Assembly (NCBI GenBank): GCA_001567485.1
Contig: JZRA01000142.1
Span: 62,001 to 126,000, forward strand
DNA: 64,000 nt
From: Chloroflexi bacterium OLB13
GTDB lineage: Bacteria; Chloroflexota; Anaerolineae; Aggregatilineales; Phototrophicaceae
Direction: 5' to 3'
A program made the position numbers and the translations under genes. The notes beneath the pieces are model-generated. The model was given only the letters and a program-made list of their open reading frames with translations. It searched no databases and was not told where the DNA came from. Shown one piece after another: positions 1 to 64,000 of the stretch. How positions within the stretch are numbered: the stretch's first letter is position 1; every line of letters starts with the position of its first letter.

Positions 1-2
1 TC

Positions 3-479
3 CCTGCCGGTCAGCGCCGTGCTGATGTCACCGAAGGCGTAGATCTCGCCCGCACGCTGTTGTCGCTTGCGGAGCTACCGGCTCCCGAACACATGCGGGG
101 GCGGAGCGTGTTCACAGCCCCTGCGCCGGAAGCGGTTCATGCCACAATCGGATACGGTTATACGAGCAGCCGCGCCTTTCCAAGCTCGGCACAGGGAACG
201 CTGGACGACGATCATGGCTGGCCGCGACGGTCATGCCTGCGCACATGGCGCTACCGGTTCGAGGTGAACACCCGGATCAACAATGCCCCGCCGACACCTG
301 AGCAAGAGGACGCGGTTCTGGTCGATCGGGTGACCGACCCAGACGAGACTGTGAACGTGGCCGGCGATCCGCGTTACCGCACGATTCGGCACACCCTGTC
401 GCGGCTTCTCGAAGAACGAACGCGATCAAGCTATACGCCGCCCGAACACCTCACGACTGGCCGCTATGAGATGAAGTGA
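3..479 (+). CDS. sulfatase, C-terminal fragment (5' end outside window)
   Basis: An open frame enters from the left edge and ends at 479. The first visible residues read VTEGVDLARTLLSLAELP followed by PEHMRGRS, which matches the late part of alkaline-phosphatase-superfamily sulfatases, where a 'vDlaPTlLdlaG..P..mqGrSl' segment is followed by the C-terminal subdomain. The end contains LRTWRYRFEV and then LVDRVTDPDETVNVAGDP, the usual 'LyDLe.DP.ET.NLa.DP' signature just before the C-terminus. The catalytic formylglycine motif and metal ligands lie outside the window, so substrate cannot be judged. A TTG at 60 is in frame but lies inside the conserved region, so it is not taken as the start. No other sulfatase or maturase gene is visible. 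Confidence 0.65.
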   Translation, partial: PAGQRRADVTEGVDLARTLLSLAELPAPEHMRGRSVFTAPAPEAVHATIGYGYTSSRAFPSSAQGTLDDDHGWPRRSCLRTWRYRFEVNTRINNAPPTPEQEDAVLVDRVTDPDETVNVAGDPRYRTIRHTLSRLLEERTRSSYTPPEHLTTGRYEMK

Positions 480-671
480 CGCAGCTTATCGTCAAGGCGA
501 GCTGTCAGCCCTGATCGAAAAGTCAGCACTCGTGCTACATCCGGCCCTGTTAGAGGTTGGTCGCACAAATCGTCGTGCGTGAACCCGTGATAACGTGCGC
601 GGCCACCGTGCCAAACCGGGCAAGCGCTGATCTGTGGCAGCGCGGAGATTGCGGCGCAGAGGACGGAAAGC

Positions 672-698
672 AAAACAGGCGGCGTTTCCGCCACCTGT
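672..698 (-). terminator. Rho-independent terminator of tRNA-Val
   Basis: On the minus strand a 10-bp stem (one G-U pair) with a GAAA tetraloop is followed by a run of four T. Arms are 689-698 and 675-684. It begins 7 nt past the 3' end of the tRNA, so it fits as the terminator of that single-gene transcript. Confidence 0.75.
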
Positions 699-704
699 TC
701 ATTG

Positions 705-777
705 TGGGCAATATAGGACTCGAACCTATGACCTTCTCGACGTCAACGAGACGCTCTGCCAATTGAGCTAATTGCCC
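705..777 (-). tRNA. tRNA-Val (GAC anticodon)
   Basis: A complete 73-nt cloverleaf is readable on the minus strand. The acceptor stem GGGCAAT pairs with ATTGCCC. The D arm is GCTC/GAGC. The anticodon stem TCTCG/CGAGA encloses the loop TTGACGT, which gives anticodon GAC (valine). The T arm ATAGG/CCTAT encloses TTCGAGT. The discriminator base is A and CCA is not encoded. The gene stands alone with its own promoter and terminator. Confidence 0.95.
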
Positions 778-788
778 CTAGTCATTGT

Positions 789-818
789 AGTGTAGCGCAA
801 TCCCCTACGCATGGTCAA
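789..818 (-). promoter_or_regulatory. promoter of tRNA-Val
   Basis: Minus-strand TTGACC (813-818) and TACACT (789-794) are separated by 18 bp, a good sigma70-type pair. The predicted start would lie just upstream of the tRNA 5' end at 777. Confidence 0.6.
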
Positions 819-830
819 GGGCAACCGGCC

Positions 831-1811
831 TCATACCAGCAGGCCCTGCGCCTCGTACCACGCCGCGGTATCGATCAGACTCTGCCGCATGTCGATTTGA
901 GGCGCTCCGAACGCCTGCCACGCCTTCTCATAACGGAAGTACACCCCGCGCGCGCTCAACCGCACCTGATTGGCATCCAGCGGAAGATCAAGTCCGATGC
1001 GACGGCCTAACGCGACCGCGCCGGCCACCAGCGGGCTGACGAGCCGCGGCACCGGGACGATCGACCGCGGCACACCCACGACATCTGCAATCAGGCCGAA
1101 CCATTCGCGATGCGTGAAGTTCGCCGTGCCGAGCAGATACCGTTCGCCCGGCGTCCCATCCTCGGCGGCGCGAATCTGCCAGCGGGCCACATCGCGCACG
1201 TCGACATAGCTCGCTCCGCCCGACGGCACAGGCATCCACCGGCCGCGCTGTTTCGTCTCGATCACCATGCTTCCACTGATCTGATTGAGGTCACCCGGCC
1301 CCATGACCACAACCGGGTTGACGGTGACGACCTCTTGGCCGGCGCGCACCGCTTCACTCACTACCCGTTCGGCGAGCACTTTGGAGTACCCGTAGGGAAA
1401 TTGTTCCGGCGGTAGATTGAACGGCACCGATTCGTCGGATGGCCGGTCGTCCAGCAGGCCGACAGCCGCCGCGCTGCTGGTGAATACGACCCGCTTCACG
1501 CCGGCATCCCGCGCCGCGGATAACACATTGGCCGTGCCATCCACGTTGATCCGCATCATCCGGCCGGGATCGGCGCGCCAATAGTCGGCGACCGCCGCGA
1601 CATGAAACACCCAATCGCACCCGTCCATCGCGGCGCGCAGGGCGTCCGGTTCAACCACATCGCCATAGGCCGGCTCGTAATCGACGCCAGCGAGCGCGAC
1701 GGTCTTGGAACTTTTGCGCATCAGCACATGCACGCTGTGACCCGCATCGGCGAGCGCGCGTGCCACGTGCGAGCCGACAAATCCGGTGCCTCCGGTGACC
1801 AATGCCCGCAT
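831..1811 (-). CDS. NAD-dependent epimerase/dehydratase (dihydroflavonol-reductase-like extended SDR)
   Basis: A 326-residue extended short-chain dehydrogenase. The N-terminus MRALVTGGTGFVGSHVARAL is the Rossmann GxxGxxG NAD(P) motif. A TSS serine segment and the catalytic YGYSK (YxxxK) follow. The overall pattern resembles the DFR/3-beta-HSD/HpnA-like group, which acts on sugar nucleotides, steroids or aldehydes; the substrate is not inferable. The open frame extends upstream to 1916, but the first 35 residues there are not family-like, so the ATG at 1811, directly before the Rossmann motif, is chosen. It lies 8 nt downstream of the YdcF-like gene ending at 1820, so the two are probably co-transcribed. 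Confidence 0.8.
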   Translation of the reverse strand: MRALVTGGTGFVGSHVARALADAGHSVHVLMRKSSKTVALAGVDYEPAYGDVVEPDALRAAMDGCDWVFHVAAVADYWRADPGRMMRINVDGTANVLSAARDAGVKRVVFTSSAAAVGLLDDRPSDESVPFNLPPEQFPYGYSKVLAERVVSEAVRAGQEVVTVNPVVVMGPGDLNQISGSMVIETKQRGRWMPVPSGGASYVDVRDVARWQIRAAEDGTPGERYLLGTANFTHREWFGLIADVVGVPRSIVPVPRLVSPLVAGAVALGRRIGLDLPLDANQVRLSARGVYFRYEKAWQAFGAPQIDMRQSLIDTAAWYEAQGLLV

Positions 1812-1819
1812 ACGAACTC

Positions 1820-2491
1820 CTAGTTCGGAAAATCCGTGACCTGAAGGCCGAGCAGTCCCTTGACCACATGCCAGTGGATCGCGGCCAGCTCGTGCATCAG
1901 CGAGATCGCCGTCCATTGTACCCGCACGCGATTGCGCGGCACCGGATACCGTGTGTGTTCAATGCCCTCGCCGCTGAAGATCCACCCTGCCCGCAGCATG
2001 TGATAGCTGTCGGTTACGATAACGGCGCGCCGCCATCCCCGTGCCGCCATAATCGCCTTGGTGTTGATCGCGTTCTGCTCCGTGCTCCGGCTGTGTTCCT
2101 CTAAGACAATCGCCGCATCCGGGACGCCTTCGCCCAGCAGGATGTCGCGGCATCCCTGCGCCTCGCTGCGGGTCTGATTCTCGCTGACGCCACCCGTGCA
2201 GATGATGACCGGCGCGTATCCTTCCCGATACGCCTTCGCAGCAATGAGCGAACGCCGCCACAGCGCATCGCCCGGATGTCCGTCACGACGCAGCCCAGCG
2301 CCCAACACGATGATGACGTCCGACGGCTCGGCGTTGTTCTGGTCGCCCACGGCGAGCGCCGCGCCGACGATGCCTGCGCACAACGCCCCCCACAGTCCGA
2401 CGACAGCCAGCATTCCGACAAAGAGCCGTCGCCGGCGGATTCTGAATCGCCTCAGCAAATGAACTCGATGCTCCACTTCACCTGCGGGCAT
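1820..2491 (-). CDS. YdcF/ElyC/SanA-like DUF218 membrane protein
   Basis: About 223 residues. An Arg-rich start is followed by one hydrophobic segment (FVGMLAVVGLWGALCAGIVG), then the DUF218 core: DVIIVLGAGLRRDG, CTGG, and the block with SRSTEQNAINTKAIM and VTDSYHMLRA. Family members are single-pass proteins with an extracytoplasmic domain linked to envelope integrity; the biochemical role is poorly defined. The start is uncertain: ATG 2491 has no clear ribosome site, and GTG or TTG codons shortly downstream are possible. A second DUF218 gene lies immediately upstream on the same strand, so the pair looks like a tandem duplication. Confidence 0.7.
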   Translation of the reverse strand: MPAGEVEHRVHLLRRFRIRRRRLFVGMLAVVGLWGALCAGIVGAALAVGDQNNAEPSDVIIVLGAGLRRDGHPGDALWRRSLIAAKAYREGYAPVIICTGGVSENQTRSEAQGCRDILLGEGVPDAAIVLEEHSRSTEQNAINTKAIMAARGWRRAVIVTDSYHMLRAGWIFSGEGIEHTRYPVPRNRVRVQWTAISLMHELAAIHWHVVKGLLGLQVTDFPN

Positions 2492-2570
2492 TATAGGGGA
2501 CGCGTGATCCACGGGCCAGCGCGCTGCCTGACGCCTCACGCGCGTTTGACCATCTGTGCGCCGTCTCCGG

Positions 2571-3176
2571 TTAGCCGAAAGGATGCGCCACCGGAGACAG
2601 CCCCAACGCACGCCTGATGAAGTACCATTGGAGCGCGGTTATCTCGCGGCGGAGCGCGGCGCTGTAGGCTGACGGGTTAAAGGGCCGGCGCGATACCGGC
2701 AGCTGCGCGTGTGGAATGCCCAGTTCAGAGAAGATCAGGGACGCGCGCAGCATGTGAAGGCGATCCGTCACGAGGATCGCTGATCGCAAGCCCTGTGCGT
2801 CCATCAAGGCGCGCGCGTACACGGCATTCTCTCCGGTGGTGCGGCTGGCGTCCTCCACGATAATCACATCTGGTGGAACGCCCTCCGAGACGAGGATCTC
2901 GCGGCAGGCATCGGCTTCGGTACGCTGCGCCGATCCCGTCCTGCCGCCGGTACACATCACGCGGTCAGCCAAGCCAATGCGGAACGCCTCGGCCGCGCGG
3001 CGGGTTCGGCGTTGAAGCGCAGTTCCGGCCGATCCATCATCCTCCAGCCCCGAACCGAGCACAATGATCACATCGGCTGGAGGCACACGGGCCTGAACGC
3101 CAGTACATCCGGCTGACCACAGGGCAAAAGCAAAAAGAGCTGTGGGTACAAGTGTGCGGACAGTACATCGGGCCAC
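2571..3176 (-). CDS. YdcF/ElyC-like DUF218 protein, second copy, possible lipoprotein
   Basis: About 201 residues. It shares with its neighbour the DVIIVLGSGLEDDG, CTGGRTG, SRTTGENAVYARALM and VTDRLHMLRASLIF blocks. The N-terminus has a hydrophobic stretch ending in SAGC, an imperfect lipobox, so membrane anchoring by lipid or by an uncleaved signal is possible. An ATG exists at 3200, but a putative promoter (-10 at 3211-3216) would start transcription around 3204, leaving almost no leader. The GTG at 3176 has AGGA eight bases upstream and is preferred. Confidence 0.65.
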   Translation of the reverse strand: MARCTVRTLVPTALFAFALWSAGCTGVQARVPPADVIIVLGSGLEDDGSAGTALQRRTRRAAEAFRIGLADRVMCTGGRTGSAQRTEADACREILVSEGVPPDVIIVEDASRTTGENAVYARALMDAQGLRSAILVTDRLHMLRASLIFSELGIPHAQLPVSRRPFNPSAYSAALRREITALQWYFIRRALGLSPVAHPFG

Positions 3177-3200
3177 GCAGTATGTCCTGCCACAATACAT

Positions 3201-3525
3201 CGGCGCCAGAAGTATAGGCTGAGATCATTAGACGACAATACGTGTTTCCGAAACCGGGCAACCGGCGCGGTTGACTGCTTGCGAAATGACGCTTAAATAG
3301 CTATTATCGGGGCCATCCTGCGGCGTTACTGATCGCAGGCTATGGTCGCAAAACGGTTGACAGAACCCGCCCGGCTTGGGCGGATAAGAAGTGTCTTCAG
3401 CATGCTGCACACGTCCCATTATGACGATGATGCAGCCTATCTTCTGACCGCCTAGGCAGTTGGCCGGAACATTTCAGCCGTGATTGCGGCCGCAATCGCG
3501 GTGTCTTGGATTCAGGAGCCTTCCG
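3201..3525. other. divergent intergenic region between the DUF218 gene and recX
   Basis: No convincing gene. It carries the minus-strand promoter at 3211-3238 and a perfect 6-bp inverted repeat (3367-3372 and 3378-3383, 5-nt loop). A TTGACA sits at 3357-3362, but no good -10 follows at normal spacing. The recX ribosome site AGGAG is at 3514-3518. Confidence 0.5.
3211..3238 (-). promoter_or_regulatory. putative promoter of the second DUF218 gene
   Basis: Minus-strand TTGTCG (3233-3238), a 16-bp spacer, then TATACT (3211-3216). It supports the GTG start at 3176. Confidence 0.45.
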
Positions 3526-4197
3526 GTGCCGGTCGTCACCGCTGTTGAGGTTCAAAAACGCAACAAGGAACGGGTCAACATTTATTTGGACGGGTCGTAC
3601 GCCTTCAGTCTGAACATCGTTGATGCCGCTTCTTTGCGCACGGGCCAATCGCTCAGTGACAGTGAAATCGCCGCGATGCGCGGTGAGGATGCTGTCGTGC
3701 GGGCGGTTGACAGCGCTGCCCGGTTTCTCGGGCATCGTCCGCGCAGCGTATCCGAAGTACGCCGGAATCTCAAAGACAAGGAGTTCGACGCCGGCATTAT
3801 CGACGCCGCGATCGAACGCCTTGAGCGAATGGGATACCTCGACGATACGGCGTTCGCGCAGTATTGGGTCGAGAACCGTATCCAGTTCAAGCCGCTCGGC
3901 TCATCTGCCCTGCGCTTCGAACTACGCCAGAAAGGGATCAGCGACGCCGTGATTCAACACGCGCTCGCCGATCTGAACGATCAACATGGCGCGCGTCAAG
4001 CCGCCGAACCACTGCTGCGACGGATGCGCGGTACTCATCGCCGTACAGCGTGGCAGAAACTCAGCACGACCCTTGCCCGTCGCGGCTTCGCTTTTGAAGA
4101 CGTCCGCGCCGCGCTCGACGAGTTGTTCCAAGACGTCGAGGCTGATGACGACACGTTCTTCGCAGGCGAGGATGACGACACCGAGCACGAACCCTAA
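3526..4197 (+). CDS. recX: recombination regulator RecX
   Basis: A 223-residue RecX-family protein. RecX binds RecA filaments and modulates strand exchange. The three-helix repeats are visible: ALRF and LGHRPRSVSEVRRNLKDKEF, then IERLERMGYLDDTAFAQYWVENR, then ALRFELRQKGISDAVI. The N-terminal extension (VTAVEVQKRNKERVNIYLDGSYAFSL) is the beta-strand segment common in Gram-positive and Chloroflexota RecX. The GTG at 3526 follows AGGAG by 7 nt and is a much better start than the ATG at 3484. The acidic tail (EADDDTFFAGEDDDTEHEP) is unusual. recA is not in the window; rny begins 15 nt downstream, so co-transcription is likely. Confidence 0.88.
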   Translation: MPVVTAVEVQKRNKERVNIYLDGSYAFSLNIVDAASLRTGQSLSDSEIAAMRGEDAVVRAVDSAARFLGHRPRSVSEVRRNLKDKEFDAGIIDAAIERLERMGYLDDTAFAQYWVENRIQFKPLGSSALRFELRQKGISDAVIQHALADLNDQHGARQAAEPLLRRMRGTHRRTAWQKLSTTLARRGFAFEDVRAALDELFQDVEADDDTFFAGEDDDTEHEP

Positions 4198-4212
4198 GAA
4201 TGGACACTAAAG

Positions 4213-5754
4213 ATGGAACCCATACTGGCAATAGCCCTTATCATCGCCGCCGCAGTCGCCGGCGCGGTGGGCGGGGTCTACTACTACTCCCGCCAACAGC
4301 GCGCGGCCGGCACAGCTGTCATACAGCTCGCTCAGGCGGAAGCGGAGAAGACCCGGCTGGAGGCCAAAGCGCAAGCTGAGGCGATCCTCAAAGACAGCGA
4401 ACATCGCAGCAAAAGCCTGTTGGACGAGACGGAGACGACCATCAACCGCCGCCGCCGCGACCTCGATGCCGAAGAAGAACGGCTCGCCCGCCGCAGATCA
4501 GACCTCGATCAACGGCTGGAACGCCTCGAAAAACAGGATCAGAACCTGAACAAGCGGCAGAGCAACCTCGACCGGCGCGAAAACGAGCTTAAGAAGGTTG
4601 AGCAAGAGAAAATTGAGGCGCTTCAGCGAATCAGCGAGATGACCCTCGACGAAGCGCGGCAGCAGGTCTTGGCGCGAGCCGAGCAGGACGCGCGCAACGA
4701 CATGGCGCGCATCATCCGACAGGTCGAGGCTGAAGCCAAAGTCGAGGCGGATACACGCGCCCGCGACGTGATCTCATTGGCGGTGCAGCGTCTCGCCAGC
4801 GAACATATCAGCGAGACCGCGGTGAGCGTTGTGCCGCTGCCGGGCGACGACATGAAGGGCCGTATCATCGGGCGCGCGGGCCGTAACATCCGCGCCTTCG
4901 AGATGCTGGCCGGCGTGGACGTCGTCGTGGACGATACGCCGGAAGCTGTGACCATCAGCAGCTTCGACCCGATCCGGCGCGAGGTCGCGCGGCGCGCCCT
5001 GTCCAAGCTGGTGGTGGACGGCCGAATCCACCCGGCGCGTATCGAGAAGCTGCTCGAAGACGCGCGCAACGAAGTCGACCTCATCATCCGTGAAGAGGGT
5101 GAGCGCGCGGCGTATGAAGCGGGCGTGCCCGGCCTGCACCCGGAGATCATCAAGCTGCTGGGCCGGCTCAAGTTCCGCTTCAGCTATGGGCAGAACATGC
5201 ACGGACACTCCATTGAGACCTCGCACATCGCCGGCATGATCGCGGCCGAGCTGGGCGCCAACGTCGAGATTGCGAAGGCCGGCGGCCTGCTTCATGATCT
5301 CGGCAAGGCCATCGACCATGAGGTTGAGGGCACGCACGCCATGATCGGCGCCGAGTTCTGCAAACGTTACGGCGTCAACGCCAAGGTGGTCAACTGTATC
5401 GCCAGCCACCATCACGAAGTCGAGCAGGAATGCGTCGAGGCCTACATTGTCGAGGCCGCCGACGCCATCAGCGGCGCCCGGCCCGGCGCCCGGCGCGAGA
5501 ACGTCGACAGCTACATTAAGCGCGTCAAGACGCTTGAAGACATCGCCAAGAGCTTCCCCGGCGTCGACACCAGCTACGCGCTGCAGGCCGGCCGCGAGGT
5601 TCGTATTCTGGTCAAGCCTGAGCAGGTCGACGAACTCGGCGCGGTGCAGCTCGCGCGTGACATCGCCAAGCAGATCGAAGACACCATGCAGTACCCCGGC
5701 ATGATCAAGGTGCACGTGATCCGCGAATCGCGGCATGTAGAGTACGCGAAGTAA
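4213..5754 (+). CDS. rny: ribonuclease Y
   Basis: 513 residues, close to the usual RNase Y length. Domains in order: N-terminal membrane helix (residues about 3-24), a long charged coiled coil (about 35-190, rich in Glu, Lys and Arg), a KH RNA-binding domain with GRIIGRAGRNIRAFE near residue 216, and an HD domain with HGHSIETSHIAG near 330 and LLHDLGKAIDHE near 359. RNase Y is a membrane-bound endoribonuclease that starts mRNA decay. The HD metal residues are present, so it should be active. It follows recX closely and ends before a clear terminator. Confidence 0.96.
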   Translation: MEPILAIALIIAAAVAGAVGGVYYYSRQQRAAGTAVIQLAQAEAEKTRLEAKAQAEAILKDSEHRSKSLLDETETTINRRRRDLDAEEERLARRRSDLDQRLERLEKQDQNLNKRQSNLDRRENELKKVEQEKIEALQRISEMTLDEARQQVLARAEQDARNDMARIIRQVEAEAKVEADTRARDVISLAVQRLASEHISETAVSVVPLPGDDMKGRIIGRAGRNIRAFEMLAGVDVVVDDTPEAVTISSFDPIRREVARRALSKLVVDGRIHPARIEKLLEDARNEVDLIIREEGERAAYEAGVPGLHPEIIKLLGRLKFRFSYGQNMHGHSIETSHIAGMIAAELGANVEIAKAGGLLHDLGKAIDHEVEGTHAMIGAEFCKRYGVNAKVVNCIASHHHEVEQECVEAYIVEAADAISGARPGARRENVDSYIKRVKTLEDIAKSFPGVDTSYALQAGREVRILVKPEQVDELGAVQLARDIAKQIEDTMQYPGMIKVHVIRESRHVEYAK

Positions 5755-5827
5755 GGAGAACACCACACGGGGAAAAGGGTCGGTGATCCCACACCGCCCA
5801 AGCCCCCAGGACATCGTGAAAACAAGC

Positions 5828-5864
5828 GAGGGGAGAAGCCGTGAATGGCCCCTCCCCTCTTTTG
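5828..5864 (+). terminator. Rho-independent terminator after rny, possibly bidirectional
   Basis: A perfect 8-bp stem (5828-5835 with 5852-5859) followed by TTTT on the plus strand. Read on the minus strand the same stem is followed by a T-rich stretch, so it may also stop transcription of the convergent BMP gene ending at 5953. Confidence 0.75.
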
Positions 5865-5952
5865 TCGCACATCTTGAACTGGAAGCGGGGATGTGGTCGG
5901 AGGCCAGACCGAGAATGTCCTCTAGCCCCCGCATCCCCGTGTTCCTTGATCC

Positions 5953-6990
5953 CTACCCTCCGAGCAGATCGCCGGTGACTGGATCGACACCGGTCTCGAT
6001 CTCGCCCGCGGCCATCCCGTCGAGGATCGCCTGCACCTGCGCGGTCACGTCCTCCGGCACGGCGGCGTCATGCGCGGGCGCAAAGCCGACGCCGTTGACC
6101 GAGGCGTCCATCAGATACAGCGAGCCTTCGGGGAGGCTTTCGCCCAGCGCCAGCGCTTCGATCATATCGTACACGCCCTGATCCACCCGCTTGACTGCGC
6201 TGCTGATGATCTTATCTGAGCCGGGCGCTTCGCCGTTGCCGAACGTCGTGCCGTACTCGTCCTGATCGACGCCGATCACCCACGCGCCCAGTTCAGCCGC
6301 GTGAACGATGCCGCCGCTGCCGGTCGGGCCGCCCGCGCCGAACACTACGTCGACGCCCTGTTCACTGACGAACGCGTCCGCCGCCTCAGCGCCCAACTGC
6401 GGGGCTTGGAAGTCGGGGATGTATACGCCGAACAGCTCGATATCCGGGTTGATGTAGCGCGCGCCCTGCTCAAACCCATTGCGGAACTTGCGCACGGGCG
6501 GGATGTCCATGCCATACACACCGCCGACCTTGCCCGTTTCAGTCATCAGCGCGGCCATTGTGCCGGCCAAGAAACCCGCCTGATCTTCGCGGTACTGCAC
6601 GCCGACGTAGTTGGGCAGCACTTCGGCCGGGAACTGGTCGATGCCGATGAAGTACACGTCGGGGTTGGCCTTCGCTGCGGCGACCGTCGCATCGTAGATC
6701 AGAAATCCGACGACCACGACGACATCGAAGCCTTCGTCGACGCACGTCTGAAGGTTGGCCTCATAGTCCGTCTGGGCCTGTGTTTCGATATAGCGCGAGT
6801 CAAGGCCAAAGTCCGCCACAGCCCGCATCAGACCTTCGTACGCGAACTGGTTGAACGTCCCGTCGTTGACGCGGCCGATATCCGTCACCAAACACACTGA
6901 TGTAATTTCGTCTTGCGCTACGCTGACCGTGCTCAAGCCGGTCAGCAGCAGTGCAGCTACCAACAGTAACGCAAACAAGCGAGTTTTCAT
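5953..6990 (-). CDS. BMP/Med-family ABC substrate-binding protein, single domain
   Basis: 345 residues. It has a Sec signal peptide (MKTRLFALLLVAALLLTG, cleavage near SVAQD), then a BMP/PnrA-like periplasmic-binding fold: CLVTDIGRVNDGTFNQFAYEG, VVVVGFLIYDATVAAAKANPD, FREDQAGFLAG-like block, GKVGGVYGMDIPPVRKF, and VFGAGGPTGSGG. The family mostly binds nucleosides or purine-like ligands; the ligand here is unknown. GGAGG lies directly upstream of ATG 6990. There is no lipobox Cys, so retention at the surface is unexplained. No BMP-type permease or ATPase lies nearby. It is a close relative of both domains of the upstream lipoprotein. Confidence 0.85.
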   Translation of the reverse strand: MKTRLFALLLVAALLLTGLSTVSVAQDEITSVCLVTDIGRVNDGTFNQFAYEGLMRAVADFGLDSRYIETQAQTDYEANLQTCVDEGFDVVVVVGFLIYDATVAAAKANPDVYFIGIDQFPAEVLPNYVGVQYREDQAGFLAGTMAALMTETGKVGGVYGMDIPPVRKFRNGFEQGARYINPDIELFGVYIPDFQAPQLGAEAADAFVSEQGVDVVFGAGGPTGSGGIVHAAELGAWVIGVDQDEYGTTFGNGEAPGSDKIISSAVKRVDQGVYDMIEALALGESLPEGSLYLMDASVNGVGFAPAHDAAVPEDVTAQVQAILDGMAAGEIETGVDPVTGDLLGG

Positions 6991-7010
6991 GAAGTCCTCC
7001 ACAGACCCCA

Positions 7011-7056
7011 GCCCACAAATAAACAGCGAGCTTATGTTACACAGACATAAGCTCGC
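7011..7056 (-). terminator. hairpin terminator or attenuator between the two BMP genes
   Basis: A perfect 12-bp stem (arms 7045-7056 and 7026-7037, 7-nt loop) followed on the minus strand by a T-rich tract. It lies after the tandem-BMP gene stop (7101) and before the single-BMP start (6990), so it would end or reduce read-through. Confidence 0.7.
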
Positions 7057-7100
7057 CATAGTTTAGCCCGAATTACGGGGTGCTGCTAGCAGGTTCCGGC

Positions 7101-9149
7101 TTACTCGGTCGCCTCCAGCAGGTCGCCAGTGACCGGGTCGACGCCGGTCTCGATCTCGCCCGCGGCCATGCCGTCGAGGACAGCCTGCACCTGCGCGGTC
7201 ACGTCCTCCGGCACCACGGCATCATGGGCGGGCGCGAAGCCGACACCGTTGATCGAGGCGTCCATCAGATACAGCGAACCCTCCGGGAAGCCGTCGCCGT
7301 TGACCACCGCAGCGATCATGTCGTACACGCCCTGATCGACACGCTTCATGGCACTGGTGATGATCTTGTCCGCGCCGGGGGCCTCACCGTTGCCGAAGGT
7401 CGTGATGTACTCGTCCTGATCGACACCGATGACCCATGCGCCAAGCGCCGCGGCTTGCACGATGCCGCCCGAACCGGTCGGGCCGCCCGCGCCGAAGATC
7501 ACGTCAACACCTTCCTCACCGACCATCGCGTCCGCCGCTTCAGCGCCCAACTGCGGGGCGAGGAAGTCGGGGATGTACACGCCGAACAGCTCGATGTCGG
7601 GGTTGACCGACTTGGCGCCCTGCTCAAACCCGTTGCGGAACTTGCGCACCGGCGGGATGTCGATGCCATACACGCCGCCGACCTTGCCGCTTTCGCTCAT
7701 CAGCGCGGCCATGACGCCGGCGAGATACCCCGCCTGATCCTCGCGGAACTGGATGCCGACGAAGTTCGGAACTGCCTCTGCCGGGAACTGATCGACACCG
7801 ATAAAGTACACGTCGGGGTTGGCTTTGGCCGCCGCGATCGTCGCGTCGTAGATCAAGAAGCCGACCGTGACGATGATGTCAAATCCTTCGTTGAGGCAGG
7901 TATTGATGTTGGCTTCGTAGTCGGTCTGCGACTGCGTTTCGACGTAGCTCGTCGTAAGGCCGAGATCAGCCTCAGCGCGCAGCATACCCTCATACGCGTA
8001 GGTGTTAAACGTCCCGTCGTTGACGCGGCCCAGATCCGTGACCAAGCACACGGTCGACGCCGTCGTAACGACTTCGGGCGCCGCAGTGGGTTCAGCCGCT
8101 GCTTCTTCGGTCGGTTCAGCCGCTGCTTCTTCGGTCGGTTCAGCCGTCGCTTCTTCAGCAGGGGCCTCGGTGGCTTCCGCTGGGGTCTCCTCCGTGGCTT
8201 CCTCAACCGGAGCCGCATTCAGCAGGTCGCCGGTGACGGGGTCGACGCCGGTCTCGATCTCGCCCGCGGCCATGCCGTCGAGGACAGCCTGCACCTGAGC
8301 GGTCACGTCTTCCGGCACCGCGGCATCATGGGCGGGCGCGAAGCCGACACCGTTGATCGAGGCGTCCATCAGATACAGCGAACCTTCCGGGAAGCTTCCG
8401 CCATTGACCAGCACGCTGATCATGTCGTATACGCCCTGATCGACACGCTTCACGGCGCTGGTGATGATCTTGTCCGCGCCGGGGGCCTCACCGTTGCCGA
8501 AGGTTGTGATGTACTCGTCCTGATCGACGCCGATGACCCATGCGCCAATCTCGGCGGCGTGCACAATGCCGCCCGAACCGGTCGGGCCGCCCGCGCCAAA
8601 CACCACATCGACACCTTCTTCGCTGACCATCGCGTCCGCCGCTTCAGCGCCCAACTGCGGGGCGAGGAAGTCGGGGATGTACACGCCGAACAGCTCGATG
8701 TCGGGGTTGACCGACTTGGCGCCCTGCTCAAACCCGTTGCGGAACTTACGCACCGGCGGGATGTCGATGCCGTACACGCCGCCGACCTTGCCGCTTTCGC
8801 TCATCAGCGCGGCCATGACGCCGGCGAGATACCCCGCCTGATCTTCGCGGAACTGGATGCCGACGAAGTTCGGGGCCGTCTCCGCCGGGAACTGATCGAC
8901 ACCGATGAAGTACACATCGGGGTTGGCTTTGGCCGCCGCGATCGTCGCGTCGTAGATCAAGAAACCGACCGTGACGATGATGTCAAACCCTTCGTCAAGG
9001 CAGGTGTTGATGTTGGCTTCGTAGTCGGTCTGCGACTGCGTTTCGACGTAGCTCGTCGTAAGGCCGAGGTCAGCCTCAGCGCGCAGCATACCCTCATACG
9101 CGTAGGTGTTAAACGTCCCGTCGTTGACGCGGCCCAGATCCGTGACCAA
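7101..9149 (-). CDS. tandem BMP-domain protein, main part of a frameshifted lipoprotein gene
   Basis: This open frame encodes two complete, nearly identical BMP-family binding domains of about 310 residues each. They are joined by a linker of about 50 residues rich in Ala, Pro, Thr and Glu (AEPTEEAAAEPTEE type). Each repeat runs from CLVTDLGRVNDGTFN to GMAAGEIETGVDPVTGDLL. There is no signal peptide or true start here: the first residues are already inside domain 1. The real N-terminus lies in another frame at 9158-9811. One missing base near 9158-9160 explains the break, because restoring it gives PSTVCLVTDLG, matching the junction before domain 2 (STVCLVTDLG). BMP proteins normally have one binding domain, so the fusion is unusual. 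Confidence 0.8.
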   Translation of the reverse strand: MVTDLGRVNDGTFNTYAYEGMLRAEADLGLTTSYVETQSQTDYEANINTCLDEGFDIIVTVGFLIYDATIAAAKANPDVYFIGVDQFPAETAPNFVGIQFREDQAGYLAGVMAALMSESGKVGGVYGIDIPPVRKFRNGFEQGAKSVNPDIELFGVYIPDFLAPQLGAEAADAMVSEEGVDVVFGAGGPTGSGGIVHAAEIGAWVIGVDQDEYITTFGNGEAPGADKIITSAVKRVDQGVYDMISVLVNGGSFPEGSLYLMDASINGVGFAPAHDAAVPEDVTAQVQAVLDGMAAGEIETGVDPVTGDLLNAAPVEEATEETPAEATEAPAEEATAEPTEEAAAEPTEEAAAEPTAAPEVVTTASTVCLVTDLGRVNDGTFNTYAYEGMLRAEADLGLTTSYVETQSQTDYEANINTCLNEGFDIIVTVGFLIYDATIAAAKANPDVYFIGVDQFPAEAVPNFVGIQFREDQAGYLAGVMAALMSESGKVGGVYGIDIPPVRKFRNGFEQGAKSVNPDIELFGVYIPDFLAPQLGAEAADAMVGEEGVDVIFGAGGPTGSGGIVQAAALGAWVIGVDQDEYITTFGNGEAPGADKIITSAMKRVDQGVYDMIAAVVNGDGFPEGSLYLMDASINGVGFAPAHDAVVPEDVTAQVQAVLDGMAAGEIETGVDPVTGDLLEATE
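7105..9149. repeat. direct repeat of a BMP domain (two copies of about 0.94 kb)
   Basis: Copies at about 7105-8055 and 8220-9149 are highly similar at DNA level. Encoded proteins differ at only about 15-20 of roughly 310 positions by eye, e.g. CLNEG/CLDEG and AEAVPN/AETAPN. The similarity suggests recent duplication or gene conversion. Confidence 0.8.
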
Positions 9150-9157
9150 GCAAACAG

Positions 9158-9811
9158 TGAGGGTGCGCCGGTTGAAGCTTCTTCCGTGGGTTCAGCGGCG
9201 GGTTCCTCAGTCGGTTCGGCCGTCGGTTCTTCAGCCGCCGTCGGTTCTTCGGTCGGTTCGGCCGTGGGTTCTTCAGTCGGCTGAGCAGCCTCAGTCGACG
9301 CCGCCGCCGCCTCGGCACGCTGTGTCGCGCGCGCCTGACGGGCCTCGGTGGTCGACTGGGCAATCGCCGGGTCTACCGTCGGCGCGTCGGTGGGCGCGTC
9401 GGTCGGAGCTGCCGCCGGTTCTTCAGTCGGGGCTTCCGTCGGCTCCTCGGTGGGTTCCTCGGTCGGGGCTTCCGTCGGTTCCTCGGTGGGTTCCTCGGTC
9501 GGAACTTCCGTGGGTTCTTCGGTGGGCGGGACAACGGTCGGCACGTCCGTCGGCATTTCAGCCGCGGTGGTCGCTGCCGCATCGGCGGTCGCCTGCGCGT
9601 CCGCCAAGGCCTGCGCAGCTTCGGCCGTCACCGCGTCTGCGGTTGCCAGCTGCTCCGCTTGCGCCGCTGCGGCCTCAGTTGCCTGCGCGTTGGCGGTCGC
9701 CAGAATGGCCGACTGTGTCGCGGTGCCAGCCTCCTCGGTGCCGGTCGCACATGCCGTTAAGGCAAGTGACAGCAGCAGCAGCAGCGTTACGATCGTCGCA
9801 AATCGCTTCAT
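9158..9811 (-). CDS. N-terminal part of the tandem BMP lipoprotein: lipobox and Pro-Thr-Glu stalk
   Basis: ATG 9811 follows an AGGAGG-type site. MKRFATIVTLLLLLSLALTAC is a lipoprotein signal with lipobox LTAC. An Ala/Gln-rich segment follows (about residues 25-85), then a low-complexity stalk built from PTEEPTE and PTDAPT units (about 90-215). The stalk reads into EEASTGAPS and then leaves frame exactly where BMP domain 1 should begin. The complete protein would be a lipid-anchored, long-stalked binding protein of roughly 900 residues. The frame continues to 8957 as non-homologous sequence, which is not believed to be translated in the intact gene. Either a genuine mutation or, more likely, a sequencing indel separates the two parts. 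Confidence 0.75.
9180..9545. repeat. low-complexity repeats encoding the PTEEPTE stalk
   Basis: Degenerate short direct repeats on the minus strand encode Pro-Thr-Glu-Glu, Pro-Thr-Glu-Val and Pro-Thr-Asp-Ala units. A shorter related run lies at about 8080-8210 in the inter-domain linker. Confidence 0.75.
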
Positions 9812-9910
9812 ACTTCCTCCTAGAAATGCGCAAATGTTTGAGAGTGTCAGCGCAGAGTAAATCGTAACAGTTTTCAGAACACTTGCAACCGCCTTGCGGC
9901 ACTTCGCACA

Positions 9911-9948
9911 AACAAAATGCCCCGAAAGTCCTTGCAAACCCCCGGGGC
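9911..9948 (-). terminator. Rho-independent terminator of the TetR-ABC operon
   Basis: Minus-strand stem GCCCCG/CGGGGC (9943-9948 with 9919-9924) followed by ATTTTGTTTG. It lies 42 nt after the last permease gene ends (9990). Confidence 0.65.
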
Positions 9949-9989
9949 TGTGTCTGCTGAGCAACCCGATTCTAACGATTCTCCGTGCG

Positions 9990-10799
9990 TTATCCGGCCA
10001 AGTCACGGTTCATGAACAGCCGTGTGCTCGCGGCCATCAGTGCGCCCGCGACGATCAGCATCACGATCACGGCGACCAGTGGAAACCCGTTCAACAGCAC
10101 ACGGCTCGCGTCCGAATGGTGAAACACCGAGAACTGCTGCATCGCTGTGCCGAGGTCGGATCGCAGCATGCCGCCGACCGAGTTGAAGAGAAAGCTCACC
10201 GCGACGAACCCGCCCGCGATACTTGCAACCCACGCCTTACGCGGCAGGATCACCGCGATCAGCGCCGTGAAGCACATAATCAGCATTCCAACCGAAACCA
10301 GCGCCAGCGCAGAGAACACAAGCGGCGGCAAATCCGTGGCGGCATGAGGGTTCAGGGCCATACCGGCCATCAAGCCGACAACGCCGCTCAACGGGATGAT
10401 TGCACATGGGATGAGATAGGCCGCGAATTTCTCAAGCTGAACCCGCATGCGCGAGATCGGAAGGCTGAACACCATGTTCGAGATCCCGGCGGACTCGTCG
10501 TTCAGCGTGATATTCATGCCGGTCAGCACCGCCCATACCGCCAGCAGCACCGATGCCGTCAAGAAGTAGCGGAAAGCGATGAACCCGCCCGTCGTCGCCA
10601 GCACCGAGACATCCTGCACGCCCACCATCTGCCAGACGAAAGCTGGCACCGCGGTGAGCGCTTCCGCCATCTTCTTCATACCTTCGGGGTCGGGCAGCAC
10701 CGCGACGACCACCAAGCCGTAGGCGCCGAATCCCGCCGACCACATGATCGTCGAACGCCATGCACGGCGAAGTGTTTCGATAAACGTTGATCCACGCAT
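9990..10799 (-). CDS. ABC-2 type transporter permease
   Basis: 269 residues, six predicted membrane segments: about 20-38, 75-95, 125-150, 155-180, 185-205 and 240-260. A conserved segment NDESAGISNMVFSLPISR lies after the second helix and is shared with the neighbouring permease (NDEENGIMNMVLALPVSR). The two are paralogues and would form a heterodimeric exporter with the adjacent ATPase. The substrate is unknown; such TetR-linked ABC-2 systems often export lipophilic compounds or drugs. The start ATG 10799 is preceded by GGGG. The gene lies 12 nt after the previous one in the operon. Confidence 0.85.
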   Translation of the reverse strand: MRGSTFIETLRRAWRSTIMWSAGFGAYGLVVVAVLPDPEGMKKMAEALTAVPAFVWQMVGVQDVSVLATTGGFIAFRYFLTASVLLAVWAVLTGMNITLNDESAGISNMVFSLPISRMRVQLEKFAAYLIPCAIIPLSGVVGLMAGMALNPHAATDLPPLVFSALALVSVGMLIMCFTALIAVILPRKAWVASIAGGFVAVSFLFNSVGGMLRSDLGTAMQQFSVFHHSDASRVLLNGFPLVAVIVMLIVAGALMAASTRLFMNRDLAG

Positions 10800-10811
10800 T
10801 GTTGTTATCCC

Positions 10812-11624
10812 CTATCCGCTGATGTCGCGCCGTTCATACAGCCGCGCCGCGCACCCGATCAAGACCGCGCCAACGACCGCCATCATCAGCGGCGCGATGA
10901 CGTCCAGCCCGTGGCGGAGGATCTCGCCGCCGTCGAAATACGAGAACACCGACAACCGTTCCAAGATCGGGCCAACCGTGTCTCCGGCCAGCGAACCAAG
11001 CGTGAAGGCGATGTAGCTCACGACGAGATAACCCGTCACAGCCGCCACCGCGGCCCCGCGTCGGCGGATGATCACGCCGCAGATGATCGTGATGCCCATG
11101 ACGGCGAGGATCAACGTCCACAGCGCGGCAAACACCTCAGCCGAGCGCCCTAGATCGAGGCCGGACACCACCGGGTTGAAGCGCGTACCCATCGCAAAAC
11201 CGGCAAAGCCGATGCCGCAAACCAGCATGGCGAGCAGCGTCTGCGCCAACGCTTTCTCGATCACAATCGACCACCGCGACACCGGGAGGGCCAGCACCAT
11301 ATTCATGATGCCGTTCTCCTCGTCATTAGCGGTGATGCTCATGCCGGCGCTGACGGCATAGATCGCCATCACGATAGCGGCATAGGTGAAGTACGCCAGC
11401 CCGACGAACCCTTCCGGCGTCGCCAACACACGAACATCCGTTAGGCCGAACGCTTGCAAGAGAACTTTGGGCATCGCCTCGAACACGGCGACAAATCCCT
11501 GTAACCCCTCCATGTTCGGCGTGATGAATAGAACGTAGTTGGCGAAGAAGGCCGTCACCACGCCCCAGATCAGCGCCGGACGCAGCCCGCGCCGGAGCGT
11601 ATGCTGAAACACAACCCCTCTCAT
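10812..11624 (-). CDS. ABC-2 type transporter permease
   Basis: 270 residues and six predicted membrane helices. It starts MRGVVFQHTLRRGLRPALIWG, very like the paralogous MRGSTFIETLRRAWRSTIMWS downstream. The cytoplasmic loop NDEENGIMNMVLALPVSRW is the probable ATPase-coupling region of this family. ATG 11624 has a strong AGGAGG site. Its stop lies just before the second permease and its start just after the ATPase gene, so all three are one transcript. Confidence 0.85.
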   Translation of the reverse strand: MRGVVFQHTLRRGLRPALIWGVVTAFFANYVLFITPNMEGLQGFVAVFEAMPKVLLQAFGLTDVRVLATPEGFVGLAYFTYAAIVMAIYAVSAGMSITANDEENGIMNMVLALPVSRWSIVIEKALAQTLLAMLVCGIGFAGFAMGTRFNPVVSGLDLGRSAEVFAALWTLILAVMGITIICGVIIRRRGAAVAAVTGYLVVSYIAFTLGSLAGDTVGPILERLSVFSYFDGGEILRHGLDVIAPLMMAVVGAVLIGCAARLYERRDISG

Positions 11625-11635
11625 CAGCGCACCTC

Positions 11636-12586
11636 CTATGACGCCACGGCGAGATGCGTGACCGGCTTCTCGCCGTAGTATGCGAGGAAGATCTCCTCCA
11701 GCGTCGGCTCGTGAACTTTCATGTTCACGACGTAATCGCTGCCGATAGCGCGAATCACTGCGTCGAAGTCCCCGGCGACGCGCATCTTAAGGGTCGTCCC
11801 GTCGGCGGTCACGTTGGTGATTCCGTTTTTGCCCTCGAAGTGCGACGGGCTGACCGGCTCGCGGAAGGTGATCGTCACCCACTGGAAGTCGGCGTGCGTC
11901 AGCTTTTCGACCGATTCGACGGCTTGCAGCACGCCGCCGCGCAAGATCGCCACGCGGTCGCAAATCGTCTGCACCTCGCTGAGAACATGCGACGACAAGA
12001 ACACGGTGTGGCCTGCCGCGCGCATCTCAAGCATCATGTCGTTGAAGGTCTGCTGCATCAGCGGATCAAGCCCACTTGTCGGCTCGTCGAGGATTAGCAG
12101 TTCAGGCTCGTGCATGGTCGCCAGCAGCAGGCCCAGCTTGCGCTTGTTGCCGCTGGAATACTCGCGGACGCGCATCGACAGATCGAGGCTCAGGCGTTCC
12201 GTGATCTGTTTGATTACGTTCGGATTGACACCGCCGCGCACCTTGCTGAAGTACACCACGATGTCACGGCCCGTTCGCCCCGGCCACAGGTTCAACTCAC
12301 CCGGCATGAAGCCGATACGCCTGTGAATCTCGACGGCGTGCTCGCGCACATCTTGACCGAACAAGGTCGCCGTGCCGCTGGTCGGGCGGATCAGATCCAT
12401 CAAGATGCGAATCGTCGTCGACTTGCCTGCGCCGTTCGGCCCGAGGTAGCCGAAGATCTCGCCCTGATAAACGTCGAGGTTCAGCCGGTTGAGCGCCAGC
12501 GGGCCGCCCCGGCCGTATGCCTTCGTCAACCCGTGCGCCTGAATCACCGGTGTGCCGGTCTCTGTCGAACGATGGTTGCTATTCAT
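11636..12586 (-). CDS. ABC-2 transporter ATP-binding protein
   Basis: 316 residues. Walker A is GPNGAGKST, the signature loop is YSSGNKRKL (a variant of LSGGQ, common in ABC-2 drug or lipid exporters), and Walker B is LLILDEPTSGLDP, followed by the HVLSE switch histidine region. A C-terminal domain of about 90 residues follows, as in CcmA/DrrA-like ATPases. The start ATG 12586 overlaps the TetR stop (ATGAATAG), which gives translational coupling. Upstream in-frame codons to 12766 lie inside the TetR gene and are not family-like. Confidence 0.92.
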   Translation of the reverse strand: MNSNHRSTETGTPVIQAHGLTKAYGRGGPLALNRLNLDVYQGEIFGYLGPNGAGKSTTIRILMDLIRPTSGTATLFGQDVREHAVEIHRRIGFMPGELNLWPGRTGRDIVVYFSKVRGGVNPNVIKQITERLSLDLSMRVREYSSGNKRKLGLLLATMHEPELLILDEPTSGLDPLMQQTFNDMMLEMRAAGHTVFLSSHVLSEVQTICDRVAILRGGVLQAVESVEKLTHADFQWVTITFREPVSPSHFEGKNGITNVTADGTTLKMRVAGDFDAVIRAIGSDYVVNMKVHEPTLEEIFLAYYGEKPVTHLAVAS

Positions 12587-13277
12587 GGTCTTCCTCTTCC
12601 TCCACTTTCGTGGACTCCCACTGCGACCGCACCGTGTTGATCGCATTCTCGGCGTATGCGATGTACGCTGACCTGCCGGCAGCGGTGTCGCCGCCAGCTG
12701 CTGCGAACCCCCGATCAAGCACGTCGACAAGCAGGTCGAGCACCGCGTCGAGAGGCGGCGCTTCATCCGACGGAATGACGTCTTCGATGGTCAAGAGGCC
12801 GTAGCGCATGTAGGCCAGCATGTAGGCCACGACCTTGGCGTCGATGTCCGCACGGATCAAGCCCAACGCCTGATACTTGCGGATGAATTCGATGACCGCA
12901 GCGCGGATAGCCTGATTGCTGAAGTTCGGCGCCAAGCGTTTGAACACGTCGCCGAAGACGCGCTGCCGGTTGCCATAGATGGCGCGCAGCAGCGGCATCT
13001 CCATCGCCACCCGCAGCCCGTGGACGTACAGGCTGGTGAACGACCCGCCGTTGGGATCAGCTTGGAGCCTACGTGCGATTTCCTGCTGCGCGCGGTCGGC
13101 ATCATGCCAGAGCAGCGCCTCAACCAACGCATCCTTACTCGGATAGTGCAGGTAGATCGCGCCCTTGCTGACCCCGGCCGCCTGCGCGATGTCGCTCACG
13201 GTGGTCTTGTCGTACCCATAGTGAAGCAGCAGCTCACGGGTCGCGTTCAAGATTCGTACACGTCGTTCGTCACTCAA
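12579..13277 (-). CDS. TetR/AcrR-family transcriptional repressor
   Basis: About 232 residues. The N-terminal helix-turn-helix is clear: RRVRILNATRELLLHYGYDKTTVSDIAQAAGVSKGAIYLHYPSKDALVEALL. The C-terminal ligand domain is family-divergent, ending in an acidic tail. ATG codons at 13322 and 13313 are in frame but lie inside a palindromic operator and have no ribosome site. The TTG at 13277 has AGAGGGG at good spacing, so it is preferred. The gene is first in an operon with an ABC-2 exporter and probably represses it and itself until a ligand binds. Confidence 0.85.
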   Translation of the reverse strand: MSDERRVRILNATRELLLHYGYDKTTVSDIAQAAGVSKGAIYLHYPSKDALVEALLWHDADRAQQEIARRLQADPNGGSFTSLYVHGLRVAMEMPLLRAIYGNRQRVFGDVFKRLAPNFSNQAIRAAVIEFIRKYQALGLIRADIDAKVVAYMLAYMRYGLLTIEDVIPSDEAPPLDAVLDLLVDVLDRGFAAAGGDTAAGRSAYIAYAENAINTVRSQWESTKVEEEEDHE

Positions 13278-13295
13278 CTCATCCCCTCTTGACCG

Positions 13296-13323
13296 TTTGA
13301 CCAAAATTGTCATTCTGGTCAAA
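13296..13323. promoter_or_regulatory. putative TetR operator (autoregulation)
   Basis: Perfect 7-bp inverted repeat TTTGACC (13296-13302) and GGTCAAA (13317-13323), spaced by 14 nt. A further TTGACC half-site lies at 13289-13294. It sits at the 5' end of the TetR gene, the usual position for an autoregulatory operator. Confidence 0.6.
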
Positions 13324-13342
13324 GATACTGCGGATAAGAATC

Positions 13343-13368
13343 AAAAAGGCCCCCAATCTCTGGGGGCC
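13343..13368 (-). terminator. Rho-independent terminator of sugar ABC operon 1
   Basis: Minus-strand stem of 7 bp (13362-13368 with 13348-13354, 7-nt loop) followed by five T. It lies 30 nt after the last gene. Confidence 0.85.
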
Positions 13369-13397
13369 TGCACGATGATACGGCGAAAACTCGGCGT

Positions 13398-14284
13398 CTA
13401 GCCCTTGACGGCGCCCGCCGTCAGACCTTCCACGATGCGGCGCTGGAAGTACAGCACGAGCAGGATCAGCGGGATCGTCACGATCACGGATGCCGCCATG
13501 ACCTCAGCGATCGGGTCTTGGCGCTGCACCTGCCCGCTGAACAACGCAATCGCCACCGGCACCGTCTGGGCCGATGGGTTGATCGTCGTGAACGTCAGCG
13601 CGAACAGGTATTCATTCCACGCGCTGATGAACGAGAGCAGGCCAGTCGTGACGAGCGCCGGCGCGGTCAGCGGCAGTAGGATCAAGTAGAACGTCTGGAA
13701 GCCGGTAGCGCCGTCCACCAACGCCGCCTGTTCAAGCTCGGACGGCAGCCCCTTGAAGAAGGTCGTCAACGTCCAAACCGTGAACGGCAGCGTAATCAGG
13801 GGATACGTCACGACCAGCGAGCTTAACGAGCCGAACAAGCCGAGGTCGCGCACGATACTGAACAAACCCGACAGGATCGAAATCTGCGGGAACATCGTCA
13901 TCGCCAGCACGGCGTACAGCATCAGCAGACGGCCGCGAAACTTTAGACGGCCCAACGCATACGCGGCGAACGAGCCGACGCCGAGCGCAAGGATGGTGCT
14001 GCCGCCTGCCACCAGCGTCGAGTTGAACAGGCCGCGCACGAACCGTTCGTTCTGGAACACCAGCTCGTAGTTGCGCAGCGACGGGTTCTGAGAGAACAGA
14101 TAGGCTGTGGCGAACACTTCGTTCTCGTTCTTCAGCGACGTGTTGAACGCCCAGTAGAACGGGAACAGCGTATAGAACAGGATCAGGACGATGATGAACC
14201 AGAAGCCGACACGGCGGGCGACACGCCACCCCTGACCGGGATGCTGCGCGCCTGAAGCCGGGGACTGAGCAGCGGTCATAGTGG

Positions 14285-14288
<4 letters not shown>
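13398..14288 (-). CDS. carbohydrate ABC transporter permease (MalG/UgpE type)
   Basis: 296 residues with six predicted membrane helices. The MalG-type EAA loop is recognisable as ELEQAALVDGATGFQTFYLILLPLTAPAL, the coupling site for the ATPase. The N-terminus MTTMTAAQSPASGAQHPGQG is a hydrophilic extension before the first helix. ATG 14288 overlaps the stop of the upstream MalF-like permease by 4 nt. CUT1 family permeases import mono- or oligosaccharides; the sugar is unknown. Confidence 0.9.
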
Positions 14289-15835
<1,547 letters not shown>

Positions 15836-15860
15836 AAACCCCTCGTTTCCATCAAACAGA

Positions 15861-15892
15861 CAGGGGAGGGCATCGAGCGATGCCCTCCCCTG
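15861..15892. promoter_or_regulatory. strong hairpin between binding-protein and permease genes, operon 1
   Basis: Perfect 14-bp stem (15861-15874 with 15879-15892) and 4-nt loop. It lies in the 113-nt gap between the binding-protein stop and the permease start. There is no long T-run, so it probably stabilises the upstream mRNA or partly terminates transcription. Confidence 0.65.
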
Positions 15893-15948
15893 CAGAGACT
15901 AGATTGCAGGCGCAGGCCGCCTTGTGCAGCATGCGCGAGCAGTCCGAA

Positions 15949-17268
15949 CTACATGCTGGCCTTGATCTCGTCAACCAGATCTTGCAGGTCAAGTTCGAGG
16001 TCTTCCACCGCCGTCTTCGCATCGGTCGTGCCTGTCAGGACGCTGTGAACAGCGCTGAAGAACAGGGTCGATGCGTCGTTGTAACGCGCAGCGGTGAAGC
16101 CCGACGGACGCGGGTAGGCGCTCGCCAAGATGGGGCCCATGCGGCTGAACAGCGGGTTGGCGTCGATCAGTTCCGGATCCTCGTACAGGGCCGGGATCGT
16201 CGGGTTGGCGCCCTGCGGGCTGAGCGCGCGGATCTTCTGCTCGTCATAGGAGGCCATGAAGATCGCAACCGCGGCGGCCGCGGCGGGGTTATCGCTGTAC
16301 TTGCTGACTGCGAGCTGCCAACCGCCGAGGCATGCCGCCGGCGTGCCGTTCGCGCCGACCGGCAGCGGGGCATAGTCGAACAAGCCGGCGACGGCGCTGT
16401 CTTCACCATTGCCCAGACCGTAAGCATACGGCCAGTTGCGCATGAAGGCGGCGTTGCCCGCCTGCCACACGGCACGGCTTTCCTCTTCACCGTAGGTCGT
16501 CACGCCCTCGGGGCTGATGCCGCCGACCCAACCGGCCGCGCGCTCCAGCGCCGCAACGAACGCGTCGTTGTTGACGTTGACTTCGCCCTCAGGCGAGATG
16601 AAGGTTTCGCCGGTCTCGCTGACGAGCCACTCGTGCGCGTCACAGGTCAGGCCTTCGTAGGCGTTGCCCTGCCATACGTACCCTGCGAAGTCCGCGTTAC
16701 CCGCTGCACGCTCGCCATCCTGAATAGTCTGCGCGGCCGCCGTCAGTTCATCCCATGTGGTCGGAACTTCGAGGCCGTACTTCTCAAGCAGATCGGTGCG
16801 ATAGTACAGACCGGCCGCGTCGGTGAACCACGGGATCGCGACCTGCACGCCGCCGATGTTCTGGCCGGCGACCATGGCCGGGAAGAACTGGTCAAGGTAG
16901 CCTTCCGGCACGTACTCGAGCAGATCAACGACGTGCGGGGCGATGATACCGGCCCAGATCACGTCCACCTGATAGATGTCGACGTCCGGGGTCTGCGCTT
17001 CCCAGTACTGCTGGTACAGGCCGAGGCGATCAGTCGCCAGATCCGGGGTCTCCAACAGCGAAATGCTGACGTTCGGGCACATCGCCATGAAACGATCCGC
17101 CTGCGCCTGCACCACCTCGAACTCGATACCGACGGCGCCCGCGGCGATCACAACGTCCGCGTCACCTTCCGGGCATTCCATCGCCGTGTCCTGCGCGCTG
17201 ACCGACGCGACGCCAAGCGACATCACGACCGCCAATACGAGGAGCAAACCTAGTGATTTGCGTACCAT
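15949..17268 (-). CDS. extracellular sugar-binding protein, ABC operon 1
   Basis: 439 residues. Sec signal MVRKSLGLLLVLAVVMSLGVASVSAQ with no lipobox cysteine. It belongs to the family 1 (MalE/ThuE-like) solute-binding proteins: YQQYWEAQTPDVDIYQVDVIWAG, VPEGYLDQFFPAMV, IPWFTDAAGLYYRTDLLEKYG and TWDELTAAA are typical. The trehalose/maltose-type group is closest by pattern, but the ligand is unproven. ATG 17268 has a GGAGAG site; an upstream ATG at 17286 lacks one. A good promoter lies at 17359-17387. The next genes are two permeases; no ATPase gene is in this operon. Confidence 0.88.
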   Translation of the reverse strand: MVRKSLGLLLVLAVVMSLGVASVSAQDTAMECPEGDADVVIAAGAVGIEFEVVQAQADRFMAMCPNVSISLLETPDLATDRLGLYQQYWEAQTPDVDIYQVDVIWAGIIAPHVVDLLEYVPEGYLDQFFPAMVAGQNIGGVQVAIPWFTDAAGLYYRTDLLEKYGLEVPTTWDELTAAAQTIQDGERAAGNADFAGYVWQGNAYEGLTCDAHEWLVSETGETFISPEGEVNVNNDAFVAALERAAGWVGGISPEGVTTYGEEESRAVWQAGNAAFMRNWPYAYGLGNGEDSAVAGLFDYAPLPVGANGTPAACLGGWQLAVSKYSDNPAAAAAVAIFMASYDEQKIRALSPQGANPTIPALYEDPELIDANPLFSRMGPILASAYPRPSGFTAARYNDASTLFFSAVHSVLTGTTDAKTAVEDLELDLQDLVDEIKASM

Positions 17269-17358
17269 AATACGAACTCTCCTCACTTATTCCAATCTGA
17301 ATGCCACCCAGGAAATACGGCGCAAAACAATACCGTGTCGCCCTTAGTGACCAATCAG

Positions 17359-17387
17359 ACTGTACCCTCCGCTACAAACACCGTCAA
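17359..17387 (-). promoter_or_regulatory. promoter of sugar ABC operon 1
   Basis: Minus-strand TTGACG (17382-17387), 17-bp spacer, TACAGT (17359-17364). It predicts a leader of roughly 85 nt before ATG 17268. Confidence 0.55.
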
Positions 17388-17501
17388 GCGAAGAGGCCCG
17401 CTTTTGTGCGAGTTGCACGAATTGGCGCTAGCCGCTTTCCCGGCGCTAAATTAGAGTCTTGAGAGTCTTCGTTTACCCATTGCTATGCCGGGGATCTCCC
17501 A

Positions 17502-18524
17502 ATGACCGCCTTACCCGCGCTTGAACGTTTCACGGCCGACACCGACGCCGAATTGTTTCGCATCCCGATGGTCGTGTTCCCCAACGGCTTCATCGCCTAC
17601 AGCTATCTTTTGCTGGGCCAAGGCGCGCCAACATTGATCGACTGTGGAAGCGGATTTCCCGACAGCGACAAGCACCTGATCGACGGCTTGAACGCTATCG
17701 CGGATGAGTTCCGCGTGCCGTTTGCGCTGCCGGACATCGAGCGTATCTTCATCACACACGGACATATCGACCATTTCGGCGGCGTCGCCAACATCGCCGA
17801 GCTGGCCGACGCGGCCGTGGGCGTGCACGAATTGGATCGGCGCGTACTGACCAATTACGAAGAGCGCGTTGTGATCGCCACGAAGGATTTGCGCGTGTAC
17901 CTCGAACGCGCCGGCATCGAGCCGGAAGCACGCCAAAGCCTGATCGAGATGTACGGGTTCGCCAAGCGGCATGTCCGGTCGGTGCCGGTCGCCTTCCATC
18001 TTGACGAAGATGAGCCGATCGACGGCATGTCGTTCATCCACGCCCCCGGCCACTGCCCCGGTCAGGTGTGCATCCGCATCGGCGACATCCTCATCAGCGC
18101 CGACCATGTGTTGAGCCACACCACCCCGCATCAAGCGCCGGAGAGCATCACGCACTACACCGGCCTCGGCCACTACCGCGAGGCGCTGCGCAAGGTCGCC
18201 AAATTGGACGGGATCCGTGTCGCGCTCGGCGGGCACGAAGACCCGATCTACAACCTGCCTGAGCGCATCGCGGACATCCTCGCCAGCCACGACCGCAAGC
18301 TGAACCGCGTGCTGGACATCGTGCGCGATGCAGGCGAACCGGTCACGATCAATCAGATCACACAAACGATGTATCCGGACAAGCACGGCTACAACATCTT
18401 GCTCGCGCTTGAGGAAGCCGGCGCGCACATCGAGTACCTGTATCAGCACGGGGCGCTCTCGGTCGCCAACCTGCGTGAAGTCGAGGCTGAAGACAACCCG
18501 GCGCTCAAATATGTTGCGTCGTAG
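17502..18524 (+). CDS. metallo-beta-lactamase-fold hydrolase
   Basis: 340 residues. The metal-binding set is complete: THGHIDHFGG (HxHxDH), APGHCPGQ (third His), SADHVLSHTTP (bridging Asp) and LGGHEDPI (fourth His). The C-terminal 80 residues form a helical winged-helix-like tail (ITQTMYPDKHGYNILLALEEAGAHIEYL), as in the LACTB2/RNase Z-like hydrolase group. Likely substrates are thioesters, lactones or phosphodiesters; none can be chosen from sequence. It is transcribed divergently from sugar ABC operon 1 and in the same direction as operon 2. Confidence 0.85.
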   Translation: MTALPALERFTADTDAELFRIPMVVFPNGFIAYSYLLLGQGAPTLIDCGSGFPDSDKHLIDGLNAIADEFRVPFALPDIERIFITHGHIDHFGGVANIAELADAAVGVHELDRRVLTNYEERVVIATKDLRVYLERAGIEPEARQSLIEMYGFAKRHVRSVPVAFHLDEDEPIDGMSFIHAPGHCPGQVCIRIGDILISADHVLSHTTPHQAPESITHYTGLGHYREALRKVAKLDGIRVALGGHEDPIYNLPERIADILASHDRKLNRVLDIVRDAGEPVTINQITQTMYPDKHGYNILLALEEAGAHIEYLYQHGALSVANLREVEAEDNPALKYVAS

Positions 18525-18658
18525 TTTAAGGGAATGTAAAATGTACCCGCCTGACGTTTAACATTGATGTGCCTCTCGGCTTAAAGACGTTCCACTCTAA
18601 TGGAAAACGTCAGGGAGAAGACCTGACATTAGGTTGTTTGCAAAGGAGAAAGTTCCAC

Positions 18659-20020
18659 ATGTCTCGCAGAAGTATGCTGTTGGCGGCATTGACCGTCATC
18701 ATGGCTTTGGTCGCGCTCGCACCGGCCATGGCGCAGGACAAGATTCAGATCCCGGTGTGGATCGCGTTTACCGACAGCCGCCTCGACTGGTCGCGCGAAC
18801 GCGCCGCGGAGTTCAACGAACTGTTCCCGCAGTACGAAGTCACCATTGAGGGTTACGCTGACTACGAATCGATCTTCGCGGCGGCCAGCCTCGCCTTCGA
18901 GCAGGGCACGCAGCCCGCAATCGTTCAGTACTTCGAGGCCGCGACGCAGGACGCCCGTGACGCTGGTTTCGAGGGCAACCCGCAGTTCAAGAGCGTGGCC
19001 GAAGCCTTCGGTGATCGCACCGAGGTCAACGGCCTGCCGGTGAATTTCGACGACTTCGTCGACGCCGCGCGCAACTACTACACGCTGGACGGCAGCTTCA
19101 CGTCGTTCCCGTGGAACACCTCGTCGGCGATCATGTTCAGCAACAAGACCATGCTGGAAGCGGCCGGTGTCGAGGGTATCCCGGCGACGTGGGCTGAGGT
19201 CGATGCTGCCTGCGAAAAGATCATGGCGATGGAGAACGCACCCGCCAACTGCATCACGTGGCCGAACCACGGCTGGTTCTTCGAGCAGGCCGTCGCCATG
19301 CAGGGCGCGGATCTGGTCAACAATGGCAACGGCCGTGAGGCCCGCGCGACCGAGACCTTCATCAACAGCGATGCCGCGGTCGCTTACGTGAGCTGGTGGA
19401 AGGATCTGCAGGACAAGGGCTACTACATCTACACCGGCGCGCAGCGTGACTGGGGCGGCACCTACAACGCCTTTGTCGCCGGGCAGGTGGCGATGCTGCT
19501 CTACTCGTCGTCGGACACTACCGCGCTCACCAATGACGGCGCTGCGGCAGGTTTCGATGTTGTCGCCAGCTTCTACCCGCACAATCAGGATGTCGAGTAT
19601 GCCGGCAACCTGATCGGCGGCGCCAGCCTGTGGCTGAGCAACGACCTGTCGACCGAGGTCGAGGACGGCGCGTTGACCTTCCTGCTGTACTTCACCAACA
19701 CCGAAAACGCGGCGTCGTGGCATCAGTTCACGGGGTACGTGCCCATCACCAAGTCGGCCATCGCCCTGCTTGAGTCCGAGGGCTGGTACGAGGAGAACCC
19801 GAACAGCTTGGTCGCCAGCGATCAGCTCGCCGCCGCGATCCCCAGCAGCGCGACCGCCGGCGCTATCGTCGGCGCGTTCCCGGCCATCCGCAACCACGTC
19901 ACCAACGCCATTGAGCAGGTGCTCGTGAACGGCCGCGATGTCACCGAAGCCCTGACCGAAGCCAAGGAACTGGCGGACGAAACGCTCGCGGAATACAACC
20001 TGCTATACGCAGGCGAATAG
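18659..20020 (+). CDS. extracellular sugar-binding protein, ABC operon 2
   Basis: 453 residues with a Sec signal (MSRRSMLLAALTVIMALVALAPAMAQ) lacking a lipobox. The mature part is a UgpB/MalE-type family 1 binding protein: RERAAEFNELFPQYEVTIEGYADYE, FPWNTSSAIMFSNKTMLEAAGVEGIPATWAE, and GGASLWLSNDLSTEVEDGALTFL. A glycerol-3-phosphate or oligosaccharide ligand is possible. ATG 18659 follows AAAGGAG; an upstream in-frame ATG at 18569 gives a non-signal N-terminus. A small inverted repeat (18609-18614 and 18622-18627) lies in the leader. Confidence 0.88.
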   Translation: MSRRSMLLAALTVIMALVALAPAMAQDKIQIPVWIAFTDSRLDWSRERAAEFNELFPQYEVTIEGYADYESIFAAASLAFEQGTQPAIVQYFEAATQDARDAGFEGNPQFKSVAEAFGDRTEVNGLPVNFDDFVDAARNYYTLDGSFTSFPWNTSSAIMFSNKTMLEAAGVEGIPATWAEVDAACEKIMAMENAPANCITWPNHGWFFEQAVAMQGADLVNNGNGREARATETFINSDAAVAYVSWWKDLQDKGYYIYTGAQRDWGGTYNAFVAGQVAMLLYSSSDTTALTNDGAAAGFDVVASFYPHNQDVEYAGNLIGGASLWLSNDLSTEVEDGALTFLLYFTNTENAASWHQFTGYVPITKSAIALLESEGWYEENPNSLVASDQLAAAIPSSATAGAIVGAFPAIRNHVTNAIEQVLVNGRDVTEALTEAKELADETLAEYNLLYAGE

Positions 20021-20051
20021 CCCCGCGCGTGAGAGGCTAATCTGAAATCCG

Positions 20052-20082
20052 CCTCGGGGTGAGACAAACGCTCACCCCGAGG
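20052..20082. promoter_or_regulatory. strong hairpin between binding-protein and permease genes, operon 2
   Basis: Perfect 12-bp stem (20052-20063 with 20071-20082) and 7-nt loop in the 85-nt gap between the binding-protein stop and the permease start. It is followed by a weak T-rich stretch. Same position as the hairpin in operon 1. Confidence 0.65.
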
Positions 20083-20105
20083 TCGTTTACGCTGAGGATG
20101 AAGGA

Positions 20106-21305
20106 ATGCTCCCGCCAGAACTCATCGTCTTGATCAGCATCGCAGCGCCTGCACTCGTAGGGGCAGCATGGCTGTATCGCGGCTCGCGGACGCTCTCCGC
20201 AGGTTTCATCGGCGTGATTGCCGGTGGCATCGGCGGTGCGCTGTTCATGGTGCCGCTTAACTACTGTACGTTCGAGGCAGACCGAACCAGCACCGATGTC
20301 GCGTTCGGCGTGTTTCTCATTGCGCTCGGCGCGGTGATCGGAATCGCCGTTGGCGCGGGCGTGAATCGAATCGTCGGATCCGGCAAGGGGATCAGTTCCC
20401 TGACCAGCGAACAGAACACGGCTGGCACGTTCAAGGGGACGGTCATTCCGTTCGCCCTGCTCGCGCCCACACTGGTGATCCTCGCCCTGTTTCTATATGC
20501 TCCGGCGCTCGACAACCTGCGCCTATCGACGCTTTTAGCACGGCTGGGCACGGATCGAACAGCGTTCGTCTGCGTCGACAACTTCACCAAGCTGCTCGAA
20601 CCTCGCCAAAATTACGGCCAAACGTTATACGCGACCTTCTTGATCTCGTTCTTTACGGTCATCATTGGGCTGGCGATCTCGCTGATGATCGCATACGTCG
20701 CGTATCAACCGGTGCGCGGCGCAAGTATTTATCGCACGCTGCTCATCTGGCCGTATGCCATCAGTCCACCCGTCGCCGGCATCATCTTCGGCATGGTGTT
20801 CAATGAGGGGGCCGGCATCATGAACCACCTCATTCGATCCGGTGGAGGAGTCCCGGTTCAATGGCTGCAAAGCGCCTCCATCGCGCCGTGGACGATCATC
20901 GCCGCCAGCGTGTGGAAGTCGATGGGATTCAACATCCTGTTCTACATCGCTGGCCTGCAAAACGTGCCCAAAGACCTAATCGAAGCGGCGGCTATCGACG
21001 GAGCCAATTTCGTGGTGCGGTTCCGCCGCGTGATCATCCCGATGCTCTCGCCGATCACGTTCTTCCTAATCATCACCAACATCACCTACGCGTTCTTCGA
21101 GACGTACGGCACCATCGACTTCCTAACGCGAGGTGGGCCGGCCGGCGCGACGTCCACCATGATCTATCGGATCGTAGACAACGGGTTAAACCAGCGCGAT
21201 CTCGGATCGGCGGCGGCGCAGTCGTTGATTCTCTTCAGCCTCGTCATCATCATCACGCTGATTCAGTTCCGCACCAGCGGCCGGCGTGTAACCTACGGGC
21301 GGTAA
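20106..21305 (+). CDS. carbohydrate ABC transporter permease (UgpA/MalF type) with extra N-terminal membrane domain
   Basis: 399 residues. The last ~290 are a standard UgpA-like permease, with the EAA loop DLIEAAAIDGANFVVRFRRVIIPMLSPIT. The first ~105 residues add about three hydrophobic segments (ELIVLISIAAPALVGAAWLY; GFIGVIAGGIGGALFMVPL; GVFLIALGAVIGIAVGAGV) that are not part of the family core. The added part looks like a small DUF-type membrane module; its function is unknown. The next permease starts 3 nt downstream. Confidence 0.87.
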   Translation: MLPPELIVLISIAAPALVGAAWLYRGSRTLSAGFIGVIAGGIGGALFMVPLNYCTFEADRTSTDVAFGVFLIALGAVIGIAVGAGVNRIVGSGKGISSLTSEQNTAGTFKGTVIPFALLAPTLVILALFLYAPALDNLRLSTLLARLGTDRTAFVCVDNFTKLLEPRQNYGQTLYATFLISFFTVIIGLAISLMIAYVAYQPVRGASIYRTLLIWPYAISPPVAGIIFGMVFNEGAGIMNHLIRSGGGVPVQWLQSASIAPWTIIAASVWKSMGFNILFYIAGLQNVPKDLIEAAAIDGANFVVRFRRVIIPMLSPITFFLIITNITYAFFETYGTIDFLTRGGPAGATSTMIYRIVDNGLNQRDLGSAAAQSLILFSLVIIITLIQFRTSGRRVTYGR

Positions 21306-21308
21306 CTT

Positions 21309-22205
21309 ATGGCTGAGCTTTCCCGCCAAATAGGGACTGTTGCCCCACACGACCGCACGACTTCACTGACTGGCCCGCCATCGTGGAAGCGGTTCGTCCC
21401 GGAGCGCTGGTATGCGCACGTCATCTTGTGGATCGCCTGTCTGCTGATCGGGTTCCCGCTGCTATATGCCGCGCTGGTGAGCACGCAGAACAACGCACAG
21501 GTCGCCAACTTCGTCCTGTCCCCCGGCAGTTCGTTCGCCGAGAACTTCCAGCAGGTGATGGTCAACCGCTATCTCGGCGAATATATGCTCAACACGATTT
21601 CGCTGGCGGTGGTCATCACCATCGGCAAGACCATCCTCTCGCTGCTGTCGGGGCTGGCGTTCGTTTACTTCCGGTTCCCCGGCAAGTGGATCGTGTTCGG
21701 GTTCGTGCTCGCCACGTTGATGATGCCGACTGAAATCCTGATTATCGGCTTGTACCGCTACGTGAGTGGAACGCTCGGATGGGGCGGCACGTTTCAAGCG
21801 CTCGCCGTGCCGTTTCTCGCCAGCGCCACCGGCACGTTCCTGTTTCGTCAGCACTTCTCGAACCTGCCTGCCGAGCTGAGCGAAGCGGCGCAGATGGATG
21901 GGGCCAATCCGCTTCAGTTCTTGTGGCGCGTGCTGATCCCCATGAGCTGGAACACTATCGGCGCGCTCGCGGTCATCCAGTTTGTGTATTCGTGGAACAT
22001 GTACCTGTGGCCGCAGCTTATCATGCAGGGTGGCGACTTTCAGGTCGTCCAAGTGGGCTTGCGTACCCTGCTGGCCGTTGATACCAGCATCGCCTATGGC
22101 CCGCTGATGCTCGGCGCGGTGATCGCCAGCATCCCACCCGTGATCGTGTTCATCATCCTGCAGAAGCAGTTTATGAGCGGCTTCCAGATCACGACGGACA
22201 AATAG
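21309..22205 (+). CDS. carbohydrate ABC transporter permease (UgpE/MalG type)
   Basis: 298 residues, six predicted membrane helices. The EAA loop reads LPAELSEAAQMDGANPLQFLWRVLIPMSW. A hydrophilic N-terminal tail of about 35 residues precedes helix 1. It completes the transmembrane part of importer 2; like operon 1, no ATPase is encoded here, so an ATPase such as that at 60485 would have to serve it. Confidence 0.9.
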   Translation: MAELSRQIGTVAPHDRTTSLTGPPSWKRFVPERWYAHVILWIACLLIGFPLLYAALVSTQNNAQVANFVLSPGSSFAENFQQVMVNRYLGEYMLNTISLAVVITIGKTILSLLSGLAFVYFRFPGKWIVFGFVLATLMMPTEILIIGLYRYVSGTLGWGGTFQALAVPFLASATGTFLFRQHFSNLPAELSEAAQMDGANPLQFLWRVLIPMSWNTIGALAVIQFVYSWNMYLWPQLIMQGGDFQVVQVGLRTLLAVDTSIAYGPLMLGAVIASIPPVIVFIILQKQFMSGFQITTDK

Positions 22206-22219
22206 GGCCGGGTAACGAC

Positions 22220-23311
22220 ATGCGGCGGCGGGTCGCTTCGATGGCAGCGCTCGCCGCCGTGTTCATCACGACCGCCTCGCAGCCGTGGCGCGCGCTGTCC
22301 CTGCAAACCTGCACATCGGCCGAACGCGATGCGATCTTCGCGCAAGTTCCCGATTACACACCGAGCCAAACCGCGGAATTCGTCCGGCTAACCGATGGTC
22401 GATTCACGGTCGGCAGCGAGCCGTTCGACGTGCACGGCGTGAACTACTACCCCGCCCGCTTCCCGTGGCGGCGTTTCCTGACGGCCGAACTCGACGACGT
22501 CCGCCGCGAGTTTGCCCTGCTCTCCGGCGCCGGTTTCAACACCCTGCGACTGTTCCTGTGGCATGAGGCGCTGTTTCAGTGCGAGGCCGACGGCGCTGTT
22601 CCCGAACCGCAGGGGATGCTCAAGCTCGATGCGTTGATCGGGTTGGCCGCCGATCACGGATTCCGGCTGATCCTCACCCTGCACGACCTGCCCGACCTCG
22701 ACCATTACCGTCTCTACGACGATCACGCCCATACGCGCGCGCAGACCGAGTACCTCGCCCACCGCTATCGGGACGAGCGCGCCATCCTCGCGTGGGATTT
22801 GCGCAACGAGGGCGATATCGACTACGGCAGTCAGGCCGCTTTCGGTGGGCGGTTTCCGCGCCGCGCGGTGCTGGATTGGCTCGGTCGAACAGCGACAATT
22901 GTCCGTGACAGCGCGCCGGAACATCTCGTCACCGCAGGGTGGCTGTATCACGCCGAGGACACCGCGCCTTACGTCGACTTCATCAGCTTCCATCACTGGG
23001 GGGACACCGCCGACCTTGAGCGCCGGACCCTCGATCTGCGCGCCCGAACCGGCTTGCCGATCCTGCTGCAAGAGGTCGGCTACAGCACGTTCGATCGCAG
23101 CGAGGCGGAGCAGGCGCGCCTGCTCCGGTCGGCGCTGAACACGGCGGAACGCGCCGGTCTGCTGGGTTGGATGGTGTGGGCGGCGTTCGACTTCCCGCCG
23201 GACGTCACGTGTTATCCCGCCCCGTGCCTGAGCGCGCTGAACGCCGAACACTTCTTCGGACTGTGGAGCGCGGAACACCAGCCCAAAGCCGCAGTCGACG
23301 CCGTGCGCTGA
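22220..23311 (+). CDS. secreted GH5-like glycoside hydrolase
   Basis: 363 residues. A signal-like N-terminus (MRRRVASMAALAAVFITTAS) is followed by a TIM-barrel glycosidase. FDVHGVNYYPARFPWRRF opens the barrel, LILTLHDLPD gives strand 3, AWDLRNEGDIDYG carries the acid/base Asn-Glu pair near residue 199, ISFHHWGD the conserved His, and LPILLQEVGYS the nucleophile Glu near 285. This resembles clan GH-A, mannanase/cellulase-like (GH5). It lies 14 nt after the permease gene, so it may process the glycan imported by operon 2. Confidence 0.78.
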   Translation: MRRRVASMAALAAVFITTASQPWRALSLQTCTSAERDAIFAQVPDYTPSQTAEFVRLTDGRFTVGSEPFDVHGVNYYPARFPWRRFLTAELDDVRREFALLSGAGFNTLRLFLWHEALFQCEADGAVPEPQGMLKLDALIGLAADHGFRLILTLHDLPDLDHYRLYDDHAHTRAQTEYLAHRYRDERAILAWDLRNEGDIDYGSQAAFGGRFPRRAVLDWLGRTATIVRDSAPEHLVTAGWLYHAEDTAPYVDFISFHHWGDTADLERRTLDLRARTGLPILLQEVGYSTFDRSEAEQARLLRSALNTAERAGLLGWMVWAAFDFPPDVTCYPAPCLSALNAEHFFGLWSAEHQPKAAVDAVR

Positions 23312-23377
23312 CGGGGCGGGTCACATGCTGTACAATGGCTATCCAGTACGTTTGCACTCCATAAGCGACCGGAATTC

Positions 23378-25453
23378 ATGGCTTTCGAGTATGAAGCCCT
23401 CGTTGGGCACTTGAATATCGTCGGAGGGCGCGCCGTGAGCGCCAACCCACCCGGCCAGATTATCGAGGTTGCCCCGGCCAAGGCGGCGCGCGGCCGCGAA
23501 GTCGATACGTTCTTCGCGCTCGTGCTGCCGGCCGGCTCGCATGTCGCGCCTGCGTCGTTTTATGAGAACATGGCGCAGCTTGCGGCCGAAAAGTACTTCG
23601 AGAGCGCCGGCAGCGTGACCGCGGCCCTGCGCGAAGTCCTGACCTTCCTGAACCAGAACCTCAACGATCACAACCGGCAGCAGCCCGGTCAACCGTTTGT
23701 CGCGGATATGACGTGCGCGGTGCTGCGCGGCGAAGACCTCATCATCGCGCGGGTCGGCGGGGCGGTGGCGGGGCTGTGGGTAGAAGGCGTTCTCACCCTG
23801 CTGCCTGATAGTCTCCCGCGTGAGGTTCCCGCCGCGCTGGGCGCCGCGCACATGCCGGAGATCAAGCTGACGCGGCACCGAGTGGCGACCAACACCCGCC
23901 TGATGCTGGCCGACCATCACCTGCTCGAACTCAACCCGGAGCGCGTCGCGCTGGCGCTGGGCGAGTTGGGGTTAGACCTCGCGCTCGTGCGCATGAAAGA
24001 AAACGCGCTGCTCACCCTGACGCTGACGCTGGTCGAGTTCGTCCCGCCTGAGATGCCCAGTCCGCCCGCCGTGCCGGAAGGCGAATCGAGCGTAGCTGTT
24101 CAACAAGCAGTGCGCGGCGCGGAAACGGGAGCGCGCGCCCAAGCGTCCTCGGCCGGGTTGGGCTTCGTGTTCCTCGGCATCTGGCGCGTGATCGGCGGCG
24201 TCGCTGGCGCGATCGGCCGCGCGCTCGGGCTTATCAGCACGGGGATCGACAAAACGTTTGGCCCCGATCCAGACGGCCGCAAACGCTGGTTTCAATCGTC
24301 GTTGGTCACCGGCGCGGCGGTGTTCATCCCGGTGCTGGTCGTCGGGCTGGTCGTGGCGTTGTGGCTGGGCGGGACGGGCCGTTCGGAGTTCGAGTTGTGC
24401 TACGCCGAGGCGACCAATCTCAGCGAGATCGCGCGGACGGTGCCGAGCAGCAACCCGGAGAGCCTGCGATCAGCGTGGTCGGCCGTCCTCACCGTGGCGA
24501 ACCGCTGCCTGACGCTGCGTGCGGACGACGAGGACTCGACGCGTATCCGGCGCGAGGCGCAGGGTGTGATCGACTCGCTGGATCAGATCACACGGCGCGA
24601 CGCCCACCTGCTGCAAAGTCTGCCCGACGCGACTTTTACGCGCATCCTGCTGCAAGGGCTTGACCTTTACGTGCTCGATTCGAGCCGCCAGCGCGTCTAC
24701 ACCACGACCCTGTCGCAGGATGGACTGTCGCTGACCCGCAGCCTGACCCCAATCCTCGACATGAGCCGTGGCGCGAACGTCAACGGATACGTCATCGGCG
24801 ACTTCATCGACATCGGATTCTCGAACTCGACCGATTCGCTGTTTGCGCTCGACACCAACGGCGTGCTGGTGCAGTGCAGGCGGCGGCAAGTTCAGGAATG
24901 TGAGGCCGAGCAGCTTCGCTCGAACGAGGACTGGAGCGATCCGAGCGCGATGGTGATTTGGGGCAGCGACGACCGCATCTACCTGCTCGACGTGCCGGTC
25001 AACCAGATCTGGCGCTACGACAACTCCGGCGGGTCGTATTCCGGCATCGCCAACCCATACTTCGACGGGGCCAATCAAGGGGCGCTGCAGCTTGCCGTGG
25101 ACTTCAAGATCGACCGCGACGGCAACGTGTTCATCCTGCGCTCGGACGGCGTGGTGATTAAGTACTTCCGCGCGCAGATTCAGGAATTTCGGCTCGGCGG
25201 CTTCCCGCCCGGACAGGAACCCAGCAACGGCTCGTCGCTGACCCTCGACGAGGATCCCATCGGCCGCGCATTTTACGTCGCCAGCCCAGCGACCCAAACG
25301 ATTCACGAAATGACGCTCGGCGGCACATTCGACGCCAACATCAAGGCGTCCGACGATACGGTCTTCAGCGCCTTAGGTGGCGTGGCGAGCAACCCTGCCC
25401 AACAGCTTCTCTACGTTGCGTCTGGCAACGGTATCTTCGTCATTCAGAAATGA
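23378..25453 (+). CDS. membrane protein with degenerate PP2C-like domain and C-terminal propeller-like domain
   Basis: 691 residues, not assignable to a named protein. Residues about 1-215 look like a PP2C/SpoIIE-type phosphatase fold (VADMTCAVLRGEDLIIARVGGAVAGLWVEGVLTLLPDS, then ALGAAHMPEIKLTRHRVATNTRLMLAD), but the canonical metal-binding Asp residues are not evident, so it may be non-catalytic. A variable segment leads to a membrane helix at about 310-331 (FIPVLVVGLVVALWLGG). The outer part begins with a helical stretch and continues as repeated strands with NHL/YVTN-like turns (FKIDRDGNVFILRSDGVV, LYVASGNGIFVI). It heads a four-gene group ending at 27440. A sensor linking cytoplasm and surface is a guess. 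Confidence 0.6.
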   Translation: MAFEYEALVGHLNIVGGRAVSANPPGQIIEVAPAKAARGREVDTFFALVLPAGSHVAPASFYENMAQLAAEKYFESAGSVTAALREVLTFLNQNLNDHNRQQPGQPFVADMTCAVLRGEDLIIARVGGAVAGLWVEGVLTLLPDSLPREVPAALGAAHMPEIKLTRHRVATNTRLMLADHHLLELNPERVALALGELGLDLALVRMKENALLTLTLTLVEFVPPEMPSPPAVPEGESSVAVQQAVRGAETGARAQASSAGLGFVFLGIWRVIGGVAGAIGRALGLISTGIDKTFGPDPDGRKRWFQSSLVTGAAVFIPVLVVGLVVALWLGGTGRSEFELCYAEATNLSEIARTVPSSNPESLRSAWSAVLTVANRCLTLRADDEDSTRIRREAQGVIDSLDQITRRDAHLLQSLPDATFTRILLQGLDLYVLDSSRQRVYTTTLSQDGLSLTRSLTPILDMSRGANVNGYVIGDFIDIGFSNSTDSLFALDTNGVLVQCRRRQVQECEAEQLRSNEDWSDPSAMVIWGSDDRIYLLDVPVNQIWRYDNSGGSYSGIANPYFDGANQGALQLAVDFKIDRDGNVFILRSDGVVIKYFRAQIQEFRLGGFPPGQEPSNGSSLTLDEDPIGRAFYVASPATQTIHEMTLGGTFDANIKASDDTVFSALGGVASNPAQQLLYVASGNGIFVIQK

Positions 25454-25459
25454 GGCCGC

Positions 25460-25813
25460 ATGTCCGCTAATCCGCAAAACCCGCAAAGCCCACCCAACGC
25501 GAATCGCCTGCGCATCGACTTCCCGCCCGACTTGAACGCCGAATACGCAAACGCGGCGATCATCAACTCGACGCACAGTGAGATCATCCTCGACTTTCTG
25601 CAAATCCTGCCGAACGACCCGCGTGGGCGCGTGCGTGCCCGGATCGCCATGACGCCAGCCAACGCCAAGCTGCTGCTGCGCGCGCTGCAAGACCGGATCG
25701 CGCATTTCGAAAAGACGCAGGGTGAGATCACATTACCACAGCGGCCGCCCTCGTTGGCCGATCAGTTGTTCAACCTCGGCAGTGAGAATCCCGACCCCAA
25801 CGAACCGAAGTAG
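25460..25813 (+). CDS. DUF3467 family protein
   Basis: 117 residues. The core AEYANAAIINSTHSEIILDFLQILPNDP with RARIAMTPANAKLLLRALQDRIAHFEKTQGEI matches the DUF3467 pattern (YaNav..s..Ef.lDF..., R...sP..AKrL..aL). Members are small cytosolic proteins of unknown function. A GAGG site precedes ATG 25460, which lies 6 nt after the previous stop, so translation is probably linked. The C-terminal 25 residues are Pro/Asn-rich. Confidence 0.75.
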   Translation: MSANPQNPQSPPNANRLRIDFPPDLNAEYANAAIINSTHSEIILDFLQILPNDPRGRVRARIAMTPANAKLLLRALQDRIAHFEKTQGEITLPQRPPSLADQLFNLGSENPDPNEPK

Positions 25814-25821
25814 GCGCTTGA

Positions 25822-26457
25822 ATGGACAACCTCGGCGACATCACAGAGTCCCTACGCGGTGCGATGGCGGCCCGCACCGCCGCCCGTGACGCCGCCCTTG
25901 CCGCCTCGCGCGAGCTGATCCGCCACTGTTCGGGCTGCATCCGCGCCGCCCATCGGCGTGAGTGGGATCAGGTCGATGCGCAGTTGGGGGTCATCGCCGC
26001 CGATGCCGCGACGCTGCGCGCTGGCCTCGCCGAGTATCCGGAGCTGTATCACAGCGGCTATGTGCAGGATGCGCTCAAAGAGGTCGTCGAGGCGCACGCC
26101 GCGTCCGCGATCCTGCGCGGTGAAAGCACGCTGCCGACGCCGGACGCGCTCCACGCCGAACCCGCAACCTACATGCTGGGGCTGGCCGAAGCCGCGACCG
26201 AGCTGCGGCGCGCGATCCTCGATTTGCTGCGACAGTCCGAAGACCATGCGCCAGAAGCGGAACGCCTGCTCGCCGCGATGGACGCCATCTACGACCAGCT
26301 CGTCACATTCGACTTTCCTGAAGCCGTCACGCGCGACCTGCGCCGCCAGACCGACATCGTGCGCGGTGTGCTGGAACGCACGCGCGGCGACCTGACCACC
26401 ACGCTTCAGCAAATCCGGCTGGTCAACGCGCTCAAGCGGTTCGAGGAGAGGATGTGA
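25822..26457 (+). CDS. translin-like protein
   Basis: 211 residues, all helical in appearance. The pattern fits the translin superfamily: an N-terminal helix with RELIRHCSGCIRAAHR, then VQDALKEVVEAHAASAIL, the family hallmark YMLGLAEAATELRRAILDLLR, then FDFPEAVTRDLRRQTDIVRGVLERTRGDLTTTLQQ. Translin family proteins form octameric shells that bind RNA or ssDNA, with RNase activity in the translin-TRAX complex. Whether the TRAX-type catalytic acidic residues are present cannot be settled by eye. It lies 8 nt after the DUF3467 gene and overlaps the next gene by 4 nt. Confidence 0.72.
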   Translation: MDNLGDITESLRGAMAARTAARDAALAASRELIRHCSGCIRAAHRREWDQVDAQLGVIAADAATLRAGLAEYPELYHSGYVQDALKEVVEAHAASAILRGESTLPTPDALHAEPATYMLGLAEAATELRRAILDLLRQSEDHAPEAERLLAAMDAIYDQLVTFDFPEAVTRDLRRQTDIVRGVLERTRGDLTTTLQQIRLVNALKRFEERM

Positions 26458-27440
26458 CCGTGCGCGGCCGGATGTTCGGGCTAGTGCTGTTCCTCGTGCT
26501 GGCGGCCGTCTTGCCAGCGTGCGATCCGATGGCGCAGGTGGTCGAGCCGACCGTGCCGACTCCGACGCTGTCCGGCACGGCGACCGCGACACCGACCGCC
26601 ACCCTCAGCCCGACGCCACGGCCCACCGCTACGCCTGAACTCACCGCCACGCCGACCCCGTTCCCGTGCGACGAGGACGGGCTGGTCATCGACATCACCG
26701 ACAACCACAGCGAGACAGCCCGCGAGGACATCCCCTACACCGCGTATCTGCCGCCCTGTTACGGCTCGTCGTCGGCGCGGTTCCCGCTGCTGCTGCTGAT
26801 CGCGCCGGGGCCGGGCCGCCGCGATTTGATGGAGACCCTCAACCTGCCCGCGATCCTTGACGAAGGCATCCGGTCAGGTGCGTACCCGCCGGCGATCGTC
26901 GTCATCGCGGAGTTGGGCCGGCTCGGATCCCGCACGCAGTTCCCGCCGGATGCGTCGGCGTCGACGGTCATCAAAGATGAGCTGCTGCCGGCCATCCAGC
27001 GCGATTTCTGCGTGGTCGAACAGCGCACGTTCCGCGCCATTGGCGGATTCGGACAGGGCGGGTTCTGGGCGATACATACCGCGTTCACAGCGCCCGACCT
27101 GTTCAGCGTGATCGGCGGGCACAGCGCGGTGCTCGACAACAGCGTGCCGCCTGCCGAAAACCCGCTGGAGATCGCGCGTAACAGCACGATCTTGCCAAAC
27201 GCCAACTTCCGCATGTACTTCGACAACGGCGCGCCGGACGAAGCCGCGTCCAACGGCCTGCAGCTGCTCAGTGACCGGCTGACCGCGCGTCAAATCCCGC
27301 ACACGTACATCATCAACCCGGTGGGCCAAGCTGATGCCGAGTATTGGGCGTCGCACGTTGAGGAGTATCTTGAGTTCTACGGCCGGACATGGCCGCGGGA
27401 CTACGGCGTGCTGCCAGACTGCCGCGAGCCAAGCCCGTAG
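26454..27440 (+). CDS. esterase D-like lipoprotein lacking the nucleophile serine
   Basis: 328 residues from GTG 26454, which overlaps the translin-like stop by 4 nt (GTGA). Signal plus lipobox LPAC at about residue 23, then a Thr/Pro-rich linker (TPTLSGTATATPTATLSPTP), then an alpha/beta hydrolase domain of the esterase D/Fes type: YTAYLPPCYGSSSARFPLLLLIAPGPGR, VVIAELG, and GGFGQGGFWAIHTAF. In active relatives the last motif is GxSxGG; here the Ser position is Gly (residues about 197-203). A candidate histidine (WASHVEEYLEFYGR) remains. It is probably a binding or structural protein rather than an active esterase. Confidence 0.75.
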   Translation: MTVRGRMFGLVLFLVLAAVLPACDPMAQVVEPTVPTPTLSGTATATPTATLSPTPRPTATPELTATPTPFPCDEDGLVIDITDNHSETAREDIPYTAYLPPCYGSSSARFPLLLLIAPGPGRRDLMETLNLPAILDEGIRSGAYPPAIVVIAELGRLGSRTQFPPDASASTVIKDELLPAIQRDFCVVEQRTFRAIGGFGQGGFWAIHTAFTAPDLFSVIGGHSAVLDNSVPPAENPLEIARNSTILPNANFRMYFDNGAPDEAASNGLQLLSDRLTARQIPHTYIINPVGQADAEYWASHVEEYLEFYGRTWPRDYGVLPDCREPSP

Positions 27441-27448
27441 CGCAGCGG

Positions 27449-28111
27449 TTAGCCGCCTAACAGCCTGCCGAGCGCCTGCCCCCCCGCGAGCGCAGCGATC
27501 AGGAGCGCGGCGAAGTACACCACCGTAATGACGGTCATCACGTACCCGGCGATGATGAACACTCCGTCGCGCTGAAGCATCCCAAGCGCAAAGAACAGAA
27601 TCGCCAGCGCGGGCAGCGTGTTCGACAGCGGGATGAACCCGAACGGAAAGATCAGCAGCAGCGCGCTGAACGTCAGGACGAGGCCGTGTACGCGGTTGAC
27701 GATCGCGCTCCCAGTAAGCCGATGCAAGCGCGGGTGAACCACGCTGTCAAACCGGCTGAGCAGGCGTGCGCCGCGATCAAGCAGCGGAATTAAGCTGGCG
27801 GAGCTGAACTGCCGGCGCATGAGCGCTGCCGGAAACCACGGCACGCGGTTGGCGGTGATGCCGATTCCCAGCAGGATGATCGCCGCGCCGAAGACCGTGC
27901 TGACGCCGGGTATCGACACCGGAACGAGAAACGGCAGCGTCAAGAAGGCGCAGGATACCAGCATGCCCTGCTCACCGAGGCGCGCAAGAAGCTCCCGCAG
28001 CGACACCGTCTCATGGGTCAGGCCGGCCGCGACGTCGAGCAGTGTTTGGCCTAAGCCACCGGAGACATCCTGAAATTCGACATGGCTCTCGGCGTGCTCA
28101 TCCGGTGTCAT
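27449..28111 (-). CDS. ExoD-family membrane protein
   Basis: 220 residues. The ExoD pattern is clear: LRELLARLGEQGMLVSCAFLTLPFLVPVSIPGVSTVFGAAIILLG followed by GLVLTFSALLLIFPFGFIPLSNTLPALAILFFALGMLQRDG. ExoD was named for exopolysaccharide production in rhizobia; the molecular role is uncertain. ATG 28111 overlaps the stop of the DUF368 gene by 4 nt, giving coupling. Upstream in-frame sequence to 28279 lies within that gene. It converges with the preceding lipoprotein gene, with only 8 nt between stops. Confidence 0.85.
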   Translation of the reverse strand: MTPDEHAESHVEFQDVSGGLGQTLLDVAAGLTHETVSLRELLARLGEQGMLVSCAFLTLPFLVPVSIPGVSTVFGAAIILLGIGITANRVPWFPAALMRRQFSSASLIPLLDRGARLLSRFDSVVHPRLHRLTGSAIVNRVHGLVLTFSALLLIFPFGFIPLSNTLPALAILFFALGMLQRDGVFIIAGYVMTVITVVYFAALLIAALAGGQALGRLLGG

Positions 28112-29088
28112 TTCCGGGGCCTGACAAAGAGCCGCACAATCGGGTTGCCGCCACTGGATAGATGATCGAGCACGGTGACGATTGCGAACCCGAACACGAT
28201 CAGCACGATCACCATGAGGAGGCTGGGCGCGGCGCCGGCGGCTGTCATCGTATCGACGCCGGCGGCGGCTTCGATCCACACCTTGCGCAGCGATCCCAAC
28301 ATGAATCCGACCAGTGCGGCCAGTGTGATCGACCGGTAGTGGTGCAGTAGATAGCTCAGGACGCGGCTGAACAGCATGATGCCGATCACGCAGCCCAGCG
28401 CGAACACGATCAGCGGAAAGAAGTTGCGCTCAGTGACGAAGCTCAGCACGGTGCGATACTGCCCCAGCAGAACGAGGATGAACGAGCCGGAGATGCCGGG
28501 CAAGATCATCGCGACGATGGCAATCGCGCCGCTGACGAACAGGGTGAGCAGATCGTAGCTGGCCGCGCCGGCGGCTTCCGGCTCAGCGCCGGTTCCCAGC
28601 CCGCCGAGGCCGGTCAGCCAGAACGCGAACACCGCGCCGACGATCAACACGATCACCGTCAGCGGCGACCACCCGATCTTCGGCGCTACGGCGATGATCG
28701 ACGCCAGCACCAGCCCGCCGAACCACGCGAAGACGTACGTCGGCTGCGTCTCAAGCAACCCTTCCAGCACATGCGCGAGGGTGAACACGGCCGCGAGGAT
28801 GCCGATGCCGAGCGTGATGAGGAAGCGCAAGCTCACATGGTCGATGAACGCCCCGATCTTGCGCGCCAGAACAAGTCGCAGAGCGTCGAGGTTGAACGAC
28901 TTGATCGCATCAATCAGGGTGTCGTAGATGCCCATGATGAACGCAATCGTCCCGCCGGAAACGCCGGGGACGATGTCCGCCGACCCCATGAAGAAGCCGG
29001 TGATGAAGATGCGCAGGTATTGCAGCACCGTGCGCGGATGCCCCAATTGGCGCTCCGCTTCAATGACGTCTTGCGTTGTTTCGGGCAT
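28108..29088 (-). CDS. DUF368 membrane protein, probable polyprenyl-phosphate transporter (PopT type)
   Basis: 326 residues, about eight to nine membrane helices. The DUF368 signature GFFMGSADIVPGVSGGTIAFIMGIYDTLIDAI is near the N-terminus, and the inverted second half has VAMILPGISGSFILVLLGQY. DUF368 proteins (PopT), with DedA proteins (UptA), were recently described as undecaprenyl-phosphate flippases that recycle the lipid carrier for wall polymers. Coupling to an ExoD-like protein agrees with an envelope polysaccharide role. Confidence 0.88.
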   Translation of the reverse strand: MPETTQDVIEAERQLGHPRTVLQYLRIFITGFFMGSADIVPGVSGGTIAFIMGIYDTLIDAIKSFNLDALRLVLARKIGAFIDHVSLRFLITLGIGILAAVFTLAHVLEGLLETQPTYVFAWFGGLVLASIIAVAPKIGWSPLTVIVLIVGAVFAFWLTGLGGLGTGAEPEAAGAASYDLLTLFVSGAIAIVAMILPGISGSFILVLLGQYRTVLSFVTERNFFPLIVFALGCVIGIMLFSRVLSYLLHHYRSITLAALVGFMLGSLRKVWIEAAAGVDTMTAAGAAPSLLMVIVLIVFGFAIVTVLDHLSSGGNPIVRLFVRPRK

Positions 29089-29331
29089 GCGGCCTCCGAT
29101 TAGGGCTTGTGCATAACCGGCATATCATGCCTTAGGCCGAACAGGGCGTCAATCCTGCCTCTATCGGGTTGAGGAGTCGTAGGGATTCTTGCACTTTCTT
29201 TACTTTACTAAATGCTGAGCCTATGCTATCGTTCCGGCATCCACAGGTTGCGAACGGGGACACAGACATACTTGCTGTGTCTTTTGCTATTTCCGGCCAG
29301 TGGATTTTTCGAACTGTTGGAGTCGTAGGAT

Positions 29332-29804
29332 ATGTTTGAGCATTCGCAGTACCTCACGTTGGAAGGTCTCACACAGCTTGAGAACCGGCTCAATATGCTC
29401 AAAGAGGTTCGCCGTCCTGAAATCGCCGAACGCTGCGCCGTGCGATGGAAGAAGGCGGCGATCTGAGCGAAAATGCCGAGTACGAGGATGCCAAGAACGA
29501 ACAAGCCTTTATGGAAGGCGAGATTCAACGTCTTGAGGCGATCCTTGCCAGCGCACAAATTATCGAAGAAGGCGCGTCTAAGGGCATCGTCAGCGCCGGC
29601 TCACGCGTGACGATCGTCGAAAAAGGCTCTAAGGAACCGGAACTTTATATGCTCGTCGGCTCGGCCGAGGCTAACCCCAGCGAAGGCAAGATCAGCGTGG
29701 ACAGCCCGATGGGCCGCGCGCTGATGGGCCACAAGACCGGCGCGAAAGTGACCGTCAAGGCCCCCGACGGCGATTTCGTCGTCACGATCAAGAAAATCGA
29801 GTAG
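29332..29804 (+). CDS. greA: transcription elongation factor GreA, split by a frameshift
   Basis: ATG 29332 opens MFEHSQYLTLEGLTQLENRL and continues LKEVRRPEIAERC, then runs into a stop in that frame. The rest continues in another frame from 29445 (MEEGGDLSENAEYEDAKNEQAFMEGEI) to the stop at 29804. Inserting one base after 29432 restores ERLRRAMEEGGDLSENAEY, the exact GreA coiled-coil tip with its catalytic acidic residues. The C-terminal FKBP-like domain is intact (SPMGRALMGHKTGAKVTVKAP). GreA rescues backtracked RNA polymerase by stimulating transcript cleavage. In a gene this conserved a sequencing deletion is more likely than real loss. lysS follows 4 nt downstream. Confidence 0.85.
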
Positions 29805-29808
29805 CCGC

Positions 29809-31332
29809 ATGCCGTGGCAGCCGAATAAGCTGGAAGCCGAACGGCTGGAAAAGCTCCGTGAACTCGAAGCGCGCGGCGTCGCCGCTTATCCGGCGCGCGT
29901 ACGCCGCACGCATTCGGCAGCGCAGGCCATCGCCGCGTTCGAGGCCGCCGAAGCGCAGCCCGAACCCCCTACCGTCGAGGTCACGGTGTGCGGGCGTATC
30001 CGGCGTGTCAACATCAAGGGCAAACTCGCCTTCATGCACATTGAGGACGAGAGCGGCCGCGTTCAGCTGTTCCTGCGCATCAACGACTTGGGCGAGGACA
30101 CCTACGCGCTGATCGCCGACAAGCTGGTCGACACCGACGACTTCGTGCAGGCGACCGGCGAGATGATGCGCACCCGCGCGGGCGAAGTCAGCGTGTTGAC
30201 ACGCGAGTTCGTGCTGCTGGCGAAGTCGCTCAGCCCGCTGCCGGTCATCAAACAATCGGTGTTGGACGACGGCACGGTCGTCGAATACGGCGAGTTCAAC
30301 GACAAAGAGACGCGCTACCGGCAGCGTTACGCCGATCTGGCCGTCAACCGGTCGGTGCGCGATACGTTCGTGAAGCGGTCGCGCATCACGACCGCCTGCC
30401 GCCGGTTCCTCGACGACATCGGCTTTCTGGAAGTCGAGACGCCGGTGCTGCAGCCCATCTACGGCGGGGCGGCCGCGCGTCCGTTCACGACTCATCACAA
30501 CGAACTCGATCAACAGTTGTTTCTGCGCGTCAGCTTCGAGCTGTATCTCAAGCGGCTGTTGGTTGGCGGATATGACGGCGTGTACGAGATCGGCCGCGAC
30601 TTTCGCAACGAAGGCGTAAGCTTCAAGCACAACCCGGAATTCACGCAGCTCGAATTCTACAAGGCGTACATCGACTATCGCGGCGTGATGGAGATCACCG
30701 AGCGCATGGTGGCGTACGCGGCCGAATACGCGACGGGCAGCACGTTGATCGACTATCACGGCCAGCAGATCGAACTCAAGCCGCCGTGGCGCCGCGTCAC
30801 GATGCGCGACATCGTCAAGGAACACAGCGGCATCGACTATATGGACTACCCGACCGCCGAGCTGCTCGAAGGCGAAATCCGCCGGCGCGGGATGCAGGTC
30901 AAGCCGGGGCTGCCGTGGGGTAAGTTGATCGAGCACCTGTTCAGCGACTACGCCGAGCCTAAGCTGATCGCGCCGACCATCGTGCATGATTACCCGCGCG
31001 ACATCTCGCCGTTCGCCAAGCGCGTCGTGGGGGACGACCTGCACGTCGAACGGTTCGAGTTCTACATCGGCGGCATGGAGTTGGGCAACGCCTTCACCGA
31101 GCTGAACGACCCGCTCGATCAAGAACAGCGCTTCCTCGATATGGCGCAGACGTTCCGCGCCGGTGATGATGACGAGACCCCGCTGGACGAGGACTATCTG
31201 CGGGCGATGCGCTACGGCATGCCCCCCAACGGCGGGTTCGGCATGGGCCTCGACCGGCTGGCGATGGTGCTGCTCGATCAACCGTCGATCCGCGACGTCC
31301 TGCTCTTTCCGCACATGCGTGACCTCAAGTAG
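29809..31332 (+). CDS. lysS: lysyl-tRNA synthetase, class II
   Basis: 507 residues, normal length. N-terminal OB-fold anticodon domain (VTVCGRIRRVNIKGKLAFMHIEDESGRVQLFLR), then the class II catalytic core: motif 1 near FLDDIGFLEVETPVLQPIYGGAAARPF, motif 2 with IGRDFRNEGVSFKHNPEFTQLEFY, and motif 3 GFGMGLDRLAMVLLDQ. It charges tRNA-Lys. It starts 4 nt after greA, so greA-lysS form an operon, an order also seen in other bacteria. Confidence 0.97.
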   Translation: MPWQPNKLEAERLEKLRELEARGVAAYPARVRRTHSAAQAIAAFEAAEAQPEPPTVEVTVCGRIRRVNIKGKLAFMHIEDESGRVQLFLRINDLGEDTYALIADKLVDTDDFVQATGEMMRTRAGEVSVLTREFVLLAKSLSPLPVIKQSVLDDGTVVEYGEFNDKETRYRQRYADLAVNRSVRDTFVKRSRITTACRRFLDDIGFLEVETPVLQPIYGGAAARPFTTHHNELDQQLFLRVSFELYLKRLLVGGYDGVYEIGRDFRNEGVSFKHNPEFTQLEFYKAYIDYRGVMEITERMVAYAAEYATGSTLIDYHGQQIELKPPWRRVTMRDIVKEHSGIDYMDYPTAELLEGEIRRRGMQVKPGLPWGKLIEHLFSDYAEPKLIAPTIVHDYPRDISPFAKRVVGDDLHVERFEFYIGGMELGNAFTELNDPLDQEQRFLDMAQTFRAGDDDETPLDEDYLRAMRYGMPPNGGFGMGLDRLAMVLLDQPSIRDVLLFPHMRDLK

Positions 31333-31371
31333 CACGCTACAATCTGCCTGAAGGCCGATTTGGAGTAGCCC

Positions 31372-32499
31372 ATGCCACCCAGCCGAATCCCTGAGCTTCA
31401 GCCCGTCCTCGATGGGATGATTCAGGGTGTGCTGATCTTCGCGCCGGACGGCCGGTTGGTCAGCGAGAACCGCAGCGCGCGCGCGGTGCTGGCGGCCGAT
31501 CTGGTGGTGATTCGCGAAAGCGGCTTCGGGGCTGCCGCGTTTCTGCTCAATCAACAACTTCCTGACGACGCGCTCAAGCTGGAAGACGCGCGCCAGCAGG
31601 CGCTCAACGGCGGCAAGCCGGTGCGTATGCGTGCTATCCGCGCCGGAGAAACACAGCCCGTGGTCGTGTCGGTGATCGAAGGGCCGGACGGTCTGCTGTA
31701 CACCATGCTGGTATTCGAGACGACCGACTGGGCGCCGCTGAACGAGGCGCTCGGCAACTTCGGGCAGGAGCTGTCCAACTCGGTAGAGTCGGCCCGCGGC
31801 CATGCCGATCTGATCCAGCAGGTGATCGACCGGCTCAAGCCGGAAGAAGACGCCGCCACGCTGGCAAAACGGATCACCGGGTTCAACCGCATCATTCACA
31901 CGCACATGATCCGCGCCGACCGGCTGCTGGTGATGCTGGAACGATTGACGGCGGTGCGCACCGGCACCCTGCGCGATCAAATCCGCGCGCGGCGCAAGCG
32001 CGTCGATCTACCCCTTCTTATCGAGGATTTGCTCGAAGAGATCAATCAGGTCGCGATTGTCGACCCCGACACCGATTACGGGGACGTGCGCAGCCGCATT
32101 CACGTCTCGGTGGTCGACGACCTGCGCGCCGAGTGTTCGCCGGTGCATCTCACGCGTATCTTGCAGGACATTTTAGCCAACGCTATCATGTACAGCACGC
32201 CTGAGACCGCGATTCATCTCGTGGCGCAGCACAAACTCGCCGCCGTGCAAATCGACGTGATCGACGACGGAATCGGCATTCGCGAAAGCGAGCAAGACCG
32301 CGTTTTTGCGCCGTTCCGCCGCGCACGCCAACCGCAGGTCATCAGCGAGTTTGGCTACGGACTGAGTTTGTATTTGTGCAAGCAGGAGGTAGAGGCGATG
32401 AACGGCCGCATTTGGTTCGACAGCGTCGAAAACGCCGGCACGACTTTCAGCATCGTGCTGCCTGCCGCCGGTTCTAGTTCGGCCAAATCCGAGGCTTAA
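31372..32499 (+). CDS. histidine-kinase-like protein with PAS-like domain and altered H-box
   Basis: 375 residues, no membrane segment. The N-terminal ~110 residues resemble a PAS domain (ILIFAPDGRLVSENRSAR-type start). The segment where HisKA proteins have SHELRTPLxxIxGYADLI reads GQELSNSVESARGHADLI, so the phosphoacceptor His is Gln. The HATPase_c domain looks complete: N-box QDILANAIMYS, G1 DVIDDGIGI, F-box FAPFRRAR, G2 FGYGLSLYL. It can probably bind ATP but not autophosphorylate in the usual way. No response regulator is adjacent; it lies between lysS and a small membrane protein. Confidence 0.75.
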   Translation: MPPSRIPELQPVLDGMIQGVLIFAPDGRLVSENRSARAVLAADLVVIRESGFGAAAFLLNQQLPDDALKLEDARQQALNGGKPVRMRAIRAGETQPVVVSVIEGPDGLLYTMLVFETTDWAPLNEALGNFGQELSNSVESARGHADLIQQVIDRLKPEEDAATLAKRITGFNRIIHTHMIRADRLLVMLERLTAVRTGTLRDQIRARRKRVDLPLLIEDLLEEINQVAIVDPDTDYGDVRSRIHVSVVDDLRAECSPVHLTRILQDILANAIMYSTPETAIHLVAQHKLAAVQIDVIDDGIGIRESEQDRVFAPFRRARQPQVISEFGYGLSLYLCKQEVEAMNGRIWFDSVENAGTTFSIVLPAAGSSSAKSEA

Positions 32500-32586
32500 C
32501 CACGCCCGTCCGCCCCCTGCGTCCGTCCGGCTCACCTGCCGCGCTTCGTCCGCATTCGGGCGAGGCGCTTTGTTTTGGGAGCAAGT

Positions 32587-32802
32587 ATGGCTTTCGAGTT
32601 TATGACCCGTGAGGTCTGGGACGCGCTCATCATCGGCGCGCTGATCATCGGCGCGGCGCTGGCCGCCCTGCGGTTGTATACCGACTTCACGCGCCCTGAC
32701 GACGACCCCCTGCCTCCCTCCCGCGCCGATCAGCCGATCCGCCGCCGGCCCTCACAGCCCAAGACCCCGGCGGAGACTCATCATCCGGACTCTCAACCCT
32801 AA
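32587..32802 (+). CDS. small membrane protein
   Basis: 71 residues from ATG 32587, preceded by GGGAG. One membrane helix (WDALIIGALIIGAALAALRLY) is followed by a Pro/Arg-rich cytoplasmic-looking tail (PPSRADQPIRRRPSQPK). No family is recognised. It ends 11 nt before serS. Confidence 0.55.
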   Translation: MAFEFMTREVWDALIIGALIIGAALAALRLYTDFTRPDDDPLPPSRADQPIRRRPSQPKTPAETHHPDSQP

Positions 32803-32813
32803 GGACACTTTCC

Positions 32814-34220
32814 ATGCACGACATCACGGTCATTCGTGAAAAGCCCGATTTCGTGAAAGCCGAACTGCTGCGGCTGCAAGACGAACAAGCTGCTGGACGA
32901 ATCGATACGATCCTCGAACTCGACAAGCAGCGCCGGACGCTGCTGGCTCAGAGCGAAGCGATCCAGCAGCATCGCAACCGCCTGAACAAAGGCATCGGCC
33001 GCCTGCGCGGGGACAAATCGCTGGATGACGCCGCCCGTGCGCAGCGCGCCGGCCAGATCGTGGCGCTCATCGCCGCCGGGGACTACGCCGCTGCCGCCGA
33101 CGTCATCGAAGGAAACGGCAGCACCGCGCCCGCCGCGCCCGTCGAGTTCCAGACCCTGCTCGACGCGCTGGCCGGTATGGGCGACACGGTCAACGGCTAC
33201 AACGCGCAAATCCGCGAGATCGACGCTGCGCTGCAAGACAATCTGCTGTGGCTGCCCAACCTGCCGCACGAGTCGACTCCCTACGGCGCGAGCGACGAAG
33301 ACAACAAGCCGTGGCCGATGGAAGGCGATCTGCGCGAGTTCGACTTCGAGCCGAAGCCGCATTGGGATCTCGGCCCGGCGCTCGACATCATCGACTTTGA
33401 GCGCGGCGTCAAGATCGCTGGATCACGCGGGTACGTGCTCAAGGCGTGGGGCGCGCGGCTTCAGCGAGCGCTGACGAACCTGTTTCTCGACACCGCCCTC
33501 GCTAACGGCTACACCGAGTGCTACCTGCCGTTCTTCGTCAAGGAGGACATGATGGTTGGCGCGGGACAGTTCCCCAAGTTCCGCGACGTGGTGTATTTCG
33601 ACCCCGACGCTGACGTGTACATGCTGCCGACGGCCGAGGTGGCGATCACCAACCTGTACCGCGACGAAATCCTCGACGAGTCGGCGCTGACGATCAACAT
33701 GGTCGGCCATACCCCGTGCTTCCGCCGTGAACGGACGAGCGCCGGCCGTGACGTGCGCGGCATCAAGCGCGTGCATCAGTTCCAGAAGGTCGAGCTGTAC
33801 AAGTTCACTAAGCCGGAGGACAGCTACGACGAATTGGAGAATCTGATCGAGGACGCCGCCGGCATCCTGCGCGCGCTCAAACTGCCGTTCCGCCGGCTTG
33901 AAATCTGCACCGGCGACCTCGGCTTCAGCGCGACCAAGAAGTTCGATCTGGAGGTGTGGTCGCCCGGATGCGCCGAGTGGCTCGAAGTCAGCTCGTGCTC
34001 GAACACCGAGGCGTTTCAGGCCCGCCGCGCCAACGTGCGCTACCGGCCGGCGGGCGGCGGGCGTCCGCAGTTCGTCCATACGCTGAACGGCTCAGGGCTG
34101 GCCGCGCCGCGCGTGTTGATCGCCATTATGGAGACGTATCAGCGCGCAGATGGCAGCATCGAGATTCCGGAGGTGCTGCGCCCGTATGTGGGCGGCGCCA
34201 CCGAAATCCCGGCGCCATAG
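32814..34220 (+). CDS. serS: seryl-tRNA synthetase
   Basis: 468 residues, somewhat long because the N-terminal arm has an insertion around residue 95 (YAAAADVIEGNGSTAPAAP). The N-terminal antiparallel coiled coil that grips the tRNA-Ser long arm is visible (QRRTLLAQSEAIQQHRNRLN). The catalytic core has TAEVAITNLYRDEI, motif 2 FRRERTSAGRDVRGIKRVHQFQKVE, EVSSCSNTEAFQARRANVRYR and motif 3 HTLNGSGLAAPRVLIAIMETYQ. All class II features are present. Confidence 0.97.
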   Translation: MHDITVIREKPDFVKAELLRLQDEQAAGRIDTILELDKQRRTLLAQSEAIQQHRNRLNKGIGRLRGDKSLDDAARAQRAGQIVALIAAGDYAAAADVIEGNGSTAPAAPVEFQTLLDALAGMGDTVNGYNAQIREIDAALQDNLLWLPNLPHESTPYGASDEDNKPWPMEGDLREFDFEPKPHWDLGPALDIIDFERGVKIAGSRGYVLKAWGARLQRALTNLFLDTALANGYTECYLPFFVKEDMMVGAGQFPKFRDVVYFDPDADVYMLPTAEVAITNLYRDEILDESALTINMVGHTPCFRRERTSAGRDVRGIKRVHQFQKVELYKFTKPEDSYDELENLIEDAAGILRALKLPFRRLEICTGDLGFSATKKFDLEVWSPGCAEWLEVSSCSNTEAFQARRANVRYRPAGGGRPQFVHTLNGSGLAAPRVLIAIMETYQRADGSIEIPEVLRPYVGGATEIPAP

Positions 34221-34237
34221 TCGAATAGAGTCTACGC

Positions 34238-34969
34238 ATGCGCCGCTTCGGCCCGCTTGTCATCGCTGCCGCACTCGTGCTGCTCACGTTCGGGGCGTAT
34301 CGCCTCGCGGACGTGCTGCGCGCCGCGCCGCCGGTGATCGACGGGCCAAGCGGCAGCGTGCTGTACGCATCTGACTTCGAGATCGCGCCGGAGGAGTGGG
34401 ATACCTACGACGGCCGGCTCTCGGCGCGCATTACGGACGGCATCCTCAAGATCGACGTGGGTGACGTGGACAGCGCGCCGTTCGTGCCGACCCGCTGGTA
34501 CTTCGGCGACTTCGACGCGCAGGTGATCGCCGCGGCAGTCGGCGGGCCGCCGGTGAACGGCTACGGGATCGTGTTCCGCATGCGCGATGCCGGCGATTAC
34601 TACAGCTTCCTGATCAGCAGCGACGGCTACTACCGGGTCGCGCGCGCCATCGACGGAATCGAGCGCGAGATCAGCACGTGGATCCCGTCGGACGCGATCA
34701 ACGTCGAGTTCGGCAGCCCGAATGTACTTGGCGTGCGCGGCGTCGGCGATCAATTCACGTTCAGCATCAACGGCCAACCGGTCGAGCTGTGCCTGCCCGA
34801 CGATCCGGCCGGCCAAAGCACGTACTCCGCTGGCCGATGCTTCGGGACGATGACGCCTACGCTGATCGACGCGACCCACGCCGCCGGCCAGCTCGGCCTG
34901 ATCGCCGTGGCCGAGGACGAGCCGGACGTGTCCATTGTGTTCGATAATCTCGTGGTGACGATGCCGTGA
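34238..34969 (+). CDS. secreted or anchored beta-sandwich protein of unknown function
   Basis: 243 residues. An N-terminal hydrophobic segment (FGPLVIAAALVLLTFGAYRLA) is a signal or anchor. The remainder is rich in beta-strand patterns (YASDFEIAPEEWDTYDGRLSARITDGILKIDVGD, DFDAQVIAAAVGG, YGIVFRMRDAGDYYSFLISSDGYYRVAR, LGLIAVAEDEPDVSIVFDNLVV). This resembles the concanavalin-like/DUF1080-type jelly-roll domains that bind carbohydrates. No catalytic residues can be assigned. Its stop overlaps the mtaB start by 4 nt. Confidence 0.65.
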   Translation: MRRFGPLVIAAALVLLTFGAYRLADVLRAAPPVIDGPSGSVLYASDFEIAPEEWDTYDGRLSARITDGILKIDVGDVDSAPFVPTRWYFGDFDAQVIAAAVGGPPVNGYGIVFRMRDAGDYYSFLISSDGYYRVARAIDGIEREISTWIPSDAINVEFGSPNVLGVRGVGDQFTFSINGQPVELCLPDDPAGQSTYSAGRCFGTMTPTLIDATHAAGQLGLIAVAEDEPDVSIVFDNLVVTMP

Positions 34970-36249
34970 AGGTTCATCTCCGCATGACGGGCTGCCGGCT
35001 GAATCAGGCCGAACTTGACGCGATGGCGCGCCAGTTCGCGGCGCAGGGACATGAGATCGTGCGCGAGGCCGGCGACGCCGATTGGCACGTCGTCAACACA
35101 TGCGCCGTGACGACGCACGCCGCCGCCAGTTCGCGTAAATTGATCCGTGAGCTGCATCGCGCACAGCCCGATGCGCAGATCACCGTCACCGGGTGCTACG
35201 CGCAGATCGCGCCGGAGGCGGTCGCCAAAATCGGCGGGGTCGTGCGCGTTGTGGACAACCTCGGCAAAGATACGCTGGTCGAGCAGCTGACCGGCCAGCC
35301 TGCGATGCCGTTCGATGCCGAGCCGGTCGCTCGCGAGGCGATCCCCGGCCGCACCCGCGCGTTCGTCAAAGTACAGGACGGCTGCGACAACGCTTGCACA
35401 TTCTGCATCACCACGGTGGCGCGCGGCGCAGGCCGCAGCCGCCCGCTGGAGGAGGTCGTCGCGGAAGTGCGCGCGCTGCACACGATGGGTTATCAAGAGG
35501 CGGTGCTGACCGGCGTGCATCTCGGCAGTTACGGGCACGATCACGGCAGCCCCGACGGCCTGCGCGATCTCGTGTCCGCCCTGTTGGCCGGCACCGAAAT
35601 CCCGCGCCTGCGCTTGTCCTCGCTTGAGCCGTGGGATCTCGATCCGGCATTCTTCGCGCTGTGGGCGGACGAGCCGCGCCTATGCCGCCATCTGCACCTG
35701 CCGCTGCAATCCGGCTGTGATCGCACGCTTAAACGGATGCTGCGCCGCACGTCGCAGGTGTCGTTTGCGGCGTTGGTGGAGGCCGCACGCACAGCCGCGC
35801 CGGACATGGCGATCACCACCGACGTGATCGCGGGCTTTCCCGGCGAGACCGACGACGAATTCAACGAGAGCACGGCGTTCATCGAAGCGATGGATTTCGC
35901 CGGTCTGCACGTCTTTCCATACAGCCCGCGCCCCGGCACCGCCGCCGCCCGCATGAAGGGTCAGACGCCCCATGACGTGCGCCAGCGCCGCGCACAGCAG
36001 TTGCTCGCGTACAGCGCCGCCCAAACTGAGGCTTTCGCGGCGCGCTTCAGCGGTCATGTCCGCCCTGTTTTGTGGGAGAACGTGGCCGGCGCGACCCAAG
36101 ACGGGTTCCTCAATGTGGGGTATACTGACAACTATGTGCGAGTCCGCTGCACCCACCCGCGCGCGCTGACCGGCATGATTACGCCAGCCCGGCTCGGTTT
36201 GGGACAGCTGCGCACCTACGCAACGGCCGTTCCCATCTTGGAAGGATGA
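34966..36249 (+). CDS. mtaB: tRNA N6-threonylcarbamoyladenosine(37) methylthiotransferase MtaB-like
   Basis: 427 residues from GTG 34966. The methylthiotransferase N-terminal domain has its three cluster cysteines in TGCRLNQAE, NTCAVT and TGCYAQI. The radical-SAM domain has DGCDNACTFCITT (CxxxCxxC) near residue 138, and a short TRAM-like tail ends the protein. MtaB converts t6A37 to ms2t6A37 in tRNAs reading ANN codons. MiaB and RimO are close relatives; NQAEL and length favour MtaB. Translation is coupled to the previous gene. Confidence 0.88.
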   Translation: MKVHLRMTGCRLNQAELDAMARQFAAQGHEIVREAGDADWHVVNTCAVTTHAAASSRKLIRELHRAQPDAQITVTGCYAQIAPEAVAKIGGVVRVVDNLGKDTLVEQLTGQPAMPFDAEPVAREAIPGRTRAFVKVQDGCDNACTFCITTVARGAGRSRPLEEVVAEVRALHTMGYQEAVLTGVHLGSYGHDHGSPDGLRDLVSALLAGTEIPRLRLSSLEPWDLDPAFFALWADEPRLCRHLHLPLQSGCDRTLKRMLRRTSQVSFAALVEAARTAAPDMAITTDVIAGFPGETDDEFNESTAFIEAMDFAGLHVFPYSPRPGTAAARMKGQTPHDVRQRRAQQLLAYSAAQTEAFAARFSGHVRPVLWENVAGATQDGFLNVGYTDNYVRVRCTHPRALTGMITPARLGLGQLRTYATAVPILEG

Positions 36250-36250
36250 T

Positions 36251-36700
36251 ATGACCGACCTCCGCACCGCGCTCACCGCCGCGCTGAAAGAGGCGATGCT
36301 TGGCAAAGACAACCTGCGCCGCGACGTGGTGCGCGGCTTGCAGAGCGCCATCAAGCAGGTCGAGATCGACACCCGCGCCACCCTCAGCGACGACGAAATC
36401 CTCGCCGTGCTCATCAAAGAGGCCAAGAAACGCCGCGAGGCCATCGAAGAAGCGACCAAGGCCCGCCGTGACGACCTCGTCGCCAGCGAGACGGCCGAGC
36501 TGACGATCATCGAGACGTTCCTGCCGCGTCAGCTCTCGCTGGACGAGCTGAAGCGGATCGCCGCAGAGGTGATCGCGCAGGTCGGCGCGAACGGGCCGAA
36601 GGATCAATCGAAAGTGATGGGGCCGATCATGGCTCGCGTCAAAGGGCAGGCGGACGGCAAGCTCGTCAACCAAGCTGTCCGGGAGCTGCTCAACGGTTAG
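36251..36700 (+). CDS. yqeY: GatB/YqeY domain-containing protein
   Basis: 149 residues, the usual YqeY size. Two helical subdomains: LTAALKEAMLGKDNLRRDVVRGLQSAIKQVEID, EILAVLIKEAKKRREAIEE and FLPRQLSLDELKRIAAEVIAQ, ending GPIMARVKGQADGKLVNQAVRELL. YqeY shares the tail domain of the GatB amidotransferase subunit and is thought to bind tRNA. It starts directly after mtaB and ends 3 nt before the pgpH-like gene, so it is within the operon. Confidence 0.9.
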   Translation: MTDLRTALTAALKEAMLGKDNLRRDVVRGLQSAIKQVEIDTRATLSDDEILAVLIKEAKKRREAIEEATKARRDDLVASETAELTIIETFLPRQLSLDELKRIAAEVIAQVGANGPKDQSKVMGPIMARVKGQADGKLVNQAVRELLNG

Positions 36701-36703
36701 CGC

Positions 36704-38974
36704 ATGATACCGGCGCTTGCGGATTTCTTGCACCGGCGCTTCGGCGTTCCGCGTGCGCAGGCCGTCAAACGGCTGACTGCGGCGGCCGTGATTGCTGTCG
36801 CGATCGCGCTGGTAGCCGTATCCACCGTCATCATCGCGTTCGACTCGATCCTGCCCGGCCGATCGCTCGCGAGCAGCTTGGAGGTCGGGCAGGTCGCCCC
36901 GCGCGATTTTCACGCGCCGATCAGCCGCAGTTACGTCAGCAACGTCCTCACCGATCTGCGGCGTGAAGAGGCGCGCGCCTCGACCGCGCCGGTTTATAAC
37001 CCGCCCGACCTCAACGTCGCCCGCGTGCAAACCAGCTTGGCAGCGCGCATCCTCGAATTCATCGACAACGTCCGGCGCGACCCATACGCGACCGTCGCGC
37101 AGAAGATCGACGATTTCCAGCAGATCACGGCGCTGCGCCTCGACGAGCAGACGACCGCCGAGCCAATCGCGGCGATGACCGACGAGCAGTGGGCGCTCAT
37201 CCGCGCCGAGACGCTGCGCCTGCTTGAAAACGTGATGCAGGACAGCATCCGCGAAAGCGAAGTCACCAGCATCCTCGAACGCCTGCCCAATCAGGTCAGT
37301 TTGCGCTTCGACAGCCGCGATGTCGCGATCATCGTGGACATCGTCAGCGACTTGATCCGCCCGAACCGGACGCTCAACGCCGCCTCGACACAGGCCGCGC
37401 GCGAAGCGGCCGCGCAGGCCGTCCCTGAGCAGATCAGCAGTTTCCAGCGCGGGCAGATCGTCGTCAGCTCCGGCACGAAACTGGAGCCAGCGGATGTCGA
37501 GGCGCTCGAACAACTTGGCCTGCTTCAGCCGCCCGATCAGCGCTTTCCGATTGTGATGCGCGCCGTCATCGGGTCGCTGATGGTGCTGGTGATGTTCGGC
37601 ACGTATTTGGCCCGCTGGCGTAACGCGCTGCTCGAAGGCCAGCCTCGCCTGCTCGCGCTGTTGGTCGGGCTGTTCGTGGCGATGCTGGGCGCTGCGCGGG
37701 TCGCCACCGGCAGCGAGATCTACATCTTCCCGGCCGGGGTGCTTGCGCTGCTGTATGTCGCCATCGCCGGGCCGGATGTCGCGCTGATCGGCACGCTCGG
37801 CTACGCGTTTCTGGTCGGCTTGATGGCGGGTAACGGCTTCGAGGTCTCGGTGCTGATTGCCGCGGCCGGGATCACCGGCACGCTGGTGCTGCGACGCACC
37901 GACCGGCTCAATACGTACATTTTCGCCGGGCTGTTGGTGGCGTTCGTGAACATCGCGGTGCTGTTCACGTTCAACCTCGCGCAGGAAGGCACAACGTCCG
38001 AACGCTGGCTGGAACTGCTCGTGTTCTGCGTGCTGAACGGCATCATCACCGCGGCGCTGTCGCTGGTCGGGTTGTACGTGCTGGGCGGCGTGTTCAACCT
38101 GCCCACCATCCTGCGCCTGAACGAACTCAGCCAGCCGAGTCATCCGCTGCTGGTGCGCCTGCTGCGCGAAGCCCCCGGCACCTATCAACATTCCCTGCAA
38201 GTCGCCAACTTGAGCGAGCAGGCCGCGGCGAAAATCGGGGCGAACGCGTTTCTCGTGTCGGTCGCAGCGCTGTACCACGACATCGGCAAGCTGTCGAACC
38301 CGGCGTTTTTCTCCGAGAATCAGCGCGGCAGCGAAAGCCCGCACGACCTGCTCAACGATCCGCAGCGCAGCGCGCAGATCATCATTCACCATGTGGTCGA
38401 GGGCGAACGGATGGCGCTGGAACACCGCCTGCCGCAGCGCATCCGCGACTTCATCCGCGAGCATCACGGCACGTCGCTGGTCAAGGTATTCTATCAGCAG
38501 GCCGTGATCGCCGCTGGCGACGACGCTAGCAAGGTCGATATCCGTAATTTCCGCTATCCCGGCCCACGCCCGCAGACAAAGGAAACCGGCATCATGCTGC
38601 TGGCCGACAGCTGCGAGGCGGCGCTGCGCTCGACCGATCCGCAAAGCCGCAGCGACATCAAGGCGCAGGTCACCAAGATCATCAACGGCTATCGCGACGG
38701 CGGCCAGTTAGACGACAGTGGGTTGACGCTCAAGGACATCAAGCAAATCGAGCGCATTTTCGTCGATATGATCGAGGCGACGCTCCACCCGCGCATCAAC
38801 TACGACGCGGTGATCAGTAAAGCGCGGCGAACACAGTCGATGCGCGCCGTCGTGCCTGCCGAGGCCGCGCAGTGGACGCCGGACAACCGCGGGCCTTCGA
38901 CCGGCGGGCTGGATGTCCCGAGCCAACAGGATGATGAGGAATTCGGAGATGACCACGCCCGAGCTTGGGATTAA
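36704..38974 (+). CDS. pgpH: 7TM-HD phosphodiesterase, PgpH/YqfF type (c-di-AMP hydrolase)
   Basis: 756 residues. One N-terminal helix (about 25-48), then an extracellular 7TMR-HDED domain (about 50-280), seven membrane helices (about 285-480), then the HD domain with PGTYQHSLQVANLSEQAA and ALYHDIGKLSNPAFFSENQ (HDIG near residue 524), TIIIHHVVEG-like and FIREHHGTSLVKVF. PgpH proteins degrade cyclic di-AMP to pApA, controlling osmotic and wall homeostasis. All HD metal ligands appear present. The tail after residue 710 is extended. Its 3' end overlaps ybeY, a neighbour in many Gram-positive genomes. Confidence 0.92.
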   Translation: MIPALADFLHRRFGVPRAQAVKRLTAAAVIAVAIALVAVSTVIIAFDSILPGRSLASSLEVGQVAPRDFHAPISRSYVSNVLTDLRREEARASTAPVYNPPDLNVARVQTSLAARILEFIDNVRRDPYATVAQKIDDFQQITALRLDEQTTAEPIAAMTDEQWALIRAETLRLLENVMQDSIRESEVTSILERLPNQVSLRFDSRDVAIIVDIVSDLIRPNRTLNAASTQAAREAAAQAVPEQISSFQRGQIVVSSGTKLEPADVEALEQLGLLQPPDQRFPIVMRAVIGSLMVLVMFGTYLARWRNALLEGQPRLLALLVGLFVAMLGAARVATGSEIYIFPAGVLALLYVAIAGPDVALIGTLGYAFLVGLMAGNGFEVSVLIAAAGITGTLVLRRTDRLNTYIFAGLLVAFVNIAVLFTFNLAQEGTTSERWLELLVFCVLNGIITAALSLVGLYVLGGVFNLPTILRLNELSQPSHPLLVRLLREAPGTYQHSLQVANLSEQAAAKIGANAFLVSVAALYHDIGKLSNPAFFSENQRGSESPHDLLNDPQRSAQIIIHHVVEGERMALEHRLPQRIRDFIREHHGTSLVKVFYQQAVIAAGDDASKVDIRNFRYPGPRPQTKETGIMLLADSCEAALRSTDPQSRSDIKAQVTKIINGYRDGGQLDDSGLTLKDIKQIERIFVDMIEATLHPRINYDAVISKARRTQSMRAVVPAEAAQWTPDNRGPSTGGLDVPSQQDDEEFGDDHARAWD

Positions 38975-39455
38975 GATCGAAAACACGCGCGACTACCCGG
39001 TCAACGCCGATCGGCTGATCTACGCGGCACGCCTCACCCTCAAACAGAACGAGGCGACCGACCGCGGCGGGATCACCATCGTGCTCACCGGCGATGACGA
39101 GGTGCGCGCGCTCAACCGCGAATACCGGCATTTCGACAGCGTCACCGACGTGCTGACGTTCCCGGCCTACCCGCTGCCGGATGACATCGTACAGGAGATG
39201 GACGAGCCGCCGTATCTGGGCGATCTGGTGATCGCCTATCCGTACACCTGTGCGCAGGCGGAACGGCTCGGCCATTCGCCCGCCGACAGCCTCTCGCTGT
39301 TGGTCGTCCACGGCACGCTGCATTTGCTCGGCCACGATCACGACACACCCGAACGGCGCGCGGCCATGTGGGATGTGCAGGCGAACGCCCTGCGCGCATT
39401 GAGTATTTCGGAGGACATCGTGCCGTGGCTGGAGGGCGCGGATCATGGCGGATGA
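38949..39455 (+). CDS. ybeY: endoribonuclease YbeY
   Basis: 168 residues from ATG 38949, which has AGGA eight bases upstream. ATG codons at 38931 and 38934 are alternatives. The zinc motif HGTLHLLGHDHDTPE (HxxxHxxGxxH) identifies the family. LNREYRHFDSVTDVLTFPAYPLPD and LGDLVIAYPYTCAQAERLGHS are also characteristic. YbeY acts in 16S rRNA 3' maturation and ribosome quality control. It overlaps pgpH at the start and dgkA by 11 nt at the end. Confidence 0.93.
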   Translation: MTTPELGIKIENTRDYPVNADRLIYAARLTLKQNEATDRGGITIVLTGDDEVRALNREYRHFDSVTDVLTFPAYPLPDDIVQEMDEPPYLGDLVIAYPYTCAQAERLGHSPADSLSLLVVHGTLHLLGHDHDTPERRAAMWDVQANALRALSISEDIVPWLEGADHGG

Positions 39456-39888
39456 CACCCGGCCTAACTGGCTGGATCGGCTGACCAGCACAGCGCGCAT
39501 CAACCCGGACGACTTCAGCTACAAGATCAGCCGCAACCGCGCCGTCAGTCTGGGCTATGCGCTGGCGGGCTGGTTGTACATGCTGCGCTGGCAGCGCAAC
39601 ACCCGGATTCAGGGCGTGGCGAGTCTGGTAGTGCTGGCGCTGGCCGTGCTGCTGCGGGTCAGCTTTGTCGAACTCGCAATCCTGATTCTGTCGATCACAA
39701 TCGTATGGATGGCCGAGTTTATCAACGCCGCCGTCGAAGCGGTGGTCAACCTCGCGTCGCCGGATTATCATCCTATGGCGAAAGTCGCCAAGGATGTCGC
39801 CGCTGCGGCCGTGCTGCTCGGCGTCGTCGCGTCGGTGTTGATCGGCCTGCTGATCTTCGGCCCGCCGCTCCTCGATCTGGTCACCTAG
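39445..39888 (+). CDS. dgkA: diacylglycerol/undecaprenol kinase, DgkA family
   Basis: 147 residues, three membrane helices. The DgkA signature appears as IVWMAEFINAAVEAVVNLASPDYHPMAKVAKDVAAAAVLLGVV, with the catalytic Glu in the E-x-x-N-T/A-AVE segment. The N-terminal 45 residues include a cytoplasmic amphipathic stretch. Gram-positive homologues phosphorylate undecaprenol for lipid-carrier recycling. The ybeY-dgkA order is conserved in many bacteria. Confidence 0.88.
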   Translation: MADDTRPNWLDRLTSTARINPDDFSYKISRNRAVSLGYALAGWLYMLRWQRNTRIQGVASLVVLALAVLLRVSFVELAILILSITIVWMAEFINAAVEAVVNLASPDYHPMAKVAKDVAAAAVLLGVVASVLIGLLIFGPPLLDLVT

Positions 39889-39900
39889 GAGGAAGAAACC

Positions 39901-41262
39901 GTGGACGACCAGAGCCAGCCCCCAATGGATCCGAAATCATCGTCGACTGGCATCCCGGACAACGACGAATTCTTGAACAGCCTGTTTGCGGAGGCCAAGT
40001 CTAAACAGCCGCAAGAAGTCCCCAATACCGGCAAGGGCGGCCGCGCGCGCGAACGGTATCGCCGCCGGCGAGGCAGCAATCCGCCGCCAGACGTGCTGGC
40101 CGATACTGCTCCGACAGGTGAGACCGAGCGCACACCGCGCCGCCGGCGTGGAGAAGCCGCCCCGCCGCCGCAGGTCACGCCGCGCCTGCGCCGGCAGCAG
40201 GTGGCCGTGCCGGGCGGGCCGAAGCTGCCGCCGATTGACTGGGTGCGATGGCGCCCGTATCTGTTCGGCGCCGGGGCCATCGCGGCCGTGATTCTCATAA
40301 TCGTCGTACTCGGACTGTTCAAGAACGAACCCGCGCCGACATACCCCAATTCCCTCTGGCTCGGCTCCGAATACAGCTTCGCCGAACGCAGCGATGAAGA
40401 CGTAGCGGCGCTCGTCGCGCGGCTGAAAGCGCAGCAGATCGGCACCGTGTACGCGTGGACGAGCTTCCTCAAGAGCGATAACACGTGGAGCGGTCTGTTC
40501 GACAGCACCAACACGTTCGAGGAGATGCGGCCCAACGTCGAGAAGTTCATCCAGCAGTTTCGCGCGGCGTATCCTGAGGCGACGCTGTACGGCTGGGTCG
40601 GCTTTCCGATCAGCGCGCGCGACGAGAACGGCGCGTACAACCTCAATGACCCGGCCGTCATTCAGATCGTCGCGGACTTCGCCGCCGAGCTGGTCAACGA
40701 GCTGGGCTACGACGGCGTCATGCTCAACGCCGAGCTGGTGTTTCAGGACAGCGCCGACGATTATCTTGCGCTGCTGCGGGCTGTCCGCCGCGCGGTCGGC
40801 GATGCCAACCTCGCGGTCGCGGTGATCCCCGACTGGTCACCGGCAGAGGCCAATATCCCCAAGCCGCCGCTGATCGCGCCCGGAACCGAATACACCACCG
40901 CGTTCAAGCAGCAGATCGCCCTGCTGGTCGACGAGATCGTTGTGATGGCCTATAACTCCGGCCTGTCCTCGCCGGTCGACTACAGCCAGTGGGTCGCCTA
41001 CCAGACCGCGACGTATGCCCGTGCGATCGCGGCTGTCGACGGCGGGGCCGAGGTGCGCATCGCGATCCCGACCTTCAACGAGGTATCCACCGATCACAAC
41101 CCGACCGTCGAGAACATCCCGGCGGCGGTCGAAGGCGTCGTCGAGGGCTTGACTCAAGCTGGGGACGCGTCGGCGGCGATTGAGGGCATCTCGATCTTCG
41201 CCGAATACACCACCGTCGAAGAAGAGTGGCGCCAGTTCGAGCAGTTTTGGGTGCAAAGGTAG
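39901..41262 (+). CDS. membrane-anchored GH18-like TIM-barrel protein
   Basis: 453 residues from GTG 39901, preceded by AGGAGG. A cytoplasmic tail of about 115 residues is very rich in Arg, Pro and Gln (RARERYRRRRGSNPPP). One membrane helix follows (YLFGAGAIAAVILIIVVLGLF, about 117-137), then an external barrel: YAWTSFLKSDNTW, LYGWVGFPISARD, LGYDGVMLNAELVFQ and IVVMAYNSG. The GH18 catalytic motif DGxDxDxE reads DGVMLNAE, so only the terminal Glu is kept. It may be a spore-wall/YaaH-like or carbohydrate-binding relative. The long basic tail is unusual. Confidence 0.65.
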   Translation: MDDQSQPPMDPKSSSTGIPDNDEFLNSLFAEAKSKQPQEVPNTGKGGRARERYRRRRGSNPPPDVLADTAPTGETERTPRRRRGEAAPPPQVTPRLRRQQVAVPGGPKLPPIDWVRWRPYLFGAGAIAAVILIIVVLGLFKNEPAPTYPNSLWLGSEYSFAERSDEDVAALVARLKAQQIGTVYAWTSFLKSDNTWSGLFDSTNTFEEMRPNVEKFIQQFRAAYPEATLYGWVGFPISARDENGAYNLNDPAVIQIVADFAAELVNELGYDGVMLNAELVFQDSADDYLALLRAVRRAVGDANLAVAVIPDWSPAEANIPKPPLIAPGTEYTTAFKQQIALLVDEIVVMAYNSGLSSPVDYSQWVAYQTATYARAIAAVDGGAEVRIAIPTFNEVSTDHNPTVENIPAAVEGVVEGLTQAGDASAAIEGISIFAEYTTVEEEWRQFEQFWVQR

Positions 41263-41269
41263 CCCCTAC

Positions 41270-42106
41270 ATGCCGATATTCATTCGCGTGCTGACGCCGG
41301 ATGGCAGCCTTCATCCCGTCGACTACGAAGCCTCGTCACTGGCGGACGCCGGGCGCTACGAGCCGGACGACGGCGTGTATACGATCACCAACACGTTCGA
41401 GATCACCAAGGCGCTCAAGCTGGACGCCCACTTCGACCGGCTCGAAGACTCGGCCCGCCGCGCCGGAATCACGCTCGGACTGACGCGCAGTCTGATCCGG
41501 GCGGCCCTACGCCGCTGCATCCTCGACTTCAACGCAGGTAATGTGCGCTGGCGTGTGACGATTGGCGCGGCGGCCCCCGATAAGGCGATCATCTCGCTCG
41601 AACCGTTCACGCCGCTGACAACCGAGTTCATCCTGCGTGGGGTGCGCGTCATCAGCGCGCCCAACGCCGCCCGTCACAACGCCGCGGCCAAGACCACCGG
41701 CTGGATGCACGCGCGCGAGGCGTTGATCGCCGCTCAACCTCCCGGTATCTACGACACGATCCTGCAGGACGCGGACGGCCATCTGCTCGAAGGACTCGGC
41801 GCGAACTTCTATGCGATCCGCGGAGGCATGCTGTACACCGCGCCGGTCGGCATGGTGCTGGGCGGGATCAGCCGACAGATCGTGTTCGAGGTCGGCCAGC
41901 GCATCATCCCGATAGTCGAGGCACCGGTCAAAGCGGACGAGGTCGCATCGCTCGACGAAGCGTTTATCAGCAGCGCCAGCCGGGGGATCGTGCCGGTGAT
42001 CGAGATTGACGGGCATGCGCTCGGAGCCGGCAGGCCGGGCGTGTGGACGCTGCGCCTGCGTGATGCGTATCAGGCGTGGGTCGGTGCGCACTTGGAGGAG
42101 ATTTAG
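41270..42106 (+). CDS. class IV aminotransferase (BCAT/ADC-lyase-like PLP enzyme)
   Basis: 278 residues. FEITKALKLDAHFDRLEDSARRAGI is the family N-terminal block. The PLP lysine is expected in AAAKTTGWMHAREAL. LQDADGHLLEGLGANFYAIRGGMLYTAPVGMVLGGISRQIVFEVG is the cofactor-phosphate region, and VASLDEAFISSASRGIVPVIEIDG the C-terminal hallmark. The group includes branched-chain and D-amino-acid transaminases and aminodeoxychorismate lyase; the substrate is undetermined. ATG 41270 is chosen over an upstream frame lying inside the previous gene. Its stop overlaps the next start (TAGTG). Confidence 0.85.
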   Translation: MPIFIRVLTPDGSLHPVDYEASSLADAGRYEPDDGVYTITNTFEITKALKLDAHFDRLEDSARRAGITLGLTRSLIRAALRRCILDFNAGNVRWRVTIGAAAPDKAIISLEPFTPLTTEFILRGVRVISAPNAARHNAAAKTTGWMHAREALIAAQPPGIYDTILQDADGHLLEGLGANFYAIRGGMLYTAPVGMVLGGISRQIVFEVGQRIIPIVEAPVKADEVASLDEAFISSASRGIVPVIEIDGHALGAGRPGVWTLRLRDAYQAWVGAHLEEI

Positions 42107-43139
42107 TGTTCCGGGCTGCGTTTCTGGGACTGCTCGCATTGGCCGTGTCCCCATCCTCCGCTTCTGCGCAGACCCCCGAGCCTGCGCCGTTCTGCATCAC
42201 AGCGTGGTATCCGTCCTCGCAGCATCGCGGGGGCTATGAGACGCTGATGACTCACAGCGACGTGATCGACGTCGTTAACCCATTCTGGTACACGCCCAAT
42301 CGAGATGGGACTCTACGCGCCGGGCCGGGCGCTGAGAACGCCGTCGAGATCGCCGCTTGGCGTGAGGCCGGTATGCCGATCATCCCCAGCTTGCACGCAG
42401 GCGACCCGGCCCTGATCACCGACCCGGCCCTGCGCGAGACGCACATCGCCGCCATCGTGGACTTGGCGCGCGCGCACGACTACGACGGGATCGACGTCGA
42501 CTATGAGGGGTTCCCGGTCGAAACGCGCGACGATTTCTCACTGTTTATCGAACAGCTCGCTGGCGCGCTGCACGCCGACGGACGGATTCTCAGCATCGCG
42601 GTGCACGCCAAGACCGACGATCAGGCGCGTGGGAAGGCCCGGCCGCACAGGACTGGCCGCGGCTCTCGGCGGCGGTCGACGTCTTCGCGATCATGACCTA
42701 TGACTTCGGCGGCGGGAACGCCCCTCCGATGCCGATTGGCCCGACGCCGTGGGTGATCGACGTGCTTGACTACGCCGCGACCATCACCGACTTACGCAAG
42801 GTGCGCATGGGCCTGCATCTTTACGGCTATCAGTGGATGCGCGCCGAGCCGCCAGCCTCGCCCATCACCTATGAAGACACCCAGCGCCTGATCGACGCAT
42901 TCGGGCCTGAGGTTCAGCGCGACCCATCGGATTTGGAGCCGTTCGTGGACTTCACGCCTGAGGACTTGCCACGGCGGATGATCTACTACGCCGATGCCGA
43001 AAGCGTGCGCTTCAAGCTCGGTCGTGTCTTGGACGCCCACCCTGAACTCGGCGGCATCGCCATTTGGGGCCTCGGCGGTGAAGACCCGGCCGTATGGGAT
43101 GTGCTGCGTGAGCTGCGCCCTGCGCCGTGCGGCGGTTGA
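42106..43139 (+). CDS. secreted GH18-like glycosyl hydrolase, split by a frameshift
   Basis: GTG 42106 follows GGAGGAG. Signal peptide VFRAAFLGLLALAVSPSSASAQ, then a GH18 (chitinase/YaaH-like) barrel: VDVVNPFWYTPNRDG-like strand, AREAGMPIIPSLHAGD, and DYDGIDVDYEGFP, the complete DGxDxDxE catalytic motif. At 42631-42633 the frame breaks; adding one G to the GGG run restores EGPAAQDWPRLSAAVDVFAIMTYDFGGG, the next strand of the barrel, and the rest (MGLHLYGYQWM, LGGIAIWGLGGEDP) runs to 43139. The restored protein is about 344 residues. Likely substrates are peptidoglycan or chitin-like glycans. Confidence 0.78.
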
Positions 43140-43167
43140 CACGGACATTTCGGGGCGATTGCAACAG

Positions 43168-43328
43168 TCACCCGCCCAATCGCACCCGCTCTCGCAAGGT
43201 GCGATACAACGCGATCTGGCGAAACAATTGACTGAGTGACCACAGCTGCGCGAATCGGGCGTTGTGCCGGCGGTTTTGGGGATGTGCAGGAAGATCAGGG
43301 TCTCGTATTGCCCAGTCATTGCATCCAT
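43168..43328 (-). pseudogene. sulfotransferase-family gene remnant
   Basis: From ATG 43328 (AAAGG upstream) the reading starts with a segment ending IFLHIPKTAGTT, the PAPS-binding N-terminal motif of the sulfotransferase 2 family. Similarity then stops at once. In another frame the following DNA reads LFRQIALYRTLRERVRLGG and a stop, which looks like a helical C-terminus of such proteins. The middle (normally 200 residues or more) is missing. It appears to be an internally deleted remnant. Confidence 0.45.
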
Positions 43329-43485
43329 ACGGTTTGCCTTTCATAGTCCGGCAAGAGTACCCGATGCGCGGCCGTCAGGCTACCAACGACATCGTTACTT
43401 CAGGCAAAGGGCAGTGATTGGGGTGCTAACCGACATAGGTATGAGTGCCCAATGAGCACATACGTACCAATTGCCTATGAACCTT

Positions 43486-43518
43486 AACACGCGCGCCGTC
43501 TTGACGCGCGCGTGTTTT
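43486..43518 (+). terminator. Rho-independent terminator-like hairpin
   Basis: An 11-bp stem (43486-43496 with 43506-43516) followed by TTTT. No complete plus-strand gene ends close by (nearest stop 43139), so it may belong to a deleted gene. Confidence 0.65.
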
Positions 43519-43572
43519 GAATATTATTAGTATTATGGATCAATCACAGAAAGTTGTGTTGAGATAAAGCGT

Positions 43573-44271
43573 TTGTGCATCGTTCTTGCTCTAAGTGTCT
43601 TTCTCACGGGAATAACTCCCTACATGGCCACCGCTCAAGACAGTGATGAGGAGATCCAATCCGCACCAAAGGAACAACTGTCGCTGAACGATATGGCAAA
43701 AGCTACAGTTGTTGCAACTACGGAGATGGATCAGCGTTCACCCGTAACGCTCACCAATGAAGAATACGCGGAAGGTCACCGATTCGCGTCGCGGCTATAT
43801 AAGCTCGAGAACTGCACCGACGACTCCGCGTGCTACTTCGAGGTCTACATGTTTGCCGATGATCCTATCAGCGACGCACGTCCAAAAACGGCCGGTAGAA
43901 CCTCCCCAGCGCCGATGCCTGTCGGATGGATCACAACGCAGGTGTGTGGAGTATCGATCTACGGAGCTCTAGGACTCCAAGTTGCACAATTGCAGCAGAA
44001 CATAACCATCAAGTACTCAAATGCTAGTGGCGGTTTGCCGCGGCTTCCGGCGAAAGGCTTGACTGGAAATCTCAACGGTACTTGGGCGACAATTCCCAAT
44101 ATCTGGATACAGCTCAACGGTCCAAATGCATTTCCCGGATGGAACATCAAAGTAACTTCGGGTGGACTTTATTTCACCGCTGACGGAATCCTTCAGTTTG
44201 GTCCTTTTCCATGGACACAATACTTCCCGACTACAATGGTAGTCGATACCAACACGACGTACTGCGTTTAG
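43573..44271 (+). CDS. secreted protein of unknown function
   Basis: 232 residues if TTG 43573 is the start. A short hydrophobic signal (IVLALSVFLTGITPYMATAQ) is followed by an acidic start (DSDEEIQSAPKEQ), a middle with a Cys pair (LENCTDDSACYFEVYMF), and a strand-rich Asn/Thr/Gly C-terminal half (QLQQNITIKYSNASGGLPRL, NLNGTWATIPNIWIQLNGPN). No family is recognised. Base composition is visibly more AT-rich than neighbours, suggesting transfer. An ATG at 43535 (MDQSQKVVLR) reads into a stop, but one added base would join it to KRLCIVLALS, giving a better signal peptide; this is tentative. Confidence 0.55.
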   Translation: MCIVLALSVFLTGITPYMATAQDSDEEIQSAPKEQLSLNDMAKATVVATTEMDQRSPVTLTNEEYAEGHRFASRLYKLENCTDDSACYFEVYMFADDPISDARPKTAGRTSPAPMPVGWITTQVCGVSIYGALGLQVAQLQQNITIKYSNASGGLPRLPAKGLTGNLNGTWATIPNIWIQLNGPNAFPGWNIKVTSGGLYFTADGILQFGPFPWTQYFPTTMVVDTNTTYCV

Positions 44272-44329
44272 ACTAGATGCGCAACCAGATCGTCCGATAC
44301 TTAGGGTATCACTGCGAGGATGGAACGCT

Positions 44330-44527
44330 ATGAACGACCTACCTGGACTCGGGATTCAAGGCGGGGTTTCACTCGTCAGCCTGACGAACCTCGTCCTCAG
44401 TGGAGTAGTACTCTGGTTGTTGGGAGGAACGGTGGCAATCGTCGTCTATCGCCTTATCCGCGGCCCACACAAGGACAAGTCGAAGCGCGACAAGGACAAG
44501 CTAAAGCGCGACGAGCAATACGAGTAG
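44330..44527 (+). CDS. small membrane protein with charged tail
   Basis: 65 residues from ATG 44330. One membrane helix (LVLSGVVLWLLGGTVAIVVYRLI) and a short, highly charged C-terminal tail of KDKSKRDKDKLKRDE repeats. A GAGGATGG sequence lies upstream. No family is recognised. It follows the secreted protein by 58 nt and shares its lower GC, so the two may have arrived together. Confidence 0.5.
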   Translation: MNDLPGLGIQGGVSLVSLTNLVLSGVVLWLLGGTVAIVVYRLIRGPHKDKSKRDKDKLKRDEQYE

Positions 44528-44594
44528 TCGCCCCTCACAAGGTGAACTCTACCCGCACGCTGCTGCCGCTGATCGCTGATGTTTCAAGCTCAGC

Positions 44595-46295
44595 CTACCC
44601 CTTAGGCAGCGTGAACCAGAACGTGCTGCCTTTACCCAGCTCGCTTTCCACGCCGAGGTGGCCGCCGAGCTTGGTCACCATACGCTGCACGATAGATAGT
44701 CCGATGCCCAACCCGCGCTCGTCGCTGGAGTTCGGCCGCGTGAACAGCGCGAAAATGCGCGCCTTGTCCTCCGGCGCGATGCCGAGGCCGTTGTCCTCCA
44801 CCTCGTAACGCACGCGGTCGCCTTCCGGCTTGGCGCGGATATAAATGCGCAGATCGCGCTGGTCGTCGCGGTATTTGAGCGCGTTGCTGATCAGGTTGGC
44901 GAATACCTCGGTCATCCACTGCGGATGCCCCATCGCCGGGGGCAGATCGCCCTCGATGACGATGCTATCGCGGCTGTCGCCGAAGCGCTCCAACGTGCGC
45001 TGAACGACGGCGTTGACATCGACCTTCTCAACTTTAGCCTTGGCGTCGCGCAGAATCGCCAGCTTGAGTAGATCCTCGATCATTTCCAGCAGCGCATCGA
45101 CCATCTTGGGAATCATCGACAGCATGCGCCGGCCGTTAGACGTGAGGTTCTCGTCTTGCAGCAGATCGGCATAACCGACGATGATCGCGAGCGGAGACTT
45201 TAAGTCGTGGGCAATCGTATGATTAAAGGCGAGCAGTTCGCTGTTGACCTCTTCCAGCGAGCGCGTGTACTTGTGCAGCGCGGCCTCCGCTTGTGTGCGC
45301 TGTCGTAGATACAGAACCAGCATCACCGTAATGCTGAGGACGATCAGGAATCCGAGCAGTCCGCTGTTCTGCGCCTCAGCCCACAACCCTTCTTCGGACA
45401 CCACAAACATCAGATCCCACGTCCGGCCAGCCACCACGACCGACTCGGTGCTGCTGCACGCGCCGAACGCGCTTTCGCGCATGTCCGCCGGGGCCGTCTC
45501 GAACAGCGTCACGTCCGGCACATCGGCGTCATGAATGGCGACCGCCATGCCGGGTATGTCGACACGATTGAAGGCGAAGGCAAAGAAGTCGCTCGCCTGT
45601 AAGACGAGGATGACGAAACCCCGCAAGGCATCCAGCCGTTCGGAGTCAGTCGCTGGTTGAGGACTCTGCGCATAGATCGGTTGGTAGATGTAGATCGTGT
45701 ACGGCTCGTCCGTCCCGAACCGCGTCGGCGGAGATGCGGCCACCGTCCCACGACGCGCGATGTCTAGAAGCATGGCGTAGCGGGCTTCATCGGCGCCGAG
45801 ATCCATGCCGACGACGCCCTCAGGATTGTCCATCGGCGCTCGGAAGTAGATCGGGAAGTACGCGTCTCGCTCTGCGGCGCGCACAACCGCCCCATCGTCA
45901 TCGCGCTCAACGATCTGGAAGTCCGGCGCATAGTCTTCACGGCCCGCCGCTTCAAAATCCGCACGCTCACCGGCAACCACGTATGGCACCCATTGGATAC
46001 GCAGTGCCTCAGGATGTGTCCACAGCATCTGCAAGGCGAACGTATCGAACGACTTACGGTCGACGTTGAGTGAAGTCGCGTACAGCGCCTGAAACGACTC
46101 CAGCACATGCAGCGTGCTTTCGATGCTCTGCTGCACCGACACCGTCACCTGCTCGGTGCGGCGTTCGATGCGGGCAACCGCCATCTCGTGCGCCTGCCGG
46201 TTCAAGACCTGCATGACGAAAACAGCCAGCACAATCCCGATTGCGCCGACGATCAGGTAGCGGACGGTAGGAGAAACCGAACGCGTCACACGCAT
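44595..46295 (-). CDS. sensor histidine kinase with CHASE domain
   Basis: 566 residues. Membrane helix at about 10-28, an extracellular CHASE domain (residues about 40-310, with FDTFALQMLWTHPEALRIQWVPYV and FRAPMDNPEGVVGMDLGAD), a second helix at about 315-335, a short coiled coil, HisKA with AFNHTIAHDLKSPLAIIVGYADLL (H-box intact), and HATPase_c (ISNALKYRDDQ, VEDNGLGIAPEDKARIFALFTR, GLGIGLSIVQRMV). CHASE domains bind small extracellular ligands. No response regulator is adjacent. It begins 6 nt after the carboxylase gene on the same strand. Confidence 0.9.
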   Translation of the reverse strand: MRVTRSVSPTVRYLIVGAIGIVLAVFVMQVLNRQAHEMAVARIERRTEQVTVSVQQSIESTLHVLESFQALYATSLNVDRKSFDTFALQMLWTHPEALRIQWVPYVVAGERADFEAAGREDYAPDFQIVERDDDGAVVRAAERDAYFPIYFRAPMDNPEGVVGMDLGADEARYAMLLDIARRGTVAASPPTRFGTDEPYTIYIYQPIYAQSPQPATDSERLDALRGFVILVLQASDFFAFAFNRVDIPGMAVAIHDADVPDVTLFETAPADMRESAFGACSSTESVVVAGRTWDLMFVVSEEGLWAEAQNSGLLGFLIVLSITVMLVLYLRQRTQAEAALHKYTRSLEEVNSELLAFNHTIAHDLKSPLAIIVGYADLLQDENLTSNGRRMLSMIPKMVDALLEMIEDLLKLAILRDAKAKVEKVDVNAVVQRTLERFGDSRDSIVIEGDLPPAMGHPQWMTEVFANLISNALKYRDDQRDLRIYIRAKPEGDRVRYEVEDNGLGIAPEDKARIFALFTRPNSSDERGLGIGLSIVQRMVTKLGGHLGVESELGKGSTFWFTLPKG

Positions 46296-46301
46296 GCGCC
46301 G

Positions 46302-47915
46302 TTACATCCTGAATACGCCGTAGGTCGTTTCGCCGACCCCGGCATTCAACGCCGCGGAGAGCGCCAGCCCCAACACCCGCCGCGTGTGCAGCGGATCGAG
46401 GATGCCGTCATCCCACAACCGCGCCGACGAGTAGTACGGGTCTCCCTTGCTTTCGTAGTCATCGAGGATCGGCTGTTTGAAAGCGGCCTGTTCTTCAGGG
46501 GTCATGTCGGGCTGGCCGGCGCGCGCCAGTTGATCGCGCTTGATCGTCAGCAGCACGTTGGCCGCCTGCTCGCCGCCCATCACCGAGATGCGCGCGTTCG
46601 GCCACATCCACAGAAAGCGCGGGCCGTAGGCGCGACCGCACATGCCGTAGTTGCCCGCCCCGAAACTGCCGCCGATGATCACGGTGAACTTCGGCACGTC
46701 GGCGTTGGCGACGGCATGCACCATCTTGGCCCCATCTTTGGCGATGCCGCCTTGTTCATACGCCTTGCCGACCATAAAGCCGGTGATGTTTTGCAGGAAC
46801 ACCAGCGGAATACGCCGCGTGGTGCATAGTTCGATGAAATGCGTCCCTTTGAGCGCCGACTCGCTGAACAGCACGCCGTTGTTGGCGACAATCCCGACCG
46901 GATACCCCTCGATGTACGCAAAGCCGGTCACCAGCGTCGGGCCATAACGCGCCTTGAACTCGCGGAAGCGACTGCCGTCAACCAACCGCGCGATGACTTC
47001 GCGCACGTCGTAGGTCTCGCGGAACGAGGTCGGCAGGATTCCGTACAGGTCTTCAGCGGCGTACAGCGGCGGCTCAGGCGGTTTCACGTCCTGATCGACA
47101 CGCTTGACGCGGTTGAGATTGGCGACGATCCCGCGCACGATCTCCAGCGCGTGTTCGTCATCTTCCGCGAAGTGATCGGCCACGCCGGAGATGCGCGTAT
47201 GCACGTCCGCGCCGCCCAGTTCCTCAGCCGTGACCTCCTCGCCGGTTGCGGCCTTCACCAGCGGCGGCCCGCCGAGGAAGATCGTCCCCGTGCCTTTGAC
47301 GATCACCGTCTCGTCACTCATGGCCGGCACGTAGGCCCCGCCGGCTGTGCAGCTCCCCATCACGCACGCGATCTGCGGGATTTTGGCGGCGCTCATGCGC
47401 GCTTGGTTGTAGAAGATGCGGCCGAAATCGTCATGATCGGGGAACACCTCGTCCTGCATCGGCAGGAACGCCCCGCCGCTGTCGACCAGATAGATGCAGG
47501 GGAGGTTGTTCTCAAGCGCGACCTGCTGCGCGCGCAGATGCTTCTTCACGGTCATCGGATAGTACGAGCCGCCCTTGACCGTGGCGTCGTTGGCGACGAT
47601 CAAACATTCGACGCCGCTGATCCGCCCGATGCCGGTGACGATCCCCGCGGCCGGTGTCTCGTCGGGCGAATACAACTCCCACGCGGCCAACGGCGCGATC
47701 TCCAGAAACGGCGATCCGGGATCAAGCAGTTTGTCGATACGCTCGCGCACGAGCAGCTTGCCCTGCTCGCGGTGGCGCTGTTGATAACGCGGCCCGCCGC
47801 CCTCACTCACCCGGCGCAGACGCTCCTTGAGTTGTTCGGCAAGCGCACGGTTATGCGCGGCATTAGTCTCGAATCGCGGGTCGGACGGATTTGCAAGCGT
47901 TTCGAGGATTTCCAT
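46302..47915 (-). CDS. acyl-CoA carboxylase carboxyltransferase subunit (MccB/PccB type)
   Basis: 537 residues, as in methylcrotonyl-CoA carboxylase beta subunits. [38 protein letters not shown] is the family N-terminus. The acyl-CoA and carboxybiotin sites lie around [40 protein letters not shown] and [41 protein letters not shown]. It transfers CO2 from carboxybiotin to an acyl-CoA (leucine or isoprenoid breakdown in the MCC case). The biotin carboxylase partner is not in the window. The start ATG 47915 is chosen over a TTG at 47945. Confidence 0.92.
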
Positions 47916-48127
47916 GCGTGACCATTCAAGTGGAATAGCTAACAATCAGAAAAATGACACCCTACGCGCAAGCATACCATAAATGCTGTTCGTAATGATT
48001 GGGGATGCAGGTGGTGATTGCCCGCTTTTCATCCCTCCTTCAAACACGACGGCGACGTTCGACTGCTAGCGCCAGCGGCCACCTACGCGCTATCTTCTAG
48101 CGGCTCTGATTACACTTTGGGGGATTT

Positions 48128-49498
48128 ATGCTTTATGGGATGCTGACGCTAGAGGAGATGCGCGCCCGCGTCGAACGCGGCGAGATCGAGACCATCGTCC
48201 TCGGCTTTACCGATCACTATGGGCGGTTGATGGGCAAACGCTTCGACGCCGAGTTCTTCCTCGCCAACGCCGAGGACGGCACCCACGGCTGCAACTACCT
48301 GCTGATCGTCGACATGGAAATGGAGCCAACACCCGGCTACAAGTACGCCAACTGGGAGATGGGCTTCGGCGACCTTCATATCGCTCCGGACTTGTCGACC
48401 CTGCGCGTCGCCAGTTGGCTCGACAAGACCGCGCTGGTGTTGTGTGACGTGGTGGACGACAAGGCGCACGATTACGTGCCGGTCGCGCCGCGCTCGATCT
48501 TGCGCCGGCAGATCGCGCGCACGGCGGAACTGGGCTACACCGCGATGGCCGCCTCAGAGCTGGAGTTCTTCGCGTTTGACGACAGTTACCGGCAGGCACA
48601 GGAAAAGGGATACACCGGCCTTCAGCCGATGGGCTGGTACATCGAGGACTATCACATCCTGCAAGGCAGCCGCGAGGAGAAATTCGTCGCTGAGGCGCGC
48701 CGTCACCTCAAGCGTTCCGGTATCCCGGTCGAGAACTCCAAAGGCGAATGGGGCCACGGTCAGCACGAACTCAACGTGCGCTACGCCGAGAGCCTCGTCA
48801 TGGCCGACCGGCACGCGATCTTCAAGCAGTGTTTGAAGGAAGTCGCTGATGCGCTCGGTTTCAGCGTGACGTTCATGGCGAAGCCATTCGACACACAGGC
48901 CGGCTCCAGCGGTCATCTGCACTTCAGCCTGTGGCAGGACGGCCAAAACGCATTCAAGGGCGACAAGCCGCTGGGCAGGGTCGCCGGCTCTGACGTCTTC
49001 CGCTGGTTCCTCGGCGGATGGATGGCGCACGCCGCCGAGATGATGGTGTTCTACGCACCGACGATCAACAGTTACAAGCGCTTCATCGACCTGTCATGGG
49101 CGCCGACGCGCATCGCGTGGAGCTACGACAATCGCACGGCGGGCTTCCGCATTCTCAACAGCGGCGCCGGCCCACGCATCGAAAACCGCATCCCCGGCGC
49201 AGACTGCAACCCGTACCTCGCTTATGCCGCGTCGCTAGCATCTGGCATCGACGGCATCATCAACCGGATCGAGCCACCAGCGATGTTCGATGGCGACATC
49301 TACGCCGCGCAGCAGCTTCCGCGCGTCCCGCGTACGCTCGAACACGCGGTCGAGTTATTCGCGTCCAGCACATTCGCCAAGCAGGCGTTCGGCGCTGATG
49401 TCGTCGAGCATTACGCCCACTTCTACACCAAGGAGGTCGAAGCGTACAACAAAGCCGTCACCGATTGGGAACGCGCACGCTACTTCGAACGGATCTAG
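48128..49498 (+). CDS. glutamine synthetase-family ligase (GlnA/PuuA-like)
   Basis: 456 residues. The family core is present: TAMAASELEFFAF (metal Glu), GEWGHGQHELNVRYAESLVMADRHAIFK, VTFMAKPFDTQAGSSGHLHFSLW (ammonia/ATP region), IDLSWAPTRIAWSYDNRTAGFRIL and RIENRIPGADCNPYLAYAASLA (glutamate and ADP sites). The N-terminal beta-grasp ends VLGFTDHYGRLMGKR. The sequence is nearer to gamma-glutamyl-amine ligases and class III-like paralogues than to canonical GlnA; it lacks the adenylylation-type signature. With the SDR and ALDH genes downstream, an amine or amino-alcohol breakdown role is suggested. Confidence 0.85.
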   Translation: MLYGMLTLEEMRARVERGEIETIVLGFTDHYGRLMGKRFDAEFFLANAEDGTHGCNYLLIVDMEMEPTPGYKYANWEMGFGDLHIAPDLSTLRVASWLDKTALVLCDVVDDKAHDYVPVAPRSILRRQIARTAELGYTAMAASELEFFAFDDSYRQAQEKGYTGLQPMGWYIEDYHILQGSREEKFVAEARRHLKRSGIPVENSKGEWGHGQHELNVRYAESLVMADRHAIFKQCLKEVADALGFSVTFMAKPFDTQAGSSGHLHFSLWQDGQNAFKGDKPLGRVAGSDVFRWFLGGWMAHAAEMMVFYAPTINSYKRFIDLSWAPTRIAWSYDNRTAGFRILNSGAGPRIENRIPGADCNPYLAYAASLASGIDGIINRIEPPAMFDGDIYAAQQLPRVPRTLEHAVELFASSTFAKQAFGADVVEHYAHFYTKEVEAYNKAVTDWERARYFERI

Positions 49499-49659
49499 AT
49501 TCCTTGGGGCGCTGCCCTACTCTCCGCCAGAAGGCATACGCCCACTGGACTCCCTCACCGCGAATGTGGCACGCAAGTGTGCCCAATTGGCAAGGATGGG
49601 GTCAAGGGGTGTAGACCTCTTGCAGCGGTGTGAAGGTAAAGCCTCCGAAGAGGTGTATT

Positions 49660-50178
49660 ATGAACACCACGCAGCGGGTACGCCGAATGGGCAGGACATG
49701 GGCAGTCTTCGGTCTGCTCATGGTGGCGCTGCACGTCGCCTTGATTGCAGCGTGGGTGGCGTTCGACCCGGCGCAGACGCGATCGGTCGGCACGATCATC
49801 GTGCTGGTGGTCGTATACTTGGGCGTTTTGGCGGTGCTGGTGATAGGGTTCGCGTCCGCGTTGGGACAGGCATCACTGCCGGTCGAATACCGCGAGGCGG
49901 CGGCTTCGGGCATCGAACTACAGGCTAGAGTTATCGACGTGCAGCAGACGCGCTGGCATTCGAGGCCGGGTGACCCGATAAATTTCGCACCACGCCCTAC
50001 CCGCCGCGTGTATCAAATCCGGGTACAGGTCACGCCAGAGGACGGCCAGCCTTACGAAGCGGAACTGACAGAGTGGCTGATCAGCAGCGACGTGCCGAAA
50101 GTAGGCGCGACCGTCCCGGTGAAAGTTCATCCGCGCTATCCCGAGGTTGCCGTTCTTGTGCGTGATCACCGACAATAG
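49660..50178 (+). CDS. DUF3592-like membrane protein
   Basis: 172 residues from ATG 49660 (GAGG upstream). Two membrane helices (about 12-34 and 42-66), then a beta-rich domain: IELQARVIDVQQTRWHSRPGD, RRVYQIRVQVTPEDGQPYEAELTEWLISSDVPKVGATVPVKVHPRYPEVAVL. The pattern (ARVIDV..., Y.v.V...G..., PKVG..V.V..P) resembles DUF3592 and related domains. Function unknown. No link to the flanking metabolic genes is evident. Confidence 0.6.
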   Translation: MNTTQRVRRMGRTWAVFGLLMVALHVALIAAWVAFDPAQTRSVGTIIVLVVVYLGVLAVLVIGFASALGQASLPVEYREAAASGIELQARVIDVQQTRWHSRPGDPINFAPRPTRRVYQIRVQVTPEDGQPYEAELTEWLISSDVPKVGATVPVKVHPRYPEVAVLVRDHRQ

Positions 50179-50222
50179 CGCGTGGTCTCGTTTAGAGTTC
50201 TCGTCACACTGGAGCACATCTC

Positions 50223-50996
50223 ATGCGGTTGCAAGACAAGGTAGCACTCATCACCGGCGCCGGCAGCGGCATCGGCTATCACACGGCGCTGCTGTTCGCT
50301 CAAGAAGGCGCGGCGGTCGTCGCGGTGGACGTCAACGACGACGGCGGTCAGCAGACGGTCAAGGAAATCACGGCGGCCGGCGGACGCGCGATCTACGTCC
50401 ATGCCGACGTCTCCAGCGCGGCCGACTGCGCCGCGATGGTCGAGGCCGCTGAAACCACCTACGGCAAGCTCAACGTGCTGTTCAACAACGCCGGCATCAT
50501 GCTCAGCGCGGACGACGACGCGGTCAGCACCGAGGAATCAGTATGGGACTTGACGATGGCGGTCAACGTCAAAGGCGTGTTCTTCGGCTGCAAGTACGGC
50601 ATTCCGGCGCTGCGGCGGGCGGGCGGTGGCAGCATCATCAACACGGCCTCGTTCGTGGCGCTGCTGGGCGCGGCGACCCCGCAGCTCGCCTACACCGCCA
50701 GCAAAGGCGCGGTGCTTTCGATGACCCGCGAGCTGGCGACGATCCACGCCCGCGAGAACATCCGCGTTAACGCGCTGTGTCCCGGCCCGCTGCGCACCGA
50801 ACTGCTGATGAAGTTCCTCAACACCGAGGAGAAGAAGCAGCGCCGCCTCGTGCATATCCCGATGGGCCGCTTCGGCGAGGCGAAAGAGATGGCGTACGCC
50901 GCGCTGTATCTCGCATCTGACGAATCGTCCTACGTCACCGGTACCGAGTTCGTCGTCGACGGCGGCATCACCGCGGCCTACGTCACGCCGCAGTGA
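50223..50996 (+). CDS. short-chain dehydrogenase/reductase
   Basis: 257 residues, classical SDR. TGAGSGIGYHTALLFAQEGA is the NAD(P)-binding TGxxxGIG motif, NNAGIM the structural NNAG motif, and the catalytic residues are in NTASFVALLGAATPQLAYTASKGAVLSMTRELA (YxxxK). The C-terminus (VTGTEFVVDGGITAAYVTPQ) is the usual SDR end. An Asp follows strand 2 (VVAVDVNDDG), which favours NAD over NADP. The stop overlaps the ALDH start by 4 nt, so the two oxidoreductases probably catalyse successive alcohol-to-aldehyde-to-acid steps. Confidence 0.92.
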   Translation: MRLQDKVALITGAGSGIGYHTALLFAQEGAAVVAVDVNDDGGQQTVKEITAAGGRAIYVHADVSSAADCAAMVEAAETTYGKLNVLFNNAGIMLSADDDAVSTEESVWDLTMAVNVKGVFFGCKYGIPALRRAGGGSIINTASFVALLGAATPQLAYTASKGAVLSMTRELATIHARENIRVNALCPGPLRTELLMKFLNTEEKKQRRLVHIPMGRFGEAKEMAYAALYLASDESSYVTGTEFVVDGGITAAYVTPQ

Positions 50997-52399
50997 GTGA
51001 GACGATGAGCGAGATACAACGCACCTTCACGCCGATTGACGGCTCGCTGTTCCTTGAGCGCGAGCTGGCCGATGACGCGCACATCGAGGCGGTTTTGACC
51101 CGCGCCGAGGCGGCCCAAGCGGGCTGGCGCGCAGCAGCTATCGCTGACCGCGCAGCGGCTTGCACGGCGCTGGTCGACTGGGTCGTCGCGCGCAAAGACA
51201 CGTTCGGCGAGGAGCTGACGCGGCAGATCGGCCGGCCGATTCGCTACACACCCAATGAGATCGCTGGCGGCTTCCAAGAACGCGCGCGCTACATGATCGC
51301 CGCCGCGCCAGAATCGCTGGCCGACATCGAACCCGCGCCGAAAGAGGGCTTCCGCCGCTTCATCCGCCGCGAGCCGGTCGGGACGGTGCTGGTGTTAGCC
51401 CCGTGGAATTACCCGTGGCTGACGGCGGTCAACGCCGTCATCCCCGCGCTGATGGCCGGTAACTGCGTGATCCTCAAGCACTCCGACCAGACCCCGCTGG
51501 TGGCCGAACGGCTCACCGAGGCGGCGCGCGCGGCAGGGCTGCCCGATGGGGTGTTCCAGCACGTCCACATGACTCACGATGCCGTGGCCCGCGTGATTCA
51601 AGACCCGCGTATCGCGGCCGTCGTGTTCACCGGATCGGTGGCGGGCGGACATGCCGTGACGCAGGCGGCCAGCACGCGCTTCATCCGCGTGGCGACCGAG
51701 TTGGGCGGCAAAGACCCGGCTTACGTGCGCGCTGACGCCGACCTTGCCTTCGCTGTCGAGAACGTCATGGACGGCGTGCTGTTCAACTCTGGACAGTCGT
51801 GCTGCGCGGTCGAACGCATCTACGTGCATCAAGACGTGTATCAGCAGTTCGTGGACGGCGCAGTGGCACTCACCCACAGCTATGTGCTGGGCAATCCGCT
51901 GGACTCGTCGGTGACGCTCGGCCCGCTGGTGCGCACGCGCGCGGCGGAGTTTGTGCGCGGGCAGATCGCTGAGGCAGTGGCCCGTGGCGCGCAGGCGCTG
52001 ATCGACCCGGCGCGTTTCCCGGACGACCGGCCCAATTCGCCCTACCTTGCGCCACAGATTCTGGTGAACGTCGATCATGCGATGCGTGTGATGACCGAGG
52101 AGAGCTTCGGCCCGGTGGTCGGCATCATGCCGGTCAGGGACGATGCCGAAGCGGTGCGCCTGATGAACGACAGCATCTACGGCCTGACCGCGTCGATCTG
52201 GACACGCGACGCCGACACGGCGATTGCCCTTGGCGGACAGATAGAGACCGGCACGGTGTATATGAACCGGTGCGACTATCTCGATCCGGCACTGGTATGG
52301 ACAGGCGTGAAGGACAGCGGGCGCGGCATGTCGCTGTCGGTGCTGGGCTACGAACATTTCACGCAGCCCAAATCGTATCACTTGCGAATCGCCACATAA
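50993..52399 (+). CDS. NAD(P)-dependent aldehyde dehydrogenase
   Basis: 468 residues from GTG 50993. PVGTVLVLAPWNYPWL, VVFTGSVAGG (cofactor site), TELGGKDPAYV (general base Glu) and FNSGQSCCAVERIYV (catalytic Cys) are all present, and TEESFGPVVGIMPV and GVKDSGRGMSLSVLGYEHFT are family blocks. The NWP-type motif reads APWNYP, common in succinate-semialdehyde and betaine-aldehyde type enzymes. Two cysteines occur in the active-site motif (SCC). Translation is coupled to the SDR gene. Confidence 0.93.
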   Translation: MSETMSEIQRTFTPIDGSLFLERELADDAHIEAVLTRAEAAQAGWRAAAIADRAAACTALVDWVVARKDTFGEELTRQIGRPIRYTPNEIAGGFQERARYMIAAAPESLADIEPAPKEGFRRFIRREPVGTVLVLAPWNYPWLTAVNAVIPALMAGNCVILKHSDQTPLVAERLTEAARAAGLPDGVFQHVHMTHDAVARVIQDPRIAAVVFTGSVAGGHAVTQAASTRFIRVATELGGKDPAYVRADADLAFAVENVMDGVLFNSGQSCCAVERIYVHQDVYQQFVDGAVALTHSYVLGNPLDSSVTLGPLVRTRAAEFVRGQIAEAVARGAQALIDPARFPDDRPNSPYLAPQILVNVDHAMRVMTEESFGPVVGIMPVRDDAEAVRLMNDSIYGLTASIWTRDADTAIALGGQIETGTVYMNRCDYLDPALVWTGVKDSGRGMSLSVLGYEHFTQPKSYHLRIAT

Positions 52400-52443
52400 G
52401 CGTATAGTTGTGTCATCGCAAATTTGCAGCCGGGGACTCTGCA

Positions 52444-52920
52444 ATGGATGCGCTGACGATTCTGTTCTATGGCAACAAGACGTTTCTGGCGGCCCTTGAG
52501 GGGCTGAAGCACGATCACTGGTTGACGGGCGGTGTGTGCGGCGTGTGGTCAGTCAAAGACATCGTCGCGCACATGGCCTGTTATGAACTGCTGATCGGCG
52601 ATGTGCTCGGCACGTTCACCGGGGCCGCCGAACACCCCATGCTCGACCGGAAGGCCGCTATGGGCGAGGCGTGGAATGATGCCACTGTAGCCGAACGGCG
52701 GCATCTCACCGCACAGGCGGCGCTGGACGAGTATCTCGCGGCGTATGCGCAGAAGATGGCGCGGGCCGAGGCGGTCGGCGCGGCCAAGCTGGCCGAAGTC
52801 GGGACGATCCCGTGGTACGGCGAAAAATACGCGCTGGACGATTACCTCGTGTATACGGATTACGGCCACAAGCGCGAACATGCCGCGCAGATCATGGTCT
52901 TCCGCGACACGCTGAAATAA
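52444..52920 (+). CDS. DinB-like four-helix protein
   Basis: 158 residues from ATG 52444. LKHDHWLTGGVCGVWSVKDIVAHMACYELLIGDVL is the typical DinB/DfsB 'W..kdvlaHl..we' helix with its metal-type His. The rest continues as further helices, ending DYGHKREHAAQIMVFRDTL. Family members include metal-dependent S-transferases for bacillithiol or mycothiol and stress proteins of unknown role. It follows the ALDH gene by 44 nt and converges with the MFS gene. Confidence 0.72.
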   Translation: MDALTILFYGNKTFLAALEGLKHDHWLTGGVCGVWSVKDIVAHMACYELLIGDVLGTFTGAAEHPMLDRKAAMGEAWNDATVAERRHLTAQAALDEYLAAYAQKMARAEAVGAAKLAEVGTIPWYGEKYALDDYLVYTDYGHKREHAAQIMVFRDTLK

Positions 52921-52932
52921 AGGATCGACGCG

Positions 52933-54183
52933 TCAATCGGCAGCCGCGGCAGCAGGGATGGGCCGGGTGACGCCGCGGTTCTTGATCCCCAACGTCAGGC
53001 CGGACGCGACGATGCCCATGACCGCCGCGCTGATGAAGATGAGATGATAGTCGCCCAAGTGGTCGCGGAAGAACCCGCCGGCGAAGCTGGCGATCCCCGC
53101 GCCGATCATGTGCGCGCAGTAGATCCAGCCGTAGATCGTCCCTAACGACCCGCGCCCGAAACGACTCGCCGTGAGGTTGATCGTCGGCGGCACGGTAGCG
53201 ACCCAGTCGAAGCCGTAGATGATGGTGAACAGCAGCATGCCCTGCATCTCAAGCACGAACGGCAGCGCCGCGAGGCTGAGCGCGCGGAAGCCGTAATACG
53301 TCGCCAGCAGCTTGCGGTTGTCGAAGCGTTCACTGAGCGCGCCGCTGATGAGCGACCCGACGATGTTCATCACGCCCATAACAGCGATTGCGCCGGCCAT
53401 CTCAGCCTCGACGAAACCGTGTTCGAGCGCGTGTGGCAGCAGGTGCGTGCCGATCATGCCGTTGGTGGTGTAGCCGCACACGAAGAAGCTGCCGGCCAGC
53501 AGCCAGAAGTCGCGCGTGCGGATCGCCTCGCGCAGCGGTGTCGTGCGGCTGTCGGCAAGCGCGGCCGATGCGGATGGCGCCTTGCCCCACGCGGTCGTGC
53601 GCGCATCTTCCGGCGAACTGCGCATGAACAGGGCCGCCAGCGCCGCCGCCGCGATGCCCGCCCCCACCAGCACGAGGATCACGGCGCGCCAGTTGCCGCC
53701 TGTGCCGGCCGCGATCAGCGTAGGCGTGAATAAGAACTGCCCAGCCGCCGACGCCGCGCTGAACAACCCCAGCACCATGCCGCGTCTGACGTTGAACCAG
53801 CGCATCGCCACGGTCGCGCCCAGCGTGCCGGCCACCGCGCCCGTGCCGATGCCGACCGCGACGCCCCACCACAAATGGAACTGCCAGAGCTGATCCATGG
53901 TCAGCATGAGCGCGAGGCCGCTGGTGATCACAGCCAACCCGCCCAGCAGCACGCGCCTCGGCCCGAAGCGATCCATCAGCACGCCGCCCAACGGCGCCCC
54001 GAATCCGAACACGAACAGGCTGATCGCCACTGCGAACGACGTTTCCGAGCGAGACCAGCCGAATTCGGCCTCAAGCGGAACCAGCACGACGCTCGGCGCA
54101 GTGCGGACACCCGCCGACGCCAGCAGGCCGAGAAAGGTAACAAGAGCAACGATCCAAGCGTAATGCAGTCGACGCGTGGTCAT
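52933..54183 (-). CDS. MFS transporter (oxalate/formate antiporter or monocarboxylate-like)
   Basis: 416 residues, 12 predicted membrane helices. FGAPLGGVLMDRFGPRRVLLGGLAV is the MFS motif A after helix 2, and GVMNIVGSLISGALSERFDNRKLL is the repeat in the second half. The N-terminus (RLHYAWIVALVTFLGLLASAGVRTAPSVVLVPLEAEFGWSR) is typical of the oxalate/formate:H+ antiporter-like group. The substrate may be a small carboxylate. The gene is divergent from sucA. Confidence 0.88.
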   Translation of the reverse strand: MTTRRLHYAWIVALVTFLGLLASAGVRTAPSVVLVPLEAEFGWSRSETSFAVAISLFVFGFGAPLGGVLMDRFGPRRVLLGGLAVITSGLALMLTMDQLWQFHLWWGVAVGIGTGAVAGTLGATVAMRWFNVRRGMVLGLFSAASAAGQFLFTPTLIAAGTGGNWRAVILVLVGAGIAAAALAALFMRSSPEDARTTAWGKAPSASAALADSRTTPLREAIRTRDFWLLAGSFFVCGYTTNGMIGTHLLPHALEHGFVEAEMAGAIAVMGVMNIVGSLISGALSERFDNRKLLATYYGFRALSLAALPFVLEMQGMLLFTIIYGFDWVATVPPTINLTASRFGRGSLGTIYGWIYCAHMIGAGIASFAGGFFRDHLGDYHLIFISAAVMGIVASGLTLGIKNRGVTRPIPAAAAAD

Positions 54184-54352
54184 GGAAAGCCTATGGACAG
54201 CGTGCGTAGGAGCGATGCGTCAACTGTAAGAGTTAAGCGGTGCGCGTCACAAGATCCAATTCGGCCCATGGACACCGACAACTTGGCCGCCGTTGTCCCG
54301 TGTTAGCTTTGCGTGACATGAGTAAGCCCGCGCAAATTGCGGCACGGTGAAC

Positions 54353-54358
54353 TATAAT
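54353..54358 (+). promoter_or_regulatory. consensus -10 box of sucA
   Basis: A perfect TATAAT lies about 64 nt before the ATG at 54422. No clear -35 is seen 16-18 bp upstream. It lies inside a possible longer coding frame (GTG 54347), which argues for the downstream start. Confidence 0.4.
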
Positions 54359-54421
54359 CTGCGGATAAACGCACGCAGGCTGTCGAAAAATACTTCGGCC
54401 GCCCTAGATGGATCAGTCGAA

Positions 54422-57205
54422 ATGTCGGTTTTTCAAGGTGTCAACGAGGGTTACGTCCTCGAACTCTATGAGCGTTATCAAAAGCAGCCGGACTCGGTAG
54501 ATCCGCGCACGCGGGCGTTCTTCGCGTCGTGGTCGCCGGAGGTGGTCGAGAACGGCTACAGCGCGACAGCCCACGGCGTGAGCTTAGATACCGTCGAGCT
54601 GACGATGCGCGAAATCCATAAGGCCGTCGGGGCGGTCAATTTCGCGCAGGCGATCCGCCTGTTCGGCCATGTCGAGGCGGAGATCGACCCGCTTGGCCTG
54701 CCGCGCCCCGGCGACCCGGAATTGTCGCCGGAGTTCCACGGCATCAGCTGGGACGACCTGCGCAACATCCCGGCCAGCCTCATCGGCGGGCCGATCGCCG
54801 GCAGCGCGTCCAACGCGTTCGAGGCCGTCAATCAGCTCTTGCAGGTGTACTGCGGCTCGATCGGCTTTGACAACGATCATATCCGCATCCCTGAGGAGCG
54901 TAATTGGCTGCGCGAGGCGGCCGAAAGCGGACGCTACCGCTTCAACTGGTCGCAGTCGCTGACGGTTCCGATGCTCAACCGGCTCACGCAGGTCGAGGCG
55001 TTCGAGCAGTTTCTGCAAAACACGTTCCCGACCAAATACCGCTTCTCGATCGAGGGGCTGGATACGATGGTGCCGCTGCTCGACGAGATCGTGCGGTTGA
55101 CGGCCACCAGCGTGACGACCACCATCGCTATCGCCATGGCGCACCGTGGGCGGCTCAACGTGCTGACGCACATTATGGGCAAGCCCTACGCGCAGATCCT
55201 GAGCGAGTTCCGCGACGCGCTGATTGCTGACGAGGTCGGCTATACGGTCGGTGACGTCAAGTACCACAAGGGCGTGCAGTACGAGATCGGCAAGAACGCC
55301 AACGGCGTACCGCTGATCGTAACGATGCCCCCCAACCCGAGTCACCTTGAGTTCGCCAACCCGGTCGCGGTCGGGATGGCGCGCGCGGCCGGAACCCGCA
55401 CCAATCACGCCGGAATGGCGAAGTTCGACCACGAACTCACGCTGCAAGTGCTGATTCACGGCGACGCCGCGTTCCCCGGTCAGGGCATTGTGGCCGAGAC
55501 ATTCAACCTATCGCTGCTGCCGGGCTTTTGGACAGGCGGGACGATTCACGTCATCGCCAACAACCAGCTTGGCTTTACGACCTCTCCGGTCGACGGGCGC
55601 AGCACGTTGTATGCCAGCGATCTCGCCAAAGGCTTCAAGACGCCGGTCATGCACGTCAACGCCGACGATCCGGCCGCGGTGCTGGAGACGGCGCGCATCG
55701 CCTACGCCTATCATCAGCGGTTCGGCAAAGACATCCTGATCGACCTCGTCGGCTACCGCCGCCACGGCCATAACGAGATGGACGAGCCGAACTACACCCA
55801 TCCGCTGATGTACCGCATCGTGCGCGAAAAGAAGAGCGTGCGGCAGGTGTGGGCCGACCGCCTGATCGAAAAGGGTCACATCACGGCCACGACGGCGTCC
55901 TCGATGTACGACGAATACATCGCGCATTTGACCGAGATCAACGAGACGCTGCCCCCGCCGGAAGAGCTGATGCCCGAACGCGCGCCTGAGCCACCGCGCG
56001 GCGCGGCCGCCGCGGTCATCACCGCTGTGCCGATGTTGGCGCTCAAGGCGATCAACGAGGGCCTCGCCAACATCCCGGAGACGTTCAATTTCACCTCGGC
56101 GCGCTTCAAAGGGACAATCGCCAAGCGGCGCGATGCGTTCAACGCGGTGGACGAGCCGCATGTGGATTGGGCCACGGCCGAGGAACTCGCTTTTGCGACC
56201 ATCCTCGCCGATGGCACACCGGTGCGCCTGACCGGTCAGGACAGTGAACGCGCCACGTTCAGCCAGCGGCATGCCGTCCTGCGTGACGTCAAGACCGGCG
56301 AGAAGTGGGTGCCGCTGCATCACTTCCCGCAGGCGCGCGCCACCTTTGAAGTCTACAACAGCCCGCTCAGCGAAGCGGCGGTGCTCGGCTTCGAGTACGG
56401 CTACAGCGTGCAGGAGCCGTCACGGCTGGTCTTGTGGGAGGCGCAGTACGGCGATTTCGCCAATGGCGCGCAGGTCATCATCGACCAGTTCATCATGTCC
56501 GGCCGCGAGAAGTGGGGGCAGACGCCTTCGCTGGTGCTGCTGCTGCCGCACGGTCACGAAGGGGCTGGCCCGGATCACTCGTCGGCACGGCTTGAGCGCT
56601 TCCTGCAGATGGCCGCCAAGATCAACAGCCGCATCGCCTACCCGACGACCGCCGCGCAGTACTTCCATTTGCTGCGCCGGCAGGCCCTGCTGCTGGAGAC
56701 CGATCCACTGCCGCTCATCATCATGGCCCCCAAGTCGCTGCTGCGTAAGGAGGCGGTATTCAGCCCGGCCCGCGCGCTGGCGGAAGGGCGCTGGCAGCCC
56801 GTCTTGCCGGACACCGATGCCGACCCGGCCGCCGTCACCCGGCTGGTGCTGTGCAGCGGCAAGTTCTACTATGATCTGGTCGAGAGCGAACACCGCGCCA
56901 AGCACCCGGAAACGGCGGTCGCCCGCGTCGAGCAGCTTTATCCGCTGCCCGTGCGTGAGCTGCGCGCCGTGGTCGAGTCGTACCCGAACCTCACGCAGAT
57001 CGTGTGGGCGCAGGAGGAGCCGAAGAACTCCGGCGCTTGGGAGTACATCGGGTGGCGACTGCGCAAGCTGGTTGAAGGTAAAATCCCGGTCGACTATGTT
57101 GGCCGCCGCCGCAGTGGCAGCGCCGCTGAGGGCAGCAAGAACGCGCATATCAAGAATCAGTCGCTGATCGTGGATTACGCGTTCAGCTGGCAGTTCGGCA
57201 AATAA
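54422..57205 (+). CDS. sucA: 2-oxoglutarate dehydrogenase E1 component
   Basis: 927 residues from ATG 54422. The start matches the E1 N-terminal motif ([33 protein letters not shown], which binds E2). Thiamine-diphosphate sites are recognisable: [68 protein letters not shown] and [20 protein letters not shown]. The C-terminal part has EYGYSVQEP and [24 protein letters not shown]. It decarboxylates 2-oxoglutarate in the TCA cycle and pairs with the E2 gene 29 nt downstream. A frame extending to GTG 54347 is rejected for lack of homology. Confidence 0.95.
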
Positions 57206-57234
57206 TTTCGCAAGCCGAGGGGAGATCAGGCGTC

Positions 57235-58533
57235 ATGGCAGTGAATATCACCGTACCGGAACTCAGCGAGTCCGTCACTGAGGCGACCGTCGCCGAGTGG
57301 ATGGTCAACGTGGGCGATTCGGTCAAGGCGGGCGATGTACTGGTCACGCTGGAGACCGACAAAGTCGCCGTAGAAGTAACGGCCGAGTCGGACGGCGTGA
57401 TCGCGTCGATCGACCAGCCCGCCGGCAGCGACGTGAAGGCCAAGCAGGTGCTCGGCACGTTGGACGCCAACGGCACAGCCAGCGCGCCCGCCCCTGCTCA
57501 ACCAGTCGCCGAGACAAAGACGCAGACAACCGAAGCGCCGCGCAAGACCGGCCCGCTCACCGTGTCTGATCGGCCGACAGCGACGGTACCCGTCTTGAGC
57601 ACGGAAGGCACGAAGGTCACGCCGGTCGCTCAGCGCGTCGCCGCGGCGTACAACGTGCCGGTCGAACAGGTGCCGGCCAGCAGCGGCAAAGTGACCAAGG
57701 CCGATGTGCAGCATTATGTCGAACAACAGCAGCAGCAGCCGAAGCCCGCGTCGGAGATCACCCCTGCGGCAGCGCCGGTCAAAGTCACCAATACGCAGCA
57801 GGTCTTGACGCTCACAGCCTCGACCGCCAACGGCCGTAAGGAAGAACGTGTGCGCCTGACCCGCCGCCGCCAGACCATCGCGCGGCGCTTGATCGAGGCG
57901 CAGTCGACCGCCGCCATGCTGACGACCTTCAACGAGATCGACATGAGCGCGGTCATCGACATCCGCACCCGCCGCAAAGAGGCGTTCCAGAAGAAGCACG
58001 GCATCGGCCTCGGCTTCAGCTCGTTCTTCGTCAAGGCGTCGATCGGCGCGCTCAAGGTGTTCCCGGCCGTCAACTCCGAGATTCAAGATCGTGACGTCAT
58101 CTATAAGCACTATTACGACATCGGTATCGCCATCGGCGCCGCAGAAGGCTTGGTGGTGCCGGTGCTGCGCGACGCCGACAAGATGAGCTTCGCGGCCATC
58201 GAGCAGGCGATCAAGGACTATGCACAGCAAGCGAAGGACGGCACGCTGTCCATCGAATCGCTGATGGGCGGCACATTCACCATCACCAACGGCGGCATCT
58301 TCGGCTCGATGATGTCCACGCCGATCTTGAACCCGCCGCAGGTCGGCATCCTCGGCCTGCACGCCATCAAGGATCGTCCGGTCGTGGTTGATGGCCAGAT
58401 CGTCATCCGGCCGATGATGTACGTCGCGCTGACCTACGATCACCGGATCATCGACGGGCGCGAAGCGGTGCAGTTTCTTGTGAAGGTCAAGGAGTTGATC
58501 GAAGAACCCGAACAACTCCTGCTCGAAGGATAA
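57235..58533 (+). CDS. sucB: dihydrolipoyllysine-residue succinyltransferase, E2 component
   Basis: 432 residues. A lipoyl domain ([34 protein letters not shown], lipoyl Lys in ETDKVAV), an Ala/Pro linker, a peripheral-subunit-binding domain ([28 protein letters not shown]), a Gln-rich linker, and the acetyltransferase-type core ([28 protein letters not shown] ... [17 protein letters not shown], catalytic His-Asp). An AGGGGAG site precedes the start. The E3 lipoamide dehydrogenase gene is not adjacent. Confidence 0.95.
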
Positions 58534-58560
58534 AACCGGATCGATCTTCGACCCTCAGCG

Positions 58561-58582
58561 CGGGCGGCCAATTGGCCGCCCG
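58561..58582. terminator. hairpin after sucB
   Basis: A perfect 22-bp palindrome, 28 nt after the sucB stop. Only a weak T-rich stretch follows, so it may be a terminator or an mRNA 3'-end stabiliser. Confidence 0.45.
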
Positions 58583-58911
58583 TTCGCGTTATCATGACGT
58601 GATCTGCAAGCGCCGGAGGCCCGACATAGTTTCACCAAGCGCAGCACAAAGCTAACGCCTGATGACTGCGGACGAACTGCTCGCTCATGCCGATCCATGA
58701 ATCGGATTCCTCGTTGGAGACGTCGTGTTCATTGAGCGATACAGCACGGCATTTTCTCATCACTCGGCACTTTCAACTACGCGTTTAAGCATCACCGGCC
58801 TGCTTTTGCCCTGATCTCGACAGCGGCGGATTGACACCGTTTCTGCCTGCACGCGTTTGTGACGGCTGTATCAATGTTGACGCGACCTGTCCAATGTGTT
58901 ACCCGTACGTC

Positions 58912-58927
58912 TAGCGCGTTAGCGCGT
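58912..58927. promoter_or_regulatory. tandem TAGCGCGT repeat, possible operator
   Basis: Two adjacent perfect copies of TAGCGCGT, about 25 nt before the start of the sugar-binding protein gene; TAGCGCGTTA is an imperfect palindrome. It sits where a repressor site of a sugar operon is expected. No regulator gene is seen. Confidence 0.35.
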
Positions 58928-58952
58928 GCGTTAATAATGTGAGGGAAGAGTT

Positions 58953-60355
58953 ATGGCCAAGAAAGACTTGCTCCGAGGTGTCAGTCGTCGTTCGTTTCTC
59001 AAGTCAGTCGGTGTCGGAGGCGCTGCACTCGCCGCCGGATCCCTACCGAGCCTTCGCCCGCAAGCAGACCCCGCTTTCAGGCGCCGTCTCAGAAACTTTC
59101 GGGTGATCTCCGAATCCTTCAGTGGAGTCACTTCGTCCCGCAGTACGATAAATGGTTCGACCCATTCAGCCGCATCTGGGGCGATATGGTCGGCGTGAAC
59201 GTCAGCGTCGATCACGTCAACCTCGCTGACATCCCCGGTTCAGCCGCCGCAGAGATCGCGGCCGGTGAAGGCCACGACCTGATCGAGTACCTGTCCCCGC
59301 CGTCACACCTCGCGCCTGCGGTCATGGACTTGACCGACGTCAACGAAGAGGCCGACCGGCGCTTCGGCACACGCGTGGAACTCACCCGCCGTTCGACCTA
59401 CAACCCGACAACCAACAAGTACTTCGGCTACTGCCACAGTTGGGTACCTGATCCCGCCAACTACCGCCGCAGCATGTGGGCGTCGGTGGGATATGAAAAC
59501 GGCCCCGCCACATGGGCGGATTTGCTTGAAGGCGGCACACGTATCCGCAACGAGCAAGGCATCCAGATGGGCCTCGGCATGTCCAACGAGCTGGACAGCA
59601 ACCTCGCTGTGCGCGCCGTGCTGTGGGCGTTCGGAGGCACTGAGCAGGACGAGAACGAGAACATCACGATTAACTCGCCAGAGACCATCGCGGCGCTTGA
59701 GTACATGAAGAACCTCTACGATAGCTGCATGACGCCGGAAGTGTTCAGCTGGACAGCCGCATCGAACAATCAGCTTCTGGTCGCCGGGCAGGCGTCGTAT
59801 ATCCTGAACTCCATCTCCGCGTACCGCACCGCCGCCGAGATCGACTACAACATCGCAGATGACATCGGGTTCGGCTCACCGCTGCTCGGGCCGACCGGCA
59901 TCGGTGTGGTCAGCGAACACGTGATCCCGATCTACATCATCCCCAACCACGCCCGCAACCCGGACGCGGCCAAGGAGTTCCTGCTGCACCTGACCGCCAA
60001 CAGCGACAGCCTTGTGTTCAACAGCAAGCTGTACAACTTCCCAACTTACTTCGATCTCGTGCCGGAGCTGACGCGGGACGGCGGCTGGCTTGACCTCGAC
60101 CCATTCGGCGGCCGTCCAGTCGACAAGCTGGCCGTGCTGCGCAACGCGCCGGAATGGTCAACCGTGATCGGACATCCCGGCCCGGCCAACCCGGCCATCG
60201 GCGAGGTGTTCAATACCTTCATCCTTCCGCAGATGTTCGCCGCGGTCGCACGCGGTGAAATGACGCCCGATCAGGCCGCGGCCGATGCCGAAGCCAAGAT
60301 GATCCCGATCTTTGAACGCTGGAAGGCTGAGGGCTTGATGGGCGGCGGCGCGTAG
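58953..60355 (+). CDS. Tat-exported sugar-binding protein, ABC operon 3, split by a frameshift
   Basis: ATG 58953 follows a GAGGGAAGAG-type site. The N-terminus has a twin-arginine signal (SRRSFLKSVGVGGAALAAGS). The frame breaks between about 59040 and 59100. The downstream frame reads QAPSQKLSGDLRILQWSHFVP and WFDPFSRIWGDMVGVNVSVDHV, a typical family 1 binding-protein start, and runs to 60355. One missing base joins the two. The restored protein is about 467 residues. LLHLTANSDSLVFNSKLYNFPTYFDLVPEL near the end is also typical. Without correction the second part would lack any export signal. Confidence 0.8.
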
Positions 60356-60384
60356 TCCACTTTGCATTTCGGCATGTCATGCAA

Positions 60385-60435
60385 TCACGACTCGCTCCTC
60401 TCGGCCACCTAGGGGGCCAGGGGAGCGAGTCGTGA
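60385..60435. promoter_or_regulatory. strong hairpin between binding-protein and ATPase genes, operon 3
   Basis: A perfect 14-bp stem (60385-60398 with 60422-60435), with an inner GGCC/GGCC pairing in the 23-nt loop. It lies in the 129-nt gap before the ATPase gene, the same position as hairpins in operons 1 and 2. Confidence 0.65.
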
Positions 60436-60484
60436 ACGCGCTTTTAGCGGACGGCGCTTCATCACGCGGAACAGGAAAGGTACG

Positions 60485-61552
60485 ATGGCAGTTGTCGAGA
60501 CGGTGAAACTGTCCAAACACTTCAACGATGTCAAGGCGGTAGACGGCATCGACATCACGATTCAAGAGGGCGAGTTTCTGGTGCTTCTCGGCCCGTCAGG
60601 AAGCGGTAAGACGACCCTCATGCGTATGATCGCGGGCCTCGAAAAGCCCACCGGCGGCACGATCAAGATCGGCGACCGCGTCGTCAACGACCTGCCGCCG
60701 CGCCTTCGCAACGTGGCGATGGTCTTTCAAAGCTACGCGCTCTACCCCCACATGTCGGTATACAACAACATCGCCTTCAGCCTGCGCCCGTTGGGCATGA
60801 CGCGCCAGCAGATCGACGACAAAGTACACTGGGCGGCGCGCATGTTCAGCATCGACCACCTGCTCAGCCGCAAGCCGCGCCAGCTCTCCGGCGGCCAGCG
60901 TCAACGCGTCGCGCTGGCACGGGCTATCGTCCGCGAACCCGACGTGTTTCTGCTTGACGAGCCGCTGTCCAATCTCGACGCCAAGCTGCGCGCGATGGCC
61001 CGCGACGAACTCAAGCAGTTTCAACGACAGTTGGGCGTCACGACGATTTACGTCACGCACGATCAGGTCGAAGCGATGGGCATGGGCGACCGCGTCGCAG
61101 TGATGAGCAACGGCCGGATGCACCAGCTTGGCACGCCGCAAGTCCTCTACCAATCGCCCGCCGATACCTTCGTGGCGACATTCTTGGGCACACCGCCGAT
61201 GAATCTGGTCGAGACAGACTCGTGTCTGCTCGGCTTCCGGCCTGAGAACTTTCTCCCTGAAGCAGCGCACCCCGATACGCCTCATCCGCTGGTGATCGAC
61301 TTTCACCTGACACGGGTCGAGTTTCTCGGTTCTGATCGCCTGCTGTACGGCACGATCGAAGGTGCGGACGGGCCGGTCAAAGTCGTCGGTGACCTGCCAT
61401 CGGTGATCGACTACACGCCAGAGCCGGGCACGATCTGCCCGATGATGGTCGACCGCCGTCACCTGAGCTACTTCGACAAGTCCACCGGCCAGCGCATCGC
61501 CCCGACACCTTTCGCGCTTCGCGGCCTGCGTGATCCGGCCGGCACGGCGTAG
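60485..61552 (+). CDS. sugar ABC transporter ATP-binding protein (MsmX/UgpC type)
   Basis: 355 residues. Walker A GPSGSGKTT, Q-loop VFQSYALYPHMSVYNNI, signature LSGGQRQRVALARAI, Walker B VFLLDEPLSNLDAKLR, switch YVTHDQVEAM. The C-terminal TOBE/OB regulatory domain is present (LLGFRPENFLPE). It powers CUT1 importers; MsmX-type ATPases often serve several transporters in one cell. It is the only sugar-type ATPase in the window and may energise operons 1 and 2 as well. The next permease starts 10 nt downstream. Confidence 0.94.
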   Translation: MAVVETVKLSKHFNDVKAVDGIDITIQEGEFLVLLGPSGSGKTTLMRMIAGLEKPTGGTIKIGDRVVNDLPPRLRNVAMVFQSYALYPHMSVYNNIAFSLRPLGMTRQQIDDKVHWAARMFSIDHLLSRKPRQLSGGQRQRVALARAIVREPDVFLLDEPLSNLDAKLRAMARDELKQFQRQLGVTTIYVTHDQVEAMGMGDRVAVMSNGRMHQLGTPQVLYQSPADTFVATFLGTPPMNLVETDSCLLGFRPENFLPEAAHPDTPHPLVIDFHLTRVEFLGSDRLLYGTIEGADGPVKVVGDLPSVIDYTPEPGTICPMMVDRRHLSYFDKSTGQRIAPTPFALRGLRDPAGTA

Positions 61553-61561
61553 GGGCGGGTC

Positions 61562-62530
61562 ATGGTGACGACATCTACCCCTCTCACCCGCAGTATGCAG
61601 CGCCGGCAGAGCCGGATGCTCAAACTGCTCGACTCGGAGCGTTTCCTCGCTTCGGCGATGCTGCTTCCGGCCGTCGCGTACATCGTGCTGCTGGTGGGCA
61701 TCCCGCTGGTCACCGCGATCCTTTTCAGCTTCAGCGACGCGACGATGGCAAGCCCCGAAATCGACGGCCTGAACTTCGACACCTTCATCACAGTCCTCAA
61801 CGATCCGGTGTTCCGCCGGTCGCTGGGCAACTCGATCGGCTTCACGGTCATCTCACAGGCGTCCATGGTGGTGCTTGGGAACGTCCTCGCATTGGCCCTC
61901 ATGAAGAACTTCCCCGGCAAGTGGTTCGTCCGTCTGCTGATTCTGCTGCCGTGGGCGACGCCGATCGCGATTGGCGCGATCGGGTGGCTGTGGATCTACG
62001 ACTCGGTGTACAGCCCGATCGACTGGATCTTTCGGCAGGTCGGCCTGCTCGGTATACAAGGCGATCATGTCGGGCTGATCTCGCGCGCTCCGAATATGTA
62101 CTGGCTCGGTCAATACGGGCCGTTCTCGGTCATTCTCGTGCAAATCTGGCGCATGCTGCCGATGTCGACCGTGATTCTGATGGCCGGCCTGTCGTCGATC
62201 CCGCAGGATGTCAAAGACGCGGCCGAGGTCGACGGGGTGGGGTTTTGGCGCACGTATTTCCAAGTCACCGTGCCGCTGATCCGCCCGATCATCCTCGTAG
62301 CGTTTCTATTCGGCGTGATCTTCACGTTCACCGATATGACGATTATCCACGTACTCACCCGTGGAGGCTCGGACAACAGCACACAAGTGCTGGCAAGCTA
62401 CGCCTATTACAAAGGCATCGACGGCGGCAATCTATCGCAGGGGGCGGCGATCGCCGTTTTCATGCTGCCCGTGCTGCTGGGCTTGGCGATGATCCTGCTG
62501 CGCATCGCACGCCGGTCGGAGGTGCGCTAA
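61562..62530 (+). CDS. sugar ABC transporter permease (MalF/UgpA type)
   Basis: 322 residues, six predicted membrane helices after a basic N-terminal tail (SMQRRQSRMLKLLDSERF). The EAA loop reads IPQDVKDAAEVDGVGFWRTYFQVTVPLIRP. Normal length, unlike the extended versions in operons 1 and 2. The stop TAA overlaps the ATG of the next permease by 1 nt. Confidence 0.92.
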   Translation: MVTTSTPLTRSMQRRQSRMLKLLDSERFLASAMLLPAVAYIVLLVGIPLVTAILFSFSDATMASPEIDGLNFDTFITVLNDPVFRRSLGNSIGFTVISQASMVVLGNVLALALMKNFPGKWFVRLLILLPWATPIAIGAIGWLWIYDSVYSPIDWIFRQVGLLGIQGDHVGLISRAPNMYWLGQYGPFSVILVQIWRMLPMSTVILMAGLSSIPQDVKDAAEVDGVGFWRTYFQVTVPLIRPIILVAFLFGVIFTFTDMTIIHVLTRGGSDNSTQVLASYAYYKGIDGGNLSQGAAIAVFMLPVLLGLAMILLRIARRSEVR

Positions 62531-63429
62531 TGGCCGAAAAGACGGATACCAGAGTACATCGTCCACACATCCCCTCGCCCGCGCGGCGGCGGGTCAACCG
62601 GCTTGGCCGGGGCGGGTTTCAGGCGGCGACGATCGCGTTCTTCACGATCTTCGCGGCATTCCCGTTCTACTGGATGCTGATCGCGACGTTCAAGACCAAT
62701 CAAGACCTGTACCGGCCGCTCAACAACCCGTTCATCTTCAACCAGCCGCCAACCCTCGACAACCTCAAACTGCTGTTCAACGAGACGAACTACACCGTGT
62801 GGATCGGCAACAGCATCTTCATCGGCATCGTCGTCGTCCTAATCACGCTGCTGCTGGCCGTTCCGGCCGCGTATGCGCTGGCCCGTCTCTCCGGGCGCTT
62901 AGGCGAACAGCTCGGCATCTTGATGTTCATGGTGTATCTGATCCCGCCGACCCTGCTGTTCATCCCGATGTCGCGCGTGATCACCGTGCTTGGGCTGCGT
63001 GACTCGATCTGGTCGCTGATCCTCGTATATCCGACGTTCACCGTGCCGTTCTGTACATGGCTGCTGATGGGCTTTATGAAGTCGATCCCGGCCGACATCG
63101 AGGAGCAGGCGACCGTCGACGGCTACACACGGTTCGGCGCGGTCGTGCGCGTCATCATGCCGCTGGCGCTTCCGGGCCTGCTTACCGTGGTGGTGTTCTC
63201 GTTCACGCTGACCATGCACGAGTTCATCTACGCGCTGGCGTTCGTCAGCATCAGCGCGCAGAAGGTCATCAGCATCGGCGTGACCAGCGAGTTGATCCGC
63301 GGCGACGTGTATTTCTGGCAGTCGATCATGTCGGCCGGCATCATCGTTGCGATCCCGGTCGCGATCATCTACAACGTCTTCCTCGACCGGTTCGTGGCCG
63401 GGTTCACGCTCGGCGCCGTCAAGGGCTGA
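62530..63429 (+). CDS. sugar ABC transporter permease (MalG/UgpE type)
   Basis: 299 residues from ATG 62530. FFTIFAAFPFYWMLIATFKTNQDLYR is the first helix and following loop; the EAA loop reads IPADIEEQATVDGYTRFGAVVRVIMPLALPG. An open frame extends upstream to 61921 but lies over the previous permease, so it is discounted. It closes the ABC operon 3 cassette. Confidence 0.93.
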   Translation: MAEKTDTRVHRPHIPSPARRRVNRLGRGGFQAATIAFFTIFAAFPFYWMLIATFKTNQDLYRPLNNPFIFNQPPTLDNLKLLFNETNYTVWIGNSIFIGIVVVLITLLLAVPAAYALARLSGRLGEQLGILMFMVYLIPPTLLFIPMSRVITVLGLRDSIWSLILVYPTFTVPFCTWLLMGFMKSIPADIEEQATVDGYTRFGAVVRVIMPLALPGLLTVVVFSFTLTMHEFIYALAFVSISAQKVISIGVTSELIRGDVYFWQSIMSAGIIVAIPVAIIYNVFLDRFVAGFTLGAVKG

Positions 63430-63622
63430 TCGAGGCACAGCGCAGACCGCCGCCGGCCGCATGACTCGACCGCCGGCTTGGTACGGCGTGGTCAGTGCGC
63501 CGCGCACGCGGTTTGTCGCTACAATGGGCGCGCAGGCACAGGTTCCGCCTTGACGCGCGCATCTCGACGCGCTGGCCGGGCGGGCGTGCCGGCAGATTCC
63601 CCCGTGCATAAGGAGAGATCAA

Positions 63623-64000
63623 ATGCCCAAGAAAGTTGGGATGATCGGGTGTGGCAATATCGCGCCGCAGTACGTCACCGGCTTGAGCATGTTCCCTGAG
63701 GATATCACGTTGGCCGCGTGCGCAGACCTCGTCGCCGAGAAGGCGCAGGCGTTCGCGCAGGTCAATGGGATCGAGGCGCTGAGCGTTGACGACCTGCTGG
63801 CACGCGACGACATCGAGATCATCATCAATCTGACGACGCCCAATGTCCATCACGAGACATGCTTGCGTGTGCTCAATGCCGGAAAGCACGTCTACACCGA
63901 AAAGCCGCTCGCGCTCAAACGGGAGGACGGACGCTCAGTCGTGGACATCGCGGCGAGCAAGGGACTGCGCGTGGGATGCGCGCCGGACACGTTTCTCGGA
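63623..64000 (+). CDS. Gfo/Idh/MocA family oxidoreductase, N-terminal part (3' end outside window)
   Basis: ATG 63623 follows AAGGAGAG. The first 126 residues are visible and stay open to the right edge. VGMIGCGNIAPQYV is the Rossmann NAD(P) motif, INLTTPNVHHETCLRVLNAGKHVYTEKPLAL contains the family EKP motif, and GLRVGCAPDTFLG begins the catalytic domain. Such enzymes oxidise or epimerise sugars and inositols. Its position 194 nt after sugar ABC operon 3 suggests it acts on the imported compound. Confidence 0.9.
   Translation, partial: MPKKVGMIGCGNIAPQYVTGLSMFPEDITLAACADLVAEKAQAFAQVNGIEALSVDDLLARDDIEIIINLTTPNVHHETCLRVLNAGKHVYTEKPLALKREDGRSVVDIAASKGLRVGCAPDTFLG

Follow-up and report, generated by a model that had tools for sequence, protein, structure and literature searches.

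The locus raises the question of whether four closely packed genes form one envelope system, or whether a smaller unit among them carries the function. All four open reading frames lie intact on the forward strand of the 64,000-nucleotide stretch of DNA that was analysed (the window). The first three are separated by 6 and 8 nt and the final pair overlap by 4 nt; their coordinates confirm the arrangement that an earlier sequence-only reading had described. We accept its claim of co-transcription as a probable operon; the spacing is tight, and one promoter-like site stands ahead of the first gene. The features are as follows.

23308..23336, + strand: candidate promoter CTGACG-17-TACAAT, a sigma-70-like match immediately 5′ of the first gene
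23378..25453, + strand: PP2C-like/propeller membrane protein, identified by profile matches; present class-wide and outside the conserved pair
25460..25813, + strand: DUF3467 protein (PF11950) with a predicted strand-strand-strand-helix fold; proposed single-strand nucleic acid binder
25822..26457, + strand: translin-family (prokaryotic C3PO-type) protein, identified by PRK14562, a PDB 3zc1 profile and an AF2 model
26454..27440, + strand: lipoprotein of CE1/esterase-D fold and pseudo-esterase, identified by PF00756 and a feruloyl esterase alignment

Apart from the candidate promoter, the region holds no sigma-70-like site, and a count of one equals the chance frequency. Its string, CACATGCTGTACAAT, nearly matches CACATGCGGTACAAT, found 5′ of the propeller gene in G498, a second genome of the window's genus from an independent assembly. 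A -10-like GTACAAT and its surroundings are common to both genomes, ahead of the propeller gene in each. None of the four genes has a PADLOC match, and a role in anti-phage defence was rejected.

The first gene encodes a membrane protein that, when compared alone with Pfam, yields almost nothing and no match above the cut-off. A profile of 18 relatives matches the PP2C structure 2xzv (tPphA) over the N-terminal domain (E = 3e-7) and the NHL propeller of PknD (1rwi) over the C-terminal domain (E = 4e-4), and several of the relatives match the SpoIIE, PP2C_2 and NHL Pfam models directly. These matches bear out the earlier description of a degenerate PP2C-like domain joined to an outer propeller. 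By reading the sequence, we place a single transmembrane helix at about residues 308–330, where the preceding basic residues indicate an N-in topology with the PP2C-like part inside. The PP2C metal-binding Asp motifs (DGHGG, GDSR, SDGL and DN) are not readable in the window protein: it shows no DGHGG or DN, and in the profile alignment a non-acidic residue stands opposite the Asp of GDSR. Consequently, 'degenerate PP2C-like' is a fair description, and we do not claim phosphatase activity.

We then asked how these genes are arranged elsewhere, using a sample of 199 genomes from the class, which we judged from the named loci to be Anaerolineae. Homologues of translin, the propeller protein and DUF3467 occur in 180, 172 and 98 of these genomes, respectively. 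Of the 88 class genomes where both were located, gene coordinates put DUF3467 directly 5′ of translin, in the same orientation, in 52; most of the others have the two genes on separate contigs, as is the case in 34 class genomes. The propeller gene adjoins translin in one genome out of 106, which is the window genome itself; the order PP2C-like, DUF3467, translin, whose recurrence in Chloroflexota the sequence-only reading had proposed as its check, is therefore confined to the window among these 106 genomes. Likewise, none of DUF3467, translin and the esterase appears within the 1.5-kb flanks of 53 other propeller-gene loci, 21 of which have an LCP (LytR-CpsA-Psr) gene next after the propeller gene, and a conserved four-gene order was not found across the class genomes.

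The congener G498 shows where this order comes from. Its contig L225 carries the end of the propeller gene (3–998), DUF3467 (1019–1399) and the esterase (1497–2558) in the same order as the window, and translin is absent from the place between DUF3467 and the esterase. A palindromic repeat, present more than once on the contig, lies between these two genes and suggests how translin was lost there, by deletion or relocation. Because G498 keeps propeller-DUF3467-esterase without translin, and the wider class sample lacks the four-gene order, this order is a rearrangement at about the level of the genus. The simplest history would start from DUF3467-translin as the family's ancestral pair, which became joined to the propeller gene and to the esterase, and translin would later have left this place in G498. 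The partnership of DUF3467 and translin is not obligatory, as the separate contigs in 34 genomes and the missing adjoining translin in G498 both indicate.

The same comparison bears on whether the four-gene order could be an artefact, from either a chimeric assembly or faulty annotation. The window assembly is fragmented into 148 contigs, and in other family members translin shares its contig with neither the propeller gene nor the esterase. However, the independent G498 assembly has the propeller-DUF3467 junction with the esterase likewise placed, and the open reading frames are intact with tight junctions in the window. The new linkage is therefore genuine and no assembly error; G498 has already refuted a chimera except for the position of translin, and we consider an artefact exceedingly improbable.

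The last gene encodes a protein with an alpha/beta hydrolase core (PF00756, E = 2.5e-13; feruloyl esterase 7xrt, E = 1.4e-7). Its nucleophile site reads GGFGQGG, and GGVGRGG in G498, in place of the GGISRGG of relatives, so the absence of a nucleophile that had been read from the window's letters is upheld. The catalytic His is also lost, with GQAD in both the window and G498 compared with G[EG]H[ND] in relatives. Three family relatives from other genera keep both the Ser and the His, and both members of the window's genus have lost them, which dates the loss to the genus of the rearrangement. The best relatives of the esterase sit on contigs other than that of translin.

Taken as one envelope signalling system, the four proteins would divide the work: the propeller would sense the outside, the pseudo-esterase would aid ligand capture, and DUF3467 and translin would act on RNA inside. 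The tight spacing, the single upstream promoter-like site with its -10-like string kept in G498, the conservation of propeller-DUF3467-esterase in G498, and the retention and linkage of a catalytically dead esterase in both genus members are all consistent with such a system. In contrast, the propeller gene's adjacency to translin in a single genome, the 53 propeller loci whose flanks hold none of the other three genes, the G498 cluster without translin, and the esterase relatives that lie on other contigs with intact catalytic residues argue against it, and we find it improbable. The earlier suggestion of a signalling or RNA-linked system at the envelope thus survives in part: 'RNA-linked' may apply to the recurrent DUF3467-translin pair, and the four-gene envelope system is not supported.

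The translin half of that pair is firmly assigned to its family, as the earlier call had it. The open reading frame matches NCBIfam PRK14562 (E = 2e-67), the COG2178 translin group, which carries the product name 'haloacid dehalogenase superfamily'. A profile comparison matches the same frame to C3PO of Archaeoglobus fulgidus (AfC3PO; PDB 3zc1, E = 3.3e-34). The AF2 model (pLDDT 96) has an all-helical translin fold over its full length. In VIA comparisons, it superposes on AfC3PO (3zc0/3zc1) with Z 24.2 and rmsd 1.4 over 188 residues at 32% identity, on Nanoarchaeum C3PO (NeC3PO) with Z ~22, and on the Trax chain of human C3PO with Z 20.8, whereas unrelated helical proteins reach a far lower Z of 9. 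The window genome has one translin-type gene, and in a phylum-wide sample of 151 genomes, 82 contain translin. Two alignments, of 19 and 29 sequences, show no variation at residues E87, E90, E123 and E127. E123 aligns with an AfC3PO Asp that is present in 3zc1 and is Ala in the RNA-bound 3zc0, so that the position mutated in 3zc0 is a Glu in the translins of this class. Activity is therefore not assured; we infer that the window translin would have RNase activity, a reading tempered by the Asp-to-Glu change.

The DUF3467 call is likewise secure, with a PF11950 match at E = 8.5e-17 and 61.4 bits compared with a curated cut-off of 25. The AF2 model, built from 56 sequences, has a pLDDT of 84 (core >90) and a strand-strand-strand-helix fold. 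A Foldseek search with this model returned nothing significant (all E above 0.1). The best VIA rows are COMMD domains (Z 6.2), followed by Bpur (5.3), PC4 (5.1), MoSub1 (4.9 and lower) and the bacterial PC4 homologue BPSL1147 of Burkholderia (4.6), with PURA repeats and the guide-RNA-binding MRP1 also among the neighbours; after COMMD, the neighbours are mostly PUR, PC4 and MRP1/2 proteins. The matches lie at Z values of 4–6, which is below the level of a reliable shared fold. Among solved structures, no PDB chain matches DUF3467 by sequence with either of two profiles, RNA polymerase complexes included, and Pfam relatives other than PF11950 itself appear at chance level. Basic residues line the third strand (56–64), at frequencies of 84% at position 55, 89% at 57, 39% at 59 and 100% at 61, and K70 is invariant; in the model, the alternating K/R residues of this strand would lie on one face of the sheet. 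Borrelia Bpur forms a homodimer and has affinity for RNA, dsDNA and ssDNA (PMC3764826). The nucleic-acid-binding proteins among these weak fold matches agree with the gene context of DUF3467. Our best guess is that DUF3467 may bind single-stranded nucleic acid, and the leading hypothesis is that it works like a PUR/PC4 protein.

That context was drawn from loci well beyond the window. Genes for ssb (identified by Pfam) and/or translin adjoin DUF3467 in 37 of 70 sampled loci, arranged as ssb-DUF3467-translin in 21, DUF3467-translin in 11 and ssb-DUF3467 in 5. DUF3467 also occurs in 118 of the 148 Bacteroidota sampled. There it is the gene directly after rpoC in 25 of 116 genomes, and in four loci it comes after RNase Y; at other loci RtcB/archease genes stand beside it, RecN is nearby in some genomes, and cysS is among its other neighbours. 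The names RNase Y, RtcB, archease, rpoB/C and RecN come from reading the sequences. A Cas4-like PD-(D/E)XK nuclease gene lies 3′ of the DUF3467 locus in a subset of several genomes. The neighbours ssb, translin, rpoC, RNase Y and RtcB/archease together point to single-stranded RNA or DNA.

These neighbourhoods allow two further accounts of the pair. DUF3467 could be a transcription-associated protein, PC4-like and bound to RNA polymerase, whose pairing with translin would clear transcripts or R-loops rather than turn over small RNA. Its position directly after rpoC in Bacteroidota and its PC4, MoSub1 and BPSL1147 fold neighbours agree with this account, as does the finding that fission yeast translin suppresses genome instability tied to RNA polymerase II release (PMC9246224). 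However, the link to RNA polymerase is not exclusive, since RNase Y, ssb, cysS and further genes also neighbour DUF3467, and RNA polymerase complexes are among the structures that its profiles fail to match; we regard the account as a doubtful, though serious, candidate. Alternatively, the pair may serve DNA repair, in which ssb-DUF3467-translin, the Cas4-like nuclease and RecN would make up a single-strand processing set, and translin would bind ssDNA and not RNA. The placement of ssb 5′ and of the Cas4/PD-(D/E)XK nuclease 3′ of DUF3467, the RecN genes read at some loci, and the NeC3PO crystal structures that contain ssDNA or ssRNA (5jre, 5jrc) are in its favor, but the Cas4-like neighbour is limited to a subset of genomes and the RtcB/archease, RNase Y and rpoC neighbours indicate RNA. 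We rate a repair function as rather unlikely.

We consider it moderately probable that DUF3467 and translin constitute a conserved unit of a single-strand binder and a C3PO-type nuclease, to which the propeller and esterase genes are unrelated additions. The functional core of the locus would then be the DUF3467-translin pair. Archaeal C3PO oligomerises into a shell whose metal-binding acids point inward, and it cleaves or stores short RNAs, either single-stranded or duplex; by homology, the window translin would assemble and act in the same way. DUF3467 would resemble the PUR/PC4 proteins: small, probably homodimeric, and able to hold single-stranded DNA or RNA on the basic face of its sheet. 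Through a physical contact that we infer between the two proteins, it may pass substrates to translin or, conversely, shield them from it, and elsewhere it may partner SSB, RNA polymerase or RNase Y in a similar manner. The propeller protein and the pseudo-esterase would be unrelated envelope genes placed under a shared promoter by the genus-level rearrangement.

Within the set of papers covered, a literature search on DUF3467 found one passing mention and no work on its function, and searches on bacterial translin homologues (COG2178) and on accessory proteins of Bacteroidota RNA polymerase found, respectively, no account of a role and nothing relevant. The class-wide pair supplies a specific candidate partner for bacterial translin, and DUF3467 gains a concrete, testable activity, the binding of single-stranded nucleic acid near RNA polymerase and RNases. 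More tentatively, DUF3467 could be an unrecognised PUR/PC4-like binder of single-stranded nucleic acid, found widely among Bacteroidota and commonly among Anaerolineae. It would act together with RNA polymerase, RNases and SSB, and in Anaerolineae it would be dedicated to handling substrates for its partner, a bacterial C3PO ribonuclease.

Comparison with known systems places each protein beside a characterised counterpart. The window translin resembles AfC3PO (3zc0/3zc1) and NeC3PO (5jr9/5jrc/5jre) in its whole-length fold and in the positions of its active-site acids, and differs from archaeal C3PO in that it is bacterial, has Glu for Asp, and is encoded beside DUF3467 and often ssb. DUF3467 shares with Bpur (3nm7), PC4 (1pcf) and BPSL1147 (5a4o) a sheet followed by one long helix within ~100 residues, nucleic-acid gene neighbours and basic residues on one strand. 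Unlike them, it has three model strands compared with four in PUR, and its Z values of only 4.5–5.3 come with no detectable sequence similarity. The pseudo-esterase has the alpha/beta hydrolase core of the CE1/esterase-D feruloyl esterases (7xrt, 1jjf), whereas in the window's genus the Ser and His are replaced and the lipoprotein linker is TP-rich. Finally, the propeller protein is built like Mycobacterium PknD, with a cytoplasmic signalling-type domain, one transmembrane helix and an extracytoplasmic NHL-type propeller, but its cytoplasmic part is a degenerate PP2C phosphatase fold where that of PknD is a kinase.

The PP2C-like/propeller gene (23378-25453, + strand) belongs to a family that is found class-wide in the Anaerolineae, and it is plausible that this family constitutes an undescribed group of envelope sensors. 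Among the sampled loci (L plus a number), an LCP (LytR-CpsA-Psr) gene often lies 3′ of the family's gene (L032, L038, L039, L049, L054, L056 and others), and in more distant relatives (L104, L105) the propeller-protein gene is flanked by guaA-sbcD-like and tsaD-alkyltransferase-like genes. In the window, the following lie 5′ of the four-gene group:

within 17502-23311, a metallo-beta-lactamase-like gene
within 17502-23311, an ABC sugar-transport set (binding protein and two permeases)
within 17502-23311, a GH5 glycosidase gene

In the congener G498, one permease region is likewise located 5′ of the propeller gene. There, phage head genes (a capsid/protease-like ORF) immediately follow the esterase gene, at about 2973-5745 of its locus L225, and the contig carries more than one copy of a palindromic repeat, AACCTCACCCC...GGGGTGAGGTT.

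By gene order, DUF3467 directly follows rpoC in 25 of the 116 sampled Bacteroidota genomes. An rpoB-rpoC operon ends with DUF3467 at L146, L151, L154, L158, L162, L172, L173 and L178, and at four Bacteroidales loci (L159, L160, L166, L181) a ZapA-like gene precedes an RNase Y gene that is directly followed by DUF3467.

A Cas4-like PD-(D/E)XK gene lies 3′ of translin at L076, L077, L079, L115 and L118, and 3′ of DUF3467, not of translin, at L161. At all six loci, it is preceded by a short ORF that resembles the N-terminal part of Cas4 and carries an FC motif and a TM segment; together, the two genes possibly encode a split, membrane-bound Cas4-like nuclease.
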